DNA from: a virus
IMG/VR virus record: IMGVR_UViG_3300048797_000193
Span: 1 to 31,525 of that record
DNA length: 31,525 bases
Direction: 5' to 3' (one strand)
In this document: one piece after another, positions 1 through 31,525 of the stretch
Position numbering within the stretch: position 1 is the stretch's first letter
Layout: each line of letters begins with the position of its first letter
The notes under the pieces: model-generated
Databases searched by the model: none
What the model saw: only the letters and a program-made list of their open reading frames with translations
Told to the model about the DNA's origin: nothing
Translations under genes and position numbers: made by a program

Positions 1-210
1 GCCACCAGGACATCAGGTCATATGGCGGGGGCTATCATACTTGCAAACGTTGTGTCATGGCTATGAATTAACGCGCGAATTGTTCGAGCAAAGCGATTAA
101 TTACTAGTTGTGGGTAAAGGGCAGGCCTTGCCGGAAACACACGGCAGATCGATTACCCAGTCCCTGACGGGACAACCATTTTGGCCCTACTCAAATCGCC
201 CTGAAGCATT
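1..210. other. Left flank with no recognisable gene
   Basis: I see no convincing coding region here. It is less GC-rich than the phage block and contains a TGTTCGA-type half site near 79-85 resembling the operator arms further right. It could be the end of a neighbouring host intergenic region. Confidence 0.5.
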
Positions 211-240
211 TTGGAAGATATCATGTTCGAGTTTTTTTCA

Positions 241-259
241 TGTTCGAAATTTTTGAACA
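241..259. promoter_or_regulatory. AbiE operator 1, 7-5-7 inverted repeat
   Basis: The sequence TGTTCGAAATTTTTGAACA has arms TGTTCGA and TTGAACA around a 5-base spacer, one mismatch from perfect. It lies upstream of the -35 element of the AbiE promoter. A further TGTTCGA half site starts at 224. AbiEi proteins of characterised AbiE systems bind inverted repeats in their own promoter and repress it, so this is a likely autoregulatory operator (inference). Confidence 0.65.
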
Positions 260-282
260 GTCTAAAAAACAGAACGCAGTTC

Positions 283-311
283 TTGACATGTCCCCTTACA
301 GACCTTATGTT
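283..311 (+). promoter_or_regulatory. Promoter of the AbiE operon
   Basis: A perfect TTGACA at 283-288 is followed after 17 bases by TATGTT at 306-311, a good sigma-70-type pair. It sits between the two 19-bp operators. Transcription would begin near 318, so AbiEi starts upstream of this point are unlikely. Confidence 0.65.
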
Positions 312-324
312 CGGCTTTAAGGAT

Positions 325-343
325 TGTTCGATTTTTTCGAACA
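325..343. promoter_or_regulatory. AbiE operator 2, perfect 7-5-7 inverted repeat
   Basis: TGTTCGATTTTTTCGAACA is a perfect palindrome with arms TGTTCGA/TCGAACA and a spacer of five T. It has the same geometry and nearly the same arms as the copy at 241-259. It lies just after the predicted transcription start, where a bound repressor would block initiation or clearance. Confidence 0.7.
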
Positions 344-360
344 CGTTATGGATTCGAACG

Positions 361-1398
361 GTGATCAACCAAGTGAAAGAAAATCTAATTCAAATAGCCC
401 TTCAGAAATTTGAGGAGCAAACCGGCTTTGTCTGCAGCCTTATCGACCAAACCCCGCTGACCACCGAGCAAGAGCCACTTCGCCCCGGCACCTGGGTCGG
501 AATCCAGGGGGGAACATTGCCTGTGACCTTTGTGGCCCAGGCGAAGAAGACCATCGGTAGGGCCTGGCTCCTCGAAGAGGTGAAACAGCAACTGAAGGCT
601 TACAACGCCCCCGGCCTGTTGGTCACCCGGTATCTCACCCCTGAATTGGCAAGGCAATGCAAGAACTTGGGCCTCCAATTTCTGGATACAGCCGGGAACG
701 CCTATATCAATCAACCCGGAGTGTTCATCCAGATCACGGGCCAGCGCCCAGAGGTCGACCCTTGGGAGGAGGCCACGAACATCAAGGGCTTCACCCCCGC
801 TGGCTTGAAAATCATTTACGCATTCATCTGCAAACCAGACCTCCTCAACGCCCCTTTCAGGGAAATAACGAAGGCCGCTAGCGTCGGGCTTGGCACGGTG
901 GCAGAAATCATTGGAGACCTCCAAAAGCAGGGTTTCCTGGTGACGACCGAGGACCTAAAGCGAAGGTTAGTCAACACTCAACGGTTGCAGCGGACTTGGA
1001 TCGAAAGCTTTCCAAACCGGCTTCGAGGAAAACTCCAGGGGAAAAGGTTCACGGCTCCGGATCCCGAATGGTGGAAGGAAGCCCGGCCAAAGGAGCAAGG
1101 CGCGTACTGGGGAAGCGAGGTCGCCGCGGCCAAGCTGACCGGGTACCTAATCCCTCAAACCTGCACCCTCTATACCCACGAGGACCCCAAGGCCCTCATT
1201 CTGCGTTACCGCCTCCGCCCCGATCCCATGGGGACCATCGAGATACTCAAGGCCTTCTGGAATCCAGCCGTGCCTCAGGGGCCTGCGGGCTGCGAGGATG
1301 TGGTGCACCCCCTGCTGGTCGAGGCAGACCTGAAGGCGATCGATGACCCCCGCACCTTTGAGACGGCAAGACTGATCCATGACAAGTTCCTCGCTTAA
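361..1398 (+). CDS. abiEi: AbiEi-family antitoxin / autorepressor
   Basis: A protein of about 345 residues resembling AbiEi-type antitoxins of type IV toxin-antitoxin systems. Characterised AbiEi proteins neutralise the AbiEii toxin and repress their own operon through an N-terminal winged-helix domain. Here a helical segment with a winged-helix look lies in the middle (around GLKIIYAFICKPDLLNAPFR, then TKAASVGLGTVAEIIGDLQ), so the domain order may differ from the Streptococcus protein. The frame is open back to ATG 211, but the promoter at 283-311 lies inside that extension, so I chose GTG 361; GTG 373 is an alternative. Neither has a clear ribosome binding site. The 3' end overlaps the toxin gene by 20 bases. 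The family is recognised from its pairing and general sequence, not from a search. Confidence 0.7.
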   Translation: MINQVKENLIQIALQKFEEQTGFVCSLIDQTPLTTEQEPLRPGTWVGIQGGTLPVTFVAQAKKTIGRAWLLEEVKQQLKAYNAPGLLVTRYLTPELARQCKNLGLQFLDTAGNAYINQPGVFIQITGQRPEVDPWEEATNIKGFTPAGLKIIYAFICKPDLLNAPFREITKAASVGLGTVAEIIGDLQKQGFLVTTEDLKRRLVNTQRLQRTWIESFPNRLRGKLQGKRFTAPDPEWWKEARPKEQGAYWGSEVAAAKLTGYLIPQTCTLYTHEDPKALILRYRLRPDPMGTIEILKAFWNPAVPQGPAGCEDVVHPLLVEADLKAIDDPRTFETARLIHDKFLA

Positions 1399-2254
1399 CC
1401 TCAAGCACCCCCTGGATGTAGCCCTGGTCGCCCTATTGACGGACGTAGACCAGGTTTGCAAGTCAGTCCAGGTGGACTATCTGCTAACCGGTTCGATGCC
1501 CCGGGAAATCGCCCTATACCATGTCTTCGGGCTAGACAAGGGGCGAGGGACGGCTGATGTGGACTTCGGAATTTCAGTCCAATCATGGGAACAGTTCGAA
1601 CTGCTTCGGGCCGCCTTCCTGGCCTCGGGCCAATTCGACAAAGACCCCAATCCAAGTGTCTTCTGGAGCATAAGACCCGGCCGCCTTCAAGTCGACCTGA
1701 TGCCTTTTGGCGGGATCCAGAAGGACGATGGCTTCATTGCCTGGCCACCCGAGGAGCGCCAGCGCATGAATGTGCTTGGCCACGAGGCCGCCCTACGACA
1801 CGCCTGGCGCCTTCCCCTTCCAAACCAACTCGAGATCCCCATGGCCTCCCTGCCGGGGACCGTCCTGCTGAAGCTGATGGCCTGGAGGGATCGAGGTGAA
1901 GCTAGGGGAGGCAAGGATGCTCTCGACCTGATGACCATACTGGAGAGTTACGACCGAGTGTTGGGCCAGGATGCCTTGTTTGGCCCATTCCAGGATCTGC
2001 TCGTGGCTTACCAGTTCGACCAGACGGCCACGGCTGCCCATGCGCTGGGCGCGGAGATCCGGGACATGGCGGAGGCTCGGACCCTTGAGGTATCGCTGGA
2101 ACCGTTCTCAGAGCCGGGAAGGGCTTTATTGAAATTGCACATGATTCGCAAATACCAGACCGTGGACCGAAGCCGGCCCCTTGCACGTGCCGAGGAATTG
2201 CTGAAAGCATTAGAAAGTGGTCTTCGGACGGGACTGGTCGTGCCGGGAGGTTGA
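1379..2254 (+). CDS. abiEii: AbiEii/AbiGii-family nucleotidyltransferase toxin
   Basis: This 291-residue protein has the nucleotidyltransferase signature of AbiEii toxins. GS at residues 38-39 is followed by Asp60 and Asp62 in ADVDFG and a third acidic residue, Asp106, in QVDLMPF. A second conserved patch, KLMAWRDR followed by GGKDALDL (residues 165-184), matches the K...R...KDxxDL region of the family. AbiEii-type toxins act as nucleotidyltransferases and cause growth arrest; some characterised relatives modify tRNA. The substrate of this one is unknown. The start overlaps the antitoxin end, as expected for translational coupling of a toxin with its antitoxin. All catalytic positions look intact, so the toxin should be active. 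Confidence 0.8.
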   Translation: MTSSSLNLKHPLDVALVALLTDVDQVCKSVQVDYLLTGSMPREIALYHVFGLDKGRGTADVDFGISVQSWEQFELLRAAFLASGQFDKDPNPSVFWSIRPGRLQVDLMPFGGIQKDDGFIAWPPEERQRMNVLGHEAALRHAWRLPLPNQLEIPMASLPGTVLLKLMAWRDRGEARGGKDALDLMTILESYDRVLGQDALFGPFQDLLVAYQFDQTATAAHALGAEIRDMAEARTLEVSLEPFSEPGRALLKLHMIRKYQTVDRSRPLARAEELLKALESGLRTGLVVPGG

Positions 2255-2273
2255 ACCGAATCTTGGAGCTGTC

Positions 2274-2420
2274 ATGAGCAAGCCGCGAAGAACGAGCAAA
2301 CCCAATCTCTCGCAACCCACGCCCTTACTGCCTAAAGACGGATGCAAAGAGCAGGAGGCCCCGGCGAAGGGGTTCACTATCCTCTACACCCTGCGCGTGA
2401 TGCTGACGCCCTTCCGGTAG
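2274..2420 (+). CDS. Possible 48-residue protein after AbiEii
   Basis: A short frame begins at ATG 2274 with a GGAG ribosome binding site five bases upstream, 19 bases after the toxin stop. The product is basic and proline-rich at its N-terminus, with a hydrophobic tail (FTILYTLRVMLTPF). I recognise no family. It could be a third operon member, the remnant of a longer gene, or chance; the binding site is the only positive sign. Confidence 0.3.
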   Translation: MSKPRRTSKPNLSQPTPLLPKDGCKEQEAPAKGFTILYTLRVMLTPFR

Positions 2421-2779
2421 CCCAGGGCCCTGCCCTTCTCCAGGACCAGCCAGTACGGGCTCAAGCGCGGCTTCAACTGGAGTCGATCGGTCCGTGTTCC
2501 CAATCCGCTCAATTTGGTCCGGCTCATGGGTTCCCCCTTGCTGCCGAAATGCTGCCAAATTCAGGTGTGGAAATCAAGTATCAGGGTGGTCGACCATGCA
2601 ACCGGAAAGCAAAATTCCCAATGTTTTCAATGTGCAGGTGAGTGCATGTTACTCAAATCCGTACAGTGAAACGCCCCGAGGCCAGGGCGCTTTAAATATT
2701 GTTTAGTTGTTTGTTTACAGTGTTTAATTTTAAAATTTGCCTCTATCTGGAATATATCTGAAATCCATGATTATGAAAC
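2421..2779. other. Gene-free stretch, AT-rich at its right
   Basis: I see no supported gene. A hairpin at 2672-2689 (CGCCC, 8-base loop, GGGCG) followed by CTTTAAATATTGTTT could terminate rightward AbiE transcription. Bases 2690-2780 are markedly AT-rich. This is a plausible position for a prophage border, but no att repeat can be shown with one side only. Confidence 0.4.
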
Positions 2780-2799
2780 AAACGCGGCGGGGGGCGTTT
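2780..2799 (-). terminator. Hairpin at the end of the small leftward gene
   Basis: AAACGC and GCGTTT form a perfect 6-bp stem around an 8-base loop, ending at the stop codon of the leftward gene at 2799. The leftward strand continues GTTTCAT, so the T-tract is weak. Confidence 0.4.
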
Positions 2800-2993
2800 C
2801 ACTTCGTGCGCACGTCCACCTCCAGCTCAGCGCCGATGGTCTCCGCCGCCCCCGCCGCATCCTCGTGGTGCGCCCACGCCAGGCGCGCATGGTGGGGTAG
2901 GCCTTCGTGGATGAGGAGTCCATGCAGGGTGAGGGCCCCCACCGAGACGCGCTCCAAGGCATTCAAAACTTCGACGGTCGTTGCTTCGTCCAT
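2799..2993 (-). CDS. Small hypothetical protein, 64 residues
   Basis: The ATG at 2993 has a good GGAGAG ribosome binding site. The product is acidic and mostly helical, with a His-rich central patch (HEGLPHHARLAWAHHED). I do not recognise the family. It is divergent from the ribbon-helix-helix-like gene at 3079 and shares with it an intergenic region carrying a 19-bp palindrome. It may be the last leftward gene of the phage or part of a small regulatory pair; no function can be assigned. Confidence 0.5.
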   Translation of the reverse strand: MDEATTVEVLNALERVSVGALTLHGLLIHEGLPHHARLAWAHHEDAAGAAETIGAELEVDVRTK

Positions 2994-3034
2994 AAGCTCT
3001 CCATCCTTTTTTTGGGATCCTCCTCAGCCTAAAT

Positions 3035-3053
3035 TAAATACACCGCGTATTTA
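3035..3053. promoter_or_regulatory. Palindrome between divergent small genes
   Basis: TAAATACACCGCGTATTTA has perfect 7-bp arms (TAAATAC/GTATTTA) around ACCGC. It lies in the AT-rich divergent intergenic region, 42 bases from the leftward start and about 26 from the rightward one. It is a likely operator for the ribbon-helix-helix-like protein encoded next to it. Confidence 0.5.
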
Positions 3054-3078
3054 TTGAACTTGCTCACATTCTCCCTGG

Positions 3079-3294
3079 ATGCGCCCATGGAGCATGCCTA
3101 CACGACCCGGACCAGGCCGCCCCGGCAGAGGGGAAACCCCAGCCCCACAGAGGAAGAAGACGATCTACGTGCCAGTGGAGGCCCAGTTGGAGTTTGAGCG
3201 CCTGGCGGCCGAGCAAGGGGTATCGGTCCATGCCGTGATGCGCCAGGCGCTACTCCTGGGACTCGAGCAGCTAAAGGAAGGCCCCGAGGTTTAG
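3079..3294 (+). CDS. Ribbon-helix-helix-like small DNA-binding protein
   Basis: The product of up to 71 residues has a basic, proline- and glycine-rich N-terminus, then a strand-like segment (KKTIYVPVEAQLEFERLA) and two helices (AAEQGVSVHAVMRQALLLGL). This is the pattern of MetJ/Arc/CopG-type ribbon-helix-helix proteins, which bind DNA as dimers through the strand. Either ATG 3079 or ATG 3094 could be the start; neither has a well-spaced ribosome binding site. It is the only rightward gene at this end of the phage and faces the tailspike operon tail to tail. The palindrome at 3035-3053 is a candidate target. It could regulate itself and the divergent gene at 2799-2993. Confidence 0.55.
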   Translation: MRPWSMPTRPGPGRPGRGETPAPQRKKTIYVPVEAQLEFERLAAEQGVSVHAVMRQALLLGLEQLKEGPEV

Positions 3295-3303
3295 TTCGGG
3301 GCC
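3280..3303. terminator. Hairpin between converging operons
   Basis: GGCCCCGA and TCGGGGCC form a perfect 8-bp stem around an 8-base loop that contains the stop codon of the rightward gene. There is no T-tract on either side. It lies where the rightward small gene meets the leftward structural operon, so it may limit read-through. Confidence 0.4.
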
Positions 3304-3309
3304 TGGTGG

Positions 3310-3447
3310 TCACTTCTGGCGGGGGTCGAGCTGGTCCTGGTATTCCCGGGCCCGGCGGTCGGCCTCCAGGATCCGGGCCGCCATGAACTTCGCGGCCCGG
3401 GACTCCTTGTCCGGCTTGGGTAGGTCTTGCTCCTTGCGCTTGTTCAT
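3310..3447 (-). CDS. 45-residue charged protein coupled to the tailspike gene
   Basis: The start codon at 3447 overlaps the tailspike stop as ATGA, the same coupling used by most genes of this operon. The product is almost entirely charged and helical (for example RAAKFMAARILEADRRAREY) with no hydrophobic segment. I do not recognise it. Position and overlap argue that it is translated as the last gene of the structural operon; it could be a small accessory of tail assembly. Confidence 0.5.
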   Translation of the reverse strand: MNKRKEQDLPKPDKESRAAKFMAARILEADRRAREYQDQLDPRQK

Positions 3448-5306
3448 CAGGGGATCTCGTAAGTTCCGGAGCCTTCGAACAGGATCGACCCGGTGGTCCA
3501 GCTGGCTGAGGACTGAGTTCCGGCCAGGGCGGCCGTGACAGAGTTAGGGGCCACCCGCCATTTATAGGGGGTCGTGAGGTCGTAGCGCGTGTTGTTGATC
3601 GTCACCTCCCCAGCGTTGAGGATGGCCGGGGAGGCCGAAGGTTCGGAGGTGAAGGGCAGACCCTGAAGGGTGAAGGCTCCAGTTGCGGATGGAGCACCGC
3701 TGGCTTTGTAGAAGTACCACTTAATAAAGATCTGCTTGCCTTTACGGACCCACGTCCCGATAGCCGTTCCAGGGGTGGTGATCTGCGTCGTCCCCTGCCA
3801 TATCTGCGGAGTCCACGTGCCCTGGCCATCACCCTGGCTCACATCCAGATTGATTCCGGTTCCGATCACCTGGAAGCCGTTGCCACTATATTGGTGATCG
3901 TTGATGCTGACGATATTGGAGCCAGTAGCGCCAGCGCGAAGGTATACCGGGGATGGCATATCGTTCCCGATGAAGGTTAGCGCGGCCTGTGGAGCTCCGA
4001 CCTCGACCTTGATGTGGATGGCATTAGCCATGACGGTGGTGGGTGTCAGTTTTGTCCCACCGTTAAAGTCGATGAATGAGTAGGATGGGGTCCCAGTCTT
4101 GGGTTGCTCCGCTTGGCAGTTGCTGATACTCACGATCCCGCTGTTATCGTTGATGCTAAACATCCCGGTGGTCCCGGTGAGGTCCATGCCGTAGTACGAA
4201 AGGGCATCGAAGGCCACGCTCCCAGCGTAGGCAAGCCAAGCACCTGTTCCGTGGACACTAATGATCCCGTTTTGCACCTTATTGTAGAGGATGTTGCTAC
4301 TGTTGAAATAGAACCCATCCTGGCACTCGTCGATGATGAACCGCTCTACGATCCATCCGTCCATATTGCCACCGTCATGCTTGACGCCAAGGGCGAACCC
4401 AAAGGCAACTGCGGTGCGGCACTTCTGAATGGAGAAGTTGCTGATGTAGTTGCGCTGGGAGTTGGCTGCCCCATCGGGGATGGGCCTCATCGTTTCATCG
4501 GTGTAGACATCGATGCCGATTAGGGTGCTGCTGTTTACGGAGGTCCAGGTTCCAAGAAGGCTGATGCCATCCACATGCGTGTGCCACGTGTTCCGGAGCG
4601 TGACCATCGTCCCCGACAAGCCACCGATCCAGACGAACGTAACGCCCTGGTAGGTAGTGGGAGCCGAAGGGTACATGCTGCCCATCCCCAACCCCTGGTA
4701 GCGCACGTTGCTTGCGAATTTAAGACCTGTCCCGATGGCATATTTCCCCGGGGGGAACTCCAGCACACCACCGCCCGTCGCCACCATCGCATCCGAGGCG
4801 GCCTGAATCGCGGAGCTCACGTCGAGCAGGCAGGTCTTGGCCTTCACGTCCGCCTTCTGAGCATCGGTGAAGAAGTCGAAGACGCTGACCGTCTCAGCGT
4901 TCTTGTCGTGCTGGGTGCGCGGCTGAGAGCCGGCCAGGGTGGACTGCACCCCGATGAGCGCATCGCCATAGCCAGGGGCAACACTGGCGAAGTTCGGGAG
5001 GATGGTGGCCGCCTGGTCAGCGATGACCTGGTCGGCGGGCCAGCCGGCCTGCTGGACCCCCGCGGCGTCCGTGAGGTTGATCTTGTAGGTCAGGCCACTC
5101 TTAAGCCAGAACTGGGCCTGCCCGTTGGCGTCCAGGATGACGGGGTTGGCCAGGGCAACCAGGCCGGTGGCATCGGTGTAGGCGGCCTGGGGAGTGCTCG
5201 TACCCGGCTGGTAGAAGTAGAGCTTGCCACCGACGAGAGGGCCAAAGACGCCCGTCTGGGTAAAAGCGCGGAAGACGAGGTTAGCGGGGAGGAGTGCTGA
5301 GGTCAT
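3447..5306 (-). CDS. Tailspike with P22-like head-binding domain and beta-helix
   Basis: A 619-residue receptor-binding tail protein. The first ~90 residues (LVFRAFTQTG, GGKLYFYQPG, VILDANGQAQFWL) resemble the P22 tailspike head-binding domain. A VSVFDFFTDAQ linker then leads to AIQAASDAM and GGGVLEFPPGKYAI, the start of a pectate-lyase-type right-handed beta-helix. The C-terminal ~130 residues form a separate beta-rich domain. I chose ATG 5306 because GGAG lies nine bases upstream and the P22-like domain begins there; the frame is open a further 57 bases upstream. It overlaps the preceding ejection gene by 26 bases. Spikes of this type bind and often cleave surface polysaccharide; the active site is not identifiable by eye. 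Confidence 0.8.
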   Translation of the reverse strand: MTSALLPANLVFRAFTQTGVFGPLVGGKLYFYQPGTSTPQAAYTDATGLVALANPVILDANGQAQFWLKSGLTYKINLTDAAGVQQAGWPADQVIADQAATILPNFASVAPGYGDALIGVQSTLAGSQPRTQHDKNAETVSVFDFFTDAQKADVKAKTCLLDVSSAIQAASDAMVATGGGVLEFPPGKYAIGTGLKFASNVRYQGLGMGSMYPSAPTTYQGVTFVWIGGLSGTMVTLRNTWHTHVDGISLLGTWTSVNSSTLIGIDVYTDETMRPIPDGAANSQRNYISNFSIQKCRTAVAFGFALGVKHDGGNMDGWIVERFIIDECQDGFYFNSSNILYNKVQNGIISVHGTGAWLAYAGSVAFDALSYYGMDLTGTTGMFSINDNSGIVSISNCQAEQPKTGTPSYSFIDFNGGTKLTPTTVMANAIHIKVEVGAPQAALTFIGNDMPSPVYLRAGATGSNIVSINDHQYSGNGFQVIGTGINLDVSQGDGQGTWTPQIWQGTTQITTPGTAIGTWVRKGKQIFIKWYFYKASGAPSATGAFTLQGLPFTSEPSASPAILNAGEVTINNTRYDLTTPYKWRVAPNSVTAALAGTQSSASWTTGSILFEGSGTYEIP

Positions 5307-7527
5307 TGGGAGTCTCCGGGGCCGAAGCCGTGGAAGAGCCCATGCGACCAGCGGTAACGCCAAGCACCTTGGGGATTTGGTTGTTAATGAGGTTGTTCAT
5401 GGCCGGGGAGCCCGGAGTTAGATTGCTGGCATGGATGAGCAGGGCCCGGCCTTTGGGGTCCGAATAGAGGGCCATCAAGCGATCCTTGTTCAGCCAGTCG
5501 ATGCCCTTGAGCACGGTCCCAAACATGGTCTGGTTCCCCTCTACCTTGGCTCCGATCGACTGGGCCGTGACGCCGGTGGGCGGGGTGAAGCCGACGTTGT
5601 CGGATCGGTCCACGGTGCGGAGGATCTTGGCCAGACCGGAAGCAGCCCAGTTGTCCTGCCCACCGGGGAAGGCCACACTCATCACCCCATTGCGCTGCAG
5701 CTGCTCGAGCTTCAAGGCCGCGCTGGCGGCGCCGAAGGTCTGGCCCATCACCCCGCGCTGGGTTTTCTCTCCAGCTCCGATAGCGTCCTCCACCAGGCCG
5801 GCGCGGATCGCGGCCTGGCCCTTGGGATCCAAGAGCCCGAAGAACCGGGTCTGCTGGGCGGTGTTCTGTCCCATGAACAGGTTGGCCGCCTTGAGGGGGT
5901 CGGTGTCGGCGAGGGCCCGCCCGAAGGCGGCCTCCTTGTAAGGCACCACCTGGGTTCGGTAGTGGTCCGTGGCCGCCTGCCAGGCATTACGCATCCCGGA
6001 GGAGTGGCCCTTGGCGAACTTGTCCAGATCCCGCTCCAGAGCGTCAATGGTGTTCTGGAGGTAGGGCCTGGCGTCGGAGGAGCCCTGGACCACAGACTTG
6101 GGATCCACCATTTCCGAGAGCTTGTTGTTCAGGGCAGTGCGCATCTCCCGGAGGTCACCGAAGCCGGTATTCTGGCTCCCATCCTCGATACCGGTCAGGA
6201 TCCGCTGGAGGTAGGGCACGGAGGACTGATCCGCGGCCGTGTTGCGCTGGATCGCGCCGATGCTGGCCTTGAGGGATCCGACCAAGTTGGCAGGGTCCAC
6301 CGGGCCATAGAGCCGGGCGATCCCCTCGGCCTTGTCATAGAGCTGGTCCGCCTTGAGTTTGTTCACGAACAGATTGAGGTTCCCGCTCTGTTGGGCGATC
6401 TCCTTCCAGTCATCCCCGGAGTTCTGAAGCGCAGTCAAGAGGGTCTTGGCCGCCCCCTGGCGCTTCCCCGGTTCGACGGCGGCCTTCTCCACATCAGCGA
6501 CGGTCTTCCACCCAGTCTGCCGCACGGTCGTCTGGAGGTCCTCCACCACCCGCTGGGCATAGGCTGACGCCTGCTCGTTTTCCTTCAGCCTGAGTTCCAT
6601 CATGGCGGGGTTGTTCCGTGCCAGGGCGTTCTCGTGGGCCCGCACTACGGGGTCTCCGGTGATATCGCCCACGGTGTGAGCGGTGATTCCGGCCTGGTCG
6701 AGCTCCTGGGAGAGCGCCGGAGCCCCGGCGTATTTCGGATTCAAGGCCGTAGGGATCCCCAGCTTGTTGCCCAGAGTCGTCCCGGCCAGGGACGAGGCGG
6801 CCTTCTTGCCGATCCAGCCAAGGCTGTCCGTCAAGCCCTGCCCCGCGAAGGTGCCAGGAATGGCAAGGGCGCCGGCCACGCCCTTCTGCTTCTCGGTCCC
6901 GGGCGTGGTCGCCACAGCCGTAGAAACGGCCGCGGGTAGGGCCTGGGCAACGCGGCCAAGATAGGTGGCGGCAGGCGCTTCCCCTCCTGTCGCCACGGTG
7001 GCGGCCACAACAGGCACGGCCTGACCAATGAAAGACCCGACCTTGGCCTTGAGTCCGCCCCGGGCCACCTCAGCATCGGCCACGGCCTGGCGCTGGGCGA
7101 AGTCCTGGTTCACGCCCTGGATCTGGCCGGGGTCGTAGGTGCCGGTGGGCATGGCACCCTGCATGACATGATCCACGAACTGGGCACCGGTCTGAGCCAC
7201 GGCGCGCCCGGCAGTCTTGAGGCCCGAGGCCAAGCCCCCCAGGAAGCCCGGGGCAGGCGTGGCTTGCCCATCAGCATCGCCCATCCGGTTGCCCTTGGCA
7301 TCGAACCACCCAGGCTTGCCGGTGTTGCCCTGGTCGGGCCCGAAGTAGACGCCCCCATCAGGGCGCTGGACAGAGGCCTTCCCGCCGCCAATGTCGATGG
7401 GCTTCACCTGGGATTGCCAGTCAGTGGCAGCCGAGGCATGGACTGGGGAGGCCACCGAGGCGTAGGGATCCCCCTGGGGTGCGGGGGTAGCCGCTGTTGA
7501 AAAGGAGGCGTAGGGATCTTCAGGCAT
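5281..7527 (-). CDS. Large ejection protein candidate (P22 gp16-like position)
   Basis: A 748-residue protein with a disordered, repetitive N-terminus (PYASFSTA, then PYASVASP), an Ala/Gly-rich weakly hydrophobic stretch around residues 165-235, and long helical segments afterwards. Its size and position, as the third of three consecutive genes before the tailspike, match the P22 gp7-gp20-gp16 set. Those proteins are packed in the virion and enter the cell envelope during DNA delivery. The start overlaps the previous stop by one base (TGATG). No lytic transglycosylase motif is seen, so a purely structural ejection role is more likely than murein cleavage. The assignment rests mainly on gene order. 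Confidence 0.6.
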   Translation of the reverse strand: MPEDPYASFSTAATPAPQGDPYASVASPVHASAATDWQSQVKPIDIGGGKASVQRPDGGVYFGPDQGNTGKPGWFDAKGNRMGDADGQATPAPGFLGGLASGLKTAGRAVAQTGAQFVDHVMQGAMPTGTYDPGQIQGVNQDFAQRQAVADAEVARGGLKAKVGSFIGQAVPVVAATVATGGEAPAATYLGRVAQALPAAVSTAVATTPGTEKQKGVAGALAIPGTFAGQGLTDSLGWIGKKAASSLAGTTLGNKLGIPTALNPKYAGAPALSQELDQAGITAHTVGDITGDPVVRAHENALARNNPAMMELRLKENEQASAYAQRVVEDLQTTVRQTGWKTVADVEKAAVEPGKRQGAAKTLLTALQNSGDDWKEIAQQSGNLNLFVNKLKADQLYDKAEGIARLYGPVDPANLVGSLKASIGAIQRNTAADQSSVPYLQRILTGIEDGSQNTGFGDLREMRTALNNKLSEMVDPKSVVQGSSDARPYLQNTIDALERDLDKFAKGHSSGMRNAWQAATDHYRTQVVPYKEAAFGRALADTDPLKAANLFMGQNTAQQTRFFGLLDPKGQAAIRAGLVEDAIGAGEKTQRGVMGQTFGAASAALKLEQLQRNGVMSVAFPGGQDNWAASGLAKILRTVDRSDNVGFTPPTGVTAQSIGAKVEGNQTMFGTVLKGIDWLNKDRLMALYSDPKGRALLIHASNLTPGSPAMNNLINNQIPKVLGVTAGRMGSSTASAPETPNDLSTPPR

Positions 7528-9098
7528 CAGTGTTTCACCCTTTCTACCCCGTCAAGGCCGAGGAAGTGCGTCCCTGCCGGTAGCTTGGCGGCGTCCTGGG
7601 GGGACATTTTCTGGAGGGCCGGGGCGGCCGTGGGGGTGGAGCCAGAACCTGCCTGGGGGTTGGCAGGCTGCTGCTGCCAGGGGACATTCCCCTTGAGGGC
7701 CGCATCCCGCTGCTGGGTCCATGAGGCCCGCTGGCCCTGCACCATCGTCTGGAGGGTGGTGACGGCCCCGCGGGACTGCTGGGGAGAGGCGAAGGAGGGC
7801 AGCAGCTTGCCCATCGTTGCTCGTTCCTCGGCGCTTCCGGCGCCCCCAGAGAGATACTTGCCGACCTCTTCAGAGAGGACATGGCCGGCCAGCTCCAGGT
7901 TCTTGGCCTTGTCGTTGCCCAGCTGGACCCCGAGGGTGTTGGCGGCCTTGTTGGCCAGCTGCATGTTCCCGTTGTCCAGGGCTGTGGCCATCTGGAGGTA
8001 GGCGTCGGCATGGTGGATGATGGTTTCCTGTTGACGGAAAGCATCGGCGCCCTTGCCGGTCGTGAAATATTTCGTGGCTTCCTGCTGGTTCTTGAACTGC
8101 ACCTTGTTCCCAGCGATGTCTCCTCCACCCTGCTGGGCCAGATACTCCGCCCGGGCATTCCGGGTGAGCGCCCCAGGATTCCGGATCGACGGGGTCTCCC
8201 TAGCCCCAGTCTGGGCAGCGTAGCGGGCCTGGGACTCCTCGGCGGGGCTCAGGGGCTGGGACGGATCGAAGGCAGCACCTCCACTGCCCCCCAGCAGGGT
8301 CAGAGCGTTGGGCGCGATGTAGTTCATCTTCTTCAAGTGGGCCGCTACCTGGGGGTTGCTCATGTCGATGGAGCCGTCAGGCTTCAGGGCGCCGATGTCC
8401 GAGGCGAACCTCTTGAGGTCGCCGGGGGCAATGTCCTTCTCGATGGGATCTCCGTTGGGGGTGGCCTTGCCGGTGAGTTTGTTCACCGACACGGGCTGCG
8501 TGCCCGTTCCCGTATCCACCATGTGGTGCTCGTCGGTGAAGAGCCCAAGGAGGTCCTTGGAGGCGCCCAGGGTGGCGCCCTGGATCTTGCCCCAGGTGGC
8601 GAGGTCGGCCGGGTTCCGGGGGAGGCCCTGCAGCAGGCCCTGCGCCTTCTCGGGCGGAATGTTCCCCTGCTGGACGTGGCTGGCAATGACCTGGGCTACC
8701 TGCTGGGGTGTGGCGCCCTCAGCCTGGGACGCGGCCATGACGTCGCCGCCCACCTTGGCCATGTGATCCGTGGCCAGCTTGAACTGATCAGCGCTCAGTT
8801 TGGTCTGCTTCGAGGCCAGGTCGGTGTACTGGGTGCGCCATGCCTGAGCCGCGGGGCTGCCCAGCTGGCTCACGGCCTTGATCGGGTCAAGCCCCTTGGA
8901 CTGGGCCTGCTGCAGGGTGGTGCGCAACTCCTGGGCGTCCTGCAGCTGCTGGGCCATCTGCTGGTTCTGCATGGCGCCCTGCTGGTTCTGCTGAGCCATG
9001 TGCTGGATGGACGCCACCTTGCCCATGCCCTCCATGAGGTCAGGCGCGGCAGTGGTCGGCTTGTTGGCCATGGAATAGATGCTTGCAAAATCAGACAT
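7527..9098 (-). CDS. Ejection protein candidate (P22 gp20-like position)
   Basis: The 523-residue product begins with a Gln-rich coiled-coil region (roughly residues 30-75, with QQNQQGAMQNQQMAQQLQD). A helical middle follows and then a second helical domain (residues ~310-460). There is no signal peptide or clear membrane segment. It lies between two other candidate ejection genes, eight bases after the first and overlapping the next by one base. In P22-like phages this slot encodes DNA ejection proteins that form a conduit across the envelope. I recognise the type by composition and order, not by a specific motif. Confidence 0.55.
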   Translation of the reverse strand: MSDFASIYSMANKPTTAAPDLMEGMGKVASIQHMAQQNQQGAMQNQQMAQQLQDAQELRTTLQQAQSKGLDPIKAVSQLGSPAAQAWRTQYTDLASKQTKLSADQFKLATDHMAKVGGDVMAASQAEGATPQQVAQVIASHVQQGNIPPEKAQGLLQGLPRNPADLATWGKIQGATLGASKDLLGLFTDEHHMVDTGTGTQPVSVNKLTGKATPNGDPIEKDIAPGDLKRFASDIGALKPDGSIDMSNPQVAAHLKKMNYIAPNALTLLGGSGGAAFDPSQPLSPAEESQARYAAQTGARETPSIRNPGALTRNARAEYLAQQGGGDIAGNKVQFKNQQEATKYFTTGKGADAFRQQETIIHHADAYLQMATALDNGNMQLANKAANTLGVQLGNDKAKNLELAGHVLSEEVGKYLSGGAGSAEERATMGKLLPSFASPQQSRGAVTTLQTMVQGQRASWTQQRDAALKGNVPWQQQPANPQAGSGSTPTAAPALQKMSPQDAAKLPAGTHFLGLDGVERVKH

Positions 9099-9106
9099 AT
9101 GCTCTC

Positions 9107-9823
9107 CTAAGCGACCACTTCAGTTCCGCCGTTGCCCGACCCGAACAGCGCGCCACCGGAGGGGTTTGTGTTGAGGTAGCCGTTGGGCACGGTGGTGCCA
9201 CTCCCACCGCCCATGAGCTGGTAGTTCATGAACTGGTTGCCCATGTTGTTCAGCGTCCCGGTGATCTGGTTGCTGTTGGCGAGGTAGCCTGCGGCTTGGC
9301 CGTTGCCCGCGTTCATGGTGTTGCTACTGATCTGGTTGGCCGCGTTGGTGCCGCTGGCGCCCACCTGGGCCCCGGCGTTCTGGCCCAGGCCAGCAATACT
9401 CATCAGGTTGCCGATCTGCGCTTGGTAGCGGTTGAAGGCGCCGCTGTAGGCCGAGCTCCCCACGCCCTGGGCGTAGTTTTCAAGTGCACCGAGGGTTGAT
9501 CCGGCCAGGATCCCGCCACGGTTGGCCGTCTGCCGGTTGATGGCATCCTGGCCCATTTTCATCTGGAAGGCGAGGCCAGGGTCGGAGTATTTGTCGTATT
9601 GGAAACCGTTGGTGGTCAGGTCCCCCAGTTGGCTCATGGCCTTATTCCGGGCATCCATCATCGGCAGATTGTCTGCCCGATTCTGGTCATACATGGCCGA
9701 CTGGGTATTGTTGGCTGCTGAGGCCGCACTCTGCTGAGCGCTGATGGCCTTATTGGTGTTGTTGGTGCTGACGACCGCGCCGAGAACAGCAGCTCCGGCA
9801 ACGGCGGTGATCACGCCTGACAT
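9107..9823 (-). CDS. Small ejection protein candidate (P22 gp7-like position)
   Basis: A 238-residue protein with a short hydrophobic N-terminus (VITAVAGAAVLGAVVS), a helical Ala/Gln-rich section (SAQQSAASAANNTQSAM) and a Gly/Asn-rich second half (GNGQAAGYLANSNQ). This composition is common in podoviral DNA transfer proteins and in P22 gp7, the smallest ejection protein. It is the first of the three candidate ejection genes and overlaps the end of the cupin-SET gene by 13 bases. The N-terminal segment could be a membrane-inserting or processed leader. Function is inferred from order and composition. Confidence 0.55.
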   Translation of the reverse strand: MSGVITAVAGAAVLGAVVSTNNTNKAISAQQSAASAANNTQSAMYDQNRADNLPMMDARNKAMSQLGDLTTNGFQYDKYSDPGLAFQMKMGQDAINRQTANRGGILAGSTLGALENYAQGVGSSAYSGAFNRYQAQIGNLMSIAGLGQNAGAQVGASGTNAANQISSNTMNAGNGQAAGYLANSNQITGTLNNMGNQFMNYQLMGGGSGTTVPNGYLNTNPSGGALFGSGNGGTEVVA

Positions 9824-10650
9824 AGGGCCCCCTTGATTTCTGAAAGAGCGAGAGTTTCTCGATAATCCGTGATGATTTCCTCGCCTTCGCGGATCAGCGC
9901 CAGCGCCTTCAGTTCAATCTGCCCCGCAGCCAGGTGCATCTGGGCGTTGGGGGTGTGGCTGTGATTCGTATAGCGGCCAAGCTGCGTGCGCATGCCATCG
10001 ATGCGGGCCAAGCCGATGGGATCCCCAGGCCAGAAGGACTGGGCAGCGAACACGCCCGTGCCGTGGATCCGGGAGGGCCCCAGGGTGACGCCCGGAAGAT
10101 CCACGTCGCGCCGATCGGCCGTGATCTGACTCTGGGCCCAGGCGGTCTCGTGAGAGATGCCCACCTCGGCCAACATGCGGTAGTAGTCCACCCGCTCATC
10201 GGCGGCCCGGCCAGTCTTGAAGTCCAGGACGTTACCCTCGTCCTCGTACAGCACCTCCTCGAGGCGGTCCAGGTCGGTTTCCACCGCGGCGTGCACGGTG
10301 ATCCAGAGGGTGTCCTCATGGGCGTGCCCGATCTGTTTGACCCCGGCCTTCCCCCGGAAGACATGGTGGCCGACCAGGCGCTTGAAGCCATCGGGGGTGA
10401 GAATGGTGATGTCGCCGTAAACCATGATCTGCAGGTCGTCCTGCCGGTGGACCTTTCCGGTGATCCGCACGCCCTTGGGGATGAGGATGGACCGGCTGTA
10501 GAGGCCCTGGGCGAAGACGTGGGTGGGCTCGATCTCCACCTGGGGCAGCTGGCGCATGACGCCCTCGGCCGCCAGGATCGCCGCGCGGACCTCCTCGGGG
10601 CTGTGCTCCTGGACGCCATATCCAGCTTGGCTGACGCGGTGCGTGATCAT
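9811..10650 (-). CDS. Cupin plus SET-domain protein lysine methyltransferase-like protein
   Basis: The 279-residue product appears to have two parts. Residues ~40-125 look like a cupin-type beta-barrel (SILIPKGVRITGKVHR, LQIMVYGDITILTPDG, HHVFRGKAGVKQIGHAHED). Residues ~185-270 carry SET motifs: GTGVFA at 197-202, RYTNHSHTPNA at 226-236 (the NHSxxPN motif that binds S-adenosylmethionine) and EEIITDY at 257-263, whose Tyr is the catalytic position. SET proteins transfer methyl groups to lysine side chains. The gene sits between tail fibre and ejection genes with an ATGA overlap upstream, so the enzyme is made with the virion proteins and may modify one of them or a host target. No post-SET cysteines are seen. 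Confidence 0.75.
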   Translation of the reverse strand: MITHRVSQAGYGVQEHSPEEVRAAILAAEGVMRQLPQVEIEPTHVFAQGLYSRSILIPKGVRITGKVHRQDDLQIMVYGDITILTPDGFKRLVGHHVFRGKAGVKQIGHAHEDTLWITVHAAVETDLDRLEEVLYEDEGNVLDFKTGRAADERVDYYRMLAEVGISHETAWAQSQITADRRDVDLPGVTLGPSRIHGTGVFAAQSFWPGDPIGLARIDGMRTQLGRYTNHSHTPNAQMHLAAGQIELKALALIREGEEIITDYRETLALSEIKGALCQA

Positions 10651-11942
10651 CCGACCTTCCAGGAGGTTCCGTCGTGGTAGACGGGATAGGTGACGGCGCC
10701 CGAGCCGTTGGCAGCCGAGCCGAAGGCGGCTCCGGCGGAGTTGTTGTTGACGAAGGCCCTCATGCCCGCGGATCCGGCCGGGAGGGAGGCAAAGGCGTAG
10801 GTAGGCTGGCTCAGGGAGTTCCCGAGGACCACCGGCCCCGCGTTGTAGAGCGTTCCGGCCACGCCATAGAAGGAGTAGTTGAGGGTTCCCGCGCCGGACG
10901 CATTGGCGTAGATCGCGCAGTTCTGGTAGCCCGACGCGGCGGTGGCGGTGGCGTAGAGGCCATAAGCGGAGCCGGAGGACGCCCCGCTCGCGTTCAGCCG
11001 GAGGACGGTGGCGCCATCTCCGGTCGAGGACTGGTCGATGAGCACCTTCTGCAGGGCCGCCGCAGTGCCTCCGATGCCCAGCTGGCCGATGTTGTTGTCC
11101 CCGGCCTTGTTGATGGGGGTGTAGCCCAGCGCGGCCTGCTTGCCGTTGAAGGTAGCCCAGTCGCCGGCCGTGAGGTAGCCCGGGACGCCTGAAGCCGCCG
11201 CGGCCATGGCCAGGGTGCGGTTGGCGCTCAGGTCTCCGCCGCCGGTGAGGGGGGCCGTGGTGTTGATAGTCCGGGTCGTGGGGGCGGCGCCCACGCTGGC
11301 AGCGGTAGCCGAGAGCACCCCGGCGGCGTTGAGGATGCTGATGCCGTCCGGCTTGACCCCGCCCAGGACGGTCGAGGTGGCCACGGGGAGGGTATAGGGG
11401 GCGGAGACGAAGGTCCAGGCCGCGCCCGTCCAGTTCAGGTAGCCGACCGCCAGGGTGGGCACGGCCTGGCCCATGATCCCGCCCACGGTGGGGTTGGGGT
11501 AGGTTCCGGCCAGGTCGCCGCCGGCAGGGCCAGCCGCGGGAGGCACCGCCCAGGAGCCGTCGGCGCGCAGGTAGTTCAGGATCCCACCCCCGGAGGGAGG
11601 CACCAGGCCTTGGAGCAGGCTGTTGAAAAGGGTTAACAGGGCCGTGGCCTGCGCCCCGGTGAGCGCCTGGGGGGTCGCATCGGCGCCGATGTAGTTGCCA
11701 ATCAGGGTGTGCGTCGGCAGGTCCGCCATCTTGCCCAGTGTCACGACCTTGGGGGCGATGGTGGTCTCGACGGTTTCGCCTCCCTCACCGGTGACGTCCC
11801 CGGTGAGGGTCACGCCCTGCAGCGAGTTGTTCACCCGGGGAGTCAGGCTTTGGGTGTACCAGTGGACGAGGGTCTGGTCCATCCCACCAGATGACTGGAG
11901 GGGGAACGGGTCGAGGGATTTCTGCTGGATAGCGCCGCTCAT
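10647..11942 (-). CDS. Tail fibre-like protein
   Basis: A 431-residue protein rich in Gly, Ala, Thr and Ser. It contains repeated fibre phrases such as DLAGTYPNPTVGG, TTAPLTGGGDLSANRTL and GYLTAGDWATFNGKQ, common in phage tail fibres. The C-terminus (YHDGTSWKVG) matches the usual end of such fibres. It lies directly after the gp10-like gene with an ATGA overlap, so it probably attaches to the tail machine and adds a second host-contact protein beside the tailspike. No chaperone gene of the usual Tfa type follows; the next gene is the cupin-SET protein. Confidence 0.7.
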   Translation of the reverse strand: MSGAIQQKSLDPFPLQSSGGMDQTLVHWYTQSLTPRVNNSLQGVTLTGDVTGEGGETVETTIAPKVVTLGKMADLPTHTLIGNYIGADATPQALTGAQATALLTLFNSLLQGLVPPSGGGILNYLRADGSWAVPPAAGPAGGDLAGTYPNPTVGGIMGQAVPTLAVGYLNWTGAAWTFVSAPYTLPVATSTVLGGVKPDGISILNAAGVLSATAASVGAAPTTRTINTTAPLTGGGDLSANRTLAMAAAASGVPGYLTAGDWATFNGKQAALGYTPINKAGDNNIGQLGIGGTAAALQKVLIDQSSTGDGATVLRLNASGASSGSAYGLYATATAASGYQNCAIYANASGAGTLNYSFYGVAGTLYNAGPVVLGNSLSQPTYAFASLPAGSAGMRAFVNNNSAGAAFGSAANGSGAVTYPVYHDGTSWKVG

Positions 11943-13387
11943 GAGCGCCCCGGCATGACGCCCAGCTCGGCACCCAGGAGGGTGCAGGCGACGGGGTCAG
12001 ATCCGCTGACCTCGAAGACCCGATTGCGGGCCCGGCCCAGGCTCCGCCAGATGGCCCGGGTTCGGTAGCTGCCCTGGGTTCCGGCCGTGCGCCAGATCTC
12101 GTTCGACCAGGTGTGGCCGCTGTCGTTTGAATATCGGAGCATGATCTGGGGGTCGATGCCCTGTTGGGTGCCATCCAGGCCCACACCGGTCTCCAGATCC
12201 AGCTGGAAGGAGTTGTAGAATATCCAGGCCATGTCCTCGGTGAGGTGCGGGGCCCGGCGGAGCCACCGGAGGGGCAGGCCGTTGTCGGTGAAGTTGGTCT
12301 TGTCCAGGGCGTAGATGGCCCCGGTCTGGTAGTCGCCCACCACATGCTGGCCGTTGGCCCAGGCGTGGCAGTCGGCCTGGTTGCGACTCTCGATCCCGTT
12401 GGCGAGGTGGGACCGCTCGTGCCACTGGCCCGTAACCACGTCGTAGACCCAGGTCACCGGGGCCCCCGGCACATTGAGGCAGTAGAACCCGTGGCCGTCC
12501 TGCTCGTAGGTCCAGGCCCTGGCCTTCTGCAGGTTCTCGTAGCCGTAGGACTGGAGGGCAATCTCCACCGCATGGGTGCTCTTCCGCTCCGCCACATACC
12601 CATTGGCCTGCCAGACCACCCCGGCGCCATGCTTGCCGTCGCCCAGCCAGAGTAGGGTGTTCATCACCTTCTGTGGGCTATAGGGGCTACAGCAGCCGAT
12701 CTCGAGGAGCGAACCTGGGACGCGGCTAAGGACGATCCCCGGCGGGGCATTCTGGGCGTTATACCAGACCTCGCTGGTGTCGCGGCCAAGGAGCCATACG
12801 TTGCCCTTGTCCACGATGAGGCTGACGATGGGGTCGTTGAAGCCCTGCTTATAGGCCACATTCAGGCCGTCGTAGGTCGCGAAGTCCAGCTGGTCGGAGG
12901 TGTAGAAGGCGCTGGAGCCCGGGACCGCAAAGATCCCCCACTGGTCGAGGTAGCCGACGCAATAGGATCCGAGCCACCCAGATGTCCCAACCAGAGGCAG
13001 GAACACGTTGCCACCGAAGGTCAGCACGTAGCCCTGCCCATCGGTGATCATCAGTTGCACACCGTTGTCGGAGAACTCGACCCGGCCAGTGGTGGTCCCG
13101 AGGGTGCCCAGCAGGGTCCCGACCCAGCCCGTGCTTACCTGGTAGAGCCCTGCCCCGCTGACGCAGTAGAGGTTGCCGTTGCTGGCCGTGTAGAGCCCCC
13201 GGATGGGCCCGAGGCCGATGGTGCCCAACAAGGTGAGGCCCGGGGTCCGGAAGAGGCTCCCGATCTCGCCGTTGCCGGCCGTGCGGGCCTCGTTCACTTG
13301 GGGGAACAAATTGCAGCACCGCTGGCAGTCCGCGTTCACGCTCTGCAGCTGGTAGGTTCCACCGATGAATCCAGGGAAACGCGCCAT
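11939..13387 (-). CDS. P22 gp10-like packaged-DNA stabilisation / tail protein
   Basis: This 482-residue protein follows the gp4-like adaptor with a one-base overlap (TGATG), as gp10 follows gp4 in P22. The N-terminus (PGFIGGTYQLQSVNADCQRC, then NLFPQ) and repeated beta segments such as GLYTASNGNLYCVSG resemble gp10-family proteins, which close the tail tube after packaging. The motif CQRCCNLF has three close cysteines. It is predicted to be mostly beta-structure with no membrane segment. Family assignment rests on sequence style together with exact synteny. Confidence 0.7.
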   Translation of the reverse strand: MARFPGFIGGTYQLQSVNADCQRCCNLFPQVNEARTAGNGEIGSLFRTPGLTLLGTIGLGPIRGLYTASNGNLYCVSGAGLYQVSTGWVGTLLGTLGTTTGRVEFSDNGVQLMITDGQGYVLTFGGNVFLPLVGTSGWLGSYCVGYLDQWGIFAVPGSSAFYTSDQLDFATYDGLNVAYKQGFNDPIVSLIVDKGNVWLLGRDTSEVWYNAQNAPPGIVLSRVPGSLLEIGCCSPYSPQKVMNTLLWLGDGKHGAGVVWQANGYVAERKSTHAVEIALQSYGYENLQKARAWTYEQDGHGFYCLNVPGAPVTWVYDVVTGQWHERSHLANGIESRNQADCHAWANGQHVVGDYQTGAIYALDKTNFTDNGLPLRWLRRAPHLTEDMAWIFYNSFQLDLETGVGLDGTQQGIDPQIMLRYSNDSGHTWSNEIWRTAGTQGSYRTRAIWRSLGRARNRVFEVSGSDPVACTLLGAELGVMPGRS

Positions 13388-14109
13388 CAGCGGCCCCCGA
13401 GGAAGTCGGAGAGGTTGCCCCAGCGAGGCCCGCCCAGGATGGCGGGGTCACAGGAGAGGAGGGGGGAGGTGACGTTGCTCCGCTTGACCTTGGCCTTCAT
13501 GCCGTTGGCCATCTCGGCCATGGCCGGGTCCAGGGGGCGCTGCAGCTCCACCGCCAGGCGCACGGCCAGGTTGTAGCGCAGGGCCTCGGAGTAGCCCGGG
13601 GGCAGGCTCACCGTGGCGTTGAGGTCGGTGAAGCCCTGGATGTTCTGGTAGCTGTAGATGATGATCTGGTAGGGCGAGGAGGGCACGGGCCAGACGCTGA
13701 GGGTGGTGTTGGGCCAGTCGCCGCGGTTGTAGAGGGCCTTGGGAATGGAGGAGCCCAGGCTCTTCATGCCGATGCGCTCCCACTCATCGTCCCCGATGAT
13801 GTCCATGGCGTATTCCATGCCGGAGATGAGGATCCCCGCGGCCTGGATCTTTACGGGCCGGGTGGTGGGGAAGTCGGGGGCCACGGCCGTGGGGCCCATG
13901 GCATAGTCGCGCTTCCCACCCACGAGGTTGAAGGTAGCCTGGCTGATGGTGTAGATCATCAGCGGCTCGATGTTCCAGCCGTCCACCATGTCGTTCAGGG
14001 CATAGAGGGCGTTGCTGGCCGTGTCAGCGTCAAGGACGTCACCCACGCCCAGCACGTTGATGAGCCGGAGCGAGGCGGAGATGAGGTCCTTGACGGTGAC
14101 GGTGGCCAT
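13387..14109 (-). CDS. P22 gp4-like head-to-tail adaptor
   Basis: The 240-residue product begins VKDLISASLRLINVLGVGD and continues with ALYALNDMVDGWNIEPLMIY. This helical opening is typical of the P22 gp4 tail-accessory family, which binds the portal ring after packaging and retains DNA. GYSEALRYNLAVRLAVEL in the second half also fits the family. A ribosome binding site (AGGAAT) precedes ATG 14109. Its place between capsid genes and the gp10-like gene is the P22 order. It lacks any obvious muramidase motif, an activity reported for P22 gp4. Confidence 0.75.
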   Translation of the reverse strand: MATVTVKDLISASLRLINVLGVGDVLDADTASNALYALNDMVDGWNIEPLMIYTISQATFNLVGGKRDYAMGPTAVAPDFPTTRPVKIQAAGILISGMEYAMDIIGDDEWERIGMKSLGSSIPKALYNRGDWPNTTLSVWPVPSSPYQIIIYSYQNIQGFTDLNATVSLPPGYSEALRYNLAVRLAVELQRPLDPAMAEMANGMKAKVKRSNVTSPLLSCDPAILGGPRWGNLSDFLGGR

Positions 14110-14113
14110 GGTG

Positions 14114-14467
14114 CTATTCCTTTGCTTTCAGGGCTGTGGCGACAGCGCTGACGAGTTCGGGTCGGCTCAACCCTTCGACTTCCAGCCCCAGTTCCAGGGC
14201 CTTGGCCAGAAGCTCCTCGGTGGTCTGCTGGGCGATGGGCTTGGCCCCGCGCTTGGTGACCAGGGCGGCCAGCTGGGCCTCGAGGTCCACGATCTTGGCG
14301 TCGCGCGTTTTGCACCCCTCACAGGGGGTGGGCGGGGCCTCATTGGAAGGCGGCAGGTCGAAGCCTTCCTCGAGCAGGGCCTCCTGCTCCTCGCGGTCCT
14401 TGGCAGTGGCCGCGGGCACGCCGTTCTTGTAGAGGCTCTTGGGGAATTCCTGGAACGTGTAGGCCAT
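14114..14467 (-). CDS. Hypothetical protein with CxxC and helical tail
   Basis: The 117-residue product has three parts: an N-terminus with FPKSLYKNGVPAATAKD, a CEGC pair near residue 49, and a helical C-terminus (IVDLEAQLAALV, then ELLAKALELGLEVEGL). The last part looks like a small SAP- or Rho-N-type helical fold. It sits between the coat-proximal gene and the adaptor, where podoviruses often carry small head-completion or unknown proteins. It starts four bases after the previous stop. No function is assigned. Confidence 0.65.
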   Translation of the reverse strand: MAYTFQEFPKSLYKNGVPAATAKDREEQEALLEEGFDLPPSNEAPPTPCEGCKTRDAKIVDLEAQLAALVTKRGAKPIAQQTTEELLAKALELGLEVEGLSRPELVSAVATALKAKE

Positions 14468-14470
14468 GGG

Positions 14471-14800
14471 CTACCTCGGGAGAGAAGTGGGGAGGGTGAC
14501 GCCGTCAGGGCGCGCCACGATCACCGTGTAGACCTGGGCGGCGGTGGGCACGATGGGGGAGGCGGTATTGTTGGCGAAGGTGATGGCGATGGTGTCTAGG
14601 GCGGACACGCGCCAGCCGACGATGCCCAGGCCGGCCTGCGCCGTGGGCTTGATGATGTTGTCAATGAGGTCGGTGAGGGTCAGGCCGGGCAGCGCGAGGG
14701 TCTGCTCGGCGGTGGTATTGGCGGCCACGGATACCGGGGACCACGTTGCCGCGACCGCCCACCTGGCCCTGATGTTGCCATCCGTAATTCCTGCGGACAT
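14471..14800 (-). CDS. Hypothetical virion-type protein, 109 residues
   Basis: I chose ATG 14800 because GGAG lies just upstream and the sequence before it reads as low-complexity proline and serine in a shadow frame. The product (MSAGITDGNIRARWAVAATW, later TLALPGLTLTDLIDNIIKP) appears beta-rich with no membrane segment. It follows the coat gene by 55 bases, a slot often used for decoration or head-completion proteins. I do not recognise its family. Confidence 0.65.
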   Translation of the reverse strand: MSAGITDGNIRARWAVAATWSPVSVAANTTAEQTLALPGLTLTDLIDNIIKPTAQAGLGIVGWRVSALDTIAITFANNTASPIVPTAAQVYTVIVARPDGVTLPTSLPR

Positions 14801-14855
14801 GGGGTGCTCCAAAAAGGATGCCCAGGGGCCGAAGCCCCCGGGCGGGTGGGTTGGA

Positions 14856-16088
14856 CTACTCGGTGTAGCGGCAGGCGTGGTCGGGGCGGATTGCGGCCAT
14901 GCCCCAGAGCACGTCAATACGGGTGCGCTCCAGGTCGTTCAGGCCGTCGCCGAAGGTCATCACCCGGATCGAGAAGTCATCCGTGGTGAAGGTGTAGCCC
15001 TCGCAGCTGGCGAGCACAGGCAGGGGCACGAAGGCCGCGGCGAAGGCGTCGCGCTGGAAGGCCAGGCCCTGGCGGTAGCCGGTGGACACGGCGCCCAGGA
15101 GGGTCACGGTGTTGCCGTTGGTGGGGGCCGCGCTCACGGTGGGCAGGGCGGTCATGGTGGTGGAGCCGCCGGAACCCACGCCCCAGTTGATGGCGGGGTA
15201 GATGCTGATGCTGCCGGTGGCGGCCACGGCGGTGTAGTCCGCGGTGACGACGAACTGGCGGAGGTAGGGGTAGGGCGTGCCCAGGAGGGGGTGCACTGCG
15301 TAGACGCCGGGGATGGTGAAGACCGTGCCCGCCTTGATGACCTGGGTGTTGGTCAGGCCGCCGATGAGCAGGGTGGAGCCGCTCTGGGAGGCGCCGTTGA
15401 TGGTCCAGGCGGCCTGGTTGCCCAGGGTGTGCACCGGGAGGCTCTGGCACTCGAAGAACTCCATGTTGTTCGCGGAGCCGAGGTAGCCCTTGTAGAACAT
15501 GTCCTGGACTTCCTTGGTGGGGTTCAGGAGCCCCTTGCTGGCGTCCACCAGGTTGAGGTTGGCCTCGGAGCTCAGCAGGATGGTCCGGTCGTTGTCGGGG
15601 GCCAGGAAGTTCTCCATTTTGGCCCGCATCTGCCCGTAGGTGAGCATACTGGTGGGGATGGAGCCGGGGAGGCCCACGGTGTTAGCCACGCTCTTGTAGG
15701 CGTTCTGCAGCATGTTGTACTGCACCTGGCTGGCCAGGGTCTGGATCGCGGGTTTGAGGAAGCGGTCCTTGAACTCGGTCAGGAACATGGCCTTCTGCAG
15801 GGCCGTGAAGGCGAGGGGCACGTGCTGCTGGGTGGAGACGGTCAGATTGACCGTGCTTTCCACCTGGTCGGGGGCATTGCCGCCACCGGCGAAGGTCGCC
15901 CCGGTGAAAACCTGGGAGGCGGGGGGGATCTTGACGCCCACGGTCTGGCCGATGTTGTAGCCGGCCAGGTCCTTGGCGAAGTCCCGCTCGCGCCGGCGGT
16001 TGATCCGGGAGATGAAGGGGGTGGCTTCCTGGAACATCGCGGCGGCTTCCCGGGCGATGACGGAATGGGTGAGGATGTTGTTGCTCAT
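14856..16088 (-). CDS. P22 gp5-like major coat protein
   Basis: The 410-residue product has the length and layout of P22-type HK97-fold coat proteins. It starts with a helical segment (LTHSVIAREAAAMFQEATPF), followed by VGVKIPPASQVF and, late in the chain, TTDDFSIRVMTFGDGLNDL and VLWGMAAIRPDHACRY. The latter matches the GVNATRPE end of P22 coat protein. It comes directly after the scaffold gene and has a GGAG ribosome binding site. A Gly/Thr-rich insertion region around residues 270-340 may correspond to the surface domain of P22 coat. Confidence 0.8.
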   Translation of the reverse strand: MSNNILTHSVIAREAAAMFQEATPFISRINRRRERDFAKDLAGYNIGQTVGVKIPPASQVFTGATFAGGGNAPDQVESTVNLTVSTQQHVPLAFTALQKAMFLTEFKDRFLKPAIQTLASQVQYNMLQNAYKSVANTVGLPGSIPTSMLTYGQMRAKMENFLAPDNDRTILLSSEANLNLVDASKGLLNPTKEVQDMFYKGYLGSANNMEFFECQSLPVHTLGNQAAWTINGASQSGSTLLIGGLTNTQVIKAGTVFTIPGVYAVHPLLGTPYPYLRQFVVTADYTAVAATGSISIYPAINWGVGSGGSTTMTALPTVSAAPTNGNTVTLLGAVSTGYRQGLAFQRDAFAAAFVPLPVLASCEGYTFTTDDFSIRVMTFGDGLNDLERTRIDVLWGMAAIRPDHACRYTE

Positions 16089-16136
16089 TTGATGCTCCGG
16101 GCCCTTCTTAGGGGCAAAGGAGGTTGCGGTTGGGTG

Positions 16137-17018
16137 TTACCGCCCCGACCGGTTCTTCCGGTGATGCTCGAGCCATTCCTGGTCGGTCATCTTCGAGGTG
16201 TCGACATTGGAGGAGCCCCGGGCGCCGACGGGCGACGGGGGGGGAGGGGCTTCGGTGGTCTTCTTGGGGGGCGGGGCCGTCACGGGGGCGAAGCGCACCG
16301 CGAGCTTGCCGATGGCCAGCACCTGGGCAACGGGCCCCAGGGCGGCGATGGTCTTGGCCTCGTCCAGGTGGGTGGCGAGATGGTGGGCAACGTCCACGCC
16401 GTTCTCCGTGTCCAGCAGGGCGTCCTGCATGACCGGGGTGGCGAAGGGGACGTTCAGAACCTTGTCCAGGTCAGGCAGGCGGGTCTTGGCAGCCAGCACC
16501 TGCGCATCCCAGGCCTGCTGGCGGGTCTGGGTCTGTTCCTTGGCCTTGGCCGCGGTGGCTTTGGCTTCCTGCTTGGCCTCGAACTCTCCCAGCAGCCATG
16601 CGTCCCGGGCCTCGAGGTATTCGGCCTGCGTGCCCTCGAAGGTATCGAGGTCGGGCTTGGCGGGCCGGTCGGGGCTGGCGGCGGGCTTGGCGGGGGTGGG
16701 TTCCGCCGGGGTCTTGCGGGTCTCTTCCAGGACCGCGGCGCGCTCCTCAGCGCGGATCCGCGCCTCCTCAGAAACGCGAAGCTTCTCCTTGAGCCGCTGC
16801 ACGCCGCTCTTCTTCTTGTGAGGGGTCTCCTCGCCTTCCTCCTCAACTGCCTCGTCGTCGGCAGCCTCATCGGCCTCCTCGACAGGGGTTTCGGGCTCGT
16901 CAGCGGGTTCCTCGGTGCTGGTGACGGGTTCGCCACCATTCTGCACGCCGGGCTCCCAGCGCGCATAGCGGGCCAGCTCCTCGGGCGTGAACTGCGGTGC
17001 TACCTGTTCTTCAGGCAT
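16137..17018 (-). CDS. Scaffolding protein
   Basis: A 293-residue, highly charged, mostly helical and partly disordered protein. It has an acidic N-terminal third (EEADEAADDEAVEEEGEE), a coiled-coil middle (RLKEKLRVSEEARIRAEERA) and a basic C-terminus (TDQEWLEHHRKNRSGR). P22 scaffold uses a basic C-terminal helix-turn-helix to bind coat protein, and this end fits that role. The gene lies between portal and coat genes and overlaps the portal stop by eight bases, the P22 order. No protease is present, so the scaffold probably leaves the procapsid intact, as in P22. Confidence 0.75.
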   Translation of the reverse strand: MPEEQVAPQFTPEELARYARWEPGVQNGGEPVTSTEEPADEPETPVEEADEAADDEAVEEEGEETPHKKKSGVQRLKEKLRVSEEARIRAEERAAVLEETRKTPAEPTPAKPAASPDRPAKPDLDTFEGTQAEYLEARDAWLLGEFEAKQEAKATAAKAKEQTQTRQQAWDAQVLAAKTRLPDLDKVLNVPFATPVMQDALLDTENGVDVAHHLATHLDEAKTIAALGPVAQVLAIGKLAVRFAPVTAPPPKKTTEAPPPPSPVGARGSSNVDTSKMTDQEWLEHHRKNRSGR

Positions 17019-19185
17019 TGGTTTGCTCCATACCGGCGGGGGCGCCAGCGTCGGGTGAGCCCTGGGGTGCCAGACCTGCGGGCGTTCCGCTGGGGGCTTC
17101 AGGGGAAGGGATCATGCCTTCAGCGGGCTGCGGGGTGTCCGCAGGAGCACCGGGCTGTTGAGGGGGGAGGGCGGCCATGCTCATGGCGTGCTCGCGGGTG
17201 GCCTGGGCATCCAAGACGGCCACGGAGTGCTGCAGTTCCACCTGGGCGTTCTTGCTGCCGGTGGTGAGCAGGGCGATGAGGCGCTTGGTCTCCTCCTGCA
17301 TGGCGGCCACCTGGAGCTTGGTGTCGTTGCCGGACTGGGCCGCGTCGAGCTGGTCCTTGGTCTCATGGAGCTGCTGCACGAGCTGCTCGATCATCTGCTT
17401 GGCCTGACCCATCTGCTGCTGAACCTGGGGCGGGATCTGGCCCTTGGGCTCGTTGGGGTCCTCGTCCTGCAGCTCGGGCGGCAGGGCCTTCTTAAGCCGG
17501 TTGGCGATGGCCTCGGCTCCCGGGCTGTCCTGGGTGCGGAAGACCAGGTCTCCGGCCAGCTTCATCAGCTCGGGGAACGCCTGCATGGCCTTCTCCAGGA
17601 AGGCGGCCTCTTCCTGGCGCTTGGTCTGGTAGCTGGCGCCGGCGGAGAGCACCACGTGGTATTTGCCCGTGGTCATGTCGTAGATCTTCTCAATGCCCGT
17701 CTTGGGGTCCTTCACGCCGCTGGGCCCGTTGATGGTGACGGTCTTGGCCTCGCCATCCTCGCCCACGATCTGCACGACCTCTTCGGCGTCGTAATAGTGG
17801 GGGATCAGATCGACCAGGATGCGGCCAGTCTGGAGGATGGAGCGGTGCTGGTTGTCCACGAAGTGGAAGTTGGCGGTGTTGCCCTGGCTCTGCAGGCTCC
17901 GGATGGCCACGCCGCTCTGGGCCGCGTCCCGGTTGCCCAGGGAGGGATCGAAGATGCCGGTGATGGCCTTGAGGTCCTCGATGCACATCATACGGGCGTG
18001 GCTGATGGCCTGGATCGCTGGCTCCACCACGTTGCGCTGGGGAGGGGGCGCCAGGTGCTCACCGATGGCGGTGGGCTTGTAGAGCAGGTAGGCCCGGTCG
18101 TCGTTGTTGGCGGAGGCCCACTCGGCCTCATGACCCTCTTCCTGGCCCTCGGCCAGGATGAAGGGGGCCTTGGGCGCCAGGGCGATGGCCTCGGCCTCCT
18201 TGCTGGCCCAGTAGTTGGACATGCGCACGCTGTCCCGGCTGTTCCGGATGATGCCCTCGTGGATCACCTTGCCGTCCACCACGATCTCGTCGCCGTAGAT
18301 GGGCACGATGGGCACGTAGCGCCCGGGCTGCTCCAGGGGGCCTTCCAGGATCTCAACGCCGGTGAGCTTGACCCACATGAGCTGGGGGATCCGCACGGCC
18401 CGCTTGCGCTTGAAGGCCTCGGGCTTCTCGGTGGTGACCTTGCCGTCCTGGGTCTCGTAGAGGAAGCCGTCGGTGTAGTCGAAGTAGTAGTGCTCCGCCA
18501 CCCGCACGTCGTGGCCATTGAGCCAGTCGGGGGCCGTGGCGTTCAGCAACTCGAAGCCGTTGGCCGAGGTCGTGGTGGCCTCGGGGTAGAGCTCCTCGAA
18601 CTCGTTGTCGGGCACGTTCTCATAGACGAAGCCCCACTTCATGTCGGAGCCGTCGGGTTCCTGGGAGGCCGGGTCGATGCTGACCATCATGGCGTCCCGG
18701 ATGCTCTTGATCCGGAGCACCTGGTTGAAGCCCTTCTCGTCCTCGTACTCGGGCAGGACGCGCCAGAAGCCGATGCCGCCGCGCACGGCGCTGGTGCCGC
18801 CACGTTCATAGGCCACCGGGGCGTTGGAGTCGTATTCGATGTGCCGAATGAGGCCCTGGATGACCTCCGCGGTGTCCACGTCGCCCTCATGGTCCCCAGG
18901 AGAGACCTCGATACCGGGGCGGCTCTGGCGCATCTGGTTGGTGACCTGCTTTTCGAACTGCTGGAGGCGGTTCACGGTCAGACAGGGCTTCTTCTGCTGG
19001 TCACGGATGCTCTTGATGGCATCGGGCCACTGGTCACCGGCGCGGAACTTGAGGTCGGTCAGGTATTCCGTCCTCATGTCCTTCTCGGCTTCCTGGGCGG
19101 CCTTGAAGCGCTTCCGGGCGGTCGCCAGCAGCTCGTCCTCGAGCCGCTGCTTGTCGTCCTTGGCCTTCGTGTGTTGGTTCGGCAT
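17011..19185 (-). CDS. P22-like portal protein
   Basis: This 724-residue protein is the size of P22 gp1. It opens with a charged helical region (ATARKRFKAAQEAEKDMRTE) and GDQWPDAI, followed by PCLTVNRLQQFEKQVTNQMR, a phrase shared by P22-like portals. The C-terminal ~200 residues are helical, with a Gln-rich coiled coil (GQAKQMIEQLVQQLHETKDQ). This is consistent with the long barrel extending into the capsid. The last ~50 residues are Pro/Gly/Ala-rich. It stands directly before the scaffold gene. Confidence 0.85.
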   Translation of the reverse strand: MPNQHTKAKDDKQRLEDELLATARKRFKAAQEAEKDMRTEYLTDLKFRAGDQWPDAIKSIRDQQKKPCLTVNRLQQFEKQVTNQMRQSRPGIEVSPGDHEGDVDTAEVIQGLIRHIEYDSNAPVAYERGGTSAVRGGIGFWRVLPEYEDEKGFNQVLRIKSIRDAMMVSIDPASQEPDGSDMKWGFVYENVPDNEFEELYPEATTTSANGFELLNATAPDWLNGHDVRVAEHYYFDYTDGFLYETQDGKVTTEKPEAFKRKRAVRIPQLMWVKLTGVEILEGPLEQPGRYVPIVPIYGDEIVVDGKVIHEGIIRNSRDSVRMSNYWASKEAEAIALAPKAPFILAEGQEEGHEAEWASANNDDRAYLLYKPTAIGEHLAPPPQRNVVEPAIQAISHARMMCIEDLKAITGIFDPSLGNRDAAQSGVAIRSLQSQGNTANFHFVDNQHRSILQTGRILVDLIPHYYDAEEVVQIVGEDGEAKTVTINGPSGVKDPKTGIEKIYDMTTGKYHVVLSAGASYQTKRQEEAAFLEKAMQAFPELMKLAGDLVFRTQDSPGAEAIANRLKKALPPELQDEDPNEPKGQIPPQVQQQMGQAKQMIEQLVQQLHETKDQLDAAQSGNDTKLQVAAMQEETKRLIALLTTGSKNAQVELQHSVAVLDAQATREHAMSMAALPPQQPGAPADTPQPAEGMIPSPEAPSGTPAGLAPQGSPDAGAPAGMEQTNA

Positions 19186-19188
19186 GGG

Positions 19189-19653
19189 TTACATGTCCAG
19201 GGTGGCGATGTGGCACTTGGTGGTGGCGCCCTGGGCCGCGGTGGTCCCGTTGGCGATGACGATCCGGAGGAAGCGCTTGGAGACCAGGAGCTGCATGGTG
19301 GTGAGCGCCAGGTCGGAGCTGTAGACCAGCTGGCCGCCGGCGTTGTTGTAGCTGGCGCCCGCGGGCACCTGGTCCGTGGCCGTGCCGTCGTCGCTGAAGA
19401 AGGCCTTGATGGAGCCGCCGGTGGAGGTCACGGCGTTGGACAGGGCCACGATGACCGTGCAGAGCTTCCTCCAGCCCCGCTGGTTCTCCTGGGAGATGCC
19501 AGGGCCCATGGTCTGGTTGAGGAAGTTCTCATGGTCCAGATCGAAGACCAGAGTGCAGGTGCCGGAGATGGCCAGGGATGCCAAGGCCCCGGTGCTGAGG
19601 TCGGGGCGGAAGCCGGGCTGCCCGATGGTGTCCTTTGATTTCATGAGGATCAT
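19189..19653 (-). CDS. Hypothetical protein between lysis and portal genes
   Basis: The 154-residue product appears to be a beta-sandwich type (TCTLVFDLDHENF, STGGSIKAFFSDDGT, VSKRFLRIVIANG) with no signal peptide or membrane segment. A strong GGGAGGG ribosome binding site precedes ATG 19653. It lies three bases before the portal start and is tightly packed with the XhlA-like gene. A virion accessory or decoration role is possible, but I recognise no family. Confidence 0.65.
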   Translation of the reverse strand: MILMKSKDTIGQPGFRPDLSTGALASLAISGTCTLVFDLDHENFLNQTMGPGISQENQRGWRKLCTVIVALSNAVTSTGGSIKAFFSDDGTATDQVPAGASYNNAGGQLVYSSDLALTTMQLLVSKRFLRIVIANGTTAAQGATTKCHIATLDM

Positions 19654-19655
19654 GG

Positions 19656-19973
19656 CTATTTCCCTCCCTTGAGGAACCAGGTGATGAGGTGGCCGGCCAG
19701 GGAGGTCAGGACGGCCCCGACCATGACCCGATTGGCGTTCTTGGCCTCGCGGTGAGCGCTATGCAGGGCTTGGATGTCCTGTTCGTTGTGCTCGACCCGG
19801 ACGGTGAGCTCGCCCACCTCCCGGCCTTCCTTGTGGTGGGTGTCCAGGAGGGCCGTCAGCTGGGCTCGTATCTGGGCGAGGTCGCTCCCGATGTGCTCGC
19901 CCATGGCTTGAATCTCCCTGCGTAGACCCGTCAGGGCGTTGTCAAACTCGGGGCGGGTGATGGGCTCGCTCAA
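19656..19973 (-). CDS. XhlA-like coiled-coil, tail-anchored lysis protein
   Basis: The 105-residue product has a long coiled-coil region (residues ~8-75) and a single C-terminal hydrophobic helix (VMVGAVLTSLAGHLITWFL) followed by KGGK. This layout matches haemolysin XhlA-family phage proteins, which associate with membranes and assist holin-endolysin lysis. It overlaps the spanin-like gene by four bases (ATGA) and closes the lysis cassette. It could alternatively be a small structural protein, but the membrane anchor and neighbours favour lysis. Confidence 0.6.
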   Translation of the reverse strand: MSEPITRPEFDNALTGLRREIQAMGEHIGSDLAQIRAQLTALLDTHHKEGREVGELTVRVEHNEQDIQALHSAHREAKNANRVMVGAVLTSLAGHLITWFLKGGK

Positions 19974-20563
19974 TGGAGCCTCCCGGCGATGTAGCCGGAG
20001 CCGAGGCCCACAGCGAAGCCCTGGATCCGTCCGCGCCAGAGGTTGGCGGCGGCGATGCCCTGCTGGGCGGCCAAGGCGGAGCGGAGCTGAACCGCCTCGG
20101 CGGCGCTGGCCTGGGCTGACCCCTTCCAGGAGTCCCTTGCCAGGGTGAGGGTGTTCACCTGCGTCTTGAGGTCGGCATTCTCTCGGGATAGCGCTTCCAC
20201 CAGCCGGTCCTGCTCGGCCACCAGAGGAGCCAAGTCCACAACAGGACCCACAGGCTCGGGTGCGGGCAAGGTGGGATCCTGAGGTGGGCGGGGGGCATTC
20301 CTAAGCCGCGCCACTTCCGCGCGCAGCTGGGCCACGGTGGAGGCATCGTTGAGGAGCGCGGGGCCCTGGGCTGAGGCTTGAGCGTCATAGACGGCTCCCT
20401 GGGCAGCGGCGGCCGTGGCCACCTCGTGGTGCTGGTCGGCCTGGGCGACGGCGGCGGAGACCTGGTGCGCCTTATGGCTGTTCCAGACGGCGAAGCCTCC
20501 CAGCGTTAGGAGGAAGGCGGCGGCAATGCCTAGGATGAGGCGGCGCTCCAGTGGTTCAAGCAT
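19970..20563 (-). CDS. i-spanin / Rz-like protein
   Basis: The 197-residue product has one N-terminal membrane helix (LILGIAAAFLLTLGGFAVW), a helical periplasmic part, a proline-rich linker (RPPQDPTLPAPEPVGP) and a second coiled coil (RLVEALSRENADLKTQVNTL). Rz-type inner-membrane spanins have this single anchor plus coiled-coil layout and complete lysis by joining the two membranes. The end carries another weak hydrophobic patch (GFAVGLGSGYIAG), unusual for Rz. It overlaps the holin gene by eight bases. I could not find a partner outer-membrane lipoprotein inside or beside it. Confidence 0.6.
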   Translation of the reverse strand: MLEPLERRLILGIAAAFLLTLGGFAVWNSHKAHQVSAAVAQADQHHEVATAAAAQGAVYDAQASAQGPALLNDASTVAQLRAEVARLRNAPRPPQDPTLPAPEPVGPVVDLAPLVAEQDRLVEALSRENADLKTQVNTLTLARDSWKGSAQASAAEAVQLRSALAAQQGIAAANLWRGRIQGFAVGLGSGYIAGRLH

Positions 20564-20774
20564 CGGGGCCTGCCTTTCCGGGCTGCAGCACCTTGCCTGT
20601 GGTGACGGCCGTGAGCAGGAGCCCGAAGGCCACGTTCCACTCGGTGTTGATGGGCCCGCGGATCATGTCCCAGGTCAGCCACCCACAGGCGCAGAGCACC
20701 ACCAGGGCATAGGCCGCATGGCGAAGGCTCCCTGTGGGGTCGGTGGCGTCGAGGAACGTCTTGAGATAGTTCAA
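20556..20774 (-). CDS. Holin candidate
   Basis: The 72-residue product has two likely membrane helices, HAAYALVVLCACGWLTWDMI and NVAFGLLLTAVTTGKVL, separated by a short RGPINTEW turn, with a short charged tail. Size and topology fit small two-helix holins, which release or activate the lysis enzyme. Its start overlaps the lysis-enzyme stop (ATGA) and its end overlaps the spanin-like gene. Confidence 0.65.
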   Translation of the reverse strand: MNYLKTFLDATDPTGSLRHAAYALVVLCACGWLTWDMIRGPINTEWNVAFGLLLTAVTTGKVLQPGKAGPDA

Positions 20775-21154
20775 GCAGTCACCTGCAGCCGGGTCTCGCC
20801 GCTGTTCTTGACCGAGCTGCGGTCGGCCCGGAGCATGACGATGCAGCCCATGGACTCCTGGCCGTAGTTGGCGCCCTGGCTGGGGCCGTGGATGAAGAAG
20901 GCGGTGCGCTCATGGCCATCATCGGCCAGCATGTCGTTCTCAGGGTCGGGGTGAAGGGCGGCCACCATGGGGCCTAGGTGCCCGTGGGTCTCTTCCCAGG
21001 GGCCGATGGTGTAGAGGCCGCGCGGAAGGGGGCCAACGCCGCGCACCTTCTGCATGTCGGGGTTGTTCTTGCCTGCGTGTTGTCCGGCCCAGCCACGCGC
21101 AAGCTGCAGCTCGTCGCGGGTCATGATTCCGGTGGACTGGCTGTACTTCAACAT
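20771..21154 (-). CDS. Tlde1/DUF2778-like lysis enzyme
   Basis: The 127-residue product matches the layout of DUF2778 (Tlde1-type, L,D-transpeptidase-like) proteins: MLKYSQSTG at the start, KNNPDMQKVRGVGPLPRGLY at residues 29-48, FFIHG with His89, and SMGCIVM with Cys104. His and Cys are the catalytic pair of this fold, which acts on peptidoglycan stem peptides. Known Tlde1 proteins are type VI secretion effectors with L,D-carboxypeptidase/transpeptidase activity. Being upstream of, and coupled to, the holin suggests that here it serves as the phage endolysin. It has no signal peptide, so it would need the holin. A GGAGG site precedes ATG 21154. No other lysozyme-type gene is visible. Confidence 0.7.
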   Translation of the reverse strand: MLKYSQSTGIMTRDELQLARGWAGQHAGKNNPDMQKVRGVGPLPRGLYTIGPWEETHGHLGPMVAALHPDPENDMLADDGHERTAFFIHGPSQGANYGQESMGCIVMLRADRSSVKNSGETRLQVTA

Positions 21155-21197
21155 GGCCCTGGCCTCCGTAACTCAGCGTCCGGCCTACAGAAGGGGA

Positions 21198-21240
21198 GGG
21201 CCACGAATGGCCCCCCGCAATCCTCGCAATCCTCGCAATC
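21198..21240. repeat. Hairpin and short tandem repeat before the lysis cassette
   Basis: A GGGCCA-CGAA-TGGCCC hairpin occupies 21198-21213 (TTCG tetraloop on the leftward strand). It is followed at 21216-21240 by nearly three copies of CGCAATCCT. This sits in the only sizeable gap (94 bases) between the small HTH gene and the lysis enzyme. It could attenuate transcription or protect a processed mRNA end. Confidence 0.4.
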
Positions 21241-21248
21241 GGTGGAAC

Positions 21249-21434
21249 TTATCCGGCTTGTGGGAGGTCCACCTCAGCCGCCAACTTCTCCACGGCGGCC
21301 CTGAGCCACTTCCGGTAACCGCCCGGGAACCTTCGGGAGGGGATGAGGCCCTGGAACTTCTCCCGGAAGTGCCCCGGGCTGTAGCCCAGGAGCTTCGCGG
21401 CCTTGCCGGTGGGGATCCAGGTATCGGTCATCAA
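21249..21434 (-). CDS. Small MerR/excisionase-type HTH protein
   Basis: The 61-residue product reads WIPTGKAAKLLGYSPGHFRE followed by FPGGYRKWLRAAVEKLAAEV. This is the pattern of MerR/excisionase-like winged helix proteins, with a turn after the first helix and a basic wing. Its start overlaps the previous stop (ATGA). Lying inside the late operon just before the lysis genes, it could be a late regulator. An excisionase role is less likely with no integrase nearby. Confidence 0.55.
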   Translation of the reverse strand: MMTDTWIPTGKAAKLLGYSPGHFREKFQGLIPSRRFPGGYRKWLRAAVEKLAAEVDLPQAG

Positions 21435-21649
21435 TCCTCCTCGTCCTTCTGAATGTCCCCGAACGCGCCGGCCATCAGCTGCTCGGCCACCTTCACCATC
21501 CCCAGCTGAGAGAAGACGGAGCCGTTGCGGTGGTAGCTGATCGACCCGTCACCCTCCTCGTAGAGGATCACGTAGGCCTGGACGCGGGGAGCAGCGGCCG
21601 CAAGGGTGGCGCATTGGTTCACCAGGTGCTTCTGCTGCTTCGCCCGCAT
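21431..21649 (-). CDS. Hypothetical protein, 72 residues
   Basis: A small protein with a helical start (KHLVNQCATLAAAAPRVQAY), a strand-like centre (VILYEEGDGSISYHRNGS) and an acidic tail (GDIQKDEED). No family is recognised. It lies eight bases after the KTSC gene and is coupled to the HTH gene by an ATGA overlap. Confidence 0.6.
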   Translation of the reverse strand: MRAKQQKHLVNQCATLAAAAPRVQAYVILYEEGDGSISYHRNGSVFSQLGMVKVAEQLMAGAFGDIQKDEED

Positions 21650-21657
21650 CGTGCCTC

Positions 21658-21882
21658 CTACTTCTTCGGCTTGTTGACGTCTTCACTTCGGTGGCTGTTC
21701 CGGACGTGCTTCCCGAAATACGAGCCCGCGGAGTCCGCGTTCATCAGGCCTTCGTGGGTCTTCGGGTCGACGTCGTGGTAGAGGAAGTGCCCGCCGCTGT
21801 GGAACTTCACCTCGAGGGTGCGGGCCGTGGGGTCGTAGGCCACGCTGTGGATGTTGGAAGACTTGACGGGCTTGAAACTCAT
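21658..21882 (-). CDS. KTSC-domain protein
   Basis: The 74-residue product begins VKSSNIHSVAYDPTARTLEV and continues KFHSGGHFLYHDVDP, then SAGSYFGKHVRN. This is the pattern of KTSC domains (SS-I-x-x-hGYD, strand pairs, then SxGxYF), short domains common in phages and sometimes fused to nucleic-acid-binding proteins. The domain's role is not firmly established. The gene overlaps the neighbouring basic protein by four bases. Confidence 0.75.
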   Translation of the reverse strand: MSFKPVKSSNIHSVAYDPTARTLEVKFHSGGHFLYHDVDPKTHEGLMNADSAGSYFGKHVRNSHRSEDVNKPKK

Positions 21883-22082
21883 TTCTTGCCGCCCTTCTTA
21901 GTGAACTGGGCCATGGTCAGCTTGTCCGCGGCCAGGTCGGCCTTGCTGCCCTCCTTGAGACCCTTCTTCTTGTCGAGCTTGTCGTCGGCCTTCTTCGCGG
22001 CGGCCGGGGCGTTCTTGGGGATGCCAACCTCCTTGTTGCCGCCGGTGTTGGCCTTCGCGGGGATGGTGGGTTTCTTCGCCAT
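21879..22082 (-). CDS. Small lysine/alanine-rich basic protein
   Basis: I chose ATG 22082 because it has an AGGAG site and the preceding frame reads as a shadow of the terminase gene. The 67-residue product is about one quarter lysine (KKADDKLDKKKGLKEGSKAD). It is probably disordered and could bind nucleic acid. It follows the large terminase gene by 35 bases. No family is recognised. Confidence 0.6.
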   Translation of the reverse strand: MAKKPTIPAKANTGGNKEVGIPKNAPAAAKKADDKLDKKKGLKEGSKADLAADKLTMAQFTKKGGKK

Positions 22083-22117
22083 GGTGATGCTCCTGGGGGT
22101 GGGCGCGACGGCCCGGG

Positions 22118-23665
22118 TTAAGACATCCATGCTTGCTGATGGTGGATGGTCGTTCCTGCTGGCTTCGCCGGTGCCTTCGGGGCCTTGATCTCGACCGAGG
22201 CCGCCATGATCACGGCGTCGCCCTTGTCGGGGCTTCGTCCAATGCGGTGCTTCACGCAGCAGGTGCCACCGGTGGTCTTTGGTTGCCCGCAGTCCTTGGG
22301 TTCGATCTGGATCCCGCCCTTCCTGGCCATCCACCGGGGGGCGCAGAGGTCGGCCTTGAGCTCCGGGTCAGGCGGAAGGCAGATGTCCTCCTGGTTCGTT
22401 GGGTCCAGGGCCTCCCGGAAGGCCCAGTAGTCCTCGGCCCGCTTGTTCACGAAGGTCAGGGTCTTGGACTTGTCCGTGCCGTGGCTGGCTCCGGAGCCGG
22501 AGTAGGCCACCCGGGTGACCATCTCGTTGCCATCCAGGGCGTCATAGGCTGAGGATCCCACGCCGATGATGTCCACCACGGCCTGGGCCTTGTCCCGAAT
22601 GATGAGCAGGACCTGCATGGCCGTGGTCTGCCCGTCGGGCGTGTCCTTCCCTGGGAAGGTCTTGACCTTGTCGAACCAGGCGCCGTAGCGGGGCGCCAGG
22701 CAAGTCTTGTCCTTGCCTCCGCGAGCCACGTCCACCCCCACGGCCGTCATAGGCATCTTGGGCTGCTTGGTGACCTTCCAGCGCTCCATAGCGGCCTCGA
22801 CCCAGGCGCTGGGGATGACTTGGTAGGCGTTGTCCTCCCGGCCGGCCTTGAAGTCGCCATAGAGCATCTTCGAGCGCAGGGGTTCGGGCAGGGCCTGGAG
22901 CCGGGCCACGTAGCCAGAGGCCATCAGGTGCGGGTTGTCCTGGACCTTGGCAGGGATGAAGGTTCGGCTCAAGGGCTGGACCATCTCGCCGTCGATCTCG
23001 ATGGGGTCGCCGTTGGGGCACTCCTTGTCCACGCCGGCCACAGTGGTGTACCAGCGCAGCTCCCCGGGCAGGGCTGGGTTGGGGTGGGTGTCGTCCAGCC
23101 AGGGGCCCCAATAGCGCAGAACCCACTCGCCATCGCTATCGGTGGGCGGGTTGCCGGTGCAGATGGTCCGGCAGCGCTGGCCAGCCTTGGTAGTCCGGTT
23201 CCACCCCGTCACGAAGCGGAACTGGGCCTCGGTGAACTCGGTGATCTCATCGAAACCGTAGAGGTCGTAGGGCACGCCCTGGTGGTCGGTCACATCCGAG
23301 TCATATTGCATTGAGCCAAACCGGATCATGCAGCCAGGGAGGTTCCAGCGGCTCTTGCTCTCGTTGTAGTGGTTCAGGGTGCCGTCCCCGGCCTGGGTAT
23401 AGATCTCCTTGGACCGGTCGATGAGCCCCTGTAGGGACGGAGACACCCGGCGGAAGATGATCGCTCGGCTGTGCTGGTACCTGGCTGTGCCCAACAGCAG
23501 GTCCGATTTCCCGCCACCGGCAGACCCTCCATAGAACACGATGTCGGCCAAGCAGTCCCGGGCCATGATCTGGGGCCCGGGGAGGGGCGTCCAGCGCAGG
23601 GCGCGCAGCTCAAGCTCCTGGCGGGCCAGGGCGGCAAGCTCGAGGTCTTCGCGGGTCGCTCTCAC
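22118..23665 (-). CDS. terL: Terminase large subunit
   Basis: The 515-residue packaging motor has an N-terminal ATPase with Walker A GGSAGGGKS at residues 46-54 and Walker B YDLYGFDE at 133-140 (Asp139, Glu140). GNPP at 171-174 fits the coupling motif. The C-terminal RNase H-type nuclease shows Asp312 in GVDVARGGKD, Asp365 in VVDIIG and Asp483 in RSPDKGDAVIMA. It cuts concatemers and pumps DNA through the portal. The start is GTG 23665, overlapping the small-subunit stop (GTGA). All metal-binding positions look intact. Confidence 0.9.
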   Translation of the reverse strand: MRATREDLELAALARQELELRALRWTPLPGPQIMARDCLADIVFYGGSAGGGKSDLLLGTARYQHSRAIIFRRVSPSLQGLIDRSKEIYTQAGDGTLNHYNESKSRWNLPGCMIRFGSMQYDSDVTDHQGVPYDLYGFDEITEFTEAQFRFVTGWNRTTKAGQRCRTICTGNPPTDSDGEWVLRYWGPWLDDTHPNPALPGELRWYTTVAGVDKECPNGDPIEIDGEMVQPLSRTFIPAKVQDNPHLMASGYVARLQALPEPLRSKMLYGDFKAGREDNAYQVIPSAWVEAAMERWKVTKQPKMPMTAVGVDVARGGKDKTCLAPRYGAWFDKVKTFPGKDTPDGQTTAMQVLLIIRDKAQAVVDIIGVGSSAYDALDGNEMVTRVAYSGSGASHGTDKSKTLTFVNKRAEDYWAFREALDPTNQEDICLPPDPELKADLCAPRWMARKGGIQIEPKDCGQPKTTGGTCCVKHRIGRSPDKGDAVIMAASVEIKAPKAPAKPAGTTIHHQQAWMS

Positions 23666-24006
23666 TCGGGCTTGCCTCCAAGCGGCTTGCGGACCAGGGC
23701 CAGCAGCTCCTCGTCGGTCATGCCCTTGATGGCCTGGACTTGCAGGGGCCCGCCATCCTCTCCGGTGATCTGCATGGGCAGCACCTTCGCCAGCAGGGCC
23801 ATGAACGGGGCGTTGTTCTTCTTGCGCGCCTGGCGCAGCAGGTAGGCCTGGGTCCCGCCCTGCCCTCCTGCCTCCTCGGCGGCGCCCAGGATCGCCTCCT
23901 TGAGCAGTTTGGTCGTCTTGTTGGGCACGCCCTTGGGCCGTCCCTTGCCGGGTCCGTTCTTCAGATTGGCGCCACGACCGGATTTCTTCGGTTCTTTGTC
24001 GGTCAT
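23662..24006 (-). CDS. terS: Terminase small subunit candidate
   Basis: The 114-residue product has a basic Gly/Lys-rich N-terminus (NGPGKGRPKGVPNKTTKLLK), typical of DUF5681-like or small-terminase openings. Helices (QAYLLRQARKNNAPFMALL with one extra Lys) and a short tail follow. It directly precedes and overlaps the large-subunit gene, the usual place for TerS, which recognises the packaging site. It is shorter than P22 gp3. Confidence 0.7.
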   Translation of the reverse strand: MTDKEPKKSGRGANLKNGPGKGRPKGVPNKTTKLLKEAILGAAEEAGGQGGTQAYLLRQARKKNNAPFMALLAKVLPMQITGEDGGPLQVQAIKGMTDEELLALVRKPLGGKPE

Positions 24007-24260
24007 CGGGTCTCCTTCGGCGCCTGGTTAATGCCCATGATCAGGTCGAAGTGGGCCAGGGCCTTCTGCCACCAGGTGGGGCGAGGAGGTGCCGGGGGTG
24101 GATCAACGACACGCACGGCCTCGGGCTTCTCGTAAGCCATACCCACCACGTTCCAGGGGTTCCTGCAGGCGTGGCCATAGAGCATGTCCAGCCGGTGCGT
24201 GTCGTTGGCCATGCCTCTCAGCTGGGAGTAGTAAGCCTCATTGGCCTCTTGGGGAGTCAT
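24003..24260 (-). CDS. Hypothetical protein, 85 residues
   Basis: ATG 24260 is chosen because it overlaps the stop of the 51-residue gene as ATGA. The product begins TPQEANEAYYSQLRGMANDT and ends with a Pro-rich linker (VVDPPPAPPRPTWW) and FDLIMGINQAP. No family is recognised. It precedes the terminase genes and ends in an ATGA overlap with the small subunit. Confidence 0.6.
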   Translation of the reverse strand: MTPQEANEAYYSQLRGMANDTHRLDMLYGHACRNPWNVVGMAYEKPEAVRVVDPPPAPPRPTWWQKALAHFDLIMGINQAPKETR

Positions 24261-24412
24261 GCCAGCCCCTTCTCCTGGCGCCGCTGACGGTCCCAGATGG
24301 CGCGGGCCTGCTGTAGGTTGGCGAAGTCCTGGGGGCTCACGGCTGGAAGTAGGCCCAGCAGGGGCGCATTGGCCACGAGAGCCAGGGAGGTCTTGGTCAG
24401 AAAGCGCCTCAT
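24257..24412 (-). CDS. 51-residue protein in a coupled chain
   Basis: This small frame fills the gap between the VRR-NUC gene and the 85-residue gene exactly, with ATGA overlaps at both ends (24409-24412 and 24257-24260), strong support for real translation. The product starts MRRFLTKTSLALVANAPLLG, a basic N-terminus plus hydrophobic stretch resembling a signal or membrane segment, and ends with a charged helix (QQARAIWDRQRRQEKG). Function unknown. Confidence 0.6.
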   Translation of the reverse strand: MRRFLTKTSLALVANAPLLGLLPAVSPQDFANLQQARAIWDRQRRQEKGLA

Positions 24413-24825
24413 GCGGTCCTCCCGAGCATGGCCTGCTTGAACTGGCCCAGGGCGGACTCGACACTATCGGCCCAGAAGGCTATGGCCCCCTTGTTGCGCA
24501 GGAGGTCCAGCATGCGGGTCTGGATGTCGGTGGGCTTGTTGCCCGGAGCCTTAACCTCGATGTAGATGGCCCGGCCCGAGGGCGGCACCACGCCCACAAG
24601 GTCAGGGAAGCCCGCCGGGGTGGCTGAGTGGCCCCCCTGCCCTGCTCCCTGCCCTGAACGGAAGCCAGCGCCCCCGGCATCGATGTGGACCAGGCCGATG
24701 TTGAACTGCAGGCGGAAGGCTTGCTGGATGGTCTTTTGAACATCCTTCTCGGGGGAGGCCTTGCGCTTCGGGGCCTTCTTGGGGGCGCACATTCCAAGTC
24801 CCCAGGGTGTGATGGTTTCGTTCAT
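24409..24825 (-). CDS. VRR-NUC domain nuclease
   Basis: The 138-residue product shows the PD-(D/E)XK layout of the VRR-NUC family: Glu26 in SPEKDVQ, Asp75 in GFPDLVG, IEVK at 89-92 and a Gln at 102 in DIQTRM. Stand-alone phage VRR-NUC proteins cut branched DNA such as Holliday junctions, useful for resolving replication intermediates before packaging. A GGAGAA site supports ATG 24825. It is the first gene of the leftward late block, directly after the repeat cluster at 24836-25057. Residues 51-70 form a Gly-rich loop before the active site. Confidence 0.8.
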   Translation of the reverse strand: MNETITPWGLGMCAPKKAPKRKASPEKDVQKTIQQAFRLQFNIGLVHIDAGGAGFRSGQGAGQGGHSATPAGFPDLVGVVPPSGRAIYIEVKAPGNKPTDIQTRMLDLLRNKGAIAFWADSVESALGQFKQAMLGRTA

Positions 24826-24835
24826 GAGGTTCTCC

Positions 24836-25057
24836 AGAGGTCGGCAGGATTTGCAGAGGTCGGCAGAGGTCGGCAGGCTTTGTTTTGTAAGGCTTTCTTT
24901 TACTTCCTACCGACCTACCGACCTCTATTCCTATAAAGGGGAATATTTGAAAATCCGGCGCTTTAGTACGAAAAGGTCGTCAAGGTCGGAAGAGTGAACG
25001 GTACCTAAGCCGGAGGTCGTCAGGCGAGGTCGTCAGAGGTCGTCAGAGGTCGGCAGG
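24836..25057. repeat. Iteron-like cluster, candidate replication origin
   Basis: About ten copies of a GAGGTCG(G/T)C(A) element are present. They lie at 24836-24848, 24855-24864 and 24865-24877 (the last two a 10-bp tandem), at 24906-24926 (two, inverted), at 24973-24981 and 24982-24992, and at 25013-25023, 25026-25036, 25035-25044 and 25045-25057. Between them lies an AT-rich stretch with a TATTCC/GGAATA palindrome (24926-24945). The cluster covers the 3' end of the primase-helicase gene and the gap to the nuclease gene. Iterons next to an AT-rich core are typical of replication origins. Confidence 0.6.
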
Positions 25058-27095
25058 AAAACCCGCCAGGCGGGAACCATAGACGCTGAGCCCGGCCCTC
25101 AAGCCATGGCCTTTCCAGGCGCCAGTCCCTGCTCTTGAGGATCGCGGCCAGCTTCATCGAGGCGGCCCGGTTCTGCTGGGAGACCGGGAGCCCCATCGTC
25201 GTCATGAGGTCGGCCAGCTGCACTCCCAGGGAGAGGTGCCGGCCAGCACGGGAGAGAATGGCCAGGGCGAGGTCAACCTGACCCTCCCATGGATCCTCGA
25301 CCTCGTAGGCGCCGGCCTGCTCCGCCCGGATCGTCTCCATGCCGACGTCGAGCCAGTGGGGCACGTTGTTCTGATACATGTTCAGGGCCTCGGCCCAGAT
25401 CTGCTCACGCCAGAGCTTGAGCTTGACCAGGTCGACAGGGCCCACGACCTTCATGGGCCAGAAGCGCCGGCTCCCGGTGGGGTCCACCAAGAAGTCGGCC
25501 CGGTTGGTGGTGCCCACGATGATGCAGCTGCGGCGGAAGACGCCCACGGCCTTGCCGAAGGGGGGGCGGAAGGTATCCTCGCAGGAGGACAGGAACGCCT
25601 TGATGCGCTCCGCGGCCCGGTTCCCCGTGGCGTGGTCGATCTCGGAGAGCTCGGTGAACCAGCGGCGGTGCAGGACCATGAAGCCGTCCTTGTTCTCCAG
25701 GTCGATCGGGCTATCGCCGAACCACTGGCCCCCGACGAGGACGCGCCAGAAGGTGGACTTGCCCACGCCCTGAGGCCCGACGAGGACCGTAACGGTGTCG
25801 ACCTTGCACCCAGGCTCCATGACGCGGCGCACCGCAGCAATCATCGTCCGGATGATGTATTGCGCCTCCAGGCTGGCGCCCTCGCTCTTGAGCACTTCGG
25901 CGGGGATGCGGCGGATCCGCTCCTCCTGGTCCCAGGGCGGCAGGTTCTTGAGCCACTCCCGGACGGGGTGAATGGAGTGCATGGTGGCCTGGGAAAGGAT
26001 CTTGGCTTGCACGTCCTCACGACCCCACGGCACGCCGTAGTGGTCCTCCATGACCTCCTGCACCCAGTCCACGAAGGTGTCGCCGACGACCTGGCCGTTG
26101 AAGATCACGTCCCGGGTCATTTCGTTGAGGGCGAGGTTCGGGCCCCAGGCCGGGTCAAGGCGCAGGATCTTGGCCAGGTTGCCCGGGGTCTTCCGGATGG
26201 CGCCCTTGTCGTTGTGGGAGAGGAGCTCGCGGAGGTTGCCCGATCCGCCATCGTCCACGGAGGAGCCGGCTGCGCCATCGGAGGGTGCTGACCAGGTGCG
26301 CGCCTCGAGCTTGGAGCCCATGGTGGCCCGGCCAGACTTCGCCGCGGAGTTGATGAGCCGGTCAAGGTCTTCCTCGGCCATGGGCGGATTGCAGGTCTGG
26401 TTCCAGTCGGAGAGGAAGCCGCGGGCGGTCTCCTCGGTCAGGGCGAACTCCCGGACCAACTTGCAGGCCACCTTGAAGCCCTGGTTGTCCCGGCCGCCCT
26501 CACCTTCCCCGGGGATCCGGGAGAGGTAGGCCTTCACCCGGCGCTCCAGGGCGGCCTGAGGCTGCACCAGGGGCTGGATGCGCTCGCCCAGCCAGGAGGC
26601 CTGGAACACGGGCAGGCCGTCGATGTCCCACCAGCAGCCCTCCTCGGTGTAGATCGAGCCGGAGGGGTGGGTGGAGCCAGGAGCGACGACATAGCCGCCA
26701 TCCCCGCGGACGTCCAGGGCCATGCCGCCCAGCTTGGCGCCGTTGCGCACCTCGTGGCCCGGGTGGAGGAAGTAGTAGTGCGCGCCCTTGGCGGTGCCGG
26801 TGCGCATGGGGCTGGGGTAGTGGGAATTGATCCAGGCCACGGCCTCGGGGCTGTCGCCGTCCACCACCACCACGCGGGAGACTTCCCCGGTGACGATGGC
26901 GAGGTTGAGGTCGTCGCGGCCGGCGAACCAGGAGTGCAGCTCGGCCTCGGTGGGTAGGCGCTTCTGGTATTCCTTCCAGCTGGCCAGGGCCGGCCGCTTG
27001 TCCCGGGTCTTGATGGGGATGATGCTCAACCCGCAGGCCAGATACCGCAGCGCCAGGTCGAGGATGTTCTGGGAGAGCTCGGGCGCGGACATCAC
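25020..27095 (-). CDS. Primase-polymerase / VirE-type helicase
   Basis: The 691-residue protein joins two replication activities. Residues ~10-170 form an archaeo-eukaryotic-type primase-polymerase domain, with the metal-binding VVVDGD (77-81) and GAHYYFLH (104-111) motifs. Residues ~380-600 form a virulence-associated-E P-loop ATPase, with Walker A GPQGVGKST (440-448), Walker B WFTELSEID (479-487) and a sensor-like VGTTNRADF. It probably primes and unwinds the phage genome. The C-terminal residues (CRPLTTSDDLA) are encoded by the iteron-like repeats, so this end is likely dictated by DNA function. Its start overlaps the stop of the preceding gene (ATGA). Confidence 0.85.
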   Translation of the reverse strand: MMSAPELSQNILDLALRYLACGLSIIPIKTRDKRPALASWKEYQKRLPTEAELHSWFAGRDDLNLAIVTGEVSRVVVVDGDSPEAVAWINSHYPSPMRTGTAKGAHYYFLHPGHEVRNGAKLGGMALDVRGDGGYVVAPGSTHPSGSIYTEEGCWWDIDGLPVFQASWLGERIQPLVQPQAALERRVKAYLSRIPGEGEGGRDNQGFKVACKLVREFALTEETARGFLSDWNQTCNPPMAEEDLDRLINSAAKSGRATMGSKLEARTWSAPSDGAAGSSVDDGGSGNLRELLSHNDKGAIRKTPGNLAKILRLDPAWGPNLALNEMTRDVIFNGQVVGDTFVDWVQEVMEDHYGVPWGREDVQAKILSQATMHSIHPVREWLKNLPPWDQEERIRRIPAEVLKSEGASLEAQYIIRTMIAAVRRVMEPGCKVDTVTVLVGPQGVGKSTFWRVLVGGQWFGDSPIDLENKDGFMVLHRRWFTELSEIDHATGNRAAERIKAFLSSCEDTFRPPFGKAVGVFRRSCIIVGTTNRADFLVDPTGSRRFWPMKVVGPVDLVKLKLWREQIWAEALNMYQNNVPHWLDVGMETIRAEQAGAYEVEDPWEGQVDLALAILSRAGRHLSLGVQLADLMTTMGLPVSQQNRAASMKLAAILKSRDWRLERPWLEGRAQRLWFPPGGFSCRPLTTSDDLA

Positions 27096-27292
27096 GCCCC
27101 CTTCGCTGCGCGCCAGGCCTGACGGTCGGCCTCGGTTCGGTTGGGGTCGTTCTCGGGTGGGCCAGCGTAGGGCACGACCTTGGGCGTGATCTCAGCCTTG
27201 GCTGCGTCTAGGAGGCTGGCGGCCTTGCCCTCGTGGCCGGAGCGCTGGGCGTGCAAGGCCTCGGTCAGCAGGTTCTCGAAGCGGAGGTTCAT
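27092..27292 (-). CDS. Hypothetical protein, 66 residues
   Basis: The product has a helical opening (RFENLLTEALHAQRSGHEGK) and a charged end (NRTEADRQAWRAAKGA). No family is recognised. It is coupled by ATGA overlaps to both the HTH gene before it and the primase gene after it, so it belongs to the early replication operon. Confidence 0.6.
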   Translation of the reverse strand: MNLRFENLLTEALHAQRSGHEGKAASLLDAAKAEITPKVVPYAGPPENDPNRTEADRQAWRAAKGA

Positions 27293-27588
27293 GACGCCTC
27301 CCCGCAGATGAGGCCCGTGATTCCTTCCATGGCGGCCATGCCCAGGAGCAGGCGGTTGCCGCCCAGGAAGTTGTCGATGGCGGCCGCAGCGCCCAAGGGG
27401 AGCGGCCTGCTGCCGGTGCGGTAGTTGGTCAGCGTCTGGGGCTTGAGCCCGCAGGAGACGGCGATGTATTCAGCCTTGAGCTGGCGGTGCTTTGACGCAT
27501 CGTTCAACACTTCGTCAAGCAGACCCGCTGCGTGTAGCGAAAGTGGATGGACTTCTTCGGCATTAACAGCACATTTCGTTTGGGTCAT
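27289..27588 (-). CDS. CII/HTH-like phage regulator
   Basis: The 99-residue product contains a helix-turn-helix region (YIAVSCGLKPQTLTNYRTGS) followed by RPLPLGAAAAIDNFLG, similar in layout to phage CII/CP76-type regulators. It lies in the early leftward operon next to the primase gene. A regulatory role in the lysis-lysogeny choice or replication is plausible. It overlaps both neighbours by four bases. Confidence 0.6.
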   Translation of the reverse strand: MTQTKCAVNAEEVHPLSLHAAGLLDEVLNDASKHRQLKAEYIAVSCGLKPQTLTNYRTGSRPLPLGAAAAIDNFLGGNRLLLGMAAMEGITGLICGEAS

Positions 27589-27797
27589 TGATCTGCCCTT
27601 TGCAAACTGGAGGTTTCATGGAGAACAAAAGTCCCTCCCACCGGGGCAGCGGCAGAAGGGACAGGGGCGAAGCGGCGGAGTTTCAAACGCTTCAGGAGTT
27701 GGCCTGGGGTGGGCCGGTTGGTGTGCGGGAACAGATACTGCATCGCCCCGTCGGCCCAAAGCTGGGCCTGGTCGTGGAGTTCGGGGCGCCGGGTCAT
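27585..27797 (-). CDS. Hypothetical protein, 70 residues
   Basis: The product begins TRRPELHDQAQLWADGAMQY and has a basic centre (GQLLKRLKLRRFAPVP). No motif is recognised. ATGA overlaps with both neighbouring genes place it in the early leftward operon. Confidence 0.55.
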   Translation of the reverse strand: MTRRPELHDQAQLWADGAMQYLFPHTNRPTPGQLLKRLKLRRFAPVPSAAAPVGGTFVLHETSSLQRADQ

Positions 27798-28066
27798 GCG
27801 GCCACCGGGGGCTCTGCACTATCGGGGGAGGGCGAAGGATGAAGGAGAGCATTCGGAACGGGCGGAACTTGGCCCTCTTTCCAATAGTCGGGACGGAGCA
27901 CCCAAGCGGGGGTCAAACCTTGAGTCGCATAATGGATAAGGATTGTCAGATAGCCGCTGCAGGGTCCGCCGGAATAGGCCCTGTAGACCGTCACAGGGTG
28001 GACGCCGCAGATCTCCGCGATGGAAGCGGCTGTGAAGCCGGGGGGGAACTCGATCTTGGCTCTCAT
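27794..28066 (-). CDS. Small HTH protein, first gene of the leftward early operon (Cro-like position)
   Basis: The 90-residue product (from ATG 28066) has a helix-turn-helix core (ASIAEICGVHPVTVYRAYSG) and a Pro-rich tail. It is the first leftward gene, divergent from the repressor gene, which is the position of Cro in lambdoid phages. A TTG start at 28075 is possible. A weak promoter (TTGCCA, 16 bases, TAAATT; 28074-28101) lies so close that the transcript would be nearly leaderless at ATG 28066. Confidence 0.6.
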   Translation of the reverse strand: MRAKIEFPPGFTAASIAEICGVHPVTVYRAYSGGPCSGYLTILIHYATQGLTPAWVLRPDYWKEGQVPPVPNALLHPSPSPDSAEPPVAA

Positions 28067-28073
28067 GACTCTC

Positions 28074-28101
28074 AATTTAGCACTTTATGCACTATTGGCA
28101 A
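28074..28101 (-). promoter_or_regulatory. Possible leftward early promoter
   Basis: On the leftward strand TTGCCA (28101-28096) is followed after 16 bases by TAAATT (28079-28074). Transcription would start near 28067, almost at the ATG of the HTH gene. Repeated GTGC half sites lie within it. The match is imperfect. Confidence 0.35.
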
Positions 28102-28116
28102 GAAAGATGATTGCCC

Positions 28117-28139
28117 TTTGTGCAAAATTGCAAAAAATG
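28117..28139. promoter_or_regulatory. Repressor operator candidate, immunity region
   Basis: The segment reads TTTGTGCA, four bases, TGCAAAAAATG and contains the perfect palindrome TGCAAAATTGCA (28121-28132). It lies in the divergent region between the HTH gene and the repressor. A near copy occurs at 29564-29587 before the second rightward operon. Confidence 0.6.
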
Positions 28140-28162
28140 AGAGATTGGCCCAGCCTTTGAGG

Positions 28163-28576
28163 ATGAGCAGAGCACGCCAACCACGGCCAGATGATCTATG
28201 GCCACAACGACTTTTTGTGATCGGCCTGATTGACCAGGCGGTCCAGGAAGGTGCGACCTATGAAGAACTGGCGAAGGCCTTCGAGCTGCCCACCGCATAT
28301 AGCCTGAAGACCGGCTGGAGATACCACTACGACCGGATGCCCCATATCCATACCGCAAAACTCATCGCCAAATACTTCGGCCTCCTCCTTTCAGAGGTCT
28401 ACCCCACTACCACTGGGGAGGATGATTCGGAAGAAGCCAGCGACGTCGAGATGGCGAAAGAGTTGCTGGCGGCGGCCATGGGATCCGACCGCGTCGCCAT
28501 GCTCACTGATCGTCAGATTCTGTCGATCATCAAGGGAGCGGTTGTGGCGGCCGAGGGGATGCTGCCAGAATCCTAG
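28163..28576 (+). CDS. Phage repressor (ImmR-like position)
   Basis: The 137-residue product has a DNA-binding type N-terminal half (GATYEELAKAFELPTAYSLK, then HIHTAKLIAKYFGLLLSEVY) resembling an HTH domain with a longer loop than classic Xre domains. A helical C-terminal half follows. It is divergent from the early leftward operon and is followed one base later by an ImmA-type protease gene, an arrangement known from ICEBs1-like immunity systems where the protease cuts the repressor. ATG 28163 is preceded by TTGAGG at tight spacing; TTG 28145 is an alternative. No LexA-type self-cleavage Ser/Lys pair is visible. Confidence 0.65.
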   Translation: MSRARQPRPDDLWPQRLFVIGLIDQAVQEGATYEELAKAFELPTAYSLKTGWRYHYDRMPHIHTAKLIAKYFGLLLSEVYPTTTGEDDSEEASDVEMAKELLAAAMGSDRVAMLTDRQILSIIKGAVVAAEGMLPES

Positions 28577-28577
28577 G

Positions 28578-29033
28578 ATGAAATTACCATCATGGTACGG
28601 CGTGCACTACCCGACCTTTGTAGATCTTGAACGAATGGCCTCCTCGATGGGCGTGCGTATCGGATACGCCGAGACCCCGATCGGAATTTACCTCCCATCC
28701 TTTCGGGGGGTTCCGGTGATCATTCTCCCCTTCGCCGCTGGCCCCCTGGAGCTCACCTGGTTGTTGGCCCACGAGCTGGCCCACGCGGTGCTGCACACCG
28801 GGGCCAAGAATGCCTGGTCCTACTCCAAGGGCGAGGCCCAGGCGAACCGCTGGGCGGCCCGGGCCCTCATCCCCGAGGCGCGGATCCACGCCTACGCCAA
28901 CGCCTCGCTGGACGCCTTCATCGGGGCCCTGAGTGCGCACTTTGAAGATCTCCCACTGGAGGACTGCCCGGCTCGGCGCCTGGCGGCCAAGATCGCAACC
29001 TACCGCCTTCGGGCGCTTGAGGAGGTGGCATGA
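28578..29033 (+). CDS. immA: ImmA/IrrE-family metallopeptidase (anti-repressor)
   Basis: The 151-residue product has the zinc-protease motif HELAH (His65, Glu66, His69) within LLAHELAHAVLH and a likely third ligand Glu86 in GEAQANRWAARALIP, the ImmA/IrrE pattern. In ICEBs1 and related phages ImmA cleaves the repressor after DNA damage or quorum signals and starts induction. Its gene begins one base after the repressor stop, and its own stop overlaps the lipoprotein start (ATGA). The target here would be the repressor encoded just upstream. Confidence 0.8.
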   Translation: MKLPSWYGVHYPTFVDLERMASSMGVRIGYAETPIGIYLPSFRGVPVIILPFAAGPLELTWLLAHELAHAVLHTGAKNAWSYSKGEAQANRWAARALIPEARIHAYANASLDAFIGALSAHFEDLPLEDCPARRLAAKIATYRLRALEEVA

Positions 29034-29500
29034 GAAGTTTGGTCCTATGCAGCGCAGTAGCCCTTGTGGCGGTTGGGTGCGCCCATCCGAAGCCAGAGCC
29101 CGATCTCGGATTAATCAAGGTGGGCATGACGAAGGCGGAGGTCTCTGCGGCCCTCGGGAAGCCCACTCGTGTTTCCGTTCAGGGAGGGATAGAGGTTTTT
29201 GAATATGAAGCCTTCGATGAAAATAATCGAGTCGGTGTTGGGCTTGTAAGGTCAAATTACCGATATTTGTTTGTCAGATTCATGAACGACAAGGCGGAAT
29301 CATTTGGAAGAAAGGGCGACTTTGATAGCACCAAGAACCCTACAACAGAGCAAAAAATCACTACCGTTTCCGAGACCCCAAGATTCAATCTGGAAAGCGA
29401 ACTGCTGCGCCTGGGAAAGATGAAATCCAATGGACTGATTACGGATGATGAATATCTTCAGCTCCGGAAGAATGCGATAGAGAAGGCCAAGCAACCCTAG
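29030..29500 (+). CDS. SHOCT-domain lipoprotein, lysogenic conversion candidate
   Basis: The 156-residue product has a signal peptide with a lipobox ending in Cys17 (ALVAVGC). A BamE/SmpA-like segment follows (LIKVGMTKAEVSAALGKPTR, residues ~28-47), and a C-terminal SHOCT domain (LLRLGKMKSNGLITDDEYLQ, residues ~125-144). It would be a lipid-anchored periplasmic or outer-membrane protein. Because it is coupled to the protease and repressor genes it should be expressed in the lysogen, a pattern typical of superinfection exclusion or other lysogenic conversion genes. Its base composition is clearly lower in GC than its neighbours, suggesting separate acquisition. Exact function is unknown. Confidence 0.7.
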   Translation: MRSLVLCSAVALVAVGCAHPKPEPDLGLIKVGMTKAEVSAALGKPTRVSVQGGIEVFEYEAFDENNRVGVGLVRSNYRYLFVRFMNDKAESFGRKGDFDSTKNPTTEQKITTVSETPRFNLESELLRLGKMKSNGLITDDEYLQLRKNAIEKAKQP

Positions 29501-29524
29501 CCTCACCTCGCCCACCCCCGAGCG

Positions 29525-29551
29525 TGCCCCTTTTCGGAGGGGCATTTTTTT
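29525..29551 (+). terminator. Rho-independent terminator of the immunity operon
   Basis: TGCCCCT and AGGGGCA form a perfect 7-bp stem around TTTCGG, followed by seven T (29545-29551). It ends the repressor-protease-lipoprotein operon and separates it from the next operon. Confidence 0.9.
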
Positions 29552-29563
29552 GCCCAAATACGA

Positions 29564-29596
29564 TTTGTGCAGTTTCTGCAAAAAATGTTCTTGACG
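29564..29596 (+). promoter_or_regulatory. Second operator copy and promoter element of the right operon
   Basis: The segment 29564-29587 reads TTTGTGCA, five bases, TGCAAAAAATG, almost identical to 28117-28139. It is followed directly by TTGACG at 29591-29596, a good -35 element. The -10 is weak (near 29614). A repressor bound here would cover the promoter of the operon beginning at 29651. Confidence 0.6.
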
Positions 29597-29650
29597 GAAT
29601 ATTGCTTAAACTGCAAACTTCCTGAGTCAACCCTCCTCAGGAGCCTCCCC

Positions 29651-29878
29651 ATGACCGCTGCCGCCGCTGCCACCCCCGCCAAGCACACCCACGACGTCGT
29701 CTTCGGCCGCAAGGTCGCCGGGTGCCCCCGTTGCCAGCAGCTGGCCTCCGGAGCGGCGCCGATCGTGTGGGGCTTCAAGCGCCGGGCGGAGATGGAGGCC
29801 GAGCAGATCCGGGCCATCCGCACCCACAACTGCAAGGCGGCCGGCTGCGGCCCCGTCTGCACCTTCGGGGAGTGGTAG
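29651..29878 (+). CDS. Cys/His-rich small protein, 75 residues
   Basis: ATG 29651 has an AGGAG site. The product contains CPRC, then HNCKAAGCGPVC near the end, likely zinc ligands, plus a basic helical segment (WGFKRRAEMEAEQIRAIRTH). Similar Cys-rich peptides are common in phage early operons, but I cannot name a family. It is the first gene of the putatively repressor-controlled right operon. Confidence 0.6.
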   Translation: MTAAAAATPAKHTHDVVFGRKVAGCPRCQQLASGAAPIVWGFKRRAEMEAEQIRAIRTHNCKAAGCGPVCTFGEW

Positions 29879-29971
29879 CTCCCTGACCTAGCCCCACCCC
29901 ACCAGCTCACCCAACATCGCGCCCCGGGCAGGGGTCGTGAAACTGCGCCAACCCGGCGCCCAGGAGTAGCC

Positions 29972-30025
29972 ATGCGCAAGATCGTCCGTCTGAAACCCCG
30001 CAAGACCCTCCGCCCCGCGGCCTAG
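29972..30025 (+). CDS. Possible 17-residue basic mini-protein
   Basis: ATG 29972 is preceded by AGGAG at good spacing, and the frame MRKIVRLKPRKTLRPAA ends two bases before the next start at 30028. It may be a real leader peptide that couples translation of the zinc-ribbon gene, or simply a chance frame. The product is strongly basic. Confidence 0.3.
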   Translation: MRKIVRLKPRKTLRPAA

Positions 30026-30027
30026 CC

Positions 30028-30201
30028 ATGTGCGAACCGCTCAACCTCTCCACCACCCCCTCCCCGCGCACCCAGGCCCAGCACTGCGCCTGCGGTGAGC
30101 TCCTCACCCTCGAGATGGAGTTCGACCAGGGTATCTGCGTCGACTGCCTGGCCGACCTGGCCAAGCTCCACCCCGTCACCTCCGAAAGGATTCCCGCATG
30201 A
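30028..30201 (+). CDS. Zinc-ribbon-like peptide, 57 residues
   Basis: The product contains HCACGELLTLEMEFDQGICV followed by DC, two CxC/CxxC knuckles 18 residues apart, typical of small zinc ribbons. It overlaps the next gene by four bases (ATGA) and lies two bases after a mini-frame that has the better ribosome binding site. It could bind nucleic acid or a host protein; function unknown. Confidence 0.55.
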   Translation: MCEPLNLSTTPSPRTQAQHCACGELLTLEMEFDQGICVDCLADLAKLHPVTSERIPA

Positions 30202-31274
30202 CCATCGCCCCGCCCGATGGCCTCACCCGCGCCCTGCAGCTGGCCGCCGAGGGCTCCAGTTCCCTCGAATACACCCACGCCCCCACGGTCGCCGACAAGA
30301 AGAAGGCCCGCGACCTGTTCAAGCGCGCTACCAAGATCATGGACTCCATCGTCGGCCTCGAGGAGGAGAGCATCTACTCCACCGGTCCTGTTCCTATGGA
30401 CGAGTGTGAGGCCCGCTACAACGACCCATCCAACTACAGCATCGAACTCCCCGAGGTGGCCAACGCCATCGTCGCCGACGAGACCCCCCTGCTGCCCTGT
30501 CCCGACCTGGTCGGCGGGTTCGACCAGCTGGGCACGAATTCCCAGAGTGCCATCTTTGAAGCTGCTGGCGATGACCTGGGCGCCCGGTGCCCCTCCGAAG
30601 CCGGCTGGTGGGCGCCCTGGGAGGCCGCCTTCGCTGAGGCCCGCCTCGACACCTACGCCCGCCTGATCTATGCGCTGGAGCACCGAGAGCCTGCCTCCGT
30701 GGCTCTACCGACCGACGAAGAGATGGCCACCTGGCGCGCGCAGTTCGCCCCGGCCCTGCGGCCCTACCCGGCCGTCATGGCCACCTTCGCCACCTGGGAG
30801 GAGGAGGACGCCGCCTTGGAGTTCGAGCGCCGCCTGGACGTCCTGGCCGAGGCCGGTGACGGCGGTGCCGCCTACGACGACTGGGACGGAGCCTGGGACG
30901 CCGACCACGCCGACGCCTTCCTGCGCCTCCTGCTGGCCGAGGAGCGCGAGCCCAAGACCTTTACCCTGCCCACGGACGAGGAGCTGGCCACGTGGCTGGC
31001 CCAGTTCGAGCCTCTCGCAGAAGAGGGCCAGGCCGTGGACCCCGAATCCGGGGCCGTGGACCGGACGGAACTCTTCTGCCAGAAGCTCGAGGAACTGTGC
31101 GACGCCGGCGTGACCGAGTCCGGCCTCAAGCGCAAGAACTGGAAGAAGGCCTCCGAAGCCTGGGGCGCCGCCTACGAGCTGGACCCCACCGGCACCCTCG
31201 ACAAGCTGTTCTGGGCCCTGACCAAGGCCAACGTCTCCTGGGCCATCCCCACCGATGAAGAGGTGGCCGCGTGA
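30198..31274 (+). CDS. Three-repeat protein of unknown family
   Basis: The 358-residue acidic product contains three divergent ~65-residue repeats, at about residues 119-180, 208-270 and 291-358. Each has a helical start, a Trp-containing helix ([36 protein letters not shown]), a Leu-rich helix and a near-invariant PTDEE box ([29 protein letters not shown]). There is no signal peptide or membrane segment, and no catalytic motif is obvious. The N-terminal ~100 residues are separate. It overlaps the zinc-ribbon gene before it (ATGA) and the pentapeptide gene after it (GTGA). Early position suggests a host-takeover or defence-interacting role, but this is inference. Confidence 0.6.
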
Positions 31275-31525
31275 GCATGAAGCGCTACACCCCCGCTGAA
31301 CTCACCGAAGTTCTCCGCCTCCACAAGCTGTGGGCTCGATCCGCCGAAGGCGGCCAGCGCGCCGACCTCCAGCGCGCCGACCTCCGGGGCGCCGACCTCC
31401 AGGGCGCCGACCTCCGGGGCGCCGACCTCCGGGGCGCCGGCCTCCGGGGCGCCGACCTCCAGCGCGCCGACCTCCGGGGCGCCGACCTCCAGGGCGCCGA
31501 CCTCCGGGGCGCCGACCTCCGGGGC
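31271..31525 (+). CDS. Pentapeptide-repeat protein, cut by the window end
   Basis: The start GTG 31271 overlaps the previous stop; ATG 31277 is an alternative. After a short helical N-terminus ([20 protein letters not shown]) the frame consists of A-D-L-x-x pentapeptides, 11 perfect-length 15-base units from 31361 to 31525, with only Q/R and R/G changes and one ADL to AGL. Such proteins fold as square beta-helices; some, such as Qnr and MfpA, mimic DNA and protect gyrase. The frame is still open at the end. The uniformity of the units suggests recent tandem amplification. Confidence 0.75.
31361..31525 (+). repeat. 15-bp tandem repeat inside the pentapeptide gene
   Basis: Eleven consecutive units of GCCGACCTCC(A/G)GSGC differ at one or two positions each. 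Each encodes one pentapeptide. Such an array can change length by slippage and tends to break assemblies; the window ends exactly at a unit boundary. Confidence 0.85.

Follow-up and report, generated by a model that had tools for sequence, protein, structure and literature searches.

A cupin-SET protein encoded beside the DNA ejection gene of phages, a candidate lysine methyltransferase with an optional SET module

Introduction

The viral SET protein vSET (A612L) of chlorella virus PBCV-1 has been called the smallest histone methyltransferase, and it is a precedent for a packaged viral SET enzyme, acting on host H3K27 (PMC7019647). The SET domain described here is likewise a small viral SET domain, with the same fold and motifs and 32% identity over 81 residues. 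vSET is a stand-alone protein with a longer SET-I that methylates histone H3K27, whereas the phage SET is shorter and forms one half of a cupin fusion encoded in a phage virion operon. The best profile and fold matches to the phage domain are the SET domains of MLL1 and EZH2. These chromatin enzymes of eukaryotes have a SET-I, a post-SET and partner subunits, all of which are absent from the phage protein. In 2026, methyl-lysine was described on virion proteins of phages said to have no known methyltransferase, in what was called the first report for phage proteins (PMC13288928).

Among catalogued phage protein families, PHROG 34170 is the same family with the same cupin-SET architecture (full-length E 3.7e-58) and is listed with function unknown. 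PHROG 12032 and PHROG 24280, which include BPP-1 Bbp23 and BA3_0007, comprise the same cupin without SET, ending in a short helical tail or in nothing instead; in BA3 and most relatives this cupin occupies the corresponding position ahead of the ejection gene. Their respective names, ‘short tail fiber protein’ and ‘tail fiber adhesin’, are database labels, and no proteomic proof of the cupin in virions was found in the literature searched. Members of the cupin-SET family are sometimes annotated as SET proteins (BFVD A0A6J5PTS6; MW202744). No paper on a phage cupin-SET protein was found in the open-licence literature searched, whose coverage was partial; mentions of ‘SET domain’ in two phage structure papers refer to immunoglobulin I-set/C2-set and not to the SET methyltransferase. 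What is new here is that the cupin is constant and that SET is an optional module, repeatedly gained or lost.

Results

Genomic context of the cupin-SET gene

The window analyzed here is the IMG/VR virus record IMGVR_UViG_3300048797_000193, 31,525 bases in length. The cupin-SET gene and its neighbors are arranged as follows.

9107-9823, minus strand: DNA ejection protein (PHROG 598, E 1.8e-25)
9811-10650, minus strand: cupin-SET gene, 279 aa, ATG start (open reading frame; PHROG 34170, E 3.7e-58 over residues 16-278; Pfam SET)
10647-11942, minus strand: upstream fiber-like virion gene (weak matches only: DUF5907, E 0.0024; PHROG 27494, E 0.005)
11939-13387, minus strand: head closure Hc3 (PHROG 578, E 2.7e-108)

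The start of the cupin-SET gene overlaps the fiber-like gene by 4 bp (ATGA) and its end overlaps the downstream ejection gene by 13 bp; within its operon it is coupled to the ejection gene. A first-pass annotation of this DNA had placed the gene between tail fiber and ejection genes; the ejection assignment is borne out by PHROG 598, while the upstream gene is a putative tail fiber gene, given the two weak matches above. The first half of the protein matches PHROG 12032 (E 5.6e-34) and PHROG 24280 (E 2.3e-33), and the following parts are distinguished within it.

10282-10539, minus strand: cupin barrel, residues 38-123 (AlphaFold2 pLDDT 88-98 per 10-residue block; VIA-align; PHROG 12032 and 24280)
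10129-10200, minus strand: helical linker, residues 151-174 (AlphaFold2 helices 151-163 and 167-174; alignment with loci L183 and L184)
9841-10101, minus strand: minimal SET domain, residues about 184-270 (AlphaFold2; VIA-align; family profile against the PDB)
10054-10062, minus strand: GxG AdoMet-binding motif G197-T-G199 (G199 in 100% and G197 in 99% of relatives)
9961-9966, minus strand: Asn229-His230, SET pseudoknot motif (both 100% conserved)
9862-9864, minus strand: Tyr263, invariant SET tyrosine of the (E)xxxDY motif (100% conserved)

A minimal SET domain with intact motifs

The SET motifs that the first-pass annotation had picked out (GTGVFA, NHSHTPN and EEIITDY) are present in the open reading frame, as HGTGVFA at residues 196-202, NHSHTPN at 229-235 and EEIITDY at 257-263. 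The Pfam SET profile is matched at residues 224-263 with 28.2 bits (E 2.7e-6), above its cut-off of 22.4, and all 53 non-redundant relatives match it as well. Structure prediction of both domains, which had been proposed as a check, returned a SET fold. The AlphaFold2 model, built on an alignment of 53 relatives, has a mean pLDDT of 86.9, with values mostly of 88-98 in both domains and about 96 in the SET domain. In VIA-align, the part of the model from about residue 172 to 277 superposes on SET structures (EZH2, MLL1, SETD8, vSET) with Z 9-11, the top scores being PRC2/EZH2 (5ij8, 11.2), MLL1 (7u5v, 10.6) and vSET (3kma, 9.9), and Foldseek agrees with it on both the SET and the cupin folds. 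The family profile searched against the PDB gave MLL1 (E 3.8e-10) and vSET (E 1.2e-7). The SET fold is thus present, with a predicted pseudoknot, as judged from the pLDDT and VIA-align Z of the whole domain.

The SET signature is conserved, with G197/G199, N229-H230, P234-N235 and Y263 at 96-100% and with G199, R221, G225, N229, H230 and Y263 invariant in 90-92 relatives. SET is under strong purifying selection: over 13 close pairs the median dN/dS is 0.07 for SET and 0.04 for the cupin, and the value between the window and locus L003 is 0.30. Because the motifs are conserved and dN/dS is low, we argue for a working SET enzyme, its activity being predicted; the cupin-SET protein is most likely a lysine methyltransferase kept near the tail and ejection machinery. 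SET-I, an insert that aids in holding the substrate and that is variable and not strictly defining of SET domains, is mostly missing from the phage SET. The stretch between G199 and N229 has a length of 30 residues in 52 of 53 sequences, versus 52 residues in vSET as aligned. The domain is smaller than vSET and, if active, would be an unusually small SET enzyme.

A cupin without metal motifs

The upstream barrel, likened to a cupin in the first reading, is indeed one. Residues 38-123 are confidently modeled by AlphaFold2 and superpose on the cupin HP0902 (5j4g) with a VIA-align Z of 9.8 over 86 aligned residues, and many cupin matches in Foldseek likewise point to a double-stranded beta-helix barrel. 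A sequence search of solved structures with the cupin gave no convincing match. When 172 sequences were searched by regular expression for the metal-binding cupin motif (HxH...E; H), motif 1 was found in 1 sequence and motif 2 in none, and we rejected a reading of the domain as a metal cupin or demethylase on this ground. Since the metal motifs are absent and the cupin fixes the position of the gene (see below), we infer that the cupin is a dock and SET its catalytic cargo; that is, the cupin probably docks and does not catalyze.

Distribution and gene order

Scans of IMG/VR returned at least 581 related stretches with the full-length query and at least 467 with the SET query, and the same cupin-SET fusion is present in hundreds of related viruses, as the first-pass annotation had proposed looking for. 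Named carriers are Pseudoalteromonas phage PH1 and Rhodoferax phage P26218, both isolated phages, together with phage zth2-2 and three Manatee Spring records. Among genomes of bacteria and archaea, 13 loci were found, several of them in Burkholderiales, including one Paraburkholderia assembly with two cupin-SET copies and one SET-less cupin; a search of plasmids gave no match.

PH1, P26218 and others have the gene order of the window (Hc3, fiber-like, cupin-SET, DNA ejection), with some variation. Of the loci with enough sequence, 77 of 102 that have SET and 43 of 57 that lack it are followed immediately by the ejection gene. The synteny with virion genes, whose lack the earlier annotation had named as evidence against its reading, is conserved. 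The overlap with the ejection gene in SET-plus loci is usually 13 or 4 bases, with 13 bp the commonest among relatives with an adjacent ejection gene (44/77). Because the cupin stays in this place when SET is absent, for example in BA3 and other SET-less loci, the gene position belongs to the cupin. BPP-1 also encodes this cupin, as Bbp23, with the surrounding genes ordered differently.

In BPP-1 (8465-9384), a GNAT-type acetyltransferase gene, bbp24 (PHROG 1249), precedes the Bbp23 gene with a 4-bp overlap, possibly another protein-modifying enzyme beside the same cupin. We do not claim a general slot for variable enzymes, as other SET-less neighbors, inspected by eye, contain no obvious enzyme.

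SET as an optional module

The cupin is the constant part of the family and SET is an optional C-terminal module that comes and goes as a unit. At least 11 changes in SET presence are needed on a tree of 103 cupins, and supported branches force at least 4 of them; the tree is built on few columns and leaves many forks open. For example, the cupin DNA of a SET-less protein (L099, 188 aa) and a SET-containing one (L110, 287 aa) is 87% identical, and the two diverge at the cupin end. Relocation of SET in the SET-less relatives was rejected, as a Pfam search found no SET elsewhere in 22 SET-less records, some of which may be fragments.

Among the viral contigs examined, every SET is fused to a cupin (86 fused matches), and because of this constant association the cupin would be expected to matter to SET function. 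The exceptions are two Burkholderiales loci in which SET stands alone or is split from the cupin. In Paraburkholderia ferrariae (L184), replication genes and an integrase flank two overlapping genes, one for the cupin and one for SET, and no Hc3 match was found in that genome. In a Comamonadaceae contig (L183), SET occurs without a cupin; a helicase gene lies upstream of it, and an ejection-like ORF with no PHROG match lies downstream. The link to the virion is therefore not absolute, since in these loci SET or the cupin-SET pair lies away from the usual virion cluster. The helical linker (residues 151-174) accompanies SET even where SET is a separate protein, as seen in the alignment with both loci. 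The P. ferrariae element (about 5400-12535), with its replication O-like protein, DnaB-like helicase, integrase and cupin/SET genes, could be a prophage remnant or a satellite.

Candidate substrates

A screen of the capsid, adaptor, Hc3 and ejection proteins, the last of which align poorly, turned up no lysine that tracks SET presence, and a paired comparison within the BA3-like group likewise gave no SET-tracking lysine. The sole near-invariant lysine is K116 of the adaptor, which is equally conserved in SET-minus genomes. Lysine methylation carried by phage virion proteins is a precedent (PMC13288928), and a virion substrate of the phage SET is plausible.

Discussion

There are several possible explanations for a SET domain in this position. 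The one that we favor, with moderate confidence, is a phage lysine methyltransferase in which a metal-free cupin would dock to the tail or ejection machinery, and a minimal SET domain would use AdoMet to methylate a lysine of a protein met at that site. The substrate would most likely be a phage protein, modified during late assembly, whether a tail, ejection or other virion protein. By extension, and held just as moderately, this widespread group of podoviruses may have a dedicated lysine methyltransferase, held by its cupin in the tail or ejection apparatus, that modifies virion proteins (or is injected), with SET as swappable cargo on a conserved dock. That SET is dispensable in many close relatives counts against the explanation we favor, as do the negative lysine screen and the two Burkholderiales loci, one with its cupin and SET genes beside replication genes and the other with a SET that has no cupin.

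A second possibility is that the cupin-SET protein enters the virion along with the ejection proteins and is carried into the next host, where SET would methylate a host protein early in infection, in the manner of vSET. The coupling of the gene to the ejection protein in most relatives would suit such a route, as would the closeness in fold of vSET (Z 9.9, 32% identity), which is itself packaged and acts on host H3K27 (PMC7019647). We nevertheless regard it as unlikely: the histone that vSET methylates does not exist in bacteria, neither proteomics nor a signal points to packaging, and it is the cupin, which also exists without SET, that sets the position of the gene.

By a third hypothesis, SET modifies a host or regulatory protein inside the infected cell or lysogen, and the gene lies among the virion genes simply because the cupin does, which would make its location uninformative about the substrate. 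The split or stand-alone SET genes adjoining replication genes in the two Burkholderiales loci are consistent with it, as is the finding that no lysine in the neighboring proteins tracks SET; fusion to the cupin in the viral contigs examined (86 matches, those two loci excepted) speaks against it, and we consider it quite improbable. It is very improbable that SET has lost catalysis and now serves the tail as a binding or structural part: the near loss of SET-I (30 residues from G199 to N229 versus 52 in vSET) might be read in this way, but about 90 divergent sequences keep the catalytic tyrosine, the GxG and the NH with little or no variation, beyond what a binding role needs. That the cupin itself is the enzyme (such as a demethylase or oxygenase) and SET its partner is hardly credible, as the canonical metal motifs are missing in 171/172 (motif 1) and 172/172 (motif 2) sequences, even though cupin-fold enzymes acting on methyl-lysine exist (PMC13288928).

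A phage-encoded methyltransferase acting at the tail or ejection site would, if true, amount to a protein-methylation system tied to virion assembly or entry. The cupin-SET family is a concrete phage-encoded candidate for the writer of virion methyl-lysine, and its natural SET-plus and SET-minus relatives are built-in controls.

Other features of the window

At the left end of the window (211-2254, plus strand), overlapping genes encode an AbiEi antitoxin (PF09952, E 8.5e-30) and an AbiEii toxin (PF08843, E 2.8e-6), a type IV toxin-antitoxin pair on the strand opposite to the virion genes. Next to an Rz-like spanin candidate (19970-20563) lies a gene (20771-21154, minus strand) for a small protein with a domain like Tlde1 / L,D-transpeptidase (PF10908, E 6e-11), possibly an unusual lysis enzyme. 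Additionally, an IrrE/ImmA-like peptidase (28422-29033, plus strand; PF06114, E 4e-8) hints at a temperate phage.
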